Virus record (IMG/VR): IMGVR_UViG_3300025112_000047
Coordinates: 1-41,612 of that record
DNA length: 41,612 nucleotides
Direction: 5' to 3' (one strand)
DNA from: a virus
Part shown: positions 1-41,612 of the stretch, in pieces
Layout of the letters: every line of letters starts with the position of its first letter
Position numbering within the stretch: position 1 is the first letter of the stretch
The notes under the pieces: model-generated
Databases searched by the model: none
The model's input: only the letters and a program-made list of their open reading frames with translations
Told to the model about the DNA's origin: nothing
Position numbers and translations under genes: made by a program

Positions 1-49
1 TTTCATCGCCCGGCGCGTCTCTAGCCTCTATCTCTTCCAGCGTTAACAC
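1..49 (-). CDS. Partial 5' end of the 988-residue ejection protein (duplicated at the contig end)
   Basis: Seen directly: this is the same sequence as 41448-41496, the GTG start and first 16 codons of the large ejection-protein gene. It is cut by the contig boundary. On the circle the gene begins four bases past the TAG of the 406-residue gene at 53-55, so it is not a separate gene. See the entry at 38530-41496. Confidence 0.9.
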   Translation of the reverse strand, partial: MLTLEEIEARDAPGDE

Positions 50-165
50 GAGCTATTCTGCCTCCTCAAACAAGCCCTGCCCTACGTACTTATATTTTCG
101 CCCGTTAATTTCGTACACAGTTCCTTTATCCATGCGGGAAACGTCTACTCGTTGTTCGTCTGTCA
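1..165. repeat. Terminal direct repeat, left copy (circular assembly overlap)
   Basis: These 165 bases are the same as 41448-41612 except at position 56 (t here, g at 41503). The end of the contig repeats its start, as expected when a circular or circularly permuted genome is assembled linearly. The copy carries the last codons of the 406-residue gene and the first codons of the 988-residue gene, so those genes are neighbours across the join. It could be a true terminal redundancy, but P22-like headful packaging makes an assembly overlap more likely. Confidence 0.95.
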
Positions 166-1273
166 TAGGCGTAGGAGCTACTGTCGGTGCGTCATTAGGC
201 AGGGGCACCCGCCCACTTACTTGCTTCACGTTGGGCGGCGCAGGGTATACAACAGAAAGCTCGCCTGCTGATTTAGGCGTAACGCCACCGCGCAAAGGAA
301 TCTGCTTCCCGGCTAAGTTAGTAAGCGCCGGTGCGGGTTCCACAACGGAGGGGGCGCCTGCTGATGCGGGTGTCTCTCCTCCTTCAATAGGTAGAAGCGG
401 CCCCTCTTGGTTTAAAGGCGAGGGCGCAGGCGCAGGCGCGGGAGCGGGAGCGGGAGCGGGAGCGGGCGCAGGCGCGGGTTCGACCGCTGACGGAAGTGTT
501 TCAGACGCCGCGCCTTCTATAGGTATTAATTCTCCTGCTTGGTCCGGGGCAGACAGCTCTTCAGTTATTACTTCCGGAGGCACAACCGCGGGAGGCGGAC
601 GGTTGCGATTACCGTACATTCGCGCTGCAGCTTCGTTAGCCGCTTTCTCCGCATCCGCAGGCGTGCGGTGTTTGCCTATGAGGTACATGTACACTTTACT
701 TCGGAAAGCATCACGGCTCATTTCTTTAGACGCGGTTAACGTAGTCACGGCGTCTTCAATATCCACCCCCATGGTTTCCGCGTACCATTTTGCGTTCTTC
801 TGAAGGGCGGTGTCTTTAGCGGGCTTGTCCCCCGCACTCATGATCCGGTCAAAGGCTGTCAGCGTCGCTATTCCTGCGTCGAGATTTTCCTGCTGTTCGG
901 GTGTCAACGGCCCGCCTGACGCCTGCTGGGCCTCTAAACTCGCTACGATGGGGGCAACTTTAGCTGCCTCGCCTCTCAGCCGCTCGTACGGCATATTTAT
1001 CGAGAGCTTTTCGATCTGAGACGTAAGGTTCGCCATCTTGAGGACACGTTCTCTTTTTACGCCTTCGTTCTTTTCCACGTCCAGCAGGTACTTATCCTGA
1101 GCTAGCTGGTTCGCAATCGAATCCTGCTGACGATCGTACCGGAGCTCGCCTTCTCTAAGCGCCAGGTTCCGGTCCGCGCGCGCACTCGTCGCCCGGTCTT
1201 TGAGCACCTGCTCACGCAAGCCTAACGAATCTCCGAATCTAAGGCCTTCTACTCTGTATGCGTTACCCGGCAT
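53..1273 (-). CDS. Putative ejection/internal virion protein with Ala-Pro repeat
   Basis: 406 residues. I do not recognise the family. Residues 1-120 are charged, helical and probably coiled coil. The middle carries an uninterrupted run of about eleven Ala-Pro pairs. Around that run is a decayed repeat of about 35-40 residues, each ending near 'SVVxPAP' and starting near 'IPIEGG'. The C-terminus has a compact 'YEINGRKYKYVG' segment. It lies between a DNA-transfer protein (1278-3149) and the 988-residue polyvalent protein, so a role as an ejected internal virion protein is inferred from position and composition. The start is the only ATG that gives close spacing (4 bp) to the gene before it. 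Confidence 0.6.
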   Translation of the reverse strand: MPGNAYRVEGLRFGDSLGLREQVLKDRATSARADRNLALREGELRYDRQQDSIANQLAQDKYLLDVEKNEGVKRERVLKMANLTSQIEKLSINMPYERLRGEAAKVAPIVASLEAQQASGGPLTPEQQENLDAGIATLTAFDRIMSAGDKPAKDTALQKNAKWYAETMGVDIEDAVTTLTASKEMSRDAFRSKVYMYLIGKHRTPADAEKAANEAAARMYGNRNRPPPAVVPPEVITEELSAPDQAGELIPIEGAASETLPSAVEPAPAPAPAPAPAPAPAPAPSPLNQEGPLLPIEGGETPASAGAPSVVEPAPALTNLAGKQIPLRGGVTPKSAGELSVVYPAPPNVKQVSGRVPLPNDAPTVAPTPMTDEQRVDVSRMDKGTVYEINGRKYKYVGQGLFEEAE

Positions 1274-1277
1274 ATCT

Positions 1278-3149
1278 CTACCTTCTGTATGCGGCGGTGT
1301 TTAATAGCTGATTTGCGCCATGCACGTAAGCGTTATTCGATCCAACAAAGCCCGATGCGCGCGCGTCGCCGGCCCTATTGATATTTATCCCGCCCTGGTT
1401 CGCGTAATTCTGCCCGGCGGCCGACGTATTCGTGGTCGCTGTCTGCCCAGTGCCCGCCAGCGTAGACAGGCGGTTCCAGTAATTACCGTACTCGTTGGAC
1501 GCTGTGCCCTGCGCAAATCGCTCGGTTTCTTTGATCTGTCGCCCCGAAAGCAGAAGCCCCCGGGCAGCCGCGCTTCGGTCCTGCGCTTTTATGCCCTCAT
1601 TGAGCCGGAAGTTATACCCAGGCGATTCTTCAAAGCTGCTGAAGTTGCCCCGGGTAAGTTCACCCATTTCACGAACGGCTGCAGTTCCTTCTTCGCGCCA
1701 CGGCCGCAGATCTTCGCGGGTTTGGTCATATTGTTCTTTCTGCAAAGCCAGTGCGGCCTCTGCCGCGCGCTGCTCTGCCGACGCTGCTTTTTTCGCCGCG
1801 CTCGCGCCGAGAATGGAGGAAGCAATCGTGCCGCCCGCACCTACGATGCCGATAGCGGTATCGATCCAGTCCGTCCAGGCTTTCGAGCCCGCCGCCGCTC
1901 CTGTGGTAGCGGTAGCTGCTTGGGCAATCTTGGCCGCGTTGCCCCCCGCGAGAAGCCCCGCGCCTCCCGCCGCAGCGCCTGTTGCTGTTACGCCTCCGGC
2001 GGCCGCCGCGCTCCCCCCAGCGACATCTGCGGTGTTGACGGCGGCGTCAAAACCCGCTTGAGACACGTCCAGCCCGCCCGCTGCACCTGTGCCGCCTGCC
2101 GCTCCGGCACCTCCGGCGCCCGCAGGCGTGTTCGCCCACGTACCGTTATCAAGCAGTACCGGGTTACTTCCACCGGCGGTGGCGGCTCCTGCAGCTTGAG
2201 TGCCCAAAGGCGCTGTAGACGCAGCGGTTACCGGCGCTGCGTTCCCTGTAAGACCGCCAAAACCGGCCGCGGCCGGCGTAAAACCTCCTGCTCCGACACC
2301 GCCCGCAATGCCACCCAGTCCCGGTGCGGCGGTATCCAGACCAGCAAGAATACCCGGTCGTGCGTCCATCTGCGCTTGCCAGTTATCGAAATTGGTGATC
2401 GTGTCGTTCGAGAACGGATTAATGGCGTCAGGCAGGTTATCGGATACCCACTGTGCTTGAGTAGGAAAGTGCTCCGTCAGGAAATCCGTCATCGCGTTAG
2501 GCGTCGCGAGGAAACCAGCCAGTGCTGTACCCGCCGCCACGCGCGCGATTGTCAGAAAATCAGAGAGCGGACCGCCTTCTTTTTTATTCGCAATCCATTT
2601 ATCATTGGCGATCTGCGCGGCGCGTTGTGCGCCCTGAACCGCCAAGGCGCGTTTTTCGTCAGGCGATAGCGCCATGTACGCTTGCTGCCCTCCCTCACCG
2701 TAGTATTGGAGATTGGGGTTGCCGTTGCGGTCAAATTCGTTGAAGGGGGTGTCGTACGCATAGCCGGGACCGCCGCCAGAGATCGGCTGACCTGTGATAG
2801 GGTTGATCCCGCCAGCAAACCCGGCGAGGCTGTCGTATGAGTAGTCACCGCCCGGAGGCCGATAGCCTTCAGGTTGCCCTGAGAGACGTCTATCGCCCAC
2901 AGGTTTCCAGTACCCCACAGAGTACTCTCCCTCGCCTGTGAGCTCACCCACGCCCCAGGGGCGGCCTGTCAGGGGGTCGAACTCAGTCCCCGAGCTGGTC
3001 GTGGCCTGCAAACGCTCGATCTCAGCAGGGCTCGCGCCCTCCTTTTGAAGCCATGCGATATACTCGGGGTCAACCGTCATCGACTGCGGTGCGAATTCTG
3101 CGCCGAGGGGATTGCCCTTTACAGGGCGTAAAAAACCACCAACTACCAT
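1278..3149 (-). CDS. DNA-transfer / ejection protein (P22 gp7/gp20-type role)
   Basis: 623 residues. The centre (about residues 270-440) is very rich in Gly and Ala with a hydrophobic stretch 'GIVGAGGTIASSILGASAA', followed by a helical Gln/Glu/Ala region. The C-terminal third has the pattern 'FEESPGYNFRLNEG' ... 'AARGLLLSGRQIKETERFA' ... 'YWNRLSTLAGTGQTAT', which recurs in podovirus proteins annotated as DNA-transfer or injection proteins. These pass from the virion into the cell envelope during infection. The ATG overlaps the preceding TAA by one base (TAATG), so translation is coupled. The function is inferred from this C-terminal block and from its place after the tail-hub genes. Confidence 0.7.
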   Translation of the reverse strand: MVVGGFLRPVKGNPLGAEFAPQSMTVDPEYIAWLQKEGASPAEIERLQATTSSGTEFDPLTGRPWGVGELTGEGEYSVGYWKPVGDRRLSGQPEGYRPPGGDYSYDSLAGFAGGINPITGQPISGGGPGYAYDTPFNEFDRNGNPNLQYYGEGGQQAYMALSPDEKRALAVQGAQRAAQIANDKWIANKKEGGPLSDFLTIARVAAGTALAGFLATPNAMTDFLTEHFPTQAQWVSDNLPDAINPFSNDTITNFDNWQAQMDARPGILAGLDTAAPGLGGIAGGVGAGGFTPAAAGFGGLTGNAAPVTAASTAPLGTQAAGAATAGGSNPVLLDNGTWANTPAGAGGAGAAGGTGAAGGLDVSQAGFDAAVNTADVAGGSAAAAGGVTATGAAAGGAGLLAGGNAAKIAQAATATTGAAAGSKAWTDWIDTAIGIVGAGGTIASSILGASAAKKAASAEQRAAEAALALQKEQYDQTREDLRPWREEGTAAVREMGELTRGNFSSFEESPGYNFRLNEGIKAQDRSAAARGLLLSGRQIKETERFAQGTASNEYGNYWNRLSTLAGTGQTATTNTSAAGQNYANQGGININRAGDARASGFVGSNNAYVHGANQLLNTAAYRR

Positions 3150-3796
3150 TATGCGCTCAATCCATAAAGTGTGACTGTTCCAGCAGCTAACTTACCACTG
3201 CTCATTTTTAACTGCACTCCGTCAACCGCGTTCGTCGTGCCTACGTACGTACCGTGAAATTCACTTAGCACACCGATGTCGATTTCGTCCATGTGAGCCA
3301 ATTCGCCGGCGAAGTGATGATTTATGCTGGCAGAGGGGGTGTAAAAGTTAATCTCGCCGCCTAAAGCATCCTCATTATCTTCGCCTAAACTGCCGCTGCA
3401 GCGCACATGTGCGCTTCCTGTCGAGTTGGCTACACTCGTAATTCCAGCCGTATCCGCTCTTTTCTGGGTAACATTGTACATATAATCGGCCGCGCCGTCT
3501 CGCCACACTGTTCCGGTGTCTTCTGACACGAGTAGTTGGAGATGTTCGCCAGGCGTATCGGGGCGAACACCAGAGAGCACGAGCATGTATTTTAGGTAGG
3601 TAGACGAGATACCGGATACGAAGTCCAGCGTTTCGGACGACGCGGCGGTCTGCTCGTCTATCTTTACCCATGGGTCTACCGCCAGGTCCGTCAACTCGGC
3701 GATAGCGTCGTTGATCCGGTCTTCAAGCTCGTTGAGCCAACGAACGATTCCGCGATCTCCACGAAAAGCTGCTGGGGCGAGGCGTAGATTAGGCAT
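3149..3796 (-). CDS. Virion-associated protein of unknown function
   Basis: 215 residues, family not recognised. An N-terminal helix ('RWLNELEDRINDAIAEL') is followed by a beta-rich domain ending 'GKLAAGTVTLYGLSA', a type of ending seen on phage receptor-facing and tail structural proteins. It sits between the gp10-like hub protein and the DNA-transfer protein, with one-base TGATG and TAATG couplings on both sides, so it is almost certainly expressed with the tail module. A tail needle or adhesin-like accessory role is possible but not shown. Confidence 0.55.
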   Translation of the reverse strand: MPNLRLAPAAFRGDRGIVRWLNELEDRINDAIAELTDLAVDPWVKIDEQTAASSETLDFVSGISSTYLKYMLVLSGVRPDTPGEHLQLLVSEDTGTVWRDGAADYMYNVTQKRADTAGITSVANSTGSAHVRCSGSLGEDNEDALGGEINFYTPSASINHHFAGELAHMDEIDIGVLSEFHGTYVGTTNAVDGVQLKMSSGKLAAGTVTLYGLSA

Positions 3797-5193
3797 CAGA
3801 AAGCCCCCGGTTGTATGTCAGCCGACGCGCCCACCAAGGCAAATTTCACCGGGTCGCTCATGGTCAGTTTGAAAATGCGGCCTTTGTCTTTCATCTGGCC
3901 CAGCCGCCGCCAATGCACCCGCGCATCAGAGGCTCCGCGTGCCCCCAACGTGCGCCAGTGTTCGTTGGAGAACGTCTTACCGCCGTCGTCGGACCACTGG
4001 AGCATGACCTGCGGGTCAGACCCTTGTCCGGTACTCAGACCCACTCCTGTCTCGAAATCGAGCCATAAACGAGGCATGACAGCTCTATTTCCTTCCGCGT
4101 GCAACGTCGGAGAAATAGCGAGACGTAAAATACTGGCGCCGTCTTCGTCGTACGTATCAGGGTCGAGTTCGTACAGCTTGCCGCTGAGAAAATCGCCCCC
4201 TATGTTTTTGTTGTACGCCACTTCTACTGTACTTATCCGCCACCGCTGAAAGTCACCGCTCTGCCGTTCGTGCCACAGCTGCGTAGACATGTCGTACACC
4301 CATGTTGCTTCTGTAAAGTTCAAGGCGTAAAACTTGTGCCCGTTCTGGGTATACGTATACCCGGTCGCGTTTTGCGGCTCAGAATAACTACGTATTTTAT
4401 ACTCGATGGCGTGGGTGGATATGCGCTGCGGGGTGTATTGCTGTGATCGGTAGACAACCATGTCGTCACCCAACCAGAAGATGGTGTTATCATCCTTGAC
4501 GACGCTCATTTTAGCTAGGCATCCGCGTTCGACAAAAGCCTGTACAGAGCGCTCAAAAGGGAAGTCGGCGTTACCCGAGTTGTACCAGACCTCGATTGAG
4601 CGCTCGCCAAAGAGCCACAATTCCAAGTGATCCGCGATGCCAGTAACCAAATCGTCGTTCTCTGCGCTCGCGGTAGCGAAGTCCAGAGCGTCGTAACTAT
4701 CCGCGTCTAACAACGCAGATATGCCAAAACGCCCGTTCGCCGATGGATCTCCGTAAATGAAATAGCCGTCTAGGTAGGTCACCCATTCAGCCCCGGGAAA
4801 GTGCGCGTCTGTGATCTTTGCCAGCGTGGTTCCGTCGTATGTATACCCGTCCGTATCAGAGCGTATGAATAGTTCCTGTGCGGTCGCCAGGTTACTGTTG
4901 ATTTGGTACTGGCTGCCGGTACCAACCGCGCCTATGAGCGTGCTGGTACCTGACGAATCGACGCTGTACAAGTCGTTGCCGCTAACCACGTACAGCACGC
5001 CCGAAGCGGTGTGCATGGCACGGATGGGGCCGTTGCCCACCGTCCCGAACAGTTTAAGCCCGGGGGTACCAATCAAGGTCACAACTTCTTTGGCACCTCC
5101 CGGCTGTGCTTCGGCGTAGACGTTTAACACACGTTCCGCCGACACAGATTTGGTGAAGGTTTCTCCTGAGTGTGTGGCGAAGGGTATCTTCAT
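3796..5193 (-). CDS. P22 gp10-like packaged-DNA stabilisation / tail hub protein
   Basis: 465 residues from the ATG at 5193, which overlaps the preceding TGA (ATGA) and has GGAG just upstream. A longer reading to 5238 exists but has no better start. The N-terminus 'MKIPFATHSGETFTKSVSAERVLNVYAE' and the following beta-propeller-like repeats ('GNDLYSVDSSG', 'TDGYTYDG', 'DGYFIYGD') match the phage-stabilisation family that plugs the portal-tail channel after packaging. P22 gp10 is 472 residues, close to this length. It follows the gp4-like gene, as in P22. Confidence 0.85.
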   Translation of the reverse strand: MKIPFATHSGETFTKSVSAERVLNVYAEAQPGGAKEVVTLIGTPGLKLFGTVGNGPIRAMHTASGVLYVVSGNDLYSVDSSGTSTLIGAVGTGSQYQINSNLATAQELFIRSDTDGYTYDGTTLAKITDAHFPGAEWVTYLDGYFIYGDPSANGRFGISALLDADSYDALDFATASAENDDLVTGIADHLELWLFGERSIEVWYNSGNADFPFERSVQAFVERGCLAKMSVVKDDNTIFWLGDDMVVYRSQQYTPQRISTHAIEYKIRSYSEPQNATGYTYTQNGHKFYALNFTEATWVYDMSTQLWHERQSGDFQRWRISTVEVAYNKNIGGDFLSGKLYELDPDTYDEDGASILRLAISPTLHAEGNRAVMPRLWLDFETGVGLSTGQGSDPQVMLQWSDDGGKTFSNEHWRTLGARGASDARVHWRRLGQMKDKGRIFKLTMSDPVKFALVGASADIQPGAF

Positions 5194-6116
5194 CGCTGCT
5201 CCGGGCCGAACATGACCGGTTCGTCTTCGTTGTCCCAATACATGAGGTTCAGTTTATGCTCGTCCGCAAGCGTTTTTAGGTACGCTCGTTCTTGAACAGG
5301 TAAACCATATTTCGCACAAATATCGGAAGCCAGCCCCCAACTGAGCGCCTTAAACCATTCGGTAGGTACGTCAGGGTTATCGGTAGCGGCATCGAAATCT
5401 TCGATTTTGCGCTCGACGGTCATGTTAAGCATATCACTGACATCGTCCGCAGTCGGCCAGACATACAGCGAGCCATCGCCGTTCTGATCGTAGAAGACCT
5501 GTACGACCTTGCCTTGCGTCGTTTTATCAGCCAGTTCCATGTAGTCTTCGCGCGAATGCACGAACACCGGCACTTCATTTCCGGCTTTCGTGCGCCTGCG
5601 CGCGGAGAGTACCCTGAGAGGCTTCCCCATTTGCGTGGTGAAGGTAAATATCGTGTTGGCCGAAGCGGCTGCGCCGGCAAGGGCCGTATCGATAGTCACC
5701 TGTGTTGAGCTATCCACCGAAGTGATTGTCGTCCACTGGCGCGTCCCGTCGTCCAGTTCGATGCCGATGTTATCGTCGGCGGTCATTCCGGTGGTATCTG
5801 TAATCGAGAGTACAGTTTGCGCGGCGGCTTCGGCCGCCGACAAAGTTGTCTCGACGTGAGAAGCAGAGCCCTTGGTGGTACCAAGAGTGTATTTAGTGGT
5901 TCCCTTCGTGTGGAACAGCGTTACTTCCTGCTGTTGCCATAGATGGAGCCCGTCTGCTTGCCATGATTTTATGAGTACGTTTAGCGACCGATTACATGCC
6001 TTGAGATCGTTACCCGAGGGGGATTCCCCTTCGGCCAGCACCTGACATAACTCCAGTGCTTCGGTGATTACGTCATTGCGTGTGACCGTAAAGTCGGTCG
6101 AACCAGAAGTTGCCAT
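5190..6116 (-). CDS. P22 gp4-like tail accessory factor / head-to-tail adaptor
   Basis: 308 residues. The N-terminal helical part ('EALELCQVLAEGESPSGNDL', 'LNVLIKSWQADGLHLWQQQ') and C-terminal part ('PTEWFKALSWGLASDICAKYGL') are typical of the gp4 adaptor family, which binds under the portal and starts tail assembly. Inserted near residues 75-160 is a Thr/Ala-rich beta domain ('TTLSAAEAAAQTVLSITDTTG') that makes it longer than the 166 residues of P22 gp4. Similar insertions are common in environmental podoviruses. The stop overlaps the start of the gp10-like gene. Confidence 0.82.
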   Translation of the reverse strand: MATSGSTDFTVTRNDVITEALELCQVLAEGESPSGNDLKACNRSLNVLIKSWQADGLHLWQQQEVTLFHTKGTTKYTLGTTKGSASHVETTLSAAEAAAQTVLSITDTTGMTADDNIGIELDDGTRQWTTITSVDSSTQVTIDTALAGAAASANTIFTFTTQMGKPLRVLSARRRTKAGNEVPVFVHSREDYMELADKTTQGKVVQVFYDQNGDGSLYVWPTADDVSDMLNMTVERKIEDFDAATDNPDVPTEWFKALSWGLASDICAKYGLPVQERAYLKTLADEHKLNLMYWDNEDEPVMFGPEQR

Positions 6117-6364
6117 TAGAGATCATCTATCGTTACTTCGTTGGTGCTCAGAAACACATCTTCAGGCTCCGGGCGAGCATTCGGAACCACTTGTCGATCT
6201 CTGCGGGAGCTTACAAAATCTTGTGGGTGTCGAGGCTCCCAATCTTTTTCACATACTATGAGATTGTCCCAAGTCGAACGTGACTGGGACTTTTTGATCT
6301 TGAACCCGCAACGGTCACAGATTACATTCGGATCGCCGTGGCTGTAAAAATCTGCGCGTCCCAT
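6116..6364 (-). CDS. Small protein with CxxC motif, unknown function
   Basis: 82 residues from the ATG at 6364, one base after the TAG of the upstream gene and with AAAGG placed correctly in front. A longer reading back to 6448 lies inside the upstream gene and is less likely. The protein has 'CDRCGFKIKKSQ' and a later Cys-Trp rich 'VCEKDWEPRHPQDF', suggesting a small zinc- or structure-stabilised fold. This type of protein often sits before gp4-like adaptors in podovirus-like genomes, but its job is not known to me. Confidence 0.65.
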   Translation of the reverse strand: MGRADFYSHGDPNVICDRCGFKIKKSQSRSTWDNLIVCEKDWEPRHPQDFVSSRRDRQVVPNARPEPEDVFLSTNEVTIDDL

Positions 6365-6365
6365 G

Positions 6366-6761
6366 CTATGCCTTTGGCCGCATCCACAGGGTAATCGTGT
6401 AGGTGTCGCCTGCGCCGTGACCAACGGTCGAGAATACGATGTCGCCATCTGAGCCTGTGCTTTGAGGGTCGGTCACGCCGCCGGTTTTGGTCCAGTCAAT
6501 GCATCCGTCGCCGGATAGCGCCGCTACTTCGTCGTTTGTTGTGGCGTTGAACTCGATGACAACATTCATACCGGCTGTGATCGAATAGTCAATCCGGTCG
6601 ATTGTCGCGTGCGTCGCGGTGTCGCCATTGGCGTTGGTTAGAGTGGAAATATCTACTTTCTGCACCGCGCTTTCGCCGGTATCCACATACTCCCACGTAA
6701 AATTCGCGATGTACTCGCGGTTGCCGTTGAGCAGCACTTGTGTGTTAACAGTATCAGCCAT
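6366..6761 (-). CDS. Beta-rich structural protein, unknown function
   Basis: 131 residues. It has a predominantly beta pattern ('REYIANFTWEYVDTG', 'NVVIEFNATTNDEVAAL', 'DTYTITLWMRPKA') with few charged helices, like a small jelly-roll or Ig-like decoration or tail protein. It lies within the head-tail morphogenesis module between a beta-helix protein and the adaptor genes. No catalytic motif was seen. A GC-rich hairpin (6784-6810) stands just before it. Confidence 0.55.
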   Translation of the reverse strand: MADTVNTQVLLNGNREYIANFTWEYVDTGESAVQKVDISTLTNANGDTATHATIDRIDYSITAGMNVVIEFNATTNDEVAALSGDGCIDWTKTGGVTDPQSTGSDGDIVFSTVGHGAGDTYTITLWMRPKA

Positions 6762-6783
6762 TTAAGACCTCTTTCGTCGTGGT

Positions 6784-6810
6784 AGCCCGCGCGGCACTGC
6801 CGCGCGGGCT
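6784..6810 (-). terminator. GC-rich hairpin between structural genes
   Basis: Perfect 11-bp stem (6784-6794 with 6800-6810) and a 5-nt loop, right after the stop of the beta-helix protein gene. No U-run follows on either strand, so it is a weak terminator, an RNA-processing site or an mRNA-stability element. Confidence 0.45.
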
Positions 6811-6816
6811 GTTTCA

Positions 6817-7731
6817 CTAGGCGTCGGTAGACGCCGTGATGTTGGTCTGCATAGAGCTTTCACCATCCAAGTTAACGATGTTGATCGGCTGCATAAACTG
6901 CATATCCGCACCAACGAACGCTTCGGTGATGTTGGCCGCGTTATCGTTCAGGCGCGCGTTGATATCTGGCCCGACAAACCCGGTGGTCGTAGCTACCGCC
7001 GTGAAAATCACGTCGGCCGCATTCGCGCTTTCGGCAAACCCGGTATGCACTTTTAGCTGCACCGCTGCCGTGGTCACGTTTTCGATGGCTGCGGTTCCGA
7101 AGTTACCGTAGATATCGAAGTTACGAACGATGGTGTTATCGCCGCCTACGAGCTGAAGTGCAGATTCGGCTCCAGCCGCAGCAGCACCGCGATGGGTCCA
7201 GCCATCGATTAGCATCCGGTCGGCGTTGGCGTCCGCCACGATGAAGTCAGTGGCTTGGCCTGTCACGTCCCGGGTTTCACAGTCGATCATCTTAAAATCA
7301 GCCGCGTTCACATCAATCGGGCCGGTGAGGGCGTCGATACCGCCAGTGAACAGGAAGTTACTGATTGTGATGTTGGCTGCGCTTACGTCCATATCCGCGC
7401 CTACAGCAGTCGTAAAGTTGACAGTTGGGCGGTTAGAGCCGTTGCCGAGCCCCATGATGGTAATACCCGCAACATCGAGGTCCAGGCCCGCAGCCGCAGT
7501 CACAGTCTCGGTGTGACCAGCTTTGACCATGATGATGTCGCCGTTATTAGCGGTGCATCGACCCACAGCGTAGTCAAGAGTGCTGAAGGGACGAACATGC
7601 GTACCAGCGTGTCCGTCCGAGCCGGCGCCCGAATCGACCCAAAAAATATTGCCGCCGTAGACGTTAAAAACCGGCATACCGCGAAGGCTGACGCCGTGCG
7701 CAAAGCCGTTAGGAAAATTTGAAATGGGCAT
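6817..7731 (-). CDS. Right-handed beta-helix virion protein (pectate-lyase-like fold)
   Basis: 304 residues. The N-terminal motif 'IFWVDSGAGSDGHAGTHVRP' followed by 'TLDYAVGRCTANNGDIIMVKAGH' is the usual entry to a pectate-lyase-like parallel beta-helix, with repeated rungs such as 'ANITISNFLF', 'ADFKMIDCETRD' and 'DRMLIDGWTHRG'. No catalytic residues are evident. It sits directly downstream of the major capsid gene rather than with the fibres, so it may decorate the capsid. The strong Shine-Dalgarno AGAAGGAG suggests high expression. A depolymerase role is possible but unsupported. Confidence 0.65.
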   Translation of the reverse strand: MPISNFPNGFAHGVSLRGMPVFNVYGGNIFWVDSGAGSDGHAGTHVRPFSTLDYAVGRCTANNGDIIMVKAGHTETVTAAAGLDLDVAGITIMGLGNGSNRPTVNFTTAVGADMDVSAANITISNFLFTGGIDALTGPIDVNAADFKMIDCETRDVTGQATDFIVADANADRMLIDGWTHRGAAAAGAESALQLVGGDNTIVRNFDIYGNFGTAAIENVTTAAVQLKVHTGFAESANAADVIFTAVATTTGFVGPDINARLNDNAANITEAFVGADMQFMQPINIVNLDGESSMQTNITASTDA

Positions 7732-7795
7732 TTTATACTCCTTCTAATGACCCAAATTGGGTGGCGTTATGCCACTACCATTAGTTCGGAAGTAA

Positions 7796-7817
7796 TGGCC
7801 CCGCCGAAGCGGGGCCA
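7796..7817 (-). terminator. Hairpin with TTCG loop after the capsid gene
   Basis: A 9-bp GC-rich stem (7796-7804 with 7809-7817), closing a TTCG tetraloop on the minus-strand RNA, lies 7 bases past the capsid stop. The following bases are only mildly U-rich, so partial termination or mRNA 3'-end protection is likely. This would set the capsid transcript level. Smaller palindromes at 7750-7762 and 7761-7775 follow in the same leader. Confidence 0.6.
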
Positions 7818-7823
7818 CACTTA

Positions 7824-8732
7824 TTACGCGCCGGGCGAACCAAACACGCCACGGAAGTCGGTGACGCCGAAGGAATAACGCTCATAGCACTTGGCTTTAG
7901 CATTCTCCGTATCGAAATCATTGTCCTGCGTGAACTGTGCAGCAGTACGCTCGTAGCAGATCAAGCCGCGAGGTGCGTTGGTCCGAATAAACCAGGCATC
8001 GGTGTCGGTCAGGTAGTGGTTGACTTTAACCCCTTCAGGGATCGAGCCATCCGCGCGCAAGACGTTCACCGCGTTGTTCGCGGTATCGTTCTGAAGTGTC
8101 GAGTTCAGAATACGGCCGGCGTCAAACGAGAGAGCCGGGGGTACAATGAGACACTTAGGCATCAGACTGATTTTCAGACCACGGTCGTTTGTGGCGGTCA
8201 TAATCTGAATAACCAGATCTTCAACAGACGCCTCAGAAAGATCGGAGGCGGTAGCAAGCTTGTTAGACTGACTGCCCGACAGAGTCGGGTGATTGGTCGC
8301 TAACAGTTTAGTACCGTCGCCGAAAGTGTAGCTGCCGCTAAACCCGCGATTGTAGACTTGGGCAGCCACGGTCTCTTTGGTTTGACGCATTGAGAACGCA
8401 TTAGCAGCAGCGCGGCGCTTAGAGACAACCTCGTATTGGCTATCGTCCAGTTCTTCCTTAGTCACGATGTAACCAAGAGAGTAAGCGACGTGCGTATACC
8501 GAGACACATAACCTTGTGTCTCCGAATCGTACTGCACGGCGGCACCTTGCGCTTTAGCCGGCGCAAGACCAAACCCGGTCAGTTGGACGTCTTCTTCGTA
8601 CGCTTGCGTAGAAGTGTCCCGGTCGAACAGCATAGTATGCTCAACCTTGTGTTCGTCGTAGTTACGACCCCACCAGACCTTAACGCCAGGCCAGAGGGCT
8701 TTCGGGTGACTACCGGTTGTAATAACAGCCAT
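7824..8732 (-). CDS. Major capsid protein
   Basis: 302 residues, led by the very strong ribosome site AGGAGGGT. The protein has the HK97-type order seen in Mu gpT-like head proteins: an N-terminal region with 'VEHTMLFDRDTSTQAYEED', an E-loop-like stretch ('GYVSRYTHVAYSLGYIVTKE'), a spine helix ('RRAAANAFSMRQTKETVAAQ') and the C-terminal 'CYERYSFGVTDFRGVFGS'. It follows scaffold and decoration-like genes and precedes the tail-adaptor genes, where a capsid gene is expected. Bases 8050-8090, inside this gene, are exactly repeated at 28931-28971. Confidence 0.88.
   Translation of the reverse strand: MAVITTGSHPKALWPGVKVWWGRNYDEHKVEHTMLFDRDTSTQAYEEDVQLTGFGLAPAKAQGAAVQYDSETQGYVSRYTHVAYSLGYIVTKEELDDSQYEVVSKRRAAANAFSMRQTKETVAAQVYNRGFSGSYTFGDGTKLLATNHPTLSGSQSNKLATASDLSEASVEDLVIQIMTATNDRGLKISLMPKCLIVPPALSFDAGRILNSTLQNDTANNAVNVLRADGSIPEGVKVNHYLTDTDAWFIRTNAPRGLICYERTAAQFTQDNDFDTENAKAKCYERYSFGVTDFRGVFGSPGA
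8050..8090. repeat. 41-bp exact repeat, capsid copy
   Basis: Identical and same-orientation copy of 28931-28971. Here it lies inside the minus-strand capsid gene (coding near 'NDTANNAVNVLRADG'). It contains a 6-bp stem with a TTGTT loop (8068-8084). The match stops sharply at both ends. Confidence 0.97.
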
Positions 8733-8741
8733 TATACCCTC

Positions 8742-9371
8742 CTAAATACCCAGAGCGCCGTGCGCTTCGGTGTGGTTGTTGATCTTAACCAACCATTTGG
8801 CGCTCGTGCCAATCTCGTTATCAACGCGATTAACGAGACTTTGAATGGTCAGTTGGTTTGAGGCATCGGCGGCTGGCGCGTCTGACGACGTATCCAGTTC
8901 CACACCTGAAAGCCCTGTAATAGTCGAGCCCGCGTGGGTGTAGATAACAACCGCGTTCAACCCGACAGAGGTAGCTGCGAGCGCGGTGCCCCCAGCACTA
9001 TCGTCCTGAATTTCAAACAGAGCATCCGGGTCGTCGCAGACGTACGCTACGCCTTCGGTCGATGCCGCGCTGTGCTTGTTCTCAAGATTGGTTTTAGTAG
9101 GCTCAAAGCCAACAATAACCCCGGTGATAGCGTTACCATCACCAGCAGTTGCCTTGTTGATTTCCGGCAAGGTGCCTGCAGCGAACATCGAGCCGCCGGT
9201 TCCTTCTACGCCAGAAGTGTTTGAGGTGCCTGTCTTAATCACCGGATCGCCAATAAACAACGCGGTAGCGTAGCTAGAGGGGATGTAATACGGATTTACA
9301 GCGGCGTTAAACCCTGCACCGTTCCGGTGACGTACGAGACGTAGCCCAAAGGGGCTGTCTGTGTTCGCCAT
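8742..9371 (-). CDS. Capsid-associated structural protein, probable head decoration
   Basis: 209 residues. The start 'MANTDSPFGLRLVRHRNGAGF', the middle 'GNAITGVIVGFEPTKTNLE' and 'FEIQDDSAGGTALAATSVG', and the end 'VNRVDNEIGTSAKWLVKINNH' form a pattern common in phage proteins found next to major capsid genes. The fold is beta-rich with few Lys. A cement or decoration role on the head is inferred from position and likely high expression (GGAGC ribosome site). Such proteins have sometimes been annotated as capsid themselves. Confidence 0.65.
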   Translation of the reverse strand: MANTDSPFGLRLVRHRNGAGFNAAVNPYYIPSSYATALFIGDPVIKTGTSNTSGVEGTGGSMFAAGTLPEINKATAGDGNAITGVIVGFEPTKTNLENKHSAASTEGVAYVCDDPDALFEIQDDSAGGTALAATSVGLNAVVIYTHAGSTITGLSGVELDTSSDAPAADASNQLTIQSLVNRVDNEIGTSAKWLVKINNHTEAHGALGI

Positions 9372-9408
9372 ATTTTAAGCTCCAAGAGGCGGGAGACAGC
9401 CAAGGAGC

Positions 9409-9852
9409 CTAATGTGTACCGATTTTGATACCGTCTTTAGGCACATATTTGCCGTCTGCTCCGACTTCCCCTTTGATGTTGCCGGTTTTGATCGCCTCGT
9501 CCGTGGTGTCGTTTTCACGTTGTTTGACGGCTTGATCTTCATCGTACAACTCTTGGGGGAGTTCCATGAGATAGGCCTGTTGCCCCGTGGTTTTATCCAC
9601 AGTGCGGTGGACCCTTGTGCCGGTACCCTCTCCGTCAACGTCATCGTCAACAAACGTGTAGCCAGCATCTTGTGCGTCCTGAAGCCGAGTGCCCTGTTCA
9701 TTCATCCAACGCCTGTGCATCCCTTCTCTCTCGGGGGCAGTCAAACGTGATTTACGAACGCCGAGCGGAACTCGCTTCCGACGCGGTGTCTTTTCTTCGG
9801 TCGTAGTCTCTGTTTCCTTGGGGCCGTTCAAAGTAAGAGTTTTCTCAGTCAT
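9409..9852 (-). CDS. Conserved phage head-module protein, unknown function
   Basis: 147 residues. A charged N-terminus ('PRRKRVPLGVRKSRLTAPE') leads into 'HRRWMNEQGTRLQDAQDAGYTFVDDD' and 'YLMELPQELYDEDQAVKQREND'. This arrangement recurs in phage proteins located between scaffold and capsid genes. The exact role is unknown to me; assembly or a minor head component is likely. It overlaps the end of the scaffold gene by 8 bases, so the two are translationally coupled. Confidence 0.6.
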   Translation of the reverse strand: MTEKTLTLNGPKETETTTEEKTPRRKRVPLGVRKSRLTAPEREGMHRRWMNEQGTRLQDAQDAGYTFVDDDVDGEGTGTRVHRTVDKTTGQQAYLMELPQELYDEDQAVKQRENDTTDEAIKTGNIKGEVGADGKYVPKDGIKIGTH

Positions 9853-10675
9853 CCCATTCGTACTCCTTCAAGTACTCATCTCGGGTACACATTTCGCGAG
9901 CGACCATGCGGTCGCATGCAGCCTTGGCGGCGCTGGGTAAACTAGCCCAGGTTTTTCCGCTTTTCTTTCTGGGGGGTGCGTTACCGCCCTCGACCTCGCC
10001 CGGCGCTCCGCGACGGGGATTCTCGAATTTCTCGGGGTAAGCACGTTTAACCTGCGTTTCTAAGGCTGCAAGTTGATCAGTTAAAGAGGATTGTGGCATA
10101 GATACACGTATAGATGCAAATGCTGCGTCGGTAAATGTTGTCATGCCGGGGTCGTTGGAGTACCACGTATGTTTTTCGGTAAACGCGGTAACCTCCGGGG
10201 GAATTTCATTTTCCGCCTGCTGCCGTTGAGCCGGCGGCGGCGGAACTTCTAAAGCTTCGATCTTCGACTGCGCGGTGTCGTAGGCATGAACATCGCCTAA
10301 TTCGACCGCCTGGCGCTGCTGCGCCTCTAATTCAGCTTTAGCTTCTTCGTAGCCGCGCTGGTGCGACCGGGCCATCATGCCTTTCATTTCAGCCATGTCG
10401 TTATTGATATTTTTCATGTCCTTGCCCTGCGCGACAAGCTGGGCGTCCTGACGCCGTAAGCGCTCGCGCAAAACAGGTAGCTCCGTCTCGCCACGTTCGA
10501 TGAACGTATCGGCGTCCACCCAACGGGACTCAGGTCCGTTGTATTCGTCAGCGGGGCGCCAGCCCATGCGGCGGGCGCGTTCTTCGAGTTCTGCGGGCTC
10601 GGGAGAAGTGTCCGCAGCTTCTTCCGGTGTTTTTTCTGCGGGCTCTTCCGCCACTTCTTCGTTAACTTCGCTCAT
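9845..10675 (-). CDS. Capsid scaffolding protein
   Basis: 276 residues. The N-terminus is highly acidic and Pro/Glu-rich ('EEVAEEPAEKTPEEAADTSP'). A long helical, coiled-coil-prone middle follows ('LPVLRERLRRQDAQLVAQGK', 'YEEAKAELEAQQRQAVEL'), and the tail has a basic patch ('GNAPPRKKSGKTW'). Acidic, helical and with a basic C-terminal capsid-binding segment is the classic scaffold layout. It lies after the portal and before the capsid, as in P22 (gp8). Scaffold directs procapsid assembly and then leaves the shell. Confidence 0.75.
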   Translation of the reverse strand: MSEVNEEVAEEPAEKTPEEAADTSPEPAELEERARRMGWRPADEYNGPESRWVDADTFIERGETELPVLRERLRRQDAQLVAQGKDMKNINNDMAEMKGMMARSHQRGYEEAKAELEAQQRQAVELGDVHAYDTAQSKIEALEVPPPPAQRQQAENEIPPEVTAFTEKHTWYSNDPGMTTFTDAAFASIRVSMPQSSLTDQLAALETQVKRAYPEKFENPRRGAPGEVEGGNAPPRKKSGKTWASLPSAAKAACDRMVAREMCTRDEYLKEYEWDD

Positions 10676-10684
10676 TTTCTGCTC

Positions 10685-11005
10685 CTACGCCAAAACTGCG
10701 GCGATATCCGTGTCGTTGCACAGCCGGTATTCTACGTCCTCGACTTTGTGTGTTTGTCCGGCGTACCGCGAAAACAGCACTTTTGCGCCGATTTCAGGAA
10801 ACGCGCCCTTCCAATCGTCAAAAGCCATGTCGCCCGCAGCAATAAGGATGCCGCGAACTGCCGCCGCGTCTCGGCGATCTTTATGGTCATCAGGGAGAAT
10901 AATGCCGCCGGGAGTCTTTTTGTCGAGAGTTTCAGGTAAAACCAGAACCTTGCACTCTACCGGTTGGATACCAGACTCATTGATCGTCTTCTTCTTTCTC
11001 GTCAT
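10685..11005 (-). CDS. GroES-like co-chaperonin (Cpn10 family)
   Basis: 106 residues; GroES is 97. Seen: the core 'CKVLVLPETLDKKTPGGIIL' contains a mobile-loop-like segment ending in the hydrophobic Ile-Ile-Leu that would contact GroEL. It is followed by 'RGILIAAGD', 'GAKVLFSRYAGQ' and 'YRLCNDTDIAAVL', all in GroES order. Known family role: capping GroEL. T4 gp31 is the model of a phage cochaperonin needed to fold the capsid protein. Placement between portal and scaffold genes fits that use. It starts inside the end of the upstream small gene, with GGAG in front. Confidence 0.85.
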   Translation of the reverse strand: MTRKKKTINESGIQPVECKVLVLPETLDKKTPGGIILPDDHKDRRDAAAVRGILIAAGDMAFDDWKGAFPEIGAKVLFSRYAGQTHKVEDVEYRLCNDTDIAAVLA

Positions 11006-11228
11006 CTATTTCTACTCCGTAAAAGAACGCTATTTTCTCGTGGGTTAGCTCGGTAATTTCTTCCAGAGCCAAACAAAACCCTATAGTTTGTTTGTTATTC
11101 TCGTCAGCTATTCCTCCTTGCGCCCATTGTTCCATGCGTTGTTGGCGAAGATCGAGCATAAATTGCACGATCTTGTGTGTCGTGGGGTCATTGTGCCACG
11201 CCCTTAGCTCTTGCGGCGTCAGCTGCAT
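10977..11228 (-). CDS. Small acidic protein, unknown function
   Basis: 83 residues, family not recognised. It is helical ('TPQELRAWHNDPTTHKIVQF', 'EEITELTHEKIAFFYGVEID') and ends in an acidic tail 'DDEKEEDDQ'. It overlaps the portal gene end by 41 bases and the GroES-like gene start by 29 bases, a tight packing that supports it being real. AAGGA precedes the ATG. It may be a small head-assembly or portal-associated factor. Confidence 0.6.
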   Translation of the reverse strand: MQLTPQELRAWHNDPTTHKIVQFMLDLRQQRMEQWAQGGIADENNKQTIGFCLALEEITELTHEKIAFFYGVEIDDEKEEDDQ

Positions 11229-13209
11229 TACTGAGTTCCTTCATCTTTATTTCTGCGTTGAAGTCTTCGACTGTAGCCTGCAGCATCTGCTGCAGTGCTT
11301 GCAGTTGTCGGCCAGGCTCTTCGCCTTCCGCCTTCGCGAGGCTCAATTCAGCCTGCGCCAGCATCTGCCTGACTTTGGCTTCTGCTTCCAGTTCCTTAAC
11401 CTTGACTTCGCGCTCATGCAATTCAAGCTCTGCGAGTTGCATTTGCTGTTCTGGCGAGGGGCCCTGGTCTTTCGCGAACAGCGTTTCCGGCTGCTCAATC
11501 GAAGCCGCTTCCAGTACCCGGGTCATAATCGCCTGCGGGTCCATAAGTGGGTGATCCATAAACGACATCAAAAACTCGGCGCGCCCTAGTTTCTGCGTGT
11601 CTGTAACAACGCTCGGGTCGCTTACCGGCTGGACGTCGATGCTGGAGTCTTCGTAATCCTGAAAAGAGATGGCTTCAGGCGTATCGTGAAAATTAAAATA
11701 CTCTTCCCCGGACAGCCGCAACCGATTGAGCCGGTAGAGCATTTTAAGCTCCTTTTTAAGGCTCCGGTGGATGCGCTTGTATATGCTGGAGAAAACCTTC
11801 AACCCTTGCTCTATGAGCGCGAGAGTGGTCGTGGGCGAGGCGTTGGAAGCATCCTGATCGCCGGTTAGTACATCTTTCACCGACGCCACGTCTTTGGCCG
11901 CCTCGATCAACAGCCCGAGTAGCTGAAACAGCACAGGCGACGGGCCAGCCGCCTGCAGCGGTACGATGGCCGATTTGATATCGCCGCCGATAGACTGCAC
12001 CCTTTTGTACTCGCCGGGTTTAAACTGTATAGGCCCTGACTTCAAACGCAGTTCTGCGCCGATAAAGCCGCCGCCCATGGTCTGCAAGGTGCCCGCGTCG
12101 AGTAGCTGGTTAATGGTGGTATTGACGACCGAGTTAAGCGGGCCCAATAGAAGGCCAAAGCCGAGGTCGTAGAAGCTGCCATCAGGCGACGGGATAAAAG
12201 GATATTTGGTATAGTAGTTAACCGGCTCGATACGTAGAATACGTCCGCTGTTGTCGTGTTCAACCCCTTCCGGGTCGAACCGCGCTACGACCCGCATTAC
12301 CTGCTTCGTATCCTTGTGGATAGTCACGATGTAAGGTTCTTTGTACCCGTCTTCGTCCATATCCCAATATCTATGCTGCTCAAGGAACACATGTGGTAGA
12401 TCATCGTCGTCCGCGTGCGGGCCGACGTCGCCGCCCCTCGTGTGGCTCAGAGACGTTGCGCTGGCCTGCCCAAGCTCTCGCTCCAGAAAGAGCCCTGCTC
12501 GTTCGCGCTCAACGATTTCATTCGGATACAGCGTATATTCTTCGGTGATGCGCGGCGCGGTAACCAGCGTCTTGGTTAGGTTGTTAACGATTAGACGATC
12601 TGGCGGGACTAACTCGGAGACGTTCCTTTTCAGACGAGTATCGTAATACACCTTCCTGAACACGAGTCCCAGGATGGGCAGCATGTGCAAAAGCTTATCC
12701 GTGCCGTCTTCCCATTCCTCCATCTGCTCCGTCAACTGATAGGACATATGGCGGCTAATACGATCCGCCCGAGCTTGTTTCGACCCGGCCGGCACCTGTT
12801 GTTGTCCTGTCTGAGGATCGGGCTCGCTACCCTGATCCTGGCCGAAAACTTTGGCTTTTACGACGTTACGCCCGTCAACAATGGCCGGATACGCGCGCGC
12901 AGCGAACTGCAGCGCGGCCGTGGTTAACAAGGGATATTTGATATTTGCGGCGTTGGGCCACGGAAAACTCTTGGTTTTCGTTATCTGCATAGCTAACTCA
13001 AGCGCGGCAGCCATTTTTTCTTTCCACGGCGCGCGCGACTCATCATCGATCTCGTACTCTTCAAAGACCTTAGAGCCCATCTTCTCCAGCGTGGCATCGT
13101 CAAGGTAGACGGCTACGTTAGGGAGGTCGATATACTGCCGTACGTCAACGGGCTCGTCCGTAGATTCCGCCTCTTCCGGCACGCTTTCATAATTCTGTTC
13201 AATAGCCAC
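11188..13209 (-). CDS. Portal protein (P22-like)
   Basis: 673 residues (P22 gp1 is 725). Start is GTG at 13209 with GGAAGGG upstream. The protein has 'FPWPNAANIKYPLLTTAALQ' near residue 105, typical of P22-family portals, then the stem and wing region with 'GFGLLLGPLNSVVNTTINQL' and 'DVLTGDQDASNASPTTTLAL'. A long C-terminal helical barrel-like region rich in Glu, Gln and Ala follows ('LAELELHEREVKVKELEAEA'). The portal forms the dodecameric ring through which DNA is packaged and ejected. It follows the terminase gene with an 11-base overlap. Confidence 0.9.
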   Translation of the reverse strand: MAIEQNYESVPEEAESTDEPVDVRQYIDLPNVAVYLDDATLEKMGSKVFEEYEIDDESRAPWKEKMAAALELAMQITKTKSFPWPNAANIKYPLLTTAALQFAARAYPAIVDGRNVVKAKVFGQDQGSEPDPQTGQQQVPAGSKQARADRISRHMSYQLTEQMEEWEDGTDKLLHMLPILGLVFRKVYYDTRLKRNVSELVPPDRLIVNNLTKTLVTAPRITEEYTLYPNEIVERERAGLFLERELGQASATSLSHTRGGDVGPHADDDDLPHVFLEQHRYWDMDEDGYKEPYIVTIHKDTKQVMRVVARFDPEGVEHDNSGRILRIEPVNYYTKYPFIPSPDGSFYDLGFGLLLGPLNSVVNTTINQLLDAGTLQTMGGGFIGAELRLKSGPIQFKPGEYKRVQSIGGDIKSAIVPLQAAGPSPVLFQLLGLLIEAAKDVASVKDVLTGDQDASNASPTTTLALIEQGLKVFSSIYKRIHRSLKKELKMLYRLNRLRLSGEEYFNFHDTPEAISFQDYEDSSIDVQPVSDPSVVTDTQKLGRAEFLMSFMDHPLMDPQAIMTRVLEAASIEQPETLFAKDQGPSPEQQMQLAELELHEREVKVKELEAEAKVRQMLAQAELSLAKAEGEEPGRQLQALQQMLQATVEDFNAEIKMKELSNAADAARAKGVAQ

Positions 13210-14686
13210 TTGCTAAGTCCCTTCCGTACCTGTCGTCAAAATAATCTTCTTCGTCTTCGTACATTACCGTATCTGGTACCGAAGCCCCGGTACGGAACGC
13301 ATCCGCGCCGTGCGACGCCCAGTTGTGCAGCGGTTTGTCCTTCCACCGCCCCAACTTGTCGTTCCACTCTTTTTTGTACGAATCGAGGCACTTAATCCCT
13401 CGATCACACTTCTCGGCGTCAAACCAGCAGGTTGACAGAATGCCGCGAACTGATTCGATCCCATCGGCCACACCGCCCATGGGTGCCACACTGAAGTCAA
13501 TGCCAAGCTTATGCGCAGCGTCAAGGCGGCTCATGCCAGAACCTATCTCGCGAACCACGATATCGTGGGGCGCGATGTGCAGATCATAGCTATAGCCTTT
13601 TTCCTTCAAAACCGTTGCATAGTGCGGCAGCCCTTCGCCAGACGCCTCGTAATAGTCGATAACCCGGACTTGCGGGCCATGCCGTTGAATGAACCAGATC
13701 GCCATGCTGTCGCGCATCCCCAAGTCCCACCACGTTTCTACGCGCAGCGCAGGCGTGTAAGGCACCTTTGTGATGCGCCCTTCGTCGCGCGCATGAGCCA
13801 TCTGTTTGCTGTAGTACGCGCCGTCAATACCGGCCTGGAACGCCTCGTCAGGATGGCTCGGAAACTCCCGGCGCATATCGTCGCCCTGGGAGATCAGCTT
13901 TTTCGCGTACCACGCCTGCTGACCCTCTGTAAGCTCGATGCCGAAAGCCCCGAGACTGTTGAAATACAGCTTATTCGGCTGGGTTATCAACACCCCTTCG
14001 GGGTCAATCGTGTAATCGGGGTGCTCCCACCAGGGATAAAAATGAAACTTGAAATCAAGCGCGGTCAGTTTCGCGCCTTCCCGTTTCAGGTTCATCGCGG
14101 CTTGGCACATGTCGTAGAAGTCGCCTTCTTGCCCTTCTGCCGTACTTTCCACAAAAATGATTTGGCCCGCATGTACCGTGTTAAACGCGCCAGTACGGAT
14201 TTCTCGCGCTCTCTCCGGGTCTTTCGCGCATATCTTCCCGTATTCCGATACGTGTAAGATGTTGAACGTGCTTGACCGTAGAGAAACTCCCACGCGGAGG
14301 CTGGAATTGTTGCCGAGGACCAACTCCGTCGTGTTCGATTTCGCGAGAGGCACTGCGTCTTTGATTGTTTGGGGGAGGTTGTCATAAGGAAATTTCACCT
14401 TATCCGCGAAGAACGCCGTAGCCGCCTCTGCTGTCTGCGCTATGATTCCTGCTTTGGTGTTGCTGTTGAACACACAGGCATCTAGCATGTAAATCTGGAT
14501 AAACGTCGTGAAACCCAGCTGCCTAGCTTTCAGAATGACGTTCATGTAGCTCATGTTCTGCAACAGGTCCATTTGCGTCGCATTCGGTGCAAACTTCACC
14601 TTTTGCCCATACTGATCGATGATCCAGTACAGGTTACACAATCTCCACGTTCGATCAGCGAAATTTTCGGTGATTTCGTCGGTCAA
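13199..14686 (-). CDS. terL: Terminase large subunit
   Basis: 495 residues. The ATPase part has an adenine/Walker A-like segment 'KARQLGFTT' at residues 53-61, a Walker B-like 'LHVSEYG' with Glu148, and a coupling motif 'VESTAEGQ' near 180. The nuclease part has 'ETWWDLGMRDSMAIWF' with Asp321 and Asp326 as likely metal ligands, and a later 'APHDI'. Large terminases drive DNA into the procapsid and cut it. The neighbours fit: portal immediately downstream, ATGA overlap with the upstream gene. The small subunit is not adjacent but at 19537-20001. Confidence 0.92.
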   Translation of the reverse strand: MTDEITENFADRTWRLCNLYWIIDQYGQKVKFAPNATQMDLLQNMSYMNVILKARQLGFTTFIQIYMLDACVFNSNTKAGIIAQTAEAATAFFADKVKFPYDNLPQTIKDAVPLAKSNTTELVLGNNSSLRVGVSLRSSTFNILHVSEYGKICAKDPERAREIRTGAFNTVHAGQIIFVESTAEGQEGDFYDMCQAAMNLKREGAKLTALDFKFHFYPWWEHPDYTIDPEGVLITQPNKLYFNSLGAFGIELTEGQQAWYAKKLISQGDDMRREFPSHPDEAFQAGIDGAYYSKQMAHARDEGRITKVPYTPALRVETWWDLGMRDSMAIWFIQRHGPQVRVIDYYEASGEGLPHYATVLKEKGYSYDLHIAPHDIVVREIGSGMSRLDAAHKLGIDFSVAPMGGVADGIESVRGILSTCWFDAEKCDRGIKCLDSYKKEWNDKLGRWKDKPLHNWASHGADAFRTGASVPDTVMYEDEEDYFDDRYGRDLASGY

Positions 14687-14964
14687 TGCACGGTCCCTTC
14701 CGTGTCCATTTCATACCTGATAGGCGAGTTGGCTACCTGCTCTGCCATCGTGGCCGTCAGCCCCTTATCGCTCCACATAATTGTAAAAATGTGAACGGCC
14801 AGCGTGAGGTCTTCCGCCGTTATATTCTCGGGCGTGGTCTGCATAAACGCCATGAGTTGCTTGTCTGGTACGTTTTCCATGGCCGCTACACCCAAAACAT
14901 ACCCGAGATGCGTCAAATCGCCATTCTCGTCCGTTAACGGGTATGAGTTGCCTTTAGAGGTCAT
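14683..14964 (-). CDS. Small protein upstream of terminase, unknown function
   Basis: 93 residues from the ATG at 14964, which overlaps the TGA of the upstream gene (ATGA). Earlier in-frame ATGs lie deep inside that gene. It is helical with 'NVPDKQLMAFMQTTPENITA' and 'LAVHIFTIMWSDKG'. No motif was recognised. The position is where some phages keep a terminase small subunit, but there is no HTH pattern and a better small-subunit candidate lies elsewhere, so the function is left open. Confidence 0.6.
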   Translation of the reverse strand: MTSKGNSYPLTDENGDLTHLGYVLGVAAMENVPDKQLMAFMQTTPENITAEDLTLAVHIFTIMWSDKGLTATMAEQVANSPIRYEMDTEGTVH

Positions 14965-15296
14965 ATCACGGCATCTACGGTGAAGCTCACTGCGTCCGCG
15001 ATCAGGCTCTTCGGATCGGCGTCGTCGTAGGTCAGTTGCGCCTGCCACGCGCCGGCCTGATCGAGCAGGCCGCTCTCGATGGTGTAGTCTACGTACTCAC
15101 TCGCGGCAAGCACGCCTAGCGTGGGGTCAGTTACACCGGCGCCCACAACAATGCCGTCTGCGGTGACTTTGGACACGGTACTCTCGTCAGGCTTTACGAA
15201 CTTGATCGTGATCTCGGTTTCGCTCGCCATGTTGTAACCGGTAGAATAGCGGAATAACCGCCCGTATTCGCCGACTTTCAGATTTGTATTGGCCAT
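14961..15296 (-). CDS. Beta-rich structural protein; 5' end duplicated upstream
   Basis: 111 residues with an all-beta pattern ('ETEITIKFVKPDESTVSKVT', 'SEYVDYTIESGLLDQAGAWQ', 'ADAVSFTVDAVI'), like a small Ig-like or tail/head accessory protein. Its first 19 codons (MANTNLKVGEYGRLFRYST) are repeated almost exactly at the start of the 43-residue reading frame at 15574-15705. Both copies follow a TAGATG junction. It probably belongs to the virion set, but no known family is claimed. Confidence 0.6.
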   Translation of the reverse strand: MANTNLKVGEYGRLFRYSTGYNMASETEITIKFVKPDESTVSKVTADGIVVGAGVTDPTLGVLAASEYVDYTIESGLLDQAGAWQAQLTYDDADPKSLIADAVSFTVDAVI

Positions 15297-15299
15297 CTA
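15239..15299. repeat. 61-bp near-exact direct repeat, copy A
   Basis: Matches 15648-15708 with three differences. It covers the stop codon of one gene and the first 19 codons of the next in both places. The homology ends abruptly within codon 20. Confidence 0.92.
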
Positions 15300-15584
15300 T
15301 CTGGCCCTTTTCCGTTTGGCGGGTGCAGCCTTACGCTTGCGCAAATCGCCAATAGGTTTCTTCTTGTGAACGTGGGGTTTGCTGTCGAACGACGCCGACC
15401 GCTTCGCCGCTGCCGCCTCTGCTGCTTTAGAGTTCGAGAAAGACTTTCCGCCGAGCGCTTTGCGCTTTCCGGTGTTGTACAGCCGCACGGCTTCCTTCCT
15501 GTTCTGCTTGCCGCCGACCATGCTGGATAAGTTAACCCACTTACCCTCTTTGTTTTTTACCGTGATGCTGTTTTCATGCCCCAT
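15297..15584 (-). CDS. Small basic protein sharing a domain with the lysozyme-like protein
   Basis: 95 residues. Residues 13-65 ('GKWVNLSSMVGGKQNRKEAV', then 'LYNTGKRKALGG', then 'AAEAAAAKRSASFD') line up with residues 41-96 of the lysozyme-like protein at 15975-16889: W-N-S-V-G, an acidic EA, a Gly-Leu turn, and Ala-rich 'KAAAxRSA'. This short module is common in phage virion and lysozyme proteins. The C-terminal 30 residues are very basic (Lys/Arg-rich), suggesting nucleic-acid or envelope binding. A virion role is inferred. Confidence 0.6.
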   Translation of the reverse strand: MGHENSITVKNKEGKWVNLSSMVGGKQNRKEAVRLYNTGKRKALGGKSFSNSKAAEAAAAKRSASFDSKPHVHKKKPIGDLRKRKAAPAKRKRAR

Positions 15585-15705
15585 TGGTGTCCTCGGGAAA
15601 ATAAGAGTTTATGAAATCGTCGTCCAGCTCAATGCCGAGCGCCGTGGCGGTAGAATAACGGAATAACCGCCCGTATTCGCCGACTTTCAGATTTACATTG
15701 GCCAT
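15574..15705 (-). CDS. 43-residue hybrid small protein
   Basis: The reading frame starts ATG at 15705, right after the TAG of the upstream gene, and stops inside the start of the 95-residue gene. Residues 1-19 copy the N-terminus of the 111-residue protein (MANVNLKVGEYGRLFRYST). The rest ('ATALGIELDDDFINSYFPED') is unrelated to it. It looks like either a recombination product or a small real gene that gained its front end from its neighbour. No function is assigned. Confidence 0.4.
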   Translation of the reverse strand: MANVNLKVGEYGRLFRYSTATALGIELDDDFINSYFPEDTNGA

Positions 15706-15708
15706 CTA
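15648..15708. repeat. 61-bp near-exact direct repeat, copy B
   Basis: See copy A at 15239-15299. The repeat gives the small hybrid reading frame its start codon and first 19 codons. Confidence 0.92.
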
Positions 15709-15921
15709 ATTCTCCGTATCAGAGGGCGACACCGGCGCGTCCTCACATAGCTCCGTGAGCAGCGCCAAAAACGCCTTTGCACTCTCCACAAACACCTGTT
15801 CGCCGTTTAGCACCGCGTATGCGGGGAACATGTCGCCCAACCCTTCTCGCCGCGTCATTTCCGCTACGTCCGCCGCAGCTTGTTTCTCTCTGAAATCAGC
15901 TAAACTGACAACATCACCCAT
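15706..15921 (-). CDS. Small protein, unknown function
   Basis: 71 residues. It begins 'MGDVVSLADFREKQ', then a helical region with 'VFVESAKAFLALLTELCEDA'. No motif was recognised. It lies 54 bases after the lysozyme-like gene and is followed directly (TAGATG) by the hybrid frame, so it is part of the late transcript. The N-terminal pattern resembles small phage proteins of unknown role. Confidence 0.5.
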   Translation of the reverse strand: MGDVVSLADFREKQAAADVAEMTRREGLGDMFPAYAVLNGEQVFVESAKAFLALLTELCEDAPVSPSDTEN

Positions 15922-15974
15922 GTGTACGCCTCCATATGCGCCATCGTAGCAGTAAAAGGAGCCGTTTACCTAAT

Positions 15975-16889
15975 TTAGCCATGGTAACTCCTGAACAAAC
16001 GGCTAGCGGCCTCCTGCGACGGAGCTTCCGCTACGTGTGTGGGGTGCGCGGGTCGGGCGCGGGCGGCCGACGCCGACTGATTTGCGCGATAGCGCGCGCC
16101 AGACGTTTGCGTGGGCTCGTACCCCACGCGGGCCATCAGCTCACTGTTGCGCTTGTCGTAGAAATTACGATTGCCGTCCCGGTCGGTCCAATGCACGTCG
16201 CCCATCTGTGCGTACGCTTCGTCCCAATCCGGCCGGTTTTTCGATAGCGCCTTAAAAATTTTAGTTTTTTTCGCGTCGGGCCCCATGCGGAAAGCAAGAT
16301 CTGTGAGTACGAGCTGAATGCCCTCGCCTCGATCCTCTAGCCCCATATCACGGACGTTCTGCTCGATATCGGCGCGTAGTATATACTCCGCTTCCTCGAC
16401 ACTGAGCCCGTTACGCCAGGGGATGCCGTGGATTTTGCCGGATTCCAGCTCGTGATCTTGAATTTTGTGCCCGTGGCCGACGTTCTGGCCGGGCTCGGGG
16501 GCTTGGACTACGGGGAAACGGCCGGAGGCGTCGGGCTTGTAGCCTTCCTGCTGTCGGATGAAGTCTGCTGTTGCGTTGCTGCGATCCGGGCGCCTGATGC
16601 GGTTAATGCGGGCACTCCGCTCTGCGGCGGCTTTCTCCGCCTCTGGTCTTGTCCGCCACGCTCCTAGCGGGGGATTCAAGCCTGCGCGAAATAAATCCAT
16701 TGCTTCAGCTTGGGTGTGGCGCCTGCCGTTTACTATCGAAGCGAAATTTAGCCATCTATCGCCTACTTTCTCCGTAAACGAGCTTTCTGTGGAGGTACTG
16801 CCATCAGGGTTGCGGATAAAAGGACGGGTGACATCGATTGGCGTTTCGCCGTACCCGGATATCGAATAATCTGGTGTCTCGTCAGTCAT
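15975..16889 (-). CDS. GH24 (T4 lysozyme-like) muramidase with N-terminal virion-type domain
   Basis: 304 residues. Residues 41-96 are a short W-N-x-x-S-x-V module shared with the 95-residue protein. From residue 105 the pattern is that of GH24 lysozymes: 'FIRQQEGYKPD' with catalytic Glu115, 'VGHGHKI' at 137-143, 'LTDLAFRMGP' at 195-204, and 'YDKRNSELMAR' near 244. The Thr of the classical Glu/Asp/Thr triad appears replaced by Asn136, and the Asp is not obvious. It cleaves peptidoglycan, either as endolysin or as a virion lysin. No signal peptide was seen. AAAGG precedes the ATG. As first gene of the long minus-strand unit it may be made early in the late phase. Confidence 0.75.
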   Translation of the reverse strand: MTDETPDYSISGYGETPIDVTRPFIRNPDGSTSTESSFTEKVGDRWLNFASIVNGRRHTQAEAMDLFRAGLNPPLGAWRTRPEAEKAAAERSARINRIRRPDRSNATADFIRQQEGYKPDASGRFPVVQAPEPGQNVGHGHKIQDHELESGKIHGIPWRNGLSVEEAEYILRADIEQNVRDMGLEDRGEGIQLVLTDLAFRMGPDAKKTKIFKALSKNRPDWDEAYAQMGDVHWTDRDGNRNFYDKRNSELMARVGYEPTQTSGARYRANQSASAARARPAHPTHVAEAPSQEAASRLFRSYHG

Positions 16890-16994
16890 GGTGTGCCTTT
16901 GAGTTGTCTCCTACGCTGCCCAAGCCTTGACGCAAGAAGCGGAGAAGGAGGCCCATGACAGCCCGCTTGGCCCGCGTGTTTTTATTTATAGGCG

Positions 16995-17023
16995 TTTTTA
17001 GCACAAAAAATTTTTTTAATCAA
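16995..17023 (-). promoter_or_regulatory. Possible late promoter (minus strand)
   Basis: On the minus strand, TTGATT (17018-17023), 17 bp, then TAAAAA (16995-17000), in an AT-rich stretch upstream of the first late gene. The match is moderate. No other promoter is obvious for the more than 20-kb late unit. Confidence 0.4.
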
Positions 17024-17184
17024 AAAATAGGGGTATGAGTTCGATGGATTTAAAGGAACCCGTAACCCCTTCCGGCAATTTTTAGGTAAAAATAGCTCAG
17101 ATTTCAAAGTTGGGGCCCTATATAGATGGAACGCCGGCATTTAAAAACCCGGGAAGGGGGGTCGGCAAGGGCGGCCAGACACAA

Positions 17185-17292
17185 GCCTGCAGTCTTGCCT
17201 GCAGTCTTGCCTGCAGTCTTGCCTGCAGTCTTGCCTGCAGCCTGGCCTGCAGCCTGGCCTGCAGCCTGGCCTGCAGCCTGGCCTGCAGCCTG
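17185..17292. repeat. Nine tandem 12-bp repeats at the divergent junction
   Basis: Units 1-4 read gcctgcagtctt and units 5-9 read gcctgcagcctg, end to end from 17185 to 17292. Each unit holds the palindrome CTGCAG. The array sits in the non-coding gap between the late minus-strand unit and the plus-strand small-gene island. Frames on both strands stay open through it because 12 is divisible by 3, but they look like by-products. It could bind TerS (pac), a replication initiator or a regulator. Confidence 0.95.
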
Positions 17293-17387
17293 CGCCTGGC
17301 TTTGGCCTAAATCCACCGAGCCCGAACATCAATCACCGATAGAAATTCCTTGGCCCCCAGAAGACGACGACGCCGCTTTAAAATAAT

Positions 17388-17434
17388 CACACTATTATGT
17401 GTTTTTTTATTTGCTAAAATCACATAATAGTGTA
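17388..17434. promoter_or_regulatory. Paired operator-like inverted repeats upstream of the small-gene island
   Basis: ACACTATTATGTG at 17389-17401 and its exact inverse CACATAATAGTGT at 17421-17433 are separated by 19 bases. Each arm, with one more base, is itself a near palindrome (CACA-N6-TGTG). The centres are 32 bp apart, about three DNA turns. Candidate target of the Aca2-like protein encoded at the end of the same operon. A stem-loop reading is possible but the stem is AT-rich. Confidence 0.75.
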
Positions 17435-17438
17435 TTTT
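17411..17438 (+). promoter_or_regulatory. Promoter for the plus-strand small-gene island
   Basis: TTGCTA (17411-17416), 16-bp spacer, TATTTT (17433-17438). The right operator arm occupies the spacer and the left arm lies just upstream of the -35, the usual arrangement for repression. The expected start is near 17445, giving a leader of about 40 bases before the first ATG at 17484. Confidence 0.5.
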
Positions 17439-17483
17439 TCTCTCTGCGGCCCACATAAGGATGGGCTAAACGGAGAAAAAATC

Positions 17484-17744
17484 ATGGGTATCACAGACGA
17501 AAGTTTGAGTCTCGAATCTCTCACCAACGATCAAGCCGCCCACAAGGCCATCATGGCTGCTCATAGCGTTTTGCTCGGGCTGATCGAGACCGCCAACAAT
17601 TACGATTGCACCCGGTACGAGGACGCTGTTGGCGAGCTTCGCGATCTGGGCAGCGACCTTGAGCATCAGGGTGATATGATTGACGATGAGCGTGACTTGG
17701 CGCAGTACGAGTTCGACAGCGCCAACCGTCGTGCGCGGAGATGA
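17484..17744 (+). CDS. Small acidic helical protein; first gene of candidate anti-defence operon
   Basis: 86 residues from the ATG at 17484, preceded by GGAG. An in-frame codon at 17430 lies inside the operator and is rejected. The protein is acidic and helical ('LESLTNDQAAHKAIMAAHSV', 'YEDAVGELRDLGSDLEHQGD') with a basic end 'SANRRARR'. It resembles no family I know. It is the first gene after the operator-bearing promoter, in an operon that ends with an Aca2-like regulator, so a small inhibitor of host defence is a reasonable inference, not a demonstration. Confidence 0.6.
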   Translation: MGITDESLSLESLTNDQAAHKAIMAAHSVLLGLIETANNYDCTRYEDAVGELRDLGSDLEHQGDMIDDERDLAQYEFDSANRRARR

Positions 17745-17760
17745 ATTTTCTGCAAGAATA

Positions 17761-17794
17761 GGCAAGCTAAATTGTAAGACCAACGGCATGGGCA
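17761..17794 (+). repeat. 34-bp intergenic repeat, copy 1
   Basis: The 34 bases match 18508-18541 with two differences (core GGCAAGCTAAATTGTAAGAC). Both copies lie about 30 bases before the start of a small gene, which suggests a shared leader or regulatory element or a remnant of gene duplication. Confidence 0.9.
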
Positions 17795-17826
17795 ATGGAG
17801 CCCGGTTTTAGAAAAGGGTGGAAATT

Positions 17827-18066
17827 ATGACATCACTAAATTACGAATTAGGCGAGTTAGGTTTGTTGTTAACAAGCTCAGACGGCGAGCATGTTGGTGA
17901 CATTTTGACGATAAGTGAACGCGGCAGAGCCACAGAATATGTTATTGACATAATACCTAGGCAAGGGCGCGGCTGGCGGTCAAGAAGCTACAGGTCATTG
18001 GAAGCAGCAAAATATCGCGCTCTTTCCGAATATATTGAAATGGTGGACAAAGAAGTCGGTCAATAA
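17827..18066 (+). CDS. Small unknown protein of the island
   Basis: 79 residues from the ATG at 17827, with AAGGG eight bases ahead. A GTG three codons earlier is possible. Beta strands ('GLLLTSSDGEHVGDILTISE', 'ATEYVIDIIPRQ') are followed by a basic helix ('RSRSYRSLEAAKYRALSEYI'). No family was recognised. The start context GGTGGAAATTATG is shared with the gene at 18314. Confidence 0.55.
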   Translation: MTSLNYELGELGLLLTSSDGEHVGDILTISERGRATEYVIDIIPRQGRGWRSRSYRSLEAAKYRALSEYIEMVDKEVGQ

Positions 18067-18079
18067 AGGGAATCAGATC

Positions 18080-18298
18080 ATGAACTACACAACAGAAATA
18101 GAAGTTGGTGACCGGATTAGATTCACCTCACCATGCCGCGACGGTCGCCCCAACGTATGGCGCGTAGTCACCGGGTTTTGGAAAGTGTTTAATGCCGATG
18201 GGTGCACGGTTGCGTACGTCGAGCCAACTGTGCGGTATCACGGTTGTGGCAATTTCATAGTACATTGGAACGAAATCGATGAGCATGAGACTGTATAG
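18080..18298 (+). CDS. Small beta-rich protein of the island
   Basis: 72 residues from the ATG at 18080 with AAAGGG upstream. An earlier in-frame ATG at 18035 lies inside the previous gene. Strands such as 'IEVGDRIRFTSPCRDGRPNV' and 'CTVAYVEPTVRYHGCGNFIV' suggest a small barrel-like (SH3/OB-like) fold. Three cysteines are present. Family not recognised. It begins 13 bases after the previous stop. Confidence 0.55.
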   Translation: MNYTTEIEVGDRIRFTSPCRDGRPNVWRVVTGFWKVFNADGCTVAYVEPTVRYHGCGNFIVHWNEIDEHETV

Positions 18299-18313
18299 AT
18301 AATGGTGGAAATT

Positions 18314-18466
18314 ATGCATATTTGGGAAGAATGCGGAATTGATGGAACAATGGGAAGCATTAAAGCCCACGATCAAACAATTTCCGCACCCGAACAAGTT
18401 TTTTGCGGAGCAAGGGAAAACATATTTGGATTATCAGGAATTTGCGCTTCGCAGTTGCGGGACTAG
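18314..18466 (+). CDS. Short unknown protein of the island (alternative frame 18342-18524)
   Basis: 50 residues from the ATG at 18314, which has the same GGTGGAAATT leader as the gene at 17827. It begins 'MHIWEECGIDGTMGSIKAHD' and ends 'ICASQLRD', with three cysteines. A second frame, 18342-18524 (61 residues, 'MEQWEALKPTIKQFPHPNKF'), overlaps it, has a weaker ribosome site and ends inside the second 34-bp repeat. Only one is likely to be real. The first is preferred for its leader, but protein evidence is lacking. Confidence 0.35.
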   Translation: MHIWEECGIDGTMGSIKAHDQTISAPEQVFCGARENIFGLSGICASQLRD

Positions 18467-18507
18467 CGGCACAATCCGCAACCTGAAAAAAATATGTGCG
18501 GTGAATT

Positions 18508-18541
18508 GGCAAGCTAAATTGTAAGACCAGCGGCAAGGGCA
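18508..18541 (+). repeat. 34-bp intergenic repeat, copy 2
   Basis: See 17761-17794. This copy stands 31 bases before the ATG at 18572. Confidence 0.9.
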
Positions 18542-18571
18542 TAAGGCCCAGCCAGCTTTAGGAGCAATATC

Positions 18572-18811
18572 ATGGAAAACACACCCATCCACATCGACGA
18601 ATTACTGGACGGCGGCGAGGAAGCCGTGCGGCAGAATGTCATCTTTTCCCTCGGCAAACCGTCTAAGGGTAAGTGGCACGGGGGCCTGTACATCAAGTGG
18701 CGGAATAAGAAAAATCGGGCGATCAACGCATTCGGCGAAACTAAGAAATCCGTTGCCGATAGTCTTCTTATCCAAGCGCGCCGGGAAGCTGAGTGGAAAT
18801 ATAAACGGTGA
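18572..18811 (+). CDS. Small basic protein next to the Aca2-like gene
   Basis: 79 residues; GGAG precedes the ATG. The N-terminus is acidic ('HIDELLDGGEEAVRQNVIFS'). The rest is basic and aromatic ('KGKWHGGLYIKWRNKKNRAI'), ending 'ARREAEWKYKR'. No family was recognised. Its stop overlaps the GTG start of the regulator gene (GTGA), so the two are translated together. In known acr-aca loci the gene directly before aca is often the anti-CRISPR, so this is the best single candidate here. Confidence 0.6.
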   Translation: MENTPIHIDELLDGGEEAVRQNVIFSLGKPSKGKWHGGLYIKWRNKKNRAINAFGETKKSVADSLLIQARREAEWKYKR

Positions 18812-19131
18812 CCCCCGCCGAATTTAAAACCGTTCGCGAAAGCCTCAACTTGTCGGCGAAAGACGTGGCTGACAGGTTGGGGCTCAAGTCCGACCGCACC
18901 ATCCGGTTTTGGGAGTCTGGTGGGCGGGGCATACCGGATGACGCCGCCGAGTTGCTGATCGATATGGACACGGTCGTCGAGCACGCGATCCTGCACGCGG
19001 TCGAGGCCGTCGAAGAAACTATCGCCGAGATCGGGCAACCACCCGCAAAGCCTGTCACCATTTCTCGATATGTGAGCGACGAGCAATTCGCGCGGCTTGA
19101 CCCAGAAAGCTTTAGCCTGCGCCATACGTAA
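18808..19131 (+). CDS. HTH regulator resembling anti-CRISPR-associated Aca2 / YdiL family
   Basis: 107 residues, GTG start. Residues 1-50 form an HTH: 'MTPAEFKTVRESLNLSAKDV' then 'ADRLGLKSDRTIRFWESGGR' then 'GIPDDAAELLIDMD'. The layout (T-x-x-E-F/L near the start, R-x-x-L-x-L, W-E-S-G, x-P-D-D, then a helical dimerisation half) is that of the YdiL/DUF1870 group to which Aca2 belongs; Aca2 is about 115-125 residues. Aca proteins repress their own acr operon by binding inverted repeats in its promoter, and such repeats are present at 17388-17434. The similarity is judged by eye. Other HTH phage regulators share parts of this pattern. Confidence 0.7.
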   Translation: MTPAEFKTVRESLNLSAKDVADRLGLKSDRTIRFWESGGRGIPDDAAELLIDMDTVVEHAILHAVEAVEETIAEIGQPPAKPVTISRYVSDEQFARLDPESFSLRHT

Positions 19132-19144
19132 TGTAGAAATTTAC

Positions 19145-19174
19145 TTGCAAACCACATAGCAACGTGATTATGAT
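19145..19174 (+). promoter_or_regulatory. Leaderless promoter of the Cro-like gene
   Basis: TTGCAA (19145-19150), 18 bp, TATGAT (19169-19174), then six bases to the ATG at 19181. Transcription would start at the A of the start codon, and no ribosome site is present. A CACATA...CGTG element at 19153-19166 lies in the spacer and matches 10 of 14 positions of the island operator. Confidence 0.6.
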
Positions 19175-19180
19175 CCTGGC

Positions 19181-19387
19181 ATGTCCACAATCGACGAATT
19201 AATCAACAGGGTTCGGGAATTTGCCACAGAGCGAAAATGGCGTCCGGCCAAGTTGGCCACAGAGGCGGGCCTGCACGCCAATACACTGCGGTCCATGTGG
19301 GACGATGGTTGGAGCCCCAACGCGGCGACACTTCGCAAGTTGGAAGAGATTATGCTTCCGGATAACGATCAGGAGGACGCGGCATGA
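19181..19387 (+). CDS. Small HTH (Cro/XRE-like) regulator
   Basis: 68 residues. The helix-turn-helix is 'PAKLATEAGLHANTLRSMWD' followed by 'AATLRKLEEIML', the usual XRE recognition and closing helices. The small size and own promoter suggest a Cro-type DNA-binding switch protein acting on phage promoters. It appears to be leaderless: the start codon is six bases after the -10. It follows the Aca2-like gene by 49 bases and is coupled (ATGA) to a tiny membrane protein. Confidence 0.7.
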   Translation: MSTIDELINRVREFATERKWRPAKLATEAGLHANTLRSMWDDGWSPNAATLRKLEEIMLPDNDQEDAA

Positions 19388-19500
19388 ACACCCCCCTCAT
19401 TTTGTTCGCGATGGCGCTGCTGGCAGCCTTCGGGCTCGGCATGTGGTGCCAGCACCTTTTGCCGCATACGGATAGGCGACGAAAATTTTCTAGATATTAG
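19384..19500 (+). CDS. 38-residue single-span membrane protein
   Basis: The ATG overlaps the preceding stop (ATGA). The sequence 'MNTPLILFAMALLAAFGLGM' forms one hydrophobic span, followed by a basic, His-rich tail 'PHTDRRRKFSRY'. GGAGGAC precedes the ATG. It is a likely inner-membrane peptide of unknown purpose; superinfection or host-membrane functions are possible. Confidence 0.5.
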   Translation: MNTPLILFAMALLAAFGLGMWCQHLLPHTDRRRKFSRY

Positions 19501-19536
19501 GTGCAATGTTGCAGCTATACGCGCAGGCTTTAAGCT

Positions 19537-20001
19537 CTAAGCGGGGGGCTTAAGGCTAGCGGCCGGCGGCGCCGAGCTGCCCGGGGTAACGTCTATGATG
19601 GGCGGTGCATCGATGCCACGTGTTTGCCCGTCTATCTCTTTGAGTAGGTCAGTCAAAGCCGTGACAGTGTGCTCTACTTTCTCGGTTAAGAGCCCGTTAA
19701 CCTTGGCTTTTCCCATACTAGCGGATACGGCGGCGGCCGGCTGATCAAGGCTTAAGGCTAAAAGCCTGGCGTCTTCAAGCTCCCGGCTGATGGTTTCGCG
19801 GCTAACGCCTATTCTCACGGCGTTTCTGGCTTGAATCTCAGTGATTCGGGCTTTCACGTCGTCGCGTTTCGTCATGCGATGGGCGTTTTGTCGATTGGGG
19901 CTATATCCTGCTTCGGCGTATGCTTCCACAAGATCACCACCATTTGCCACCATTTGGGCGAACATTTCGAGCTTTGGTTTTAGCGGCGCGTCAATTTCCA
20001 T
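19537..20001 (-). CDS. terS: Terminase small subunit
   Basis: 154 residues. The pattern 'LKPKLEMFAQMVANGGDLVE' then 'AYAEAGYSPNRQNAHRMTKR' then 'DDVKARITEIQARNAVRIGV' is the small-terminase HTH family: an HTH reading 'AYxxAGY', then a helix of the form 'VxxRIxEI'. A long helix and a Pro/Ala tail follow. It binds the packaging start site and loads the large subunit. Unusually, it is encoded about 5 kb away from the large subunit, alone between a terminator and a convergent operon, with its own leaderless-type promoter. No Shine-Dalgarno sequence is visible. Confidence 0.78.
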   Translation of the reverse strand: MEIDAPLKPKLEMFAQMVANGGDLVEAYAEAGYSPNRQNAHRMTKRDDVKARITEIQARNAVRIGVSRETISRELEDARLLALSLDQPAAAVSASMGKAKVNGLLTEKVEHTVTALTDLLKEIDGQTRGIDAPPIIDVTPGSSAPPAASLKPPA

Positions 20002-20007
20002 TCGGTG

Positions 20008-20037
20008 AAAATATCACGCGAGGCCGGCCGCGGTCAA
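20008..20037 (-). promoter_or_regulatory. Leaderless promoter of the small terminase gene
   Basis: On the minus strand: TTGACC (20032-20037), 18-bp spacer, TATTTT (20008-20013), six bases, then the ATG ending at 20001. The geometry is identical to the 19145-19180 promoter. No ribosome site stands before the ATG. Confidence 0.55.
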
Positions 20038-20071
20038 ATCGGCGCCGGCGTAGTCGCCCGGCCGGCGGGCA

Positions 20072-20102
20072 CAAAAAAGCCCGGGCCGCTTGGACCCGGG
20101 CT
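20072..20102 (-). terminator. Intrinsic terminator after ardC
   Basis: The minus-strand RNA forms a GC-rich stem (20078-20085 with 20095-20102, extended by CC/GG) followed by six U (20072-20077). It ends the ArdC transcript before the small terminase gene. Confidence 0.9.
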
Positions 20103-20118
20103 CGGTTGGCGCGTCCTT

Positions 20119-21033
20119 TTACGCGGCTTTTGCGGGGTTTTCGATAGCCTGATACTTGGTTCCCAAGATCAAGTCGGCCGCTTTTTGGGCGGCGCTGGCG
20201 GCTTTAAAAATCGCTTTTTTGTCTTCGCGCAACACTTTCAACCATGATCGCAAATATTCGGCGTGATCTGGGCGGGGCTCGCCTGATATTTGGCAAGCGC
20301 CGCAAGTCATGGCGGCCGATAGTTCAGCGATTAATTCCTCAAAGGCATAGGCATCGTCGCCGAACGTGGCGCCAAATTGGCGGTCTAACCGGCTTTTATG
20401 TCCTGTAGAATGCGCCATCTCATGCAATAAAACGGCGTAGTATCCTTCGGTCGTTTTGAATTGCTCGGCGGCTGGCATGGTCACTTGATCATTGCCGCGG
20501 TGATAATAAGCGCGGTTATTGTGGCCAGTCGTCAAGCTCGGACCCTTTTGCATGTAATCAGCAAGCAGGGCGTCAACGTGCTTTTGGGGAGTCACACCGT
20601 CCGGCAATTTGACCGGCTCGCGTGCAGAGTCGATAACATCCTGAACGGGCCCGGTCACTTTCTCGGCCGGGAAAACCGTGTGGAACTTGGGGAACATAAA
20701 AGGGCGGATAGTTGGGTCATCCGGCCGGACGGTCACCCATGCGACCACATTAGTGCCCCAAAGCCCGGCCGGCACATCGTCTGGGCGTTTTTTGACCGAG
20801 CACCCAACGGATTTCCAAGCTTTAAATGTGCCGTATACCTGGCTGGCGCTATCATCCGCGTAAAGCAGGGGTACATTGATGCCCCGATACCGCCGGCCGA
20901 TTGTGGAAACGGGTCCGCGCCCTCCGAAACGGTCTACCCAGGGCTTAGACCATCCTTTTTTGATGCTCTTTTCTAGCTGCAAAATGATTTTATTGGTGAC
21001 TGTTTGGTAAACGTCTTTTCTGTTTTTAGTCAT
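20119..21033 (-). CDS. ardC: ArdC-like anti-restriction protein
   Basis: 304 residues from the ATG at 21033, preceded by AAGGAAA; the frame is open to 21135 but upstream starts lack ribosome sites. The N-terminal half is the ArdC ssDNA-binding domain ('VYQTVTNKIILQLEKSIKKG', 'RRYRGINVPLLYAD', 'GTNVVAWVTV'). The C-terminal half is a zincin-type domain with 'HEMAHSTGH' at 204-212 (two His ligands and the catalytic Glu) and a downstream 'AFEELIAE' offering the third ligand. ArdC proteins protect incoming DNA from restriction. Terminators lie on both sides, so it is its own transcription unit, probably early. Confidence 0.88.
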   Translation of the reverse strand: MTKNRKDVYQTVTNKIILQLEKSIKKGWSKPWVDRFGGRGPVSTIGRRYRGINVPLLYADDSASQVYGTFKAWKSVGCSVKKRPDDVPAGLWGTNVVAWVTVRPDDPTIRPFMFPKFHTVFPAEKVTGPVQDVIDSAREPVKLPDGVTPQKHVDALLADYMQKGPSLTTGHNNRAYYHRGNDQVTMPAAEQFKTTEGYYAVLLHEMAHSTGHKSRLDRQFGATFGDDAYAFEELIAELSAAMTCGACQISGEPRPDHAEYLRSWLKVLREDKKAIFKAASAAQKAADLILGTKYQAIENPAKAA

Positions 21034-21064
21034 TCTTTGGTTTCCTTCGTTGTACATAGGTAGA

Positions 21065-21079
21065 AAGTAAACTATTACC
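21065..21079 (-). promoter_or_regulatory. Shared operator-like element before ardC
   Basis: GGTAATAGTTTACTT on the minus strand. Close relatives lie at 22544-22558 (GGTCAGTGTTTACTG, minus) and 23716-23730 (GGTAAATGTTTACTG, plus), each upstream of a minus-strand gene. Likely the binding site of one regulator. Confidence 0.5.
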
Positions 21080-21093
21080 ATGCACCTTGCAAG

Positions 21094-21123
21094 CAAAAAA
21101 ATACCCGGGCCGTGGGGCCCGGG
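21094..21123 (-). terminator. Intrinsic terminator upstream of ardC
   Basis: Perfect 8-bp GC stem (21104-21111 with 21116-21123), GTGG/CCAC loop, then a U-rich run on the minus-strand RNA (21094-21103). It ends the transcript of the 68-residue gene and those before it. Confidence 0.88.
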
Positions 21124-21147
21124 CAAGTTTATCAAGGGCGGCGGCCG

Positions 21148-21354
21148 TTAGGCAATTTTCGCGGCGGCCGCTGCTCGAAGGCTGATAAGTTCAACGCGAT
21201 AATCCGCTAACATGTGACGCGCGCGGTCTACTACATCACTCGCGCTGTTAACTGTGTCTAAGTCGCCGGCGACGGCGGCAATGTTAGCAGTCTCGAGTTC
21301 GCGTGCGATTAAAGCGCACAAGGCACTAGCGATTAGCAAGCTATCTTTCGTCAT
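21148..21354 (-). CDS. Small helical protein, unknown function
   Basis: 68 residues, Ala- and Leu-rich ('LLIASALCALIARELETANI', 'DVVDRARHMLADYRVELISL'), probably two helices. No family was recognised. AAGGAAAC stands upstream of the ATG. It lies just before a terminator. Confidence 0.5.
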   Translation of the reverse strand: MTKDSLLIASALCALIARELETANIAAVAGDLDTVNSASDVVDRARHMLADYRVELISLRAAAAAKIA

Positions 21355-21498
21355 GGCTAGTTTCCTTCAAGATTAAGGCTACAATTTTAGCGCGTAGTGT
21401 TTCCTTTAAAGAGACAGGCACCCAAAAGGCTATGCGTATAAGACCTTTTGCTCTGCGCCGGGCATTTGAGCGCGCCATTAATATATTTTTCGGAGTTG

Positions 21499-22203
21499 CT
21501 ACCATCTACTGAAACCTCTTGATGCTTCGGCCGCGCCCTTCTTGCGCGCGCCGTGTACAGGAAAAACAATCACAAAATCTCGCGCGGCAATCGCGCACAA
21601 TTTGCAATCAGTACACTGAATGCTGGGGTCGTCAACATTAGGGCACTTAATCGCTTTCAACCCTCCGGCCGTGATTTGTTTTTTGGGCGTTTCGTCCGCC
21701 AGGGTATCCACAACCGCGGCAACGGGCCCGATATTTAGCGTAAACAGCCAATCAGCATGATCAAGATTATTAGCAGACAAATTAACAGTAAAGCCCTCAG
21801 CGTTTGCATATCTTACAAGTTCCCTGTTCTTGCGTTTTTTCATGTTTTTATGAGTGTAAGCAATGTTAGGCCGGCCGCTGTTGGCGCGTACAAGCGCTTT
21901 AAACGGCCGCGCGAGTATATCCCCGCCCGGGCCAGGTAAGTCGCCAGCTACGGCGTGGCGCCACACCTGATCGGGTTTAAACTTAGACACCGCGTCGCAG
22001 TACTCGCTCCACTCGAGAGTACCGCGCCCCTGATCCACACGAGCCCAATGACCGAAACGGGTGATACTTCCCGCCTTCGCGTAGCATTCCTTAAAAAAAG
22101 CACATTTCTCAAAACAAGTTGAACTTTCGATAATCGAAGCGGGGATGGGGCCGGTTTTAGCGTTGCCAGATTTAAGGGTTAAGCCCACATTACAATTATA
22201 CAT
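21499..22203 (-). CDS. Cysteine-rich phage protein (DUF7227-like), unknown function
   Basis: 234 residues from the ATG at 22203, which overlaps the end of the upstream gene; earlier in-frame ATGs run deep into that gene. Seen: 'TGPIPASIIESSTCFEKCAF' then 'FKECYAKAG' (Cys triplet) and a late 'QCTDCKLCA', plus 'SANNLDHADW'. The Cys-x3-Cys...Cys-Tyr-Ala block recurs in phage and plasmid proteins of unknown role and could hold a metal or Fe-S cluster. The neighbour ArdC suggests, without proof, a counter-defence or early role. Confidence 0.6.
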   Translation of the reverse strand: MYNCNVGLTLKSGNAKTGPIPASIIESSTCFEKCAFFKECYAKAGSITRFGHWARVDQGRGTLEWSEYCDAVSKFKPDQVWRHAVAGDLPGPGGDILARPFKALVRANSGRPNIAYTHKNMKKRKNRELVRYANAEGFTVNLSANNLDHADWLFTLNIGPVAAVVDTLADETPKKQITAGGLKAIKCPNVDDPSIQCTDCKLCAIAARDFVIVFPVHGARKKGAAEASRGFSRW

Positions 22204-22501
22204 GATCCAGCACCATGCGCGCATTGTAGATACCAGCAAGCGCCGCTTTACGGGTGCTGAAATAACCGGCGAAGAATTCCCGCCCGCCATGGTAAGCGAT
22301 AGCGTTCCAACTGGCGCCATTGGCGCCGCTGCCGCCGGCCAGATAAGTCTTGCGCACTACGCCCACAACGTGGGTGTTATTACAAACAAGCCATTGCCGC
22401 TCGCCTATTTTCATAAGCGTGTATTCTGGGTTCAATTCATACTTGCCGGGGTTGTTATCCGGGACCGTCGCCCGGGTTAGCGTTTCGACCGTAGTTGTCA
22501 T
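22196..22501 (-). CDS. Unknown early protein
   Basis: 101 residues, GAGGT in front of the ATG. It has a beta-rich middle ('YTLMKIGERQWLVCNNTHVV') and an end of 'FFAGYFSTRKAALAGIYNAR'. No family was recognised. A shared operator-like element lies 43-57 bases upstream. It is followed by the Cys-rich gene with an 8-base overlap. Confidence 0.55.
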   Translation of the reverse strand: MTTTVETLTRATVPDNNPGKYELNPEYTLMKIGERQWLVCNNTHVVGVVRKTYLAGGSGANGASWNAIAYHGGREFFAGYFSTRKAALAGIYNARMVLDHV

Positions 22502-22543
22502 GATTTCTACCTCAAAAAGTTACGCCACAATTGGCAATCTCCA

Positions 22544-22558
22544 CAGTAAACACTGACC
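22544..22558 (-). promoter_or_regulatory. Shared operator-like element, second copy
   Basis: GGTCAGTGTTTACTG on the minus strand, 13 of 15 the same as the copy at 23716-23730. It lies upstream of the 101-residue gene. Confidence 0.5.
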
Positions 22559-22641
22559 AGTAATTTGCAAGCTTTATTTTGCGCCGCTGGCGCTTTTTAA
22601 CCTCCGCTGCCGGCCGTGTTTTTGCGCCTTATTCTCGCGCC

Positions 22642-22955
22642 TTGTCCATCTGTCCAAGATACTGCTCAAACTCTCTATATACTCGGTATAGGTACTATTA
22701 CATGTATAATTACTATTACCCTTACTTTTATAACATAAGTTACTAATATCTTGGACACTTGGACATCTTATTTATACTACTGATATTACTAGTAAAAGTA
22801 CTGTCCAAGATACTGTCCAAGATTTGTCCAAGATTGATTTTCGCGCCCCGCCCCCCGTAGCCAATACTACGCGCGTAGTGAACACTACGCGCGTAGCCTT
22901 TTCTCCGTCCAAGATTGATTTTGTCCATGATCAAAAACACCTATCTTGGCCACTT
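22642..22955. other. Iteron-rich, AT-rich region: probable replication origin
   Basis: The gene-free stretch holds TGTCCAAGAT exactly at 22651, 22802, 22814 and 22825, with 9/10 matches at 22906 and 22922. Inverted copies are at 22748 (exact), 22756-22765 (8/10) and 22943 (9/10). Between the outer groups is a 130-base AT-rich stretch (about 22671-22800), the kind that melts. Two CTACGCGCGTAG palindromes follow. The replication primase/helicase is nearby. The layout matches iteron origins. A frame at 22743-22940 is a by-product of the repeats. Confidence 0.65.
22866..22896. repeat. Twin palindromes CTACGCGCGTAG
   Basis: A perfect 14-bp palindrome at 22866-22879 and its 12-bp core again at 22885-22896, 18 bp apart centre to centre. 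They are likely protein-binding sites inside the origin region. Confidence 0.9.
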
Positions 22956-22965
22956 TGGTAACGAT

Positions 22966-23172
22966 TTATCCGCGCCCCGAAAACAGGTTGTTAGCGGCGT
23001 CAACCGATTCGTCTATAAGGGCCTGGCGGTCGGCTTCGATCTTGCTAGCTTCGCGCGCGTCGATTTGCCCCGCGCCGTCACAAGTAGGGCAGAAAAAAGA
23101 CATCTCTATCGTGTCGTCTATTATCTCCCCACACCCCTGGCAATCGGGGCATTCGGTTTTATCTGTAGCCAT
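22966..23172 (-). CDS. Small DnaJ-type zinc-finger protein
   Basis: 68 residues, GGAAGGA in front. Two CxxC motifs, 'CPDCQGCGE' and 'CPTCDGAGQ', have the CxxCxGxG form of the DnaJ central zinc domain. The C-terminal half is an acidic helix. No J-domain is present. Such stand-alone domains occur in phage replication regions and may mediate protein contacts. A stem (23193-23216) without U-run lies upstream. Confidence 0.65.
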   Translation of the reverse strand: MATDKTECPDCQGCGEIIDDTIEMSFFCPTCDGAGQIDAREASKIEADRQALIDESVDAANNLFSGRG

Positions 23173-23224
23173 GGTTTTAATCCTTCCTAGGTTGCCCCAA
23201 GCCCGGAGGCCTGGGGCGTTTAGT

Positions 23225-23650
23225 TTAAAGGCCTATATCTGATAAGCTCAAATACACCGTGTCAGCGTCCACCTTGCGGGTTAGCCGCCTATGTTCAGCT
23301 CTGAGGTATTTCCCCCAGTCGTCCTGCACATAGCTTATCCCTTCCTCATCATAGCCATAACGTGGCAAGTCGGGCCCCGCCGGCGGACCGGTTTTTACCA
23401 GCGTTTCCTCGCACCGTTTAACTGTCGCCCTGGCTGATATGCCAAGACCCCGGTAGCAGGCTCCGCTGTCCCAACCGGGGCCGCCGCAATCGCTGTACAG
23501 TGTTGCGTCCGATAGCAGGTCGCCCAACTGGTCAACGGTCAAGCTGCACTTATAGCCCCGCGATTGCCACGCGCCGTCGGTTGGTATGTCGAGATCGCGT
23601 TCCATGTGGTCGGTACAGAACGCGCGGGGTATCACAATGTCGTACAACAT
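23225..23650 (-). CDS. Unknown protein with strong own promoter
   Basis: 141 residues from the ATG at 23650 with AAAGGA ahead; the frame is open to 23734 but that part overlaps the promoter. It has several cysteines ('GYKCSLTVDQLGDLLSDATL', 'SDCGGPGWDSGACYRGLG'). It ends 'VDADTVYLSLSDIGL'. No family was recognised. The near-consensus promoter suggests it is made early and in quantity. Confidence 0.6.
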   Translation of the reverse strand: MLYDIVIPRAFCTDHMERDLDIPTDGAWQSRGYKCSLTVDQLGDLLSDATLYSDCGGPGWDSGACYRGLGISARATVKRCEETLVKTGPPAGPDLPRYGYDEEGISYVQDDWGKYLRAEHRRLTRKVDADTVYLSLSDIGL

Positions 23651-23704
23651 GTTTTTTCCTTTTCGATTGTCAAAGAGCGGTACCGTCTTTTTTGACGATA
23701 GAAC

Positions 23705-23734
23705 AGTATACCATAGGTAAATGTTTACTGTCAA
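23705..23734 (-). promoter_or_regulatory. Strong sigma70-type promoter with operator in spacer
   Basis: On the minus strand: TTGACA (23729-23734), 18-bp spacer, TATACT (23705-23710). The spacer contains the GGTAAATGTTTACTG element (23716-23730 on the plus strand). This is the best promoter match in the window. Confidence 0.8.
23716..23730 (+). promoter_or_regulatory. Shared operator-like element, third copy
   Basis: GGTAAATGTTTACTG within the promoter spacer at 23705-23734. GTAAA/TTTAC makes it a near palindrome. See 21065-21079. Confidence 0.5.
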
Positions 23735-23781
23735 CCTTTTATTTTTTCGGCAGTTTTCTGCGGTTCTCTCGCGCCCCTATT

Positions 23782-26196
23782 TTACTCGACCGGCGCGATT
23801 AGTTTGCGGCGCATCTCGGCCAGGTCGGGCGCCGGCCGCAAGCTGCCCGCGCCCCCGCCTATCGAATCCACATATTCTTTTATATGCTTCACGCTAGTTG
23901 TCTCTCCCACCACATATCCCGAACTTTGGTGCTGGAGTACGTGTTCGCGTTCGCCGGCACCCCCGCCCCGGCGCACCCGTATGCGTAGCCCCCGCCGGCC
24001 TTCTGGCCCCATGGGGTCGCGATAGCCTATAGCCCTAAGCGCTGAAGTCACCCGCCGCGTGCCCGTCTGACTTACAAACGCCATAGGGTCTAAGCTTCTA
24101 ACGTCTGCAAGAACCATTTGCACGGTCACAAAATCGGGGAAGCCGCCAGTGTCGCCGGCCGCGTCTTCCATCCAGTTCCTGACCGCCACCTCGCTACCGT
24201 ACCGTGTTGTTTCGATCATTACGTTCTTAGCTTCTGTACTCGGCGCATATGTATTGTCAAACGCGCTAAGGTCGCGCGCGCAGCACCACTGGTACAAAGC
24301 CGCGATATTTGCCGGGTCCGCCGCCCATTCAGCCACTCCCTTATAGTACTCGCGCTCGCGCGGTGCGCCGCAATTGAGCACGACTATGCGCCGGTCATTA
24401 TCTGGAATTGGGATCGCGTCGACGTGATTAGTCGCCATCCAATAGGTCGCGCAAGTATGGACCTCAATGGGACGCCCATACTTGACCGCCATTATTTCTG
24501 TCCGCGGCCGGGGGTCAACAAGCTCTTTAAGCCTGTTATACACGTTATGCTGCTCTTTTTGGGTGGCCTCGCTGACAGACGGTAGTTCTTCGATGCAGTG
24601 TAATACCCGAGCGGCCCAGTCGCCTTTATACTGCGCCATGTTCGACCCCCCGAAAACCGCACCTTGTGGTAATAGCCCAGCGTTGCGCGCGCCCATGAGT
24701 TTTATAAGTATGTCGAATAGCACGCCTTTGCCCACGCCGCCCAATTCATCCACCAACAAGACGGCGGGGGTGGGCGTTTCAGGGTGCCGCGCTTTGTACG
24801 CCATGTTATCCATCGCCCACGCGCGGTCGTCGGCGTCGGGGAGCAGCCCCGCGATGAAGTCGTGGAAGACTGCGCAGCTGCCTTCCTCCGGCTGGTCATG
24901 CGCCGCGCGCTTAAAATAATTTTTAATAATTTTTCCGCGCTCATCTTCATATAGAGGGTACGCCTTATCTGGTCTGTAGCCCATGTGATCGACCTGGACC
25001 AAGTTTTCTGAGGCCGCCCAGAAATCCACCGGGCTGACGAGCGTTCCGGCCGTCGCCGGCCGGTCGCCGTCCGCCATGCGGCAAGCCCACCGGGTATTTT
25101 GTGTCTTGAAGCCGACCCAGGGAATTTGGCCGCTTTGAGGATTGTCGTTGTCGATCTCAATCGCTGTATGCGACGCGGCGTGATATGCGTACTGCGCCAG
25201 TAGCTCAGATGCCCTGTCCTGTACGGTTATGGTCATAGCGGGCGCTGGTACCCCGGCCTCGTCGCGCAGGGCTAGCATGGCGTCCTTGAGGCCCTCGGGG
25301 CCCTCAGGTGGCAGGGGCTTGAAACGCTCTTCGTGATAGCTTATGCCAGTCATGGTGTCGTGAATGCACACGCCGCCATGGTGATCGAGGCTCAGGAGCC
25401 CCCTATCAGTGTTTTTGGCCACGGGGCCGTCAAGCCAGGACATTGAAACACTAGCGTTTGGTATAGTCGTGTGCTCAGAGCGTAAGTCTTCCAGACAGCG
25501 GATAGCGTCCTCGTCACCTTTCCACGCAAACCGGTGCTCGTCGTTTAGCACGTACTCGCGAACTGCCATCGATTCGCCCGCGCCTTCGCGCGTCAATAAC
25601 TCGAAACCCTGCACGTCCAGCCAGCGCGTCGTGAAGTCCACAATCTCGAAAACCCGGGTTTTAGGGATCATAGGTAATTTGGCCAGCGGCACGTTTAATG
25701 GCGTATAATCAACCTCGCCTTCGACCCATCCATAATCCACGTTTTCCGAATGAGGTCCGAACGCCCCAAACTGGCGCGGCGAGCCCCCGCCGAAAACTTC
25801 AAGCATGGCACCTTTCTCTTCGTCCTCCCGGTCATGGTAGACCGGCGTGGCGATCCGATTGAAGAGCTCGTCGCAACGCAAAAACCACGCCTCTTTTTGG
25901 CCGCTACCCGTCCGCGCTACGGCCTGTTCTAGCTCGGGGAAAGCCTCCACAATCGCGTCGATCAAATCCACGGTACTGGCGTCGTCTATGTCGAGGTCGA
26001 ACGCAATCAGACCATCTTGAAGGCGTATGCCGGTAGTATGAGCCCCGTGCATGCGCTCCCACGACCGTATTTCGGCCTCATTTACCTCGACTTTTTGCCA
26101 GCCCGGTAAGTTAGGGCGCTTAAATGTGTTGGGAAGGGGCGTATAGCCGTTAGCGAGTAGTTGTAATCTTAAATCGGTTAGCGTAGAATCGGACAC
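23782..26196 (-). CDS. Primase-polymerase / SF3 helicase replication protein
   Basis: 804 residues from GTG at 26196, chosen because AGGAGG stands seven bases before it; the open frame reaches 26235 without such a site. The N-terminal AEP (PrimPol) domain has the metal-binding 'FDLDID' (Asp67, Asp69) and 'RQFGAFGPH' near 142. The C-terminal SF3 helicase has Walker A 'ELGGVGKG' (about 484-491), Walker B 'VLHCIEE' with Glu-Glu at 536-537, and the sensor 'ATNH' near 589. Known role: it synthesises primers and unwinds DNA at an iteron origin. The candidate origin lies about 0.8 kb downstream. Confidence 0.9.
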   Translation of the reverse strand: MSDSTLTDLRLQLLANGYTPLPNTFKRPNLPGWQKVEVNEAEIRSWERMHGAHTTGIRLQDGLIAFDLDIDDASTVDLIDAIVEAFPELEQAVARTGSGQKEAWFLRCDELFNRIATPVYHDREDEEKGAMLEVFGGGSPRQFGAFGPHSENVDYGWVEGEVDYTPLNVPLAKLPMIPKTRVFEIVDFTTRWLDVQGFELLTREGAGESMAVREYVLNDEHRFAWKGDEDAIRCLEDLRSEHTTIPNASVSMSWLDGPVAKNTDRGLLSLDHHGGVCIHDTMTGISYHEERFKPLPPEGPEGLKDAMLALRDEAGVPAPAMTITVQDRASELLAQYAYHAASHTAIEIDNDNPQSGQIPWVGFKTQNTRWACRMADGDRPATAGTLVSPVDFWAASENLVQVDHMGYRPDKAYPLYEDERGKIIKNYFKRAAHDQPEEGSCAVFHDFIAGLLPDADDRAWAMDNMAYKARHPETPTPAVLLVDELGGVGKGVLFDILIKLMGARNAGLLPQGAVFGGSNMAQYKGDWAARVLHCIEELPSVSEATQKEQHNVYNRLKELVDPRPRTEIMAVKYGRPIEVHTCATYWMATNHVDAIPIPDNDRRIVVLNCGAPREREYYKGVAEWAADPANIAALYQWCCARDLSAFDNTYAPSTEAKNVMIETTRYGSEVAVRNWMEDAAGDTGGFPDFVTVQMVLADVRSLDPMAFVSQTGTRRVTSALRAIGYRDPMGPEGRRGLRIRVRRGGGAGEREHVLQHQSSGYVVGETTSVKHIKEYVDSIGGGAGSLRPAPDLAEMRRKLIAPVE

Positions 26197-26238
26197 AGTG
26201 GTTCCTCCTGGGCTGCTATAGTACGGCTTACACACTCT

Positions 26239-26268
26239 CCCCGGCGGCTAACACCGCCGGGGTTTTTT
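26239..26268 (+). terminator. Plus-strand intrinsic terminator inside a minus-strand operon
   Basis: Perfect 9-bp stem (26239-26247 with 26254-26262), six-base loop, then six T on the plus strand only. No plus-strand gene lies upstream for over 6 kb, so it would stop antisense transcription. On the minus-strand RNA the hairpin lies between two genes without a U-run. Confidence 0.8.
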
Positions 26269-26272
26269 ATGG

Positions 26273-26923
26273 TCATACTTGATTGCCGCCGTCTTCGATC
26301 TCGTCTGCGATCTCGGCCGCAATTTCGTCTGTTTCCGTCCCTGCATTTATATAAGTGCTGAGATCAAGCACATTTTTAGCCGCGGTCAACGTCTCTGTCG
26401 TAAAATCAGCAGCCGACAGCGGCATGCCCAGAGGCATTTCCAGTTGGTTGTCTTCAACCTCATAAGCCTCACGGTCGTCTGTGCCGATGCCACGGGCCTC
26501 GTAGGCCACTAAAATAGCCAAACAGCAAGCGGCATGCCACAGGTGGCTATGACCGCTCTCCATGTCGATGTCCTCGCCGCCTTGCCACGCCCATACGTGC
26601 CGTTGCAGCGCGGCAAAATAGATGCCCCACTCTACGCCCTCTTCCCAGCCGCGCTCGGCAAACTTTTTGGCGCCGTGAGCCATAACTGTGCCCATTGCCG
26701 TCATAATTTCGGGCGGTATGAGGTCCATGCGCGGCTTGTCTGGGTGGGCTTTGGCGTGTTTGTCCACTACGGCGTCTAGCTTGTCTTTTAACACACCGCC
26801 TTCATCGAGGTGCTTCTCACAGCACTGAAAACAATACCATCGTTTCCCTCCGACCATACACTCGTCGTTTATATTCGTGGTTTCTCCACAGCCAACGCAA
26901 TTAAATTGTCCAGATGCAGGCAT
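26273..26923 (-). CDS. MazZ-like dATP/dGTP diphosphohydrolase with N-terminal zinc motif
   Basis: 216 residues. Residues 9-34 hold two CxxC pairs ('CVGCG', 'CFQCC') forming a likely zinc knuckle. Residues 63-145 match the dATP/dGTP diphosphohydrolase (DUF5664) family: 'MAHGAKKFAERGWEEG' then 'ALQRHVWAWQGGEDIDMESG' then 'HSHLWHAACCLAIL', with Glu, Asp and His as metal ligands. Known members cut dGTP or dATP and in some phages feed 2-aminoadenine synthesis. PurZ, the partner needed for that, is absent here, so pool adjustment is more likely. Confidence 0.78.
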   Translation of the reverse strand: MPASGQFNCVGCGETTNINDECMVGGKRWYCFQCCEKHLDEGGVLKDKLDAVVDKHAKAHPDKPRMDLIPPEIMTAMGTVMAHGAKKFAERGWEEGVEWGIYFAALQRHVWAWQGGEDIDMESGHSHLWHAACCLAILVAYEARGIGTDDREAYEVEDNQLEMPLGMPLSAADFTTETLTAAKNVLDLSTYINAGTETDEIAAEIADEIEDGGNQV

Positions 26924-26965
26924 GTTTTTAACTTTCTACTAGGCTAATTGGGGGGCGTAATTATC

Positions 26966-27166
26966 TTACATCGACGCCTGGAGCGCAAGCAGCGTCTCGT
27001 ATTCCGCGCGCTCGATCTCTACTGTGATCCAAGTATGTCCACAGTCGTCCGCGCCGCACCGCCGACGGCGTTGATGCTCACCCCGCACAATCCGCGTGTC
27101 ATAAACTTCAACGATATTCTCTCCGCAGTTTGGGCAGAATTGGGTAGCGCTTTCGGTCTTTCTCAT
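26966..27166 (-). CDS. Zinc-ribbon protein (NrdR-like N-terminal type)
   Basis: 66 residues. The pattern 'CPNCGENIVEVYDTRIVRGE' then 'HQRRRRCGADDCGHTWITVE' is the zinc ribbon at the front of NrdR repressors (CxxCG, V-x-D-x-R, RRRRxC, CxxxW/F-x-T-x-E). The ATP-cone half is missing. Start overlaps the previous gene (ATGA). A DNA-binding or protein-contact role is likely. Confidence 0.65.
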   Translation of the reverse strand: MRKTESATQFCPNCGENIVEVYDTRIVRGEHQRRRRCGADDCGHTWITVEIERAEYETLLALQASM

Positions 27167-27363
27167 GGTTTGGGTTCCTTTGTTGTTTCTATTTTAGCCA
27201 CGGTCATATTAAATTCTTGAGACTCCCCATCGTCGTAGCCAAATTCGGAGTCAATTGTACCGTGGATGACCACCGAAATTTTATCTCTTTTGAAGAGAGC
27301 TTTTCGCAGTGCTACGCGGCCGTTTTTAACGTCCAGCAGGGCGTAGGTGCTTTGGAGTTTCAT
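27163..27363 (-). CDS. Small beta-rich protein, unknown function
   Basis: 66 residues ('YALLDVKNGRVALRKALFKR', 'KISVVIHGTIDSEFGYDDG'). No family was recognised. It starts one base after the stop of the polymerase C-half gene and couples to the zinc-ribbon gene. It is part of the replication operon. Confidence 0.5.
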   Translation of the reverse strand: MKLQSTYALLDVKNGRVALRKALFKRDKISVVIHGTIDSEFGYDDGESQEFNMTVAKIETTKEPKP

Positions 27364-27364
27364 T

Positions 27365-28330
27365 CTATACCGCCTTTGAGTAAAACCAGTTTTCAGTCGT
27401 TTCAGCCGCTAACGGCAGCCCTTCGGCCCAATCCGGCACGTATTCCATCTCAGCCGTTAACTCAGCTTTGACATTATCGGCGCGATCTTCGGGGCACTCC
27501 GCGATCAATTCATCGTGCGTATGCCCTACCAGATCGATCCACATATTATTGTTTTCGCACCGACGGATCGCGTCGCGCAGTAACGACGCCGCAGTGGCCT
27601 GCGTAACGTTCTCGGCCAGTATGCCGTGCCACATAGTTGTGCGAGTGTGACCTGACTGGTATCTCAATTTGTACTCAACCAGCTCGTCGCCATATTCGTC
27701 CTCGGTGACGACACGGTCGGTTTTTAGCGCGGGGTAGGTCAGAGCCCGCCCACAGGGCAGGAACATAAACATCGTACCAAACAAATATTTGGGCCGGTAT
27801 ACAAAGGTGACCCGCCCCGCTTTGAACTGTGAATTAGGTGACCGGCGGGCGTTTTGGAAAGCCTCGCCAAGCTGCGACCAAAAATTTGTCGCCCACTTAT
27901 TATTCTTGCGCCAGGTATCAACCACCCGGTTTGTTAGAGCCGCGTCGAGGCTCAAGCCATACGCGGCAGCCATCGAGGCCAGCGCGCCTACCCCGCCGCC
28001 GAAGCCCAAAGCCAGCTCGGCCACTTTACCTACTTGCCGCTCTTCTTTACTGACCTTAGCCGGGTCTACAGCATAAATGTCGCCAGCTGCGATTTCGTAC
28101 AGTCCCGGCAGATTGGGGTCGGCGTCACAGCTCTCAAATAGCTCTAGTCTGTGTTGCCCCGGCGTGCCCGCGAGCCACGGCAGAACCCGGGCCTCGATTG
28201 CGCTCCAGTCACTCCATACGAGCGTGTTGCCCGGGCCGGCGATCAGCATGGGGCGGATCAGCCGTGATAATGCGCGGGGAGCAGACCCGAATTTGGCCTC
28301 AAACTTGTCTATGACTAAAGCGTTAATCAA
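27365..28330 (-). CDS. DNA polymerase I (family A), C-terminal palm/fingers half
   Basis: 321 residues, TTG start at 28330 with GGAGGAG seven bases ahead. All three polymerase motifs are present: A 'WSDWSAIEARVLPWLAG' (Asp41), B 'ERQVGKVAELALGFGGG' (Arg98, Lys102) and C 'VGHTHDELIAE' (His272, Asp273, Glu274). The exonuclease, thumb and the 'GRFSS' segment are missing; they are in the gene at 31279-32520 on the other strand. Intact relatives are about 750-800 residues; the two halves add to 734. The start overlaps the VRR-NUC gene end, so the half is properly translated, not a fragment left by chance. Confidence 0.9.
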   Translation of the reverse strand: MINALVIDKFEAKFGSAPRALSRLIRPMLIAGPGNTLVWSDWSAIEARVLPWLAGTPGQHRLELFESCDADPNLPGLYEIAAGDIYAVDPAKVSKEERQVGKVAELALGFGGGVGALASMAAAYGLSLDAALTNRVVDTWRKNNKWATNFWSQLGEAFQNARRSPNSQFKAGRVTFVYRPKYLFGTMFMFLPCGRALTYPALKTDRVVTEDEYGDELVEYKLRYQSGHTRTTMWHGILAENVTQATAASLLRDAIRRCENNNMWIDLVGHTHDELIAECPEDRADNVKAELTAEMEYVPDWAEGLPLAAETTENWFYSKAV

Positions 28331-28640
28331 TGAATATCTCCTCCAAATGCTTGACCATATAGTTGATCCAGTTATCCACTGCTTCGATAGTCCACATGTG
28401 TTCGACCCTGTGCTGCAAATCTTGCAGCCTTATCGCTCTTAACTCCTGCGCGCGGCTGAGACGCCCGTGCATGGTTTTCAGCTCGACAAAATAAATCTCA
28501 CCTTGCGGCAGTATGACAAGCCGGTCGGGCCAACCGCGTCGGCCCTTAACCTCAAGCTTCAACGCTTCACCGCCGAGCTTTGTCTCGACCTGATCCACAA
28601 AATAAGCTTCGATTTGTTTTTCGAGTATTTTTTTCGCCAT
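28323..28640 (-). CDS. VRR-NUC domain nuclease
   Basis: 105 residues, the normal size of stand-alone phage VRR-NUC proteins. Seen: 'EKQIEAYFVDQVETKLGGEA' then 'KLEVKGRRGWPDRLVILPQG' then 'EIYFVELKTMHGRLS', giving the PD-(D/E)xK core: Glu near the start, Asp in 'PDR', and E-x-K in 'VELK'. The 'GWPDR' loop is the family signature. The family has Holliday-junction or flap nuclease activity. It is the first gene of the minus-strand replication unit, overlapping the polymerase C-half. Confidence 0.88.
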   Translation of the reverse strand: MAKKILEKQIEAYFVDQVETKLGGEALKLEVKGRRGWPDRLVILPQGEIYFVELKTMHGRLSRAQELRAIRLQDLQHRVEHMWTIEAVDNWINYMVKHLEEIFID

Positions 28641-28771
28641 GGAGCCTTCCTACAGTGAGCAAGTAAATCGCCATTTTTGTCTCTTCGTACATCCATGTAA
28701 TTTACCCTTGACTTGCGAAAAGCGTGGGCCCAAAATGAGCCCATCGCAACGAAAAGTCAACAGGTGATGTC
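28641..28771. other. Divergent promoter region between the replication units
   Basis: 131 bp between the VRR-NUC start (minus) and the first plus-strand gene. It carries the plus promoter at 28708-28736. A minus promoter is expected but none stands out. Confidence 0.6.
28708..28736 (+). promoter_or_regulatory. Promoter of the plus-strand replication operon
   Basis: TTGACT (28708-28713), 17-bp spacer, CAAAAT (28731-28736), 35 bases before the ATG at 28772. Confidence 0.6.
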
Positions 28772-28897
28772 ATGGCCCCCCGGCATTTCAAGCTAGCTTA
28801 CTTCATATGCGCGGCAGCATATGTAGCCATTGTTGGATTTTTAATAGGTATGTTTGTGACAGCGACCGTGCGTTGGCTAGACGAGTTGCTAATGTGA
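28772..28897 (+). CDS. 41-residue membrane protein
   Basis: The ATG at 28772 has AGGTGA ahead. Hydrophobic 'LAYFICAAAYVAIVGFLIGM' forms one membrane span; a short tail 'RWLDELLM' follows. The stop overlaps the next start (TGATG). Not recognised; a small early inner-membrane protein. Confidence 0.5.
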   Translation: MAPRHFKLAYFICAAAYVAIVGFLIGMFVTATVRWLDELLM

Positions 28898-29208
28898 TGG
28901 CAGTGGACCCCCGACGTTTAATTACTGCTTTCCGCGCGCAAGACGTTCACCGCGTTGTTCGCGGTATCGTTACTTCGGTGACACCGAGAGGATGGAACGA
29001 ATTGGAAAATAATCAGGCTATGCTAGCCTTAAAAGCACTATCTAGAGAAAAGCAACAGCCGTACAACGTATACAAGCGTCGTAAATATACCACCTCGGAA
29101 GAGGCACACCTGCGGCTGTCGGACGTGGCGAATGAACTTGGCATGACAATTTCGGAGGTCGTTGAGGCACTGATTTTGTCGGGCATACCGGAGGCGAACG
29201 AGAAATGA
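28897..29208 (+). CDS. Small protein containing the capsid-derived 41-bp repeat
   Basis: 103 residues from the ATG at 28897 (TGATG coupling). Residues 12-25 ('FRAQDVHRVVRGIV') are encoded by the 41-bp copy of capsid DNA, read in the opposite sense to the capsid gene. The C-terminal part 'LRLSDVANELGMTISEVVEA' is an HTH-like or helical segment and looks like the ancestral protein. Because 41 is not a multiple of three, the insert must have changed frame or given the gene a new front. Its last codons overlap the next gene (ATGA). Confidence 0.5.
   Translation: MAVDPRRLITAFRAQDVHRVVRGIVTSVTPRGWNELENNQAMLALKALSREKQQPYNVYKRRKYTTSEEAHLRLSDVANELGMTISEVVEALILSGIPEANEK
28931..28971. repeat. 41-bp exact repeat, early-operon copy
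   Basis: Identical, same orientation, to 8050-8090 inside the capsid gene. It contains an ACCGCG/CGCGGT hairpin with a TTGTT loop (28949-28965). RNA from the plus-strand operon is perfectly complementary to the capsid mRNA over this stretch. Confidence 0.97.
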
Positions 29209-30416
29209 ATGTTATGCCCCACTCCACGACAATCGGCGGATCGAGCGCCGCGCGCGTTCTCGCGTGCCCGGCCAGCATGAAGCTTTGCGCGAGCATGCCG
29301 AGGTCGCCCGACAGTGATTACAGCCGCGAGGGCACAGCTCTGCACTCCGCGGTCGAGTTTGCGCTACAAGACGGCCGCTTGCCGTTCACGAGCGACACGT
29401 CGTCCATGATTGGCCGCGTGTTTGACGGTATCACCTTGACCGCGGAGCACATTGACACTTGCATTGACCCCGCTCTCAGTATGTTCGATGAAGTCTACGA
29501 TGAATACGTCGAAAAGTCGGGCGAAGTGGAATTTGTGCTTGAGCAGAAGGTCAAGTTCCCCGGTATACCGAAAGCTTTCGGAACGGCCGACCTCACCCTA
29601 TCCGCTGAACACGGCGTGGCTATTCTAGATTGGAAGTTTGGACGCGGCGTAACCGTAAGCGCGCACGAGAGCGCGCAGGGAATGTTTTACGCGCTGGGCG
29701 CGGTGACGACGAAGACCGATGGCTTTCCCGATGACCAACCAGTCGAGATTATTATTGTACAGCCGCGTATTGCGGAAGAACCGTCCCGGTGGGTGACCAA
29801 CGGGGCGCGGCTCAAGCAGTTCCAGACCGATTTGATCGCCGCGTATGAAGAAGCGATTGGGGACAGCCCCAGCTACGCGCGCGGCGAACATTGCCGGTTC
29901 TGTACAGCCAAGCCGGTTTGCCCTCAATATAAAGACGTGGGGCAGAAGCTGAACGCGCTGGTTGCTAAAAAAGCGGACCCGGTGGTCGAGAATTTTACGC
30001 CTGAAGATTTGGCCGAATGGGCGCGGCAGGCAGACATCGTTGAGGCGTGGGCCAAAGCCGTGCGGCAGCTGATGATGCAAGAGGCCGAAGCAGGCCGACC
30101 GCCGACGGGAATGAAACTTGTGCAAAAGCAGGCAAATACTTCGTGGGTTAACGACGATCCTAAAGCTATTGATCGCATGCTGGCGCGCCTTGGCCTCGGG
30201 CTGGACGTGCGACGCCAGCCATGGAAAAACGCCAGCCCCACGCAGGCTAAAAAGGCACTTAAGAAGCTGGGTAAAGAGCTGCGCGATGGCGTAACACAGC
30301 GGCTGCCCGGTAAGCCGGTGCTGGTACCCGACGACGATCCCCGGCCGGCAATTGTGACGCACGAAGAGCGTGTCGAGAAGATCGGTGTGGCTTTGCACGA
30401 TTTGGAGCAAGATTAG
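29205..30416 (+). CDS. DUF2800-type Cas4/RecB-like PD-(D/E)xK nuclease
   Basis: 403 residues. Catalytic block: 'KAFGTADLTLSAEHGVAILD' followed by WK (Asp in 'TAD', D-W-K). C-terminal cysteine cluster 'CRFCTAKPVCPQY' (C-x2-C-x5-C), with an N-terminal Cys in 'LACPASMKLC' probably completing an iron-sulfur site, as in Cas4/AddB-type nucleases. 'REGTALHSAVEFAL' gives the conserved His. A role in replication-recombination is inferred from the family and from the following polymerase and helicase genes. Confidence 0.85.
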   Translation: MNVMPHSTTIGGSSAARVLACPASMKLCASMPRSPDSDYSREGTALHSAVEFALQDGRLPFTSDTSSMIGRVFDGITLTAEHIDTCIDPALSMFDEVYDEYVEKSGEVEFVLEQKVKFPGIPKAFGTADLTLSAEHGVAILDWKFGRGVTVSAHESAQGMFYALGAVTTKTDGFPDDQPVEIIIVQPRIAEEPSRWVTNGARLKQFQTDLIAAYEEAIGDSPSYARGEHCRFCTAKPVCPQYKDVGQKLNALVAKKADPVVENFTPEDLAEWARQADIVEAWAKAVRQLMMQEAEAGRPPTGMKLVQKQANTSWVNDDPKAIDRMLARLGLGLDVRRQPWKNASPTQAKKALKKLGKELRDGVTQRLPGKPVLVPDDDPRPAIVTHEERVEKIGVALHDLEQD

Positions 30417-30488
30417 CCCGGTTCCCGGGGCGGGCGTTATGAACCCCGGGGTTTTGAAACTAGCTAATGGCAAAAGGATATTAGCAAA

Positions 30489-31202
30489 ATGGCGAATGAA
30501 ATAGCTGAACAAGACGAAGCGCTTGCGAAACTGCAGGTTGCGGTGCGCAACACCAAGCGGTCCATGCCGAATGTGGGTGGACCGGTGCCTTATCTGAAAA
30601 TGGGTAAGGATGGTTTTTGGGTGTTTGGTGCCAAAAACGAAGAGGTACAAGACGGCTCACTTTGGGCCATCGACCCACTGTCTTACCGGTACGGCTTTGT
30701 GTGCTGGACGAACTACCCTAAAGAGGCTAAGCGTAAAAATGAGAACCTCGGTGTAATGACCGTGGCGCTCGATGAAGAAGCGTTGACGCTGGACGACATG
30801 CCTACCCGGACGGACAAAGACACCGGGAAGAATTGGCCGTGGGCCCCTGTGATCGAAATGCGTCTTAAGTGCGTATTTGGTGAAGACCAGGGTACTGAGG
30901 TCTTATGGCAGACGTCGTCTGTGGGTGGCACAAGGCTCGGTTCAGAGTACCTTGAGGAGTTAGACCGCAACATCGCCAAGGGCCTACCAGTGGCCGTGGT
31001 GAAGTTGGTGTCGGAGTCTTATGACCACACGCAGTATGGGAAGATTTACACCCCGACGTTTGTGTATGATCGGTGGTTGCCTTTAGGGACCACCAGTCTG
31101 GACGACGCTCCAGAAGAGATCGAAGCTCCTGTTGCTGACGAAGAGGTTAAAAAAGACGCCGCTCCCGCTCCCACACGGAAGCGTCGTCGCCCGGCGGCCT
31201 AG
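30489..31202 (+). CDS. Unknown replication-operon protein, possible ssDNA-binding protein
   Basis: 237 residues. The core is beta-rich and aromatic ('PVPYLKMGKDGFWVFGAKNE', 'PLSYRYGFVCWTNYPKEAKR', 'TYGKI'-like 'HTQYGKIYTPTFVYDRWLPL'). The tail is acidic, then basic ('APTRKRRRPAA'). It stands between the nuclease and polymerase genes, where many phages encode a ssDNA-binding protein; that is the only basis for the suggestion. A strong terminator follows, so its level may be set apart from the polymerase. Confidence 0.5.
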   Translation: MANEIAEQDEALAKLQVAVRNTKRSMPNVGGPVPYLKMGKDGFWVFGAKNEEVQDGSLWAIDPLSYRYGFVCWTNYPKEAKRKNENLGVMTVALDEEALTLDDMPTRTDKDTGKNWPWAPVIEMRLKCVFGEDQGTEVLWQTSSVGGTRLGSEYLEELDRNIAKGLPVAVVKLVSESYDHTQYGKIYTPTFVYDRWLPLGTTSLDDAPEEIEAPVADEEVKKDAAPAPTRKRRRPAA

Positions 31203-31222
31203 CCCTCGGTTCTCTTTGTCAC

Positions 31223-31266
31223 CCCCGGCGGCAGAATCCTCCCCGCCTGCCGCCGGGGTCTTTTTA
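31223..31266 (+). terminator. Intrinsic terminator before the polymerase N-half
   Basis: Perfect 12-bp GC-rich stem (31223-31234 with 31247-31258), 12-base loop, then TCTTTTT. It lies inside a co-directional operon, so only part of transcription should reach the polymerase and helicase genes. Confidence 0.9.
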
Positions 31267-31278
31267 AATAAGGAAAAC

Positions 31279-32520
31279 ATGACCGACCTCGTACAATCCA
31301 TCGACCAAATCTGCTTCATGGATAGCGAAACGCGCCGAGTCGCGGGCACGACTTGCCCTAACGTGATCAAGGCGGGCGGTCACCGTTATTTTGACAACTG
31401 TTTCGCTACCATCTGGTCTTGGGCCGTCGGCAACGCCCCCATCGAAATTGCGTCTTTACGTCACGGTTTCGATGGGCGGCTGTCGTGGGAGCACGACGCG
31501 CCAGACAGGCTTAAAAGATTTTACGAGCGCGCAGAGCGCGGCGAAGCTTACTTCGCCGCCTGGAATATGGCGTTCGACCGGGGCGTGTGGAACGGTCCAC
31601 AAAGCGATTTCCCGCCCCTTCGCATTGATATGACCATCGACGTCATGGCACAGGCCGTCGCGGCCGGTTGCCCGGCCACTTTGGCGGGCGCATCGACGTG
31701 GCTAAACGTGGCGCAGAAGATGGAGGAAGGTAAAAAGCTGATCGACCTTTACGAGCCCCCGGACGGTCTGCAGCCATCAGACCGGCCCTACGATTGGGAC
31801 AGGTTTGAAGACTACGCGATCCGTGATTCGGAAGCACTGCGCGATGTGTACAACGTGACGCTACCGCTATCTCGGGAAGAATGGGAGGTTTACTGGGCCA
31901 GCGAGGCGATCAACGACCGGGGCGTGGGGCTGGATACTTATGCCTGTGCGGCCGTGTCTGTACTCGTTGACGAAAACCTTGCGCGCATGAACGAACGGGT
32001 TATTGCTTTGACGGGCGGCAAGGTCACGGCGATCACGCAGCCCGCCCGGATTATTGACTTCGTGGCGCCCATTCTGCGCGATCACGCTTCTGTAAGGCAG
32101 TCTCTCGTCAAGCGGAAGGCTAAGTTAGGCGACGACGGTACGATAATTCGACCAGAGAAGCTGTCTCTGAGCCGTGACAGGCTGGAAATAGTGCTTGTGT
32201 ACCTCGATGTCTTACAAGAGCGCGAGGGGTTGTCTGACGAGCTACAGCGCGTACACGAGCTGCTGACCTTACGTCATTATGGCGGGTCGGCTACGCCGGG
32301 TAAATTCTTGAAAGCCCTGAACGTATCGCACGGTGGGCGGCTCAAGGGACAGTATGTGTTCAACGGCGCGCCGCAGACCGGCCGGTTTAGCAGTCGCGGC
32401 GTTCAGATCCATAACCTAACCCGGGCTCACTTGGCCGAGCTGGAAGATGCAGCACTTAACGTCATATCCGCCTTGAAGGACAAACGGGTTCGCGCGCGGG
32501 TCAGAGAGATGGGGTACTGA
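31279..32520 (+). CDS. DNA polymerase I (family A), N-terminal exonuclease/thumb half
   Basis: 413 residues from the ATG at 31279 with AAGGA ahead; the open frame extends to 31132 but crosses the terminator. A DEDDy 3'-5' exonuclease is visible: 'FMDSETRR' (Asp15, Glu17), 'AAWNMAFD' (Asp100) and 'YAIRDSEAL' (Tyr179, Asp183). The thumb region 'LTLRHYGGSATPGKFLKAL' and the front of the polymerase fold 'FNGAPQTGRFSSRGVQIHNL' follow. Then the gene ends with 'ARVREMGY' and a stop. Motifs A, B and C are absent here and are in 27365-28330 on the minus strand. The two proteins are expected to associate. Confidence 0.88.
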   Translation: MTDLVQSIDQICFMDSETRRVAGTTCPNVIKAGGHRYFDNCFATIWSWAVGNAPIEIASLRHGFDGRLSWEHDAPDRLKRFYERAERGEAYFAAWNMAFDRGVWNGPQSDFPPLRIDMTIDVMAQAVAAGCPATLAGASTWLNVAQKMEEGKKLIDLYEPPDGLQPSDRPYDWDRFEDYAIRDSEALRDVYNVTLPLSREEWEVYWASEAINDRGVGLDTYACAAVSVLVDENLARMNERVIALTGGKVTAITQPARIIDFVAPILRDHASVRQSLVKRKAKLGDDGTIIRPEKLSLSRDRLEIVLVYLDVLQEREGLSDELQRVHELLTLRHYGGSATPGKFLKALNVSHGGRLKGQYVFNGAPQTGRFSSRGVQIHNLTRAHLAELEDAALNVISALKDKRVRARVREMGY

Positions 32521-32526
32521 CAGATC

Positions 32527-33930
32527 ATGTTCAGGAAGACTGACCTCCACCCGTACCAGCAAGACCTCGTCACCGCCCTTTACGAGCACGACGAGCTGCT
32601 AGCCATCGTGCCCATGGGCGGGGGGAAGACTGTGTCCGCCTTGACGGCCGCGCAGGAGCTTCACGACTGTGGTGCGATCAGGGGCGGCATAATCCTCGCC
32701 CCCAAGCGGGTGGCTCGGGAAGTATGGCCGCGGGAGATTGAAGAATGGGAGCACCTAGGGTTAAACCTAGTGTTAGTGACCGGTTCGCGGGAACAGCGCA
32801 AAAAGAAGCTGGCGCGCGAAGCGGACCTGTGGATCGTCGGCATAGATAGTACTGACTGGCTGGTGAGAGAGCTTAAGAACTATCCAGCCGACGATCCACG
32901 GTACGACATCGTTATCATTGACGAAATGAGCCGTTACAAGACCATGGACGGTAAGTGGGGTACTCCCGGCAAACGCTCTCGGCAGCTGGCTATAGCGGCC
33001 GATGACTTTAAGATCCGTTGGGGCCTGACCGGTACACCTATGCCAGGCAGCGAAGCTGATATGTTCCAGCCCGCGAGGATTTTGACCCGCCGCCGCATAT
33101 GGGACGAAGACTTCCTTTCGTGGCGCATGGAACACTTCAAGCCGGATAATCCGGTCACGCAATTCCGGTGGGAGTTGCGAGAGGACCATAAAGAACAGGT
33201 ATGGGGCGACATCGCGCGGTTCTGCTACGTCGTGGACGCAAATCAGCTGCCCCCGCAGCCAGAGCTTGTGCCGGTCCACCACTGGGTTGACCTGCCCAAA
33301 CGGGCTCGGGAAGCGTACGATGAGATGGTCAAAGACCTTGTTGTCGAGTGCGACGGCGATTTCGTGATGGCTGAAAACCAAGCGGTAGCGGCTGGCAAAC
33401 TGGATCAGATCGCGCAGGGTTTTGTGTACAGAGACGGCGAAGTTTTTGAGCATCTGCACACGGCCAAGATCGAGGCACTCAGAGACTTGGTCGCCGGACT
33501 CGGCGGCCAGCAAGCGATGATCACATACTGGTACCGGGAAGATTTAGATGTGCTGACCGACGCCTTCCCCCACATGCGGGTGCTCACAGGCGACAAAGGG
33601 GGTAAGTGGAACGAGACTTCCGCCACTGACGAATGGAACAAAGGAAACGCTCAACTTCTCGCTGTCCATCCCGCCAGTGCCGGTCACGGGCTTAACCTGC
33701 AAAAGAGTAGCGCGGGGCAGATTATCCACTACTGTCTGTCTTGGTCGTCGGAGTTGCTGGAGCAGGTCCGCGCGCGGATTGCCCGGCAGGGCAATAAGAA
33801 TGAGCGGGTCATTGAACACATGATCTTAGTGCGCGACACGTTGGACGACTTGAAACTTTCGCGGCACGGCGAGAACATCGAAGCGCAGAATTTATTCATG
33901 CAATACGCCAAAAAACACCAACTTTCGTGA
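32527..33930 (+). CDS. SNF2-type (SF2) DNA helicase
   Basis: 467 residues. Motif I 'VPMGGGKTVSAL' at 28-39, motif II 'IVIIDEMSRYK', motif III 'GLTGTPMPG', and C-terminal motifs V-VI 'SAGHGLNLQK' and 'EQVRARIARQGNKN' give a complete SF2 helicase of the phage SNF2 group. It starts six bases after the polymerase N-half. In many phages this helicase follows DNA polymerase and VRR-NUC genes, so the missing polymerase C-half and VRR-NUC would once have been expected in this gap. Confidence 0.9.
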   Translation: MFRKTDLHPYQQDLVTALYEHDELLAIVPMGGGKTVSALTAAQELHDCGAIRGGIILAPKRVAREVWPREIEEWEHLGLNLVLVTGSREQRKKKLAREADLWIVGIDSTDWLVRELKNYPADDPRYDIVIIDEMSRYKTMDGKWGTPGKRSRQLAIAADDFKIRWGLTGTPMPGSEADMFQPARILTRRRIWDEDFLSWRMEHFKPDNPVTQFRWELREDHKEQVWGDIARFCYVVDANQLPPQPELVPVHHWVDLPKRAREAYDEMVKDLVVECDGDFVMAENQAVAAGKLDQIAQGFVYRDGEVFEHLHTAKIEALRDLVAGLGGQQAMITYWYREDLDVLTDAFPHMRVLTGDKGGKWNETSATDEWNKGNAQLLAVHPASAGHGLNLQKSSAGQIIHYCLSWSSELLEQVRARIARQGNKNERVIEHMILVRDTLDDLKLSRHGENIEAQNLFMQYAKKHQLS

Positions 33931-34023
33931 TCTCGTTATATGGCCTGCCCCATCTAGTGAAAGCATGGCGAATAAATGAAGCCTAAAGCTTCCGCCGTTT
34001 TGAGAGACCCAGAAAGGAATTCA

Positions 34024-34449
34024 ATGAAAAATTCAAAACTATTGCAGGAGGAAGAAGTAGCGGAAACCTCTACGGAAGAGCCTCAAATTTCTGACGAACG
34101 AAAGATTGATCCTCGCAACAAACTTAACGAGCTAACTGCAAAAGAATGGATCGTTGAGACTATCTCTGTTTGGAACCAACGCGGCCTTGGAGCCGGGCAT
34201 CCGGACGCGAAGATTGAGCGCCAGCATCCCGCTCCTTTCTCCTTCACTGACGTTGGTCGCCTTGTACGCTATTTCACCAAGAGTGGGCAGACTGTCCTCG
34301 ATCCCTTCCTTGGCGTTGGATCGACTCTTAAAGCATGCGCCGTCGATCAGCGGAAGGGTATCGGCATTGAGCTTAACCCCGACTATGTTTCGATTGCTCG
34401 GAAGCGTCTTGCCGATACGAAGGCCAGTATGGCCGAAGCAATTATTTAG
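34024..34449 (+). CDS. N6/N4 DNA methyltransferase fragment lacking the catalytic motif
   Basis: 141 residues from the ATG at 34024 (AAAGGA ahead); the frame opens at 33976 without a good site. The SAM-binding motif 'VLDPFLGVGSTLKACAVDQR' and 'GIGIELNPDYVSIARKRL' are typical of the N6_N4_Mtase family, preceded by 'HPAPFSFTDVGRLVRYFTKS'. The catalytic DPPY/SPPY motif and target-recognition half are missing, and none is found up to 34743. It may be a decayed gene, a SAM-binding decoy or one part of a split enzyme. Confidence 0.7.
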   Translation: MKNSKLLQEEEVAETSTEEPQISDERKIDPRNKLNELTAKEWIVETISVWNQRGLGAGHPDAKIERQHPAPFSFTDVGRLVRYFTKSGQTVLDPFLGVGSTLKACAVDQRKGIGIELNPDYVSIARKRLADTKASMAEAII

Positions 34450-34509
34450 GCGGGCGATACGCTCCAGGGTAGGGCTCTGTTGCGGGTAGTTCGGAAATTA
34501 GCTTTTTCA

Positions 34510-34638
34510 ATGACCGATAAAGATCAACCCTGTGGGCTGGAATACAACGATGGTTCTTATGCTGCTGCGCCGTGGGCTCCCGCTATCCTCGATGGGAGTT
34601 CCACTTCTTACGACGTAAACACGACCGATGCCCAATGA
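34510..34638 (+). CDS. Possible 42-residue protein
   Basis: ATG at 34510 to TGA at 34638: 'MTDKDQPCGLEYNDGSYAAA' and on. Codon use and composition look protein-like, but the ribosome site is weak and the end runs into an inverted repeat. It may be part of the decayed methylase region. Confidence 0.3.
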   Translation: MTDKDQPCGLEYNDGSYAAAPWAPAILDGSSTSYDVNTTDAQ

Positions 34639-34717
34639 CACTAATGACACCCGATCCTATATAGGACGCTACTCGGGGCTAGCGTCGATAAGTAGGTGAA
34701 GTGTCATAGGTGTCATT
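34634..34717. terminator. Complex inverted repeat between convergent operons
   Basis: 17-bp arms (34634-34650 and 34701-34717, two central mismatches) enclose a 50-bp stretch that itself holds a perfect palindrome TCCTATATAGGA (34655-34666) and a CGCTA/TAGCG stem (34667-34684). It lies where the plus-strand replication operon and the late minus-strand unit meet, so a two-way terminator or boundary is likely. No long U-run is present. Confidence 0.5.
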
Positions 34718-34743
34718 CTTGATCCCAGTAATGCGTATCTCGG

Positions 34744-34929
34744 TCACCTACAAAATTTCTCAACCTTCATGTTGTGCCCCACCAGCCATTGCTTTGTGGG
34801 GCGGGACAGGATGTCCGAATCCTGTCGCACATATTTGGTTACCCACGCACACTCAGTACTCGCCAGATTCGCGCAGCCGCTTGTCCAACTCAGCGTCAGA
34901 CATACGAGCAATAGTTTCATCAATCTCAT
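34744..34929 (-). CDS. Outer-membrane spanin lipoprotein (Rz1-like o-spanin)
   Basis: 61 residues, AGGAGAGG ahead of the ATG. A lipoprotein signal 'MRLMKLLLVCLTLSWTSGC' ends in a lipobox with Thr at -3, Ser, Gly, then Cys19; Thr at -3 is less common than Leu. The mature part is only 43 residues. The gene starts inside, and out of frame with, the i-spanin gene and extends beyond it, the classical overlapping Rz/Rz1 layout. Role: fusing inner and outer membranes in the last lysis step. Confidence 0.78.
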   Translation of the reverse strand: MRLMKLLLVCLTLSWTSGCANLASTECAWVTKYVRQDSDILSRPTKQWLVGHNMKVEKFCR

Positions 34930-35068
34930 GCGCCTCTCCTGCTTGTTTTAAGCCCTTCTCGGCGTCTTTAAGCCTCTGCGCAGTCTTGCCCCCTCGGAGC
35001 GCTATAAAGTACGCTGTGAGGGCACCCAGGGCCTTCAGGACAAAGTTGCTAATAGCAGCCCACATCAT
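34853..35068 (-). CDS. Inner-membrane spanin (i-spanin) candidate
   Basis: 71 residues. One N-terminal membrane span ('AISNFVLKALGALTAYFIAL') is followed by a charged helical, coiled-coil-like segment ('KTAQRLKDAEKGLKQAGEAH'). It is shorter than lambda Rz (153) but has the right topology, and the o-spanin gene overlaps its 3' end by 77 bases. ATGA coupling to the upstream holin candidate completes the lysis cassette. Confidence 0.7.
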   Translation of the reverse strand: MMWAAISNFVLKALGALTAYFIALRGGKTAQRLKDAEKGLKQAGEAHEIDETIARMSDAELDKRLRESGEY

Positions 35069-35259
35069 TTAGCGTCTGCGTTCTTATCTCTGCCGATATT
35101 AAGGGCGAGGAGGTTCAAAACCTTCAATCCGATGTTGACAACTTTATCATCAGTCGTCGTAGGCGTGAGGACAGTGATGCTCTTAGCGGCTGTAAAGACA
35201 GCCATAAGAGCCACAGCCCAAGTAGGGATATGAGACAGAATTTCAGCGATGAATTCCAT
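35065..35259 (-). CDS. Small membrane protein, holin candidate
   Basis: 64 residues. A span 'IPTWAVALMAVFTAAKSITV' and a second hydrophobic stretch 'VVNIGLKVLNLLALNIG' precede a short charged tail 'RDKNADAK'. Size, topology and place directly before the spanins suggest a holin that would release the lysozyme, but holins share no sequence hallmark, and the XhlA-like protein at 36366-36584 is a competing candidate. Confidence 0.55.
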   Translation of the reverse strand: MEFIAEILSHIPTWAVALMAVFTAAKSITVLTPTTTDDKVVNIGLKVLNLLALNIGRDKNADAK

Positions 35260-35315
35260 ACTGATTTTCTCCGTTTTAATTTTGGCGGCTCAGGTTACAC
35301 TGATTCACCGGTATA

Positions 35316-36353
35316 TTACAAATCCTTGCGCAGGTAGTTTAGGTAATCCGCGCCAGCCTGGACGTCGAAAAAGGTCGTGATCAGCCCCGCGTCGGTGTCT
35401 TCTTTTTCAGGGTTGATGATCGTCACAGCACTGGGCCCGAAGTTGCCATCTGGAAGCCCTAGCTCTTTACCAAATCGGTCGTGAATTTTATACCCCGCTA
35501 CGCGGATGGCGTGAGATACGAGCCCTGTCGCGGGGCACTTCAGTATACCATACGCGGATACATGTTTGTGCCCACAGGTCAGGACATGGTCCCGCCAGCC
35601 TAGCTGGATCGCTTTCATCGCGCCGTGGTTAGGGTTCCACATGGAATGACCGCGAAAGTCGTGTCGAGCATTTACTCTAATTTGTTTGCCGTTGGGCGAT
35701 TTCAGGTTAAGCCTACAGCCGTAATCGTCGTAGACCCCCTTGTGTGTGCGCATCATCCACTTCAGCGGATCGCCGGCACCGGACCAGAGGTCGTGATTGC
35801 CGGCCGTCAGATAAAGCCAGCTCACGGAGTTCACGAACCACTCGGTAAGCTTCCAGGCTTCCTGATGGGACGTGGATTGTTCGCCGTAAAGTCTGGCGAG
35901 TCGTCCCACCCAGTTGTTTTGAAGGTCGCCAACACACCCACCAAACATGCCGTTCGTCTCTCTGACAGTGGTGGCGTCCGCTTCTAGTAGGGCGATGTTA
36001 GTGCCGGGATCATCGACGTGTGGATCGCCGAAATGCGCGATTCCGTACGGGCCATCGATCTTCACTTTGATGTCGATTAACTTGCGCGCGTTGTGCGCGC
36101 TGTCCTGCCGGTCCCACTCCGCTTTGCGGCGGCTCAGTAGTTCGTTTATGTCCGGGTCAAGCGACGGAAGCTCGGGGGCTTCAAACTGTTGGTTCCCTGG
36201 GGATAGCCCGGCGTTTCGGGCTTTATCGAGGTGGGATAAAAATGTTGTCCTGGGCAGACCTAGAAATTCGGCGGCTGCCGTCTGGTGGCCGAACGTATCA
36301 TGGGCATCTAATGCCGCCTGCATTTGTTCGACTGACGTTTTGTGGTTTGCCAC
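35316..36353 (-). CDS. Metallophosphoesterase with N-terminal helix-turn-helix
   Basis: 345 residues. Residues 8-50 look like an HTH ('GHQTAAAEFLGLPRTTFLSH'). The rest is a calcineurin-like phosphoesterase with the full metal set: 'FGDPHVDD' (Asp110, His112), 'GCVGDLQNN' (Asp143, Asn146), 'AGNHDLW' (Asn186, His187), 'ARHDFRG' (His231) and 'CGHKHVSAYG' (His262, His264). It cleaves phosphodiesters or phosphomonoesters; the substrate is unknown. It lies among lysis genes, an odd location shared with some other phages, perhaps as a late DNA- or nucleotide-processing enzyme. Confidence 0.82.
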   Translation of the reverse strand: MANHKTSVEQMQAALDAHDTFGHQTAAAEFLGLPRTTFLSHLDKARNAGLSPGNQQFEAPELPSLDPDINELLSRRKAEWDRQDSAHNARKLIDIKVKIDGPYGIAHFGDPHVDDPGTNIALLEADATTVRETNGMFGGCVGDLQNNWVGRLARLYGEQSTSHQEAWKLTEWFVNSVSWLYLTAGNHDLWSGAGDPLKWMMRTHKGVYDDYGCRLNLKSPNGKQIRVNARHDFRGHSMWNPNHGAMKAIQLGWRDHVLTCGHKHVSAYGILKCPATGLVSHAIRVAGYKIHDRFGKELGLPDGNFGPSAVTIINPEKEDTDAGLITTFFDVQAGADYLNYLRKDL

Positions 36354-36365
36354 ACGATGACCTCA

Positions 36366-36584
36366 CTATAGTTCCGAGGATATTCCGAAAAGTGCGGCGA
36401 TTGTAGTTCCTATCCCCACCACATATGTTCGCCACCGCTTAAGACTCCCGACATCGTTCTCCACATTTTCCAAACGCTCGTTATGCGCGGTTGCGACTGT
36501 TTCCAGAACGCCTTGCATTTTACCGAGGTCGCCCTTCATGTCAACTAAATGGTTTATTACCTCGTTTGTGGTGGGCTCTGTCAT
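36366..36584 (-). CDS. XhlA-like membrane protein (lysis-associated)
   Basis: 72 residues. A helical coiled-coil part ('LVDMKGDLGKMQGVLETVAT', 'ERLENVENDVGSLKRW') is followed by one C-terminal membrane span ('YVVGIGTTIAALFGI'). This is the architecture of XhlA/hemolysin-type proteins that assist holins. The ATGA overlap with the fibre gene places it at the start of the lysis group. Confidence 0.68.
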   Translation of the reverse strand: MTEPTTNEVINHLVDMKGDLGKMQGVLETVATAHNERLENVENDVGSLKRWRTYVVGIGTTIAALFGISSEL

Positions 36585-38530
36585 GACAGAACGGGCAAGG
36601 AGGCAGCTTCAAATTCCTTCTCTAGCGCCTCTTGGAATCCCGGGACGGTCTTGGCGAGCGCGCGGGTCGTTGCTTTTTGCACATCTGCGCGCTGCCTGAT
36701 GGCATCCGCGAGTAGCCCCCACATGCCCTTCATGCTTATAAATAGCGATCCGTCGTCATTAAGCGTTATGACGCCCACGTCGTGTAACACTTGCGCGTGC
36801 CGCTCAACGAACTCTCCGAGATACGTCTTAGCGACCTCTCTGTCGCCGACAGTAAGGTGGCGCAGCGCGGTTAAGAGTGCTACGTCATCGTAGTCGTCCA
36901 CAATGGCAGTCAGCGTCGTCGATCCGTCTACGTGAATGTCGCCGTCTTCGTCAACAAGGACCAGGGTCCGGTTAGCCCCACCTACGAAACTGCGGATACA
37001 TAATATGTTCGCATCTGCGGTCGCGCTCGTTACGCCCGTTCCGCTGGTCTCATACCCGGTCAGGCGAATGAATGCGCTGGAAGAGTTAGACTTCGACGTG
37101 GTGGCTGTTGCGCCGTACCCGACTACGTTAGCACCACATATCGACTCTGAGACCCCCGACAGTCTTACTCCGCCGTACGGGTTCGAGTCTTTCTTTATAG
37201 ACGCATACGTATCCGTTTCTGCTGCGTCTGTGATACCGTGCGCCACATCACTCGACTTGAGCGCCAGAATTTCATCGTCGTTCGCGCCCTGGTTAATCGT
37301 CAGCCCAGTTGTTAAGTTGGCGTTAGCTGTGTCATTTATGTAGACTGCGCCGCCCTGGTCAATTCTGAAGTCGGTGCCTAGCGTGGCGGTCGTGTTTGCT
37401 GACCCGCTCGCGGAAGACTGGAATATGAAGTTACCATTGGACATCGTTAAGACGCCCATCTGGTCCGTCGTGGCAAACTTGTACGTACTCGTCCCAGTGT
37501 TATAAAAGTTGGTGCCGATGTCGAACGTGGGGCCAGTGTTCCACCCCGCCAGCGTAGCGTAGTCGCCTAGTTGTTGTACGTTCCACTCTGCCGCCCAGCT
37601 CGTATTCACGGGCGTGGCGGGCACACCTAGGTTAACATTGCCGTCGTTATTGATCTGCATAGCCGCCGCCGCGTTCACCACGAACGCCATCGAGTTATCC
37701 GAATGATCATAGGTGATTTGGCCGACGTCGTTGTCTTCCGGGTCGCCGAATGCGATCTTTACCGCAACAGAGTTTGGTGTGAGGAAGGTCATACCACCTG
37801 CGGCGCTATTTTCGACCACTAGGTCGTCGGCTGCCGTACTAGCCGTAACCGCCCCAGCGGTTGCCGTATGGACGTGCAAAGTGCCGTCTGGCGTGCCGGT
37901 GCCGCCAAAGAAACCCGACGCGGCCTCTAGCGCACCGCCCTGGATTTTGTCACTCGAAATGGAGTTGTCAGAAACGGTAAGTGTGCGGCTCGGTGAGATG
38001 ATCTCGAACAGCGTGCCGGTGTAAATCAATTTCACCATGTCGCCCGCAGTTAGGCTGCCCGTGACTGTCGCGGCCCCGAGCTGCTGGATCGTTTTCGCGC
38101 CGAGACCGTTCACGTTGATCGTGGACGCACCAGTGCTGGTATTGGTGATCTTAGTGTTGATTTCCATGCCTTCAAAGTACGAAGACGGTGGCGGGTCGAG
38201 CGTGATCACGTAGGCGTCGGCGGCACCCGTGTCGGCCGCGTAGGTACCCGCGTCGGCGCCAGAGACATCGTCTACCGACCACAGCTCGCTGTCGGAACTG
38301 TCCTTAAGCACGACCTTGTACTGCTGGTCGTTCTTCAGGTAGATCTTACCGAACCGGCCGGAGCTGTCGGCTATGACAGGGTTGGTATTTGACGTGGTGA
38401 GCTGCGAATCCGAATAGGTGTCCAACGCGGTGCTGGTCCCGTCTGCGTAGAAGTACAGCTTGGCATTCGCGGCGGCCGCGCCTGAGCTATCAAGGGCCGT
38501 GGCGATGGGCATGTGAAATAGATTAGTCAT
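36581..38530 (-). CDS. Tail fibre / receptor-binding protein
   Basis: 649 residues. The N-terminal domain 'YADGTSTALDTYSDSQLTTS' then 'NPVIADSSGRFGKIYLKNDQ' resembles virion-anchoring domains of podovirus spikes and fibres. A long beta-rich, Thr/Ser/Asn-rich shaft follows ('TGASTINVNGLGAKTIQQL', 'DNSISSDKIQGGALEAASGF', 'INNDGNVNLGV'). The last 110 residues are helical and charged ('VGDREVAKTYLGEFVERHAQ'), perhaps a trimerisation or chaperone-like end. No enzyme motif was seen. One-base TAATG coupling to the ejection protein gene. Confidence 0.8.
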   Translation of the reverse strand: MTNLFHMPIATALDSSGAAAANAKLYFYADGTSTALDTYSDSQLTTSNTNPVIADSSGRFGKIYLKNDQQYKVVLKDSSDSELWSVDDVSGADAGTYAADTGAADAYVITLDPPPSSYFEGMEINTKITNTSTGASTINVNGLGAKTIQQLGAATVTGSLTAGDMVKLIYTGTLFEIISPSRTLTVSDNSISSDKIQGGALEAASGFFGGTGTPDGTLHVHTATAGAVTASTAADDLVVENSAAGGMTFLTPNSVAVKIAFGDPEDNDVGQITYDHSDNSMAFVVNAAAAMQINNDGNVNLGVPATPVNTSWAAEWNVQQLGDYATLAGWNTGPTFDIGTNFYNTGTSTYKFATTDQMGVLTMSNGNFIFQSSASGSANTTATLGTDFRIDQGGAVYINDTANANLTTGLTINQGANDDEILALKSSDVAHGITDAAETDTYASIKKDSNPYGGVRLSGVSESICGANVVGYGATATTSKSNSSSAFIRLTGYETSGTGVTSATADANILCIRSFVGGANRTLVLVDEDGDIHVDGSTTLTAIVDDYDDVALLTALRHLTVGDREVAKTYLGEFVERHAQVLHDVGVITLNDDGSLFISMKGMWGLLADAIRQRADVQKATTRALAKTVPGFQEALEKEFEAASLPVLS

Positions 38531-41496
38531 TATTCACCTTCCGGCGGGCTAAAGTTTTCGTGTACTTCTGATTTGTCTAAATATTCCTGAAAACTGGACA
38601 CCAGTTTATCGTAGTGTTCCATGTATTGCACCCTCACAGCTTCGCGCGCATCTTCGTCTAGCGTTTGATCACGCAGCTTCCAATCTAAGCGCGACATCAC
38701 ATCTGCTATCTCGCGTTCTTTTTTTGTTATGTTAAGAGAACGTGTCTGGTGGGGCTCTACGGGGTATATGTTAATACCTACACCTCTTAATGCAGCTTGT
38801 GTCAGCGTGGGAGACGGGTCGCCGTAACGATTTACGTCGCTTCGATAGTGATCGTATAGCTTTCCCGCTAACCCTATATCAGTAAGCCAAGTTGGCGCGG
38901 CCATGCGCCACATATATCTAGTGATATCCGCCATCTGCACTGCAGGGGGGTCTGCTTTATTGGCTATCGGTCGCTCTGTATAAGGGTCTATATTTGTTTG
39001 GATCGCACTGAGTACTTGGGGGATTGGGCCCCCAAAAAACCCGGTATCTTTCAAAAGGCCTCGTATATCGCCGTCAGCCACCGTCCCTATTGCTTCAGCG
39101 AGCTGCCCCCACGGCATGATGTAGCCGAGATCCACAAACTGTATGCGCCTGTCTTCGTCTAGCACCGGGAGAGCGTACATACTGCTCTTGTTGTGTGTCC
39201 ACTGGGGCAAGGCTTTACGCAGAGCGTCAACGTCCTTTTGAGTAACATCGTACTGTTCTTCGATCATCTTAGCCATAGCAGTATTCATCACCATGTACGG
39301 CAGATACCGCTCGGGGTGCTTAACCGCAATTTCTGCCATCTGCCCGGTAGACTTGTACATGAAAGTTATGAAGGGGCTGCCTAACGGAGCACTTCGAGCC
39401 TTTCTCACCGCGTCGGGGATAAGCGAATAATCGAACAGAGCTTTATGCGCTTCCAGTGCGGCTTTCTCTTCGCCCACCCCCTTGCTAAGAAGATGGCGAA
39501 TCATGGCCGTTTTAAACACCGATTCAGATAGCTGGTAAATTTCTCCTGCTTTGTTACCTACGCTCCCCGCCATATACTTCACCGTGTCCAGCGGGCTTTT
39601 GGATTTATTAAGCATCTGTAGCATGTCTTCTTCGACGCGGTACAATTCGTTGTGGCTGAATGTCGTTGATGTCACGCCGTATTTCTGCGCGACTTTCCAT
39701 GCGTTCCCTCCTGTTTGCATGTCCCTGATAGCTCCGTAAACATTTTTAGGCACCGCGTGTAAAGGTACGCCCCCCAAGTTCATCAGAATAGCGTTCGATA
39801 TAAAGTTGCGTACCTGGGTAGGCGGGTTTAACGCCACTTTGGACAGCTTCCACAATTGGTTAGCGCGCACTGATTTATGGTATATTTTTCCTACAAGCGA
39901 GTCTGCGTCTGTAACAAACCCGACCGCGCCCTCGATGTCGTTGGCTATCTCTTTTCTTACTTCCATTCCCCGCAACGCGCCGTACCGGGGGTTATCGGGG
40001 ATAATTTTGTAGTCTATGTGCGGCACATCAATGGCCGCTTCGCCGCGTGCTACCTTCTCTAGTGGTGCTTCAGCCTGTTTAATCAACTCGTCCATTTCGT
40101 CGGCTAGCAACAGGACATCTGCCTGTTCTGCTTCGTCCATATACGAGGCTTGAGCTTTGAGCCGCGTGGATTCATCATACATCCACCGAGTAGACACGTT
40201 GCGGCCGTTCCACTCCACGACAGTGGTGGGGTTCACCCACTCCGGTTTTTTTGATATCTTCTGTAAGAAGGTATCCATCACTAAATCATGTGACGGTACA
40301 GCTATGCCCTTGGAAGCAACATACCCTGGGTCGGTAATTTCGCCGAGTATTATACGTCTCACGTCTTCGGGTATGTATTTCCGCGACCGTAGATACCCTT
40401 GGTCTGACAGCTTTTTACCCGCTGTTCCCTGCGCGCCGTCTCCCCGCTCAAGCAAGTGTTTTAGGTACACCCGAGGCAAGTAGCTTCCTCGATTCGCTTC
40501 ATACACTTCTTCCGACAGCTTGCCTCTTTTAACGAGTTCGCGCCCTATTTTATCTATTGTTTGTTTTGTCTGCCATGCAGCTACACGAACTTTACGAGAC
40601 TCTATGCCAGCCGGTAAGGCGTCTTTGGTCGTTAGAAATTCGTAGGCTGCTTTTTGATCCGCTTCAGAGGCGTTGTTAAACACTCTAGCTACGTGTTTGG
40701 TCACGTCATCAATGGCACTTATTTTTCCAAGCGTTCGATATCGAAGGGAAAGGTACTCATCTTTTTCAGGTACTTTGCCGAGGGGGGCTAATTTGTACCC
40801 GAACGTGTCGTAGAATCTGTTTGTGAACTGCTGCGCGTTATCTCGGTATATTTTAGCTACGCCCCCTGAGATCATTTTTCCGCCTTTGGCGCTGGCTTTT
40901 ACGAACCCAGCACCCACGCCCAAAGTCAGGGCCCCCGCGCCTACCGCGAATTTATTGCTGTAACTTTGAAAATCAGACACGTCCAACCCGGCGGCCTTGT
41001 ATGCCTCGTCTCTTTTTACGTCGTCTATCGCCAGCAGCATACTGACAAAAGGAGTAAAATCGGCCACGCCAATTTCTACGCCGTTGGTAGTGCCGAACTT
41101 ACCTATGGCTCGCCTGAGCGGTGGCGGGCCAGGTAAGTTTCGTATAGATGCAGGAGTCCGGCCAAAACGATCTAATGTGCGTTCGACGGGGTTTTTATCC
41201 CTTAGCCCGGTTTCAGACGCGGCGTCTAATCGTTTATACGGCCGCAACGGGCGCGATGTCTCCTGCGCGGCTGCATCCAACATCAACTGCTGCTGTTCTG
41301 TCACATCGTGCATACGAGTTGGCGGAGGCGCTAGAGCTTCGATCTCGTCTAGCGTAAACGTGTTTAGATTATGAGAGGGCGCAGAGCGCGCTTCGATTTC
41401 ATCGAGAGATACATAACGAGGACGCGTAGATACCGGGGCAGGGACCGTTTCATCGCCCGGCGCGTCTCTAGCCTCTATCTCTTCCAGCGTTAACAC
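38530..41496 (-). CDS. Large internal virion / ejection protein (large polyvalent protein type)
   Basis: 988 residues, GTG start three bases after the upstream stop (across the contig join). The first 58 residues carry three copies of a short motif ('LTLEEIEARDAP', 'VSLDEIEARSAP', 'FTLDEIEALAPP'). The middle and C-terminal part ('WKLSKVALNPPTQVRNFISN', 'GNKAGEIYQLSESVFKTAMI', 'PFITFMYKSTGQMAEIAVKH') matches the large polyvalent protein domain found in phage internal or ejected proteins. Hydrophobic segments near 180-200 and 785-800 may insert in membranes. It probably forms part of the trans-envelope DNA conduit. Confidence 0.75.
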   Translation of the reverse strand: MLTLEEIEARDAPGDETVPAPVSTRPRYVSLDEIEARSAPSHNLNTFTLDEIEALAPPPTRMHDVTEQQQLMLDAAAQETSRPLRPYKRLDAASETGLRDKNPVERTLDRFGRTPASIRNLPGPPPLRRAIGKFGTTNGVEIGVADFTPFVSMLLAIDDVKRDEAYKAAGLDVSDFQSYSNKFAVGAGALTLGVGAGFVKASAKGGKMISGGVAKIYRDNAQQFTNRFYDTFGYKLAPLGKVPEKDEYLSLRYRTLGKISAIDDVTKHVARVFNNASEADQKAAYEFLTTKDALPAGIESRKVRVAAWQTKQTIDKIGRELVKRGKLSEEVYEANRGSYLPRVYLKHLLERGDGAQGTAGKKLSDQGYLRSRKYIPEDVRRIILGEITDPGYVASKGIAVPSHDLVMDTFLQKISKKPEWVNPTTVVEWNGRNVSTRWMYDESTRLKAQASYMDEAEQADVLLLADEMDELIKQAEAPLEKVARGEAAIDVPHIDYKIIPDNPRYGALRGMEVRKEIANDIEGAVGFVTDADSLVGKIYHKSVRANQLWKLSKVALNPPTQVRNFISNAILMNLGGVPLHAVPKNVYGAIRDMQTGGNAWKVAQKYGVTSTTFSHNELYRVEEDMLQMLNKSKSPLDTVKYMAGSVGNKAGEIYQLSESVFKTAMIRHLLSKGVGEEKAALEAHKALFDYSLIPDAVRKARSAPLGSPFITFMYKSTGQMAEIAVKHPERYLPYMVMNTAMAKMIEEQYDVTQKDVDALRKALPQWTHNKSSMYALPVLDEDRRIQFVDLGYIMPWGQLAEAIGTVADGDIRGLLKDTGFFGGPIPQVLSAIQTNIDPYTERPIANKADPPAVQMADITRYMWRMAAPTWLTDIGLAGKLYDHYRSDVNRYGDPSPTLTQAALRGVGINIYPVEPHQTRSLNITKKEREIADVMSRLDWKLRDQTLDEDAREAVRVQYMEHYDKLVSSFQEYLDKSEVHENFSPPEGE

Positions 41497-41612
41497 GAGC
41501 TAGTCTGCCTCCTCAAACAAGCCCTGCCCTACGTACTTATATTTTCGCCCGTTAATTTCGTACACAGTTCCTTTATCCATGCGGGAAACGTCTACTCGTT
41601 GTTCGTCTGTCA
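41448..41612. repeat. Terminal direct repeat, right copy
   Basis: Matches 1-165 with one difference (g at 41503). See the left copy. Confidence 0.95.
41500..41612 (-). CDS. Partial 3' end of the 406-residue protein (duplicate)
   Basis: Same as 53-165: the last 37 codons of the Ala-Pro-repeat protein gene, cut by the contig end. The only difference changes the last codon from GAA (Glu) to GAC (Asp). Not a separate gene. Confidence 0.9.
   Translation of the reverse strand, partial: TDEQRVDVSRMDKGTVYEINGRKYKYVGQGLFEEAD

Follow-up and report, generated by a model that had tools for sequence, protein, structure and literature searches.

An Aca2-like regulator and an Aca2-type RNA element in a probable autoregulated cargo operon of a viral genome

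The acrIF8-aca2 locus of Pectobacterium phage ZF40 has one small cargo gene followed by an Aca2-type helix-turn-helix (HTH) gene, with palindromes (GTTCGC..GCGAAC) in the promoter and a second stem-loop immediately ahead of the ribosome-binding site of the small gene. Aca2 is said, in a 2024 report by Birkholz and colleagues, to bind RNA. Two other proteins, SO3848 (PDB 2ox6, DUF4447) and YdiL (PDB 1s4k), are of related fold, and PMC8434428 states that the biological function of neither was known at the time of its writing. Here we describe a locus in a viral DNA of 41,612 nucleotides (IMG/VR record IMGVR_UViG_3300025112_000047, positions 1 to 41,612, referred to as the window), which is quite probably a phage cargo operon of acr-aca type that regulates itself, through an Aca2-like HTH protein acting at the two levels of DNA and RNA.

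The ORF list placed five small ORFs on the plus strand, of 86, 79, 72, 50 and 79 aa, with starts at 17484, 17827, 18080, 18314 and 18572, between two flanks on the minus strand (15975-16889 and the terminase small subunit at 19537-20001). The initial annotation had described such a block of genes, correctly as to ORFs and flanks but probably not as to the frame at 18314. This ORF is probably misframed, as the overlapping 18342-18524 codes better (codon usage +0.068 per codon against -0.149). The corrected ORF 4 (18342-18524, plus strand, 60 aa) takes the place of 18314-18466, and its stop lies inside the second copy of a 39-nt repeat. ORF 1 (17484-17744, 86 aa), ORF 2 (17827-18066, 79 aa), ORF 3 (18080-18298, 72 aa) and ORF 5 (18572-18811, 79 aa) are all plus-strand orphans. 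Codon scores of ORFs 1 and 5, the HTH gene and the next HTH ORF are at the level of the phage's own genes; those of ORFs 2 and 3 are weak, with the own frame best in each case, and their GC contents are 0.44 and 0.50 against 0.545 for the window. ORF 5 occupies the position of the acr gene and shares a 4-nt overlap, GTGA, with the regulator gene (18808-19131, plus strand, 107 aa, GTG start). The overlap had been noted before, together with the claim that the HTH gene ends the block; the former stands, but 49 nt downstream a second HTH-like ORF follows on the plus strand (19181-19387) with its own promoter-like sequence. Small orphan genes directly upstream of an HTH gene, on a mobile element (a virus record), match the acr-aca arrangement.

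Family searches with the small proteins of the ORF 1-5 region gave no match to any known family. ORFs 1, 2, 3 and 5 had no match in 50,697 phage records and nothing significant among PDB chains, and the 1.8-kb unit as a DNA query also had none. The homologues of the small genes that the initial annotation had proposed to look for did not appear: ORFs 1, 3 and 5 found only an identical copy among viral contigs, and the repeat sequence as a query returned this copy alone. This copy, IMGVR_UViG_3300002484_000083, is 100% identical across 14,341 bases and is therefore uninformative on variation. The structure model of ORF 5 (pLDDT 50.6) was too poor in quality for a structure search.

By its predicted structure, the regulator belongs to the Aca2/YdiL/SO3848 fold. 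Its best matches among solved sequences were Aca2 chains (E 1.5e-6), and the model resembled SO3848 (Z 10.4) and Aca2 (Z 10.1) equally, across 90-101 residues (90-91 for Aca2). The Aca2 fold comprises the HTH, a long alpha4, beta1, alpha5 and, as dimer interface, alpha6. The likeness to SO3848 and YdiL (Z 8.5) extends over the full-length fold; all further structure matches were confined to the HTH domain. The profile comparison was divided, with Pfam DUF4447 (PF14590) reaching 30.4 bits against a cut-off of 27.2 and Aca2_YdiL (PF08965) falling just short at 23.6 bits against 23.8, where ZF40 Aca2 scores 89.9; DUF4447 is thus the only one of these two families above its cut-off. A match to HTH_3 was also present. 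The HTH protein is 26% identical to ZF40 Aca2 across 92 residues. Arg30 of the recognition helix is kept and in register, whereas Gln33 is replaced by Arg, and the alignment shows no residues after alpha5, the dimerising C-terminal helix alpha6 of Aca2 being absent. Arg30 is required for Aca2 autoregulation, according to PMC8434428.

In the tree the regulator lies apart from the ZF40 group of five rows (support 94/94), and the forks near it are weak (60/85). Searches for members of PF14590 and PF08965 covered 114 and 143 genomes from the class of G002 and turned up no member, and the tree therefore has no SO3848 or YdiL rows. Of 385 genomes in one search and 369 in another, three each contained relatives of the regulator, the two query genomes included; its close relatives sit on mobile elements. 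A strict Aca2 label is not supported, given the PF08965 score, the position outside the ZF40 branch of a weak tree and the missing C-terminal helix; the Aca2-like identity first proposed is supported by sequence, predicted fold and an independent RNA element. The regulators of Parachitinimonas caeni (L091) and Kiloniella laminariae (L092) are 38-39% identical to it and sit directly behind an orphan gene carrying the same GCTTTAGGAGCAA leader and stem-loop, with an ATGA overlap in Parachitinimonas and a 1-nt gap in Kiloniella. Unlike the window's regulator, they have 158-159 aa, a complete C-terminal part and operators of the form GTTCG..CGAAC, and L091 adjoins a CRISPR-like repeat array and Csy4-like and DinG-like helicase genes.

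Upstream of ORF 1, ACACTATTATGTG at 17389-17401 is matched by its perfect reverse complement at 17421-17433. This perfect 13-nt inverted repeat (17389-17433) contains two operator-like CAC-N6-GTG sites spaced 31 bp from centre to centre, a type of operator different from the GTTCGC..GCGAAC of ZF40, and CACATAATAGTG has exact occurrences at these two sites only. Such a repeat arose in 3 of 5000 shuffled versions of the surrounding 200 nt, and any repeat of that grade in 2 of 100 shuffles of the whole window. It is not unique there, since four distinct repeats this good occur in the real window. Of the promoter with paired inverted repeats that the initial annotation had placed here, the repeat is real by shuffling, but a consensus scan of 17388-17434 found no consensus sigma-70 promoter. 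A possible further operator site, the third, within the leader of ORF 1 (CACATAAGGATG, 3 mismatches) was rejected, the window holding 25 such matches against 21.3 expected. Weak Rfam matches on the inverted repeat (animal microRNA and other families) were dismissed as chance matches to a palindrome.

ORF 5 is preceded, at 18531-18565 on the plus strand, by an Aca2-type RNA element: a stem-loop with the loop AUAAG, followed by GCUUUAGGAGC as ribosome-binding site. In ZF40, a Serratia plasmid, Kiloniella and Parachitinimonas, the gene ahead of the Aca2-like gene (acrIF8 in ZF40) likewise has a stem-loop and ribosome-binding site before it. An RNA model (R1) was trained on leaders from outside the window; seven were aligned and four kept, two Pasteurella phage leaders and one Mycobacterium leader being left out because they were misaligned by one column. 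Among the four, 8 of 9 stem pairs were changed on both sides, which none of 500 shuffles equalled in the covariation test. In the window R1 scored 18531-18565 at 22.6 bits (E 1.2e-4, runner-up 12.1), a score that leans heavily on GCUUUAGGAGC, identical in two training leaders. The best score in 78 control loci (889,093 bases) was 16.4 bits, with 0 of 78 above. With the ORF 5 leader added to the alignment, again 8 of 9 pairs were changed; 2 of 500 shuffles equalled the pair count and none of 500 reached the covariation score. A covarying stem-loop ahead of a cargo-gene ribosome-binding site was found in the leader of ORF 5 only and not in those of ORFs 1 and 2. The locus differs from ZF40 in having several cargo genes and in the place of the element, which is internal to the operon and ahead of the last cargo gene.

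The model including ORF 5 (R2) had as its top matches the two Pasteurella leaders, in the correct place, one at 15.6 bits (E 0.15) and the other at 13.3 (E 0.67). Both models missed L137, and in 42 other loci R1 gave only 5 matches at E up to 5, two of them well placed (L143, and L156, a copy of L138). Among loci that had been held out, a looser descriptor detected the upstream element in 7 of 24 named and 2 of 20 viral ones, and not in the sister-group loci L093, L095 and L136; the element is not universal among the regulator's relatives. This descriptor was written with the ORF 5 leader already seen, and its matches on its seven source loci are therefore in part built in. When the open-frame condition was dropped, the descriptor had four plus-strand matches in the window, and with the condition ORF 5 was the sole match on both strands. 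An Rfam scan gave nothing above gathering score; the ZF40 leader is in no Rfam family either.

We propose that the regulator binds both CAC-N6-GTG sites and thereby represses transcription of the unit. Accumulated regulator would bind the 18531-18565 stem-loop and cover its GGAG site, which would switch off translation of ORF 5 and, via the overlap, that of the regulator itself. Such repression at two levels would be expected to give a burst of expression early in infection, followed by damping. With less certainty, the orphan genes, chiefly ORF 5, may counter host defence; an Aca-related regulator and an acr-type hairpin before one gene make them good candidates for this role. Points counted against the two-level model were the patchy RNA element, the unrecognised leaders of ORFs 1 and 2, the different operator type, the regulator without alpha6 and the lack of a consensus promoter.

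The same device could drive other phage cargo, for example for host takeover, superinfection exclusion or replication control, a possibility to be taken seriously if somewhat short of even. The regulators of the relatives adjoin ParB-like, LPD29/LPD30 or unknown genes, which is consistent with it. AT-rich orphan cargo in a packaging module beside ArdC is typical for counter-defence or moron genes, and this setting argues against other cargo. The ArdC-type anti-restriction protein next door (20119-21057) has both an ArdC N-terminal domain and a zincin-like metallopeptidase domain (ArdcN 7.8e-16, MPTase-PolyVal 3.9e-44, phrog_7245 1.1e-62). It had been counted into an anti-defence cluster and is real by these matches, but it lies on the minus strand as a separate unit. 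Aca2-like regulators without acr genes are known from PMC8434428 and PMC9410906. In the latter, just 35 of 1223 (3%) Aca2-like genes had an acr gene upstream, and this frequency, together with small proteins that match no known family, makes it somewhat unlikely that any of the small genes is a strict anti-CRISPR inhibiting host CRISPR-Cas, even with ORF 5 in the position of acrIF8 in ZF40, a leader of the same kind and close relatives of the regulator on mobile elements.

The overlap of ORF 5 with the HTH gene, and the similarity of the HTH domain to HigA2 and MqsA, could also point to a toxin-antitoxin pair like HigBA or MqsRA, in which the antitoxin comes second; this is very unlikely, given an RNA element of the Aca2 kind, an ORF 5 without toxin match and a likeness to HigA2 that is weaker and confined to about residues 1-59. 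An ordinary lysogeny repressor with the inverted repeat as its operator would suit a phage genome, the HTH_3 match and the downstream HTH ORF with its own promoter-like sequence, but is very improbable, as beyond the HTH the fold matches Aca2, SO3848 and YdiL only, and a non-systematic look at the window's ORF list noticed no integrase.

The autoregulated operon under two-level control would extend the RNA-plus-DNA control of Aca2 to regulators of a sister group, which occur on phages and mobile elements of alphaproteobacteria, betaproteobacteria and others. The signature of stem-loop plus GCUUUAGGAGC would flag which orphan gene is so controlled and offer a homology-free route to nominate counter-defence genes, the first nominees being ORF 5 and the genes that precede L091 and L092. 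A regulator without the known dimer helix would show how the Aca2 fold can be trimmed.

The leader of ORF 1 (17440-17486, plus strand) forms a predicted hairpin with the loop CAUAAGGA, in which the GGAG ribosome-binding site is base-paired with the outer stem. Its fold (17440-17500) has z -2.68, 2 of 200 shuffles being equally stable, and ranks 6 in stability among 46 leaders. Neither this leader nor that of ORF 2 was accepted as a proven RNA site, R2 giving 4.8 bits for ORF 2 and nothing for ORF 1. An unlikely, more elaborate version of the proposal would have the hairpins before ORFs 1 and 2 as diverged RNA sites, in a multi-gene counter-defence operon run by a truncated Aca2-like protein. 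A re-specified operator (CAC-N6-GTG, Arg33 for Gln) would silence all genes, the internal RNA element would tune ORF 5 and the regulator apart from ORFs 1-4, and the 39-nt leader repeat would permit cargo swaps by recombination under kept control. Copy 1 of this repeat (17756-17794, plus strand) lies within the ORF 2 leader and is 92% identical to copy 2 (18503-18541, plus strand), which spans the end of ORF 4 and the ORF 5 leader. Both the repeat and the RNA element at 18531-18565 had escaped the initial annotation.

The window, a virus record of 41,612 nt, ends in direct repeats (1-165 and 41448-41612, 99.4% identity) and is therefore probably a complete phage genome. At 17388-19131 the plus strand carries the small orphan genes and the HTH gene, flanked on one side by a minus-strand gene without assigned function and on the other by the terminase small subunit gene; the GC content is 0.46-0.50 here against about 0.55 in the surroundings. 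Codon usage resembles that of this phage's other genes in ORF 1 (from 17484), ORF 5 (from 18572), the HTH gene (18808-19131) and a second HTH-like ORF (19181-19387), and weaker in ORFs 2 (from 17827) and 3 (from 18080); for ORF 4 it favours the frame 18342-18524 over 18314-18466. Just upstream of the operon, at 17185-17292, nine 12-nt repeats are arranged head-to-tail (GCCTGCAGTCTT and GCCTGCAGCCTG).

The 107-residue regulator was searched against solved chains with phmmer, in which Aca2 ranked first (8w35 and 7vjo, E 1.5e-6), followed at lower ranks by SO3848 (1.9e-4) and Aca2 from another source (7ezy, 2.9e-4). ZF40 Aca2 itself was recovered by tblastn in phage records (E 1e-4, residues 1-56), and full-length BLASTP gave 26% identity to it over 92 residues. 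The Pfam model DUF4447 scored 30.4 bits, above its cut-off of 27.2, and Aca2_YdiL 23.6 bits, below its cut-off of 23.8. A PADLOC hit to mad1 (E 0.0044) was dismissed as a short HTH match. The structure was predicted from eight sequences without templates (pLDDT 85.2), and the model matched SO3848 (Z 10.4), Aca2 (Z 10.1) and YdiL (Z 8.5) over 90-101 residues; the structure comparison with Aca2 that the initial annotation had proposed bears out the likeness. All remaining structure matches listed spanned about 50-63 residues, bar a few long loose ones (rmsd >6). Arg30 of Aca2, required for autoregulation according to PMC8434428, is aligned in register. The window regulator stops after alpha5, whereas ZF40 Aca2 has an extra helix, alpha6, which PMC8434428 describes as a large share of the dimer interface; relatives in Parachitinimonas, Kiloniella, a Burkholderiaceae genome and a viral contig are likewise longer (158-166 residues). 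The 21-row tree has a five-row ZF40 group (94/94) that leaves the window out, but the forks near the window are weak (60/85). On this basis the regulator is assigned to the wider Aca2/YdiL/SO3848 family, stopping short of Aca2 proper. In two Streptomyces plasmids (L139 2389-3384, L150 2365-3381) the annotated protein is longer and has the Aca2-like HTH as its C-terminal half, which resembles a fusion of cargo and regulator.

A stem-loop precedes the gene before the regulator in ZF40 (acrIF8), a Serratia plasmid, Kiloniella, Parachitinimonas and the window (ORF 5). Its loop of 4-5 nt begins with A and ends with G, and the ribosome-binding site follows directly, being GCTTTAGGAGCAA in Kiloniella, Parachitinimonas and the window. 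The element was first noticed from reading the relatives' leaders, and a strict RNA model was trained on the four leaders other than that of the window. In their alignment both sides change in 8 of 9 pairs and 94.3% of cells pair; the covariation score was reached by none of 500 shuffles, and sliding the partner by one column reduced pairing to 31-40%. An unfiltered search of both strands of the entire window placed the top match at 18531-18565, exactly the ORF 5 leader (22.6 bits, E 1.2e-4), with the second-best at 12.1 bits. The best score among 78 terminase-bearing control loci (889,093 bases) was 16.4 bits, at L033 6453-6488; default filters were used there, under which the window match scores the same. 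With the window row added, 8 of 9 pairs still covary, and 2/500 shuffles were as high by count and 0/500 by covariation score.

The strict model found few additional matches in other loci. A looser descriptor, counted over the 1.5 kb that precede the regulator, matched 7/24 held-out named loci and 2/20 held-out viral loci. Its rate in this upstream stretch was 0.222 per kb; outside it, the named loci had 0.053 per kb, and terminase loci had 0.017 per kb. The seven named loci are partly non-independent (L156 nearly duplicates L138, and L144, L152 and L153 are mycobacteriophages). All three sister-group loci (L093, L095, L136) lacked a match to this descriptor. The element is therefore genuine in some members of the family, and its lack in the others carries information. 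The mycobacteriophages, Typha (L144 800-4271), Cracklewink and Nadezda, carry two to three similar leaders with hairpin and ribosome site near the HTH gene, in Typha before annotated genes 44, 46 and 51.

Within the unit, a hairpin formed by the ORF 1 leader conceals its ribosome-binding site (fold z -2.68), and the ORF 2 leader opens with a sequence copied from the ORF 5 leader (92% identity). The RNA model recognises neither of the two, and as diverged extra sites of the regulator they are leads, short of evidence.

On the DNA, a perfect 13-nt inverted repeat is made up of two oppositely oriented CAC-N6-GTG sites at a distance of 31 bp and is operator-like; such a repeat arose in 3/5000 local and 2/100 whole-window shuffles, and three others of that grade occur elsewhere in the real window. 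In ZF40, Parachitinimonas and Kiloniella, the gene preceding the regulator instead has GTTCG..CGAAC palindromes upstream. Recognition-helix position 33 is Gln in these three and the Serratia plasmid and Arg in the window, a change that may account for the differing operator. Before the second HTH-like ORF, a promoter-like TTGCAA-18-TATGAT (19145-19174) contains the operator-like CACATAGCAACGTG in its spacer; its predicted transcription start falls about at the ATG, making this ORF a leaderless candidate.

Aca2 control at the RNA level was reportedly described by Birkholz et al. in 2024. With the regulator's family and fold, a gene overlap, the operator-like repeat and the RNA element before ORF 5 in place, transcription would, by analogy with Aca2, be repressed via the inverted repeat and translation via the stem-loop. 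PMC8434428 and PMC9410906 describe Aca2 control at the DNA level. The initial annotation had read the locus as an Aca2-like, acr-aca type unit; the architecture is largely right and gains an independent RNA signature. Apart from the HTH, the proteins of the unit had no convincing match in Pfam, PHROGs, NCBIfam or PADLOC, and ORFs 1, 2, 3 and 5 matched nothing in phage records or solved chains. We infer, with less assurance, that the cargo counters a host defence, and are cautious because PMC9410906 found known acr genes upstream of 35/1223 Aca2-like genes; an anti-CRISPR in the strict sense is rather unlikely. Among full-length relatives, the one closest to the regulator, in Parachitinimonas caeni (L091 6001-12090), adjoins a CRISPR-like array of five repeat copies; Csy4-like and DinG-like helicase genes come after the array, and we interpret the whole as a type IV CRISPR locus.

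Elsewhere in the window, an exact 41-bp direct repeat occurs at 8050-8090 and 28931-28971, and a 61-nt repeat (95%) at 15239-15299 and 15648-15708 copies the beginning of a gene in the structural region. The minus-strand ORF 27365-28330 encodes the C-terminal part of a family A DNA polymerase, and the plus-strand ORF 31132-32520, without Pfam match, apparently its N-terminal part, which suggests a polymerase split over opposite strands.

What the first reader, a model, noticed from the sequence alone, without database searches (positions are those of the whole stretch)
27365..32520. Family A DNA polymerase split into two genes on opposite strands
Seen: 31279-32520 (plus) encodes the DEDDy exonuclease, thumb and 'GRFSS' region and then stops; 27365-28330 (minus) encodes motifs A, B and C and nothing before. 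Together they cover one full enzyme of normal length with no overlap. Each half has its own start and good ribosome site, so both seem functional. No intein motifs are seen at the break. Inference: a rearrangement moved the C-half with VRR-NUC to the other strand, and the enzyme now assembles from two proteins whose levels are set by two promoters. The break lies between the 'NLxR' and 'LxRxxL' segments just before motif A.
Basis: partly seen in the sequence, partly recalled or inferred. Interest (0 to 1): 0.87.

Follow-up and report, generated by a model that had tools for sequence, protein, structure and literature searches.

The report
Phage DNA polymerase in two genes
This complete phage genome makes its only recognisable replicative DNA polymerase from two genes on opposite strands; distant relatives share the same cut and layout, so it looks like a stable two-part enzyme created by an old gene split followed by an inversion, not an assembly mistake.

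Summary
31279-32520(+) encodes the DEDDy exonuclease, thumb and TGRxSS part (413 aa). 27365-28330(-) encodes motifs A, B and C (321 aa). Together (734 aa) they match an intact relative (748 aa, Nostoc phage Nsp-JY18). The genome is complete (165-bp terminal repeat) and has no other family A or B polymerase hit. All catalytic residues are kept; no intein or intron lies at the break.

Relatives change the history. At least nine other IMG/VR contigs carry a stand-alone half ending or starting at the same site. In some the halves are on one strand: L012 overlaps stop and start as ATGA, L003 and L004 are near-adjacent, L019 is 3 kb apart. In L010 and L028 they lie on opposite strands, with the window's layout; L009 and L014 fit it. 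By signed gene order the window differs from an L019-like order by one inversion of the divergent block [VRR-NUC, exonuclease, SSB-like, PolN], with a breakpoint between N and C. So fission came first, inversion second, and the state is old and conserved.

Most likely the halves assemble without splicing into one active enzyme, as shown for split gp43 of phage 25. Split family A polymerases are known (MEP401), but at a different site and on one strand. A new variant of a known kind.

The parts
31279..32520 (+). PolN: DEDDy 3'-5' exonuclease, thumb and first palm segment of a family A DNA polymerase (413 aa)
   Evidence: phrog_17 positions 696-988; AlphaFold2 pLDDT 92.1, best PDB fold match vibriophage phiVC8 DpoZ 7pbk; exonuclease residues conserved in split and intact relatives
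27365..28330 (-). PolC: motifs A, B and C, i.e. fingers and catalytic palm of the same enzyme (321 aa, TTG start overlapping the VRR-NUC stop)
   Evidence: PF00476 and phrog_17 positions 991-1230; AlphaFold2 pLDDT 92.6, best PDB fold matches bacterial DNA polymerase I
28323..28640 (-). VRR-NUC nuclease gene directly upstream of PolC; near one end of the inverted block
   Evidence: PF08774 E 8.4e-4 (below its gathering cut-off), phrog_93 endonuclease E 8e-19; upstream of PolC or of intact Pol in L010, L014, L028, L008, L022
28641..29204 (.). region between the two arms; holds a short + strand ORF 28807-29208 that matches an ORF at the same place in L028
29205..30416 (+). DUF2800 / PD-(D/E)XK exonuclease, an early gene of the + arm
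   Evidence: PF10926 E 6.7e-60, PF12705 E 1.1e-8
30489..31202 (+). SSB-like protein (my label; weak phrog_9528 match), directly upstream of PolN
   Evidence: conserved position in L003, L010, L012, L019, L028, L088
32527..33930 (+). SNF2-type helicase, directly downstream of PolN
   Evidence: PF00176, phrog_62; same position in the L028 and L010 genomes
26273..26923 (-). dATP/dGTP pyrophosphohydrolase downstream of PolC
   Evidence: PF18909 E 2.2e-29; directly downstream of PolC in L028 and L009 too
23782..26235 (-). primase-helicase (DUF5906, phrog_1156), same strand as PolC

Best explanation
It is a two-subunit family A replicative DNA polymerase of a short-genome tailed phage lineage. PolN (exonuclease, thumb, first palm strands) and PolC (fingers and catalytic palm) are made as separate proteins from two divergent early operons and fold together without splicing into one enzyme. 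The history had two steps. First, an intact gene was cut in the helical linker between the TGRxSS...HNL segment and the LIRP strand before motif A, leaving adjacent genes as in L012 (ATGA overlap). Later the block [VRR-NUC, exonuclease, SSB-like, PolN] inverted, with one breakpoint in the gap between the two genes. That put PolN upstream of the helicase on one strand and left PolC with the primase on the other. Shown: sequence, fold of each half, catalytic residues, shared break site, layouts, purifying selection on a split PolC. Inferred: association of the halves, activity, and the order of events.
For: Halves abut in one profile and add up to normal length. Every split relative breaks at the same place: PolN ends roughly 20-35 residues after HNL, PolC starts roughly 15-30 residues before LIRP. 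Same-strand splits: L003, L004, L012 (ATGA at 10001-10004), L019. Opposite-strand splits: window, L010, L028. Signed order of L019: -HEL -VRR +EXO +SSB +N +DCM +C +PRIM; mirrored window and L028: -HEL -N -SSB -EXO +VRR +C +dNTPase +PRIM. Apart from gene gains and losses this is one inversion. PolC and PolN trees agree that window + L028 are sisters (100/99 in the PolN tree; with L009 99/98 in the PolC tree) and that L012 + L016 are sisters (100/99). All catalytic residues are invariant in the split rows that cover them. A split PolC pair (L009/L028, 89% identical) has dN/dS 0.14 by NG86. Both halves fold at pLDDT about 92 and both match DNA polymerase I structures. No Rfam intron. No other PolA or PolB hit in a complete genome. 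Precedent: split gp43A/gp43B of Aeromonas phage 25 co-purify and have polymerase activity (PMC2988022).
Against: No experiment and no complex prediction were possible, so association is inferred. The order fission-then-inversion rests on a few contigs, and the trees leave the deeper forks weak; at least two split/intact changes are needed, so re-fusion in L016 or repeated fission cannot be told apart. The primase-helicase may carry a primase-polymerase domain (seen in the N-terminal sequence, not tested), so the phage might not depend wholly on this PolA.
Confidence: 0.78

Rival explanations
1. The two parts work separately: PolN as a stand-alone proofreading exonuclease and PolC as a minimal polymerase or a remnant, with the host enzyme replicating the phage.
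For: Each half is predicted to fold with confidence alone. Stand-alone C-halves may exist elsewhere: phrog_10285 is a family of 321 positions.
Against: PolN keeps the thumb and the TGRxSS segment, which serve the polymerase and not the exonuclease; PolC has no thumb. The ends that flank the break are among the lowest-confidence parts of both models, as expected of surfaces that need the partner. Wherever the contig is long enough, both halves are present; contigs with one half end nearby.
Confidence: 0.12
2. Assembly error: the inversion, or the split itself, was made by the assembler.
For: Single metagenome record. The second contig with the same junction has no real base difference in the shared stretch, so it may come from the same site or sample.
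Against: L010 and L028, with PolC only 50-53% identical to the window's, have the same break and the same divergent layout; L009 and L014 fit it. The break site is shared by at least nine other contigs.
Confidence: 0.02
3. The two products are joined after transcription or translation (trans-splicing intron or split intein).
For: Inteins occur in PolC of L003 and L028, so splicing elements visit this gene.
Against: Those inteins sit far downstream, before ENVTQ, inside an intact PolC frame. No intein-like ends at the PolN C-terminus or the PolC N-terminus in any split relative. No intron family in Rfam at gathering threshold. PolC has its own start with a ribosome site.
Confidence: 0.03
4. The split genes are decaying and non-functional.
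For: None found beyond the split itself.
Against: No stops or frameshifts, all catalytic residues kept in the split rows, dN/dS 0.14 for a split PolC pair, persistence across lineages with about 40-50% identity.
Confidence: 0.03

Closest known systems
Split family A polymerase of Methylophilales phages MEP401/MEP402 (Zobellviridae; PMC10580990)
   Same: A DNA polymerase A gene in two genes, exonuclease part first, polymerase part second; seen in most of their group I genomes
   Different: Both on one strand with one small ORF between; break directly at motif A (...FLSRYGE / MILNADAKALEW...), roughly 20 residues later than here; its authors thought an intron possible
Split family B polymerase gp43A/gp43B of Aeromonas phages 25 and 44RR (PMC2988022)
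   Same: A phage replicase in two polypeptides without a splicing element; the halves of phage 25 co-purify and are active
   Different: Family B, a different polymerase family; gene pair interrupted by a homing endonuclease gene or an untranslated sequence
Intact polymerases of Nostoc phage Nsp-JY18 and Microcystis phage Mel-JY33, and IMG/VR L016, L022
   Same: Closest intact family A relatives, same neighbourhood genes (VRR-NUC, DUF2800 exonuclease, SSB-like, helicase, primase)
   Different: One gene of about 745-780 aa; L008 and L022 differ from L016 in the orientation of the VRR-EXO-SSB block and the place of the primase
Split DNA polymerase III alpha of group 2.2 jumbo phages (PMC7824862)
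   Same: Catalytic polymerase split into distantly located genes
   Different: Family C, very large genomes

Membership tests
Family A DNA polymerase (PF00476), as the sum of two proteins | Motif A Asp, motif B Arg/Lys/aromatic, motif C His-Asp-Glu | tested here: met
   All present in PolC and invariant in 10 split rows; PF00476 above cut-off
Family A DNA polymerase (PF00476), as the sum of two proteins | DEDDy 3'-5' exonuclease (optional in the family) | tested here: met
   DxE, NxxxD and YxxxD present in PolN and in all split rows that cover them
Family A DNA polymerase (PF00476), as the sum of two proteins | Right-hand fold of DNA polymerase I | tested here: met
   Both halves match DNA polymerase I structures; the complex itself was not modelled
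Family A DNA polymerase (PF00476), as the sum of two proteins | Template-directed DNA synthesis | not testable with these tools
   needs protein
Split-intein polymerase (as cyanobacterial DnaE; from general knowledge) | Intein N- and C-fragments at the break | tested here: not met
   No such ends in any split relative
Intron-split polymerase gene | Group I or II intron between the exons on one strand | tested here: not met
   Opposite strands; no Rfam intron in the window or in six relatives
MEP401-type split | Same break position | tested here: not met
   Break differs by roughly 20 residues by comparison of the sequences around motif A

The most novel reading that the evidence does not exclude
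An obligate two-subunit family A replicase whose subunits are expressed from opposite divergent arms, so that each arm's timing or dose limits replication. The split freed a recurrent inversion of the shared divergent block to change which downstream genes go with which arm (helicase with PolN, primase with PolC).
Probability: 0.25. Interest if true: 0.68.

Novelty: new variant of a known kind. Interest (0 to 1): 0.52.

Why it matters
Family A polymerases are among the best studied enzymes. A natural cut just before motif A that has lasted in several lineages marks a permissive site in the palm and gives ready-made two-part polymerases. The relatives give a series of intact, touching (ATGA), spaced and inverted states, so gene fission followed by operon inversion can be followed step by step.

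Tried and rejected
Single-sequence peptide scan with PolC found only the second copy of this virus; the alignment profile was needed. The N-half profile had no sequence match in the PDB, so fold comparison was used. Intron and intein at the break rejected. Recombination repeats at the inversion ends: only short imperfect inverted repeats, none convincing. Promoter and terminator scans at chance level. Stand-alone C-halves among deposited phages: seven records checked by annotated gene length were all intact, so the members behind phrog_10285 were not identified. Plasmid search gave nothing close. Literature searches for a split family A phage polymerase found MEP401 only.

Full report
Observation. 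Two ORFs at the stated places encode complementary parts of one family A DNA polymerase. In PHROG profile phrog_17 the N part covers positions 696-988 and the C part 991-1230, so they abut. Their sum, 734 aa, equals the 748 aa of the intact polymerase of Nostoc phage Nsp-JY18 to within 2%. Exonuclease and polymerase catalytic residues are complete. AlphaFold2 models of each half (pLDDT 92.1 and 92.6) match DNA polymerase I structures, PolN best to vibriophage phiVC8 DpoZ and PolC best to bacterial DNA polymerase I. PolC begins at a TTG that overlaps the VRR-NUC stop, behind GGAGGA; PolN begins at an ATG behind AAGGA.

Completeness. The window's first and last 165 bases agree except for one base, and another IMG/VR contig runs across the join, so this is a whole circular or circularly permuted genome of about 41.4 kb. 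PF00476 hits only PolC, and PF00136 hits nothing. No second family A or B polymerase was found. The primase-helicase could carry a primase-polymerase domain; that was not tested.

Relatives. Profiles of both halves were run over IMG/VR and mapped in whole records. Stand-alone halves with the same break occur in L003, L004, L009, L010, L012, L013, L014, L019, L028 and L088. Both halves are seen in L003, L004, L010, L012, L019 and L028; in the others a contig end lies on the side where the partner would be expected. In L012 the stop of N and the start of C overlap as ATGA. In L004 a metallophosphoesterase gene lies between the halves; in L019 a methylase gene and 3 kb; in L003 about 290 bp. In L010 and L028 the halves are on opposite strands, with the window's gene order on each arm.

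Inversion. Signed order of L019: -HEL -VRR +EXO +SSB +N +DCM +C +PRIM. Mirrored window and L028: -HEL -N -SSB -EXO +VRR +C +dNTPase +PRIM. Reversing the block [VRR EXO SSB N] turns one into the other, apart from the methylase and dNTPase genes. The intact relatives show the same kind of flip without N: L016 is -PRIM -HEL -VRR +EXO +SSB +POL, while L008 and L022 are -HEL -SSB -EXO +VRR +POL +PRIM. So the divergent block appears to flip repeatedly in these phages, and in the window's lineage the breakpoint fell between the already separate halves. No clear recombination repeat was found at the ends. This is inference from gene order.

Trees. PolC and PolN trees agree where they are well supported: window with L028 (and L009), and L012 (split) with L016 (intact). 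Starred branches force at least two changes between split and intact, so either the gene was cut more than once at the same place or it was re-fused. The opposite-strand layout also appears on two branches (window/L028 and L010).

Function. A PolC pair from the inverted clade (L009, L028) has dN 0.07 and dS 0.50 by NG86, ratio 0.14: purifying selection on a split gene. YN00 gives a still lower ratio with a saturated dS. The break joins two predicted helical stretches of lower model confidence, as expected of a surface that packs on the partner. There is no intein or intron at the break. The simplest reading is non-covalent assembly, as shown by others for gp43A/gp43B of Aeromonas phage 25 (PMC2988022). 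Control by two promoters is plausible from the layout but was not shown.

Known or new. MEP401-type phages carry a published split family A polymerase (PMC10580990), but on one strand and cut right at motif A. Seven deposited relatives that I opened have an intact gene, besides Nsp-JY18 and ctNMl277. PHROG phrog_10285, 321 positions long, suggests other stand-alone C-halves, not followed. The finding is a new variant: a different break, conserved in several lineages, with the two subunits in opposite divergent operons.

Noticed in passing
L028:5531-7366 and L003:3024-4976: PolC carries an intein just before ENVTQ(A/G)T. Inside each intein an intact HNH/AP2-like endonuclease ORF (L028:6438-7097, L003:4030-4698) lies in another reading frame on the same strand, so the intein frame reads through the endonuclease gene out of frame in two distant genomes.
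   Followed up: partly
window 8050-8090 and 28931-28971: Exact 41-bp direct repeat between a structural gene on the minus strand (7824-8732, probably the major capsid protein) and the region between the two replication arms.
   Followed up: partly
window 18808-19131: Small helix-turn-helix protein with a weak Aca2/YdiL-like match (just under cut-off); Aca proteins often neighbour anti-CRISPR genes.
   Followed up: no
window 20119-21135: ArdC-like antirestriction protein (ArdcN plus MPTase-PolyVal domains).
   Followed up: no
L004:7189-7257 (-): Hammerhead ribozyme type II above Rfam's gathering score in a phage with the split polymerase.
   Followed up: no
L015:6984-9255: Polymerase gene broken by a frame change inside the exonuclease/thumb part, a different place from the split studied here; error or second kind of split.
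   Followed up: no

Follow-up and report, generated by a model that had tools for sequence, protein, structure and literature searches.

A 41-nt copy of capsid-gene DNA in the early region of a phage genome: probable scar of a short duplication

How does a piece of the capsid gene come to lie among the early genes of the same tailed phage, reading in the opposite sense, and does it have a role there? The question is raised by two segments of the stretch of viral DNA analyzed here (the window, 41,612 bases). Positions 28931-28971, at the beginning of the early operon, are identical to positions 8050-8090, within the gene for the major capsid protein, at 41 of 41 positions, in direct orientation and 20,881 nt apart. 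The coordinates of the features concerned are collected in Table 1.

Table 1. Features of the window around the two copies of the 41-mer and in the early module
Feature	Position	Strand	Basis or remark
Major capsid protein, 302 aa, Mu gpT-like / Phage_capsid_4	7824..8732	-	PHROG 371, Pfam PF25209, PF10124
Original copy of the 41-mer, capsid codons 215-227 plus two bases of codon 228, NDTANNAVNVLRAD	8050..8090	-	In frame; about 80 capsid relatives
Family A DNA polymerase, C-terminal part with motifs A, B, C	27365-28330	-	Alignment to intact protein
Sigma-70-like promoter match upstream of the plus-strand operon	28708..28736	+	Motif match
41-aa ORF with one predicted hydrophobic stretch, putative first ORF of the plus-strand operon	28772..28897	+	Translation
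Small early ORF P0001 holding the copy, 103 aa	28897..29208	+	Start overlaps stop of upstream 41-aa ORF (TGATG)
Derived copy of the 41-mer, opposite sense	28931..28971	+	Residues 12 (part) to 25 of P0001, or upstream leader
Probable conserved core of the P0001 gene	29002..29208	+	Candidate starts TTG 29002 or ATG 29020
DUF2800 / PD-(D/E)XK exonuclease, next gene of the early operon	29205..30416	+	phrog_69 E 7e-70; PF10926 E 7e-60
Family A DNA polymerase, N-terminal part	31132-32520	+	Alignment to intact protein

Identity, ends and number of copies

The 41-nt repeat is real and not a product of chance; about 2e-16 exact repeats of this length are expected, and this pair is the only isolated dispersed exact repeat within the window. 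The description given in the initial annotation, an exact 41-bp copy 21 kb away that diverges sharply on both sides, is accurate: over the next 30 nt beyond the two ends identity is 23% and 17%, and when the 200-nt flanks were aligned locally, their scores were not higher than those of shuffled sequences (p = 0.25 and 0.44). The ends of the 41-mer show no visible microhomology. The absence of differences over 41 sites bounds the divergence of the copies only at below about 7%. The window also contains a 61-nt repeat (15239-15299 and 15648-15708, 95% identical, 409 nt apart) that covers the start codon and the first 19 codons (MANVNLKVGEYGRLFRYST) of a minus-strand gene, its upstream-lying copy at 15648-15708 having its own start codon in a frame different from that of the gene between the copies. 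A 39-nt repeat (17756-17794 and 18503-18541, 92% identical) has its copies 747 nt apart, and 12-nt tandem repeats of the GCCTGCAGTCTT and GGAGCGGGAGCG types are located at 17173-17292 and 417-478.

The early copy had also been suspected to be a mobile short element, a suggestion that finds no support in the distribution of the sequence. Within the window the 41-mer occurs at its two sites only, even with 3 mismatches permitted over a 24-nt core. The search for the 41-mer in related phages that had been suggested together with this idea was run on IMG/VR, where neither the 41-mer nor its 26-nt core was found in any contig except those of the same phage, and the 26-nt core has no match among about 85,000 bacterial and archaeal genomes.

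Both copies are present, at the same places, in a near-identical IMG/VR contig from another sample (IMGVR_UViG_3300002514_000158, 29,681 bases), whose differences from the window around the copies amount to one N in 3.0 kb and one base in 12.5 kb, so that an assembly slip is unlikely. In a further record, IMGVR_UViG_3300002484_000083, the capsid copy is present and the sequence examined ends short of the early region. Creation of the second copy by an assembly artefact might be considered for a metagenome-derived contig, and the 165-nt redundancy of the ends (1-165 and 41448-41612) does have a single mismatch, at position 56. However, the two copies stand in two separate records, the early one is located within an open reading frame, and a graph-based misjoin exploits a pre-existing repeat and cannot make one; this origin is barely credible. 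Because of the end redundancy and of a second contig that crosses the junction of the genome ends, the window can be regarded as an effectively closed phage genome.

Donor and recipient

The protein encoded around the first copy matches the PHROG 371 major head protein (E = 3e-14) and both Pfam PF25209 and PF10124 above cut-off, and is 52-63% identical to the capsids of MW202785, MW202796 and Alcaligenes phage QDWS535. The peptide at residues 215-228 is mostly kept in about 80 capsid relatives from viral contigs. Because the segment is in frame in this gene and conserved in these capsids, the capsid gene is identified as the donor: judged from these alignments, the capsid copy is the original and the early copy is derived. 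Synonymous conservation of the segment lies at the 95th percentile among windows; it was rejected as evidence for RNA pairing, the relatives used being not known to have the copy.

Mosaic exchange between phages is common, and the segment could also be hypothesized to stem from the capsid gene of a co-infecting phage, since such a donor, if its capsid DNA were the same, could not be told apart. However, the only exact match is to this phage's own capsid gene, and the nearest capsid relatives, at 72% protein identity, match at most 34 of 42 nt in the segment, which makes a donor other than this genome very unlikely.

The recipient is less well conserved. Homologues of P0001 were found for residues 42-98 only: these align with a gene of 64 aa that occupies the corresponding position in Microcystis phage Mel-JY33 and Nostoc phage Nsp-JY18, with the DUF2800 exonuclease gene directly after it and a VRR-NUC-like gene diverging from it. 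Residues 52-97 match phrog_5118. The start residue of the homologues aligns with M42 of P0001 (29020), downstream of the copy, and sequence resembling the 41-mer is absent from them. The coding score per codon is 0.26 for residues 42-103, like that of other genes, and 0.07 for residues 1-41; it is about 0.06 for the 41-aa ORF upstream. As the homologues begin at M42 and residues 1-41 score near zero, the copy probably lies in a weakly coding, recent N-terminal extension of the gene, or in its leader if translation starts at ATG 29020 or at TTG 29002, which has GAGAGGA 9-10 nt upstream. A start at 28897 is also possible, given the TGATG overlap with the stop of the 41-aa ORF. The initial annotation had taken the length of the copy, which is not a multiple of three, as a sign of recent insertion, but this argument fails because the reading frame through the early copy stays open.

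The distance from the VRR-NUC start to M42 is 379 nt here, whereas the divergent genes of the Microcystis phage are 46 nt apart; the DNA around the copy, in the divergent early promoter region, is therefore extra and poorly conserved. In a patchwork test, this 379-nt region with the 41-mer masked had no match of at least 12 nt to the rest of the genome, and sigma-70-like matches around 28708-28736 are no more numerous than in shuffles. No close relative of the early region was found in viral contigs, nor was any relative with an empty site, and the P0001 protein had no match in the contigs of 15 relatives, in a search without a positive control.

The 41-mer contains a palindrome, ACCGCG-N5-CGCGGT, and what the two places share might be a DNA site, for example an operator for the small early protein. 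Such a role would be consistent with the occurrence of the perfect dyad in the two copies only, with two predicted helices in the C-terminal half of P0001, and with a weak match of this protein to the MatP ribbon-helix-helix domain (E = 0.025, below cut-off). However, the structure predicted for P0001 alone is low-confidence (pLDDT 46), and the near-matches to the palindrome in the window, 8 against a shuffle mean of 4.5 (7/100 shuffles), are within the shuffle range. Moreover, capsid codons account for the palindrome, which is missing in capsid relatives, and the identity spans 41 nt, beyond the palindrome itself. A shared DNA site is thus highly improbable.

Short duplications and rearrangement of the early module

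Among the three readings put forward in the initial annotation, the recombination footprint is best supported: the copy is exact, its identity stops abruptly at both ends, the flanks are unrelated and have no residual similarity, one copy is ancestral and conserved as donor, and the other, at the recipient site, is derived and unshared with other phages, as in a short illegitimate duplication. The 41-mer at 28931-28971 is most probably the scar of a short duplication from the phage's own capsid gene, made by illegitimate recombination or template switching. In this view, a capsid-gene fragment was copied either to the divergent early-promoter region or to the 5' end of the small early gene. 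Template switching, or annealing of a strand of the capsid gene, while phage DNA was replicated or a break repaired, is the likeliest route, and the copy would have persisted since the downstream early genes stayed readable. The scar is probably neutral; its neutrality is something we infer, as is the timing of the copying relative to other changes in the early region. The source of phage mosaicism is itself debated, between illegitimate and relaxed homologous recombination, and one experimental study regards illegitimate events as the rarer ones (PMC3945230).

For comparison, isolated repeats with spacings >1 kb were surveyed in 1.08 Mb of sequence from 24 genomes and contigs: 13 are contigs of relatives, of which 11 have the capsid and 2 the early module in common with this phage, and 11 are other phage genomes, complete or nearly so. 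Terminal repeats were excluded, as was a single duplicated gene region of Corynebacterium phage CL31. The longest exact repeat was 27 nt, followed by repeats of 24 and 20 nt. The 27-mer, in a contig of a capsid relative (G005; L110 8823-8849 and L111 13452-13478, 24.6 kb apart), has unrelated flanks and is far beyond chance for its contig, and isolated short copies therefore happen in this group. The present case, 41 nt at a distance of 20.9 kb, exceeds in length the isolated repeats of the 24 phages compared, that of G005 included. It marks the upper end of a small sample and is not another kind of event, although its length leaves room for retention by selection.

The template and variable repeats of phage BPP-1 likewise place one short sequence at two places in one phage genome, but the length here is 41 and not about 134 nt, and a Pfam scan of the 28 larger ORFs detected no reverse transcriptase. 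A diversity-generating retroelement was rejected, as the two repeats are identical at all positions and hence have no adenine-specific differences.

The family A DNA polymerase, intact in the Microcystis and Nostoc phages, is encoded in this genome in two parts on opposite strands, which align consecutively to the intact protein with the break just before motif A. In contig L109, exonuclease-(middle gene)-polymerase and VRR-NUC-SNF2 form two divergent arms; relative to this order, the arrangement in the window seems to fit one inversion, about 4.2 kb long, with its ends at the polymerase break and at the junction of VRR-NUC and SNF2. The split-polymerase order also occurs in the second contig (L105), that is, in two assemblies, and a search for short inverted homology at the putative inversion ends gave a 6-nt match only, which is not meaningful. 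The putative inversion supports a history of illegitimate events in the early module, without dating the 41-mer. Two capsid relatives have two annotated polymerase ORFs each (OK172329.1, 27510-29425; MW202796.1, 6923-7633 and 11232-12392), which from the annotation may represent a split polymerase; tblastn of the polymerase halves of the window against these two genomes gave no matches.

Antisense pairing and significance of the copy

The capsid gene and the small early gene lie on opposite strands, as had been pointed out, and a plus-sense RNA from the early region is complementary to the capsid mRNA. It could thus be proposed that the early RNA is a trans antisense regulator whose 41-nt segment pairs with the capsid mRNA, which is then blocked or degraded early in infection, or, conversely, that the early operon is silenced when late capsid mRNA pairs with its RNA just ahead of the start of the small gene. 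Either role is unlikely. The orientation is right, the complementarity is perfect, and the calculated duplex energy of -86 kcal/mol is strong, as for any perfect 41-mer. However, the target corresponds to capsid codons 215-228, in the middle of the gene and far from its ribosome-binding site, and a random insertion yields the antisense orientation half the time.

A hairpin suited to RNA pairing had been noted in the 41-mer. The structure itself is there (6-bp stem, 5-nt loop), but it is not unusually stable compared with shuffles, with folding z-scores of only -1.1 (plus strand) and -1.4 (minus strand), and it is kept in 0 of 82 capsid relatives. Rfam and tRNA scans were empty, and such a copy was seen in no second phage. 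Of the proposed antisense delay of capsid expression, the geometry stands, but the tests done gave no sign of selection for pairing, whether from the target site, the conservation or stability of the hairpin, or sharing among phages.

Early antisense transcripts over structural genes have been measured by RNA-seq in phage PAK_P3 (PMC4933390), and the early RNA of the phage analyzed here would likewise be complementary to a late structural message. However, the PAK_P3 RNAs are cis-encoded opposite the structural region, whereas the complement here would come from a distant copy. Perfect complementarity to a phage mRNA is also a property of OOP, sar, c4 and STnc6030, the last being a prophage RNA antisense to a tailspike gene that mediates superinfection exclusion (reviewed in PMC12197685). 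The present locus differs from these in having no dedicated small transcript, a mid-gene target and no conservation, and STnc6030, like the PAK_P3 RNAs, is cis-encoded and not a product of duplication. It is accordingly improbable that a trans antisense control of the capsid gene has arisen in this phage from 41 nt copied to the leader or the beginning of the first early operon, by which early RNA would restrain capsid synthesis or late capsid RNA would stop the early operon. If true, such a control would represent a simple route by which duplication gives rise to an RNA switch acting in trans between early and late genes. As the probable scar of a short duplication, the early copy would provide a clean example, dated by identity, of short DNA pieces jumping between modules of one phage genome, and would show how antisense capsid DNA may provide a small early gene with new coding sequence for its N-terminus.
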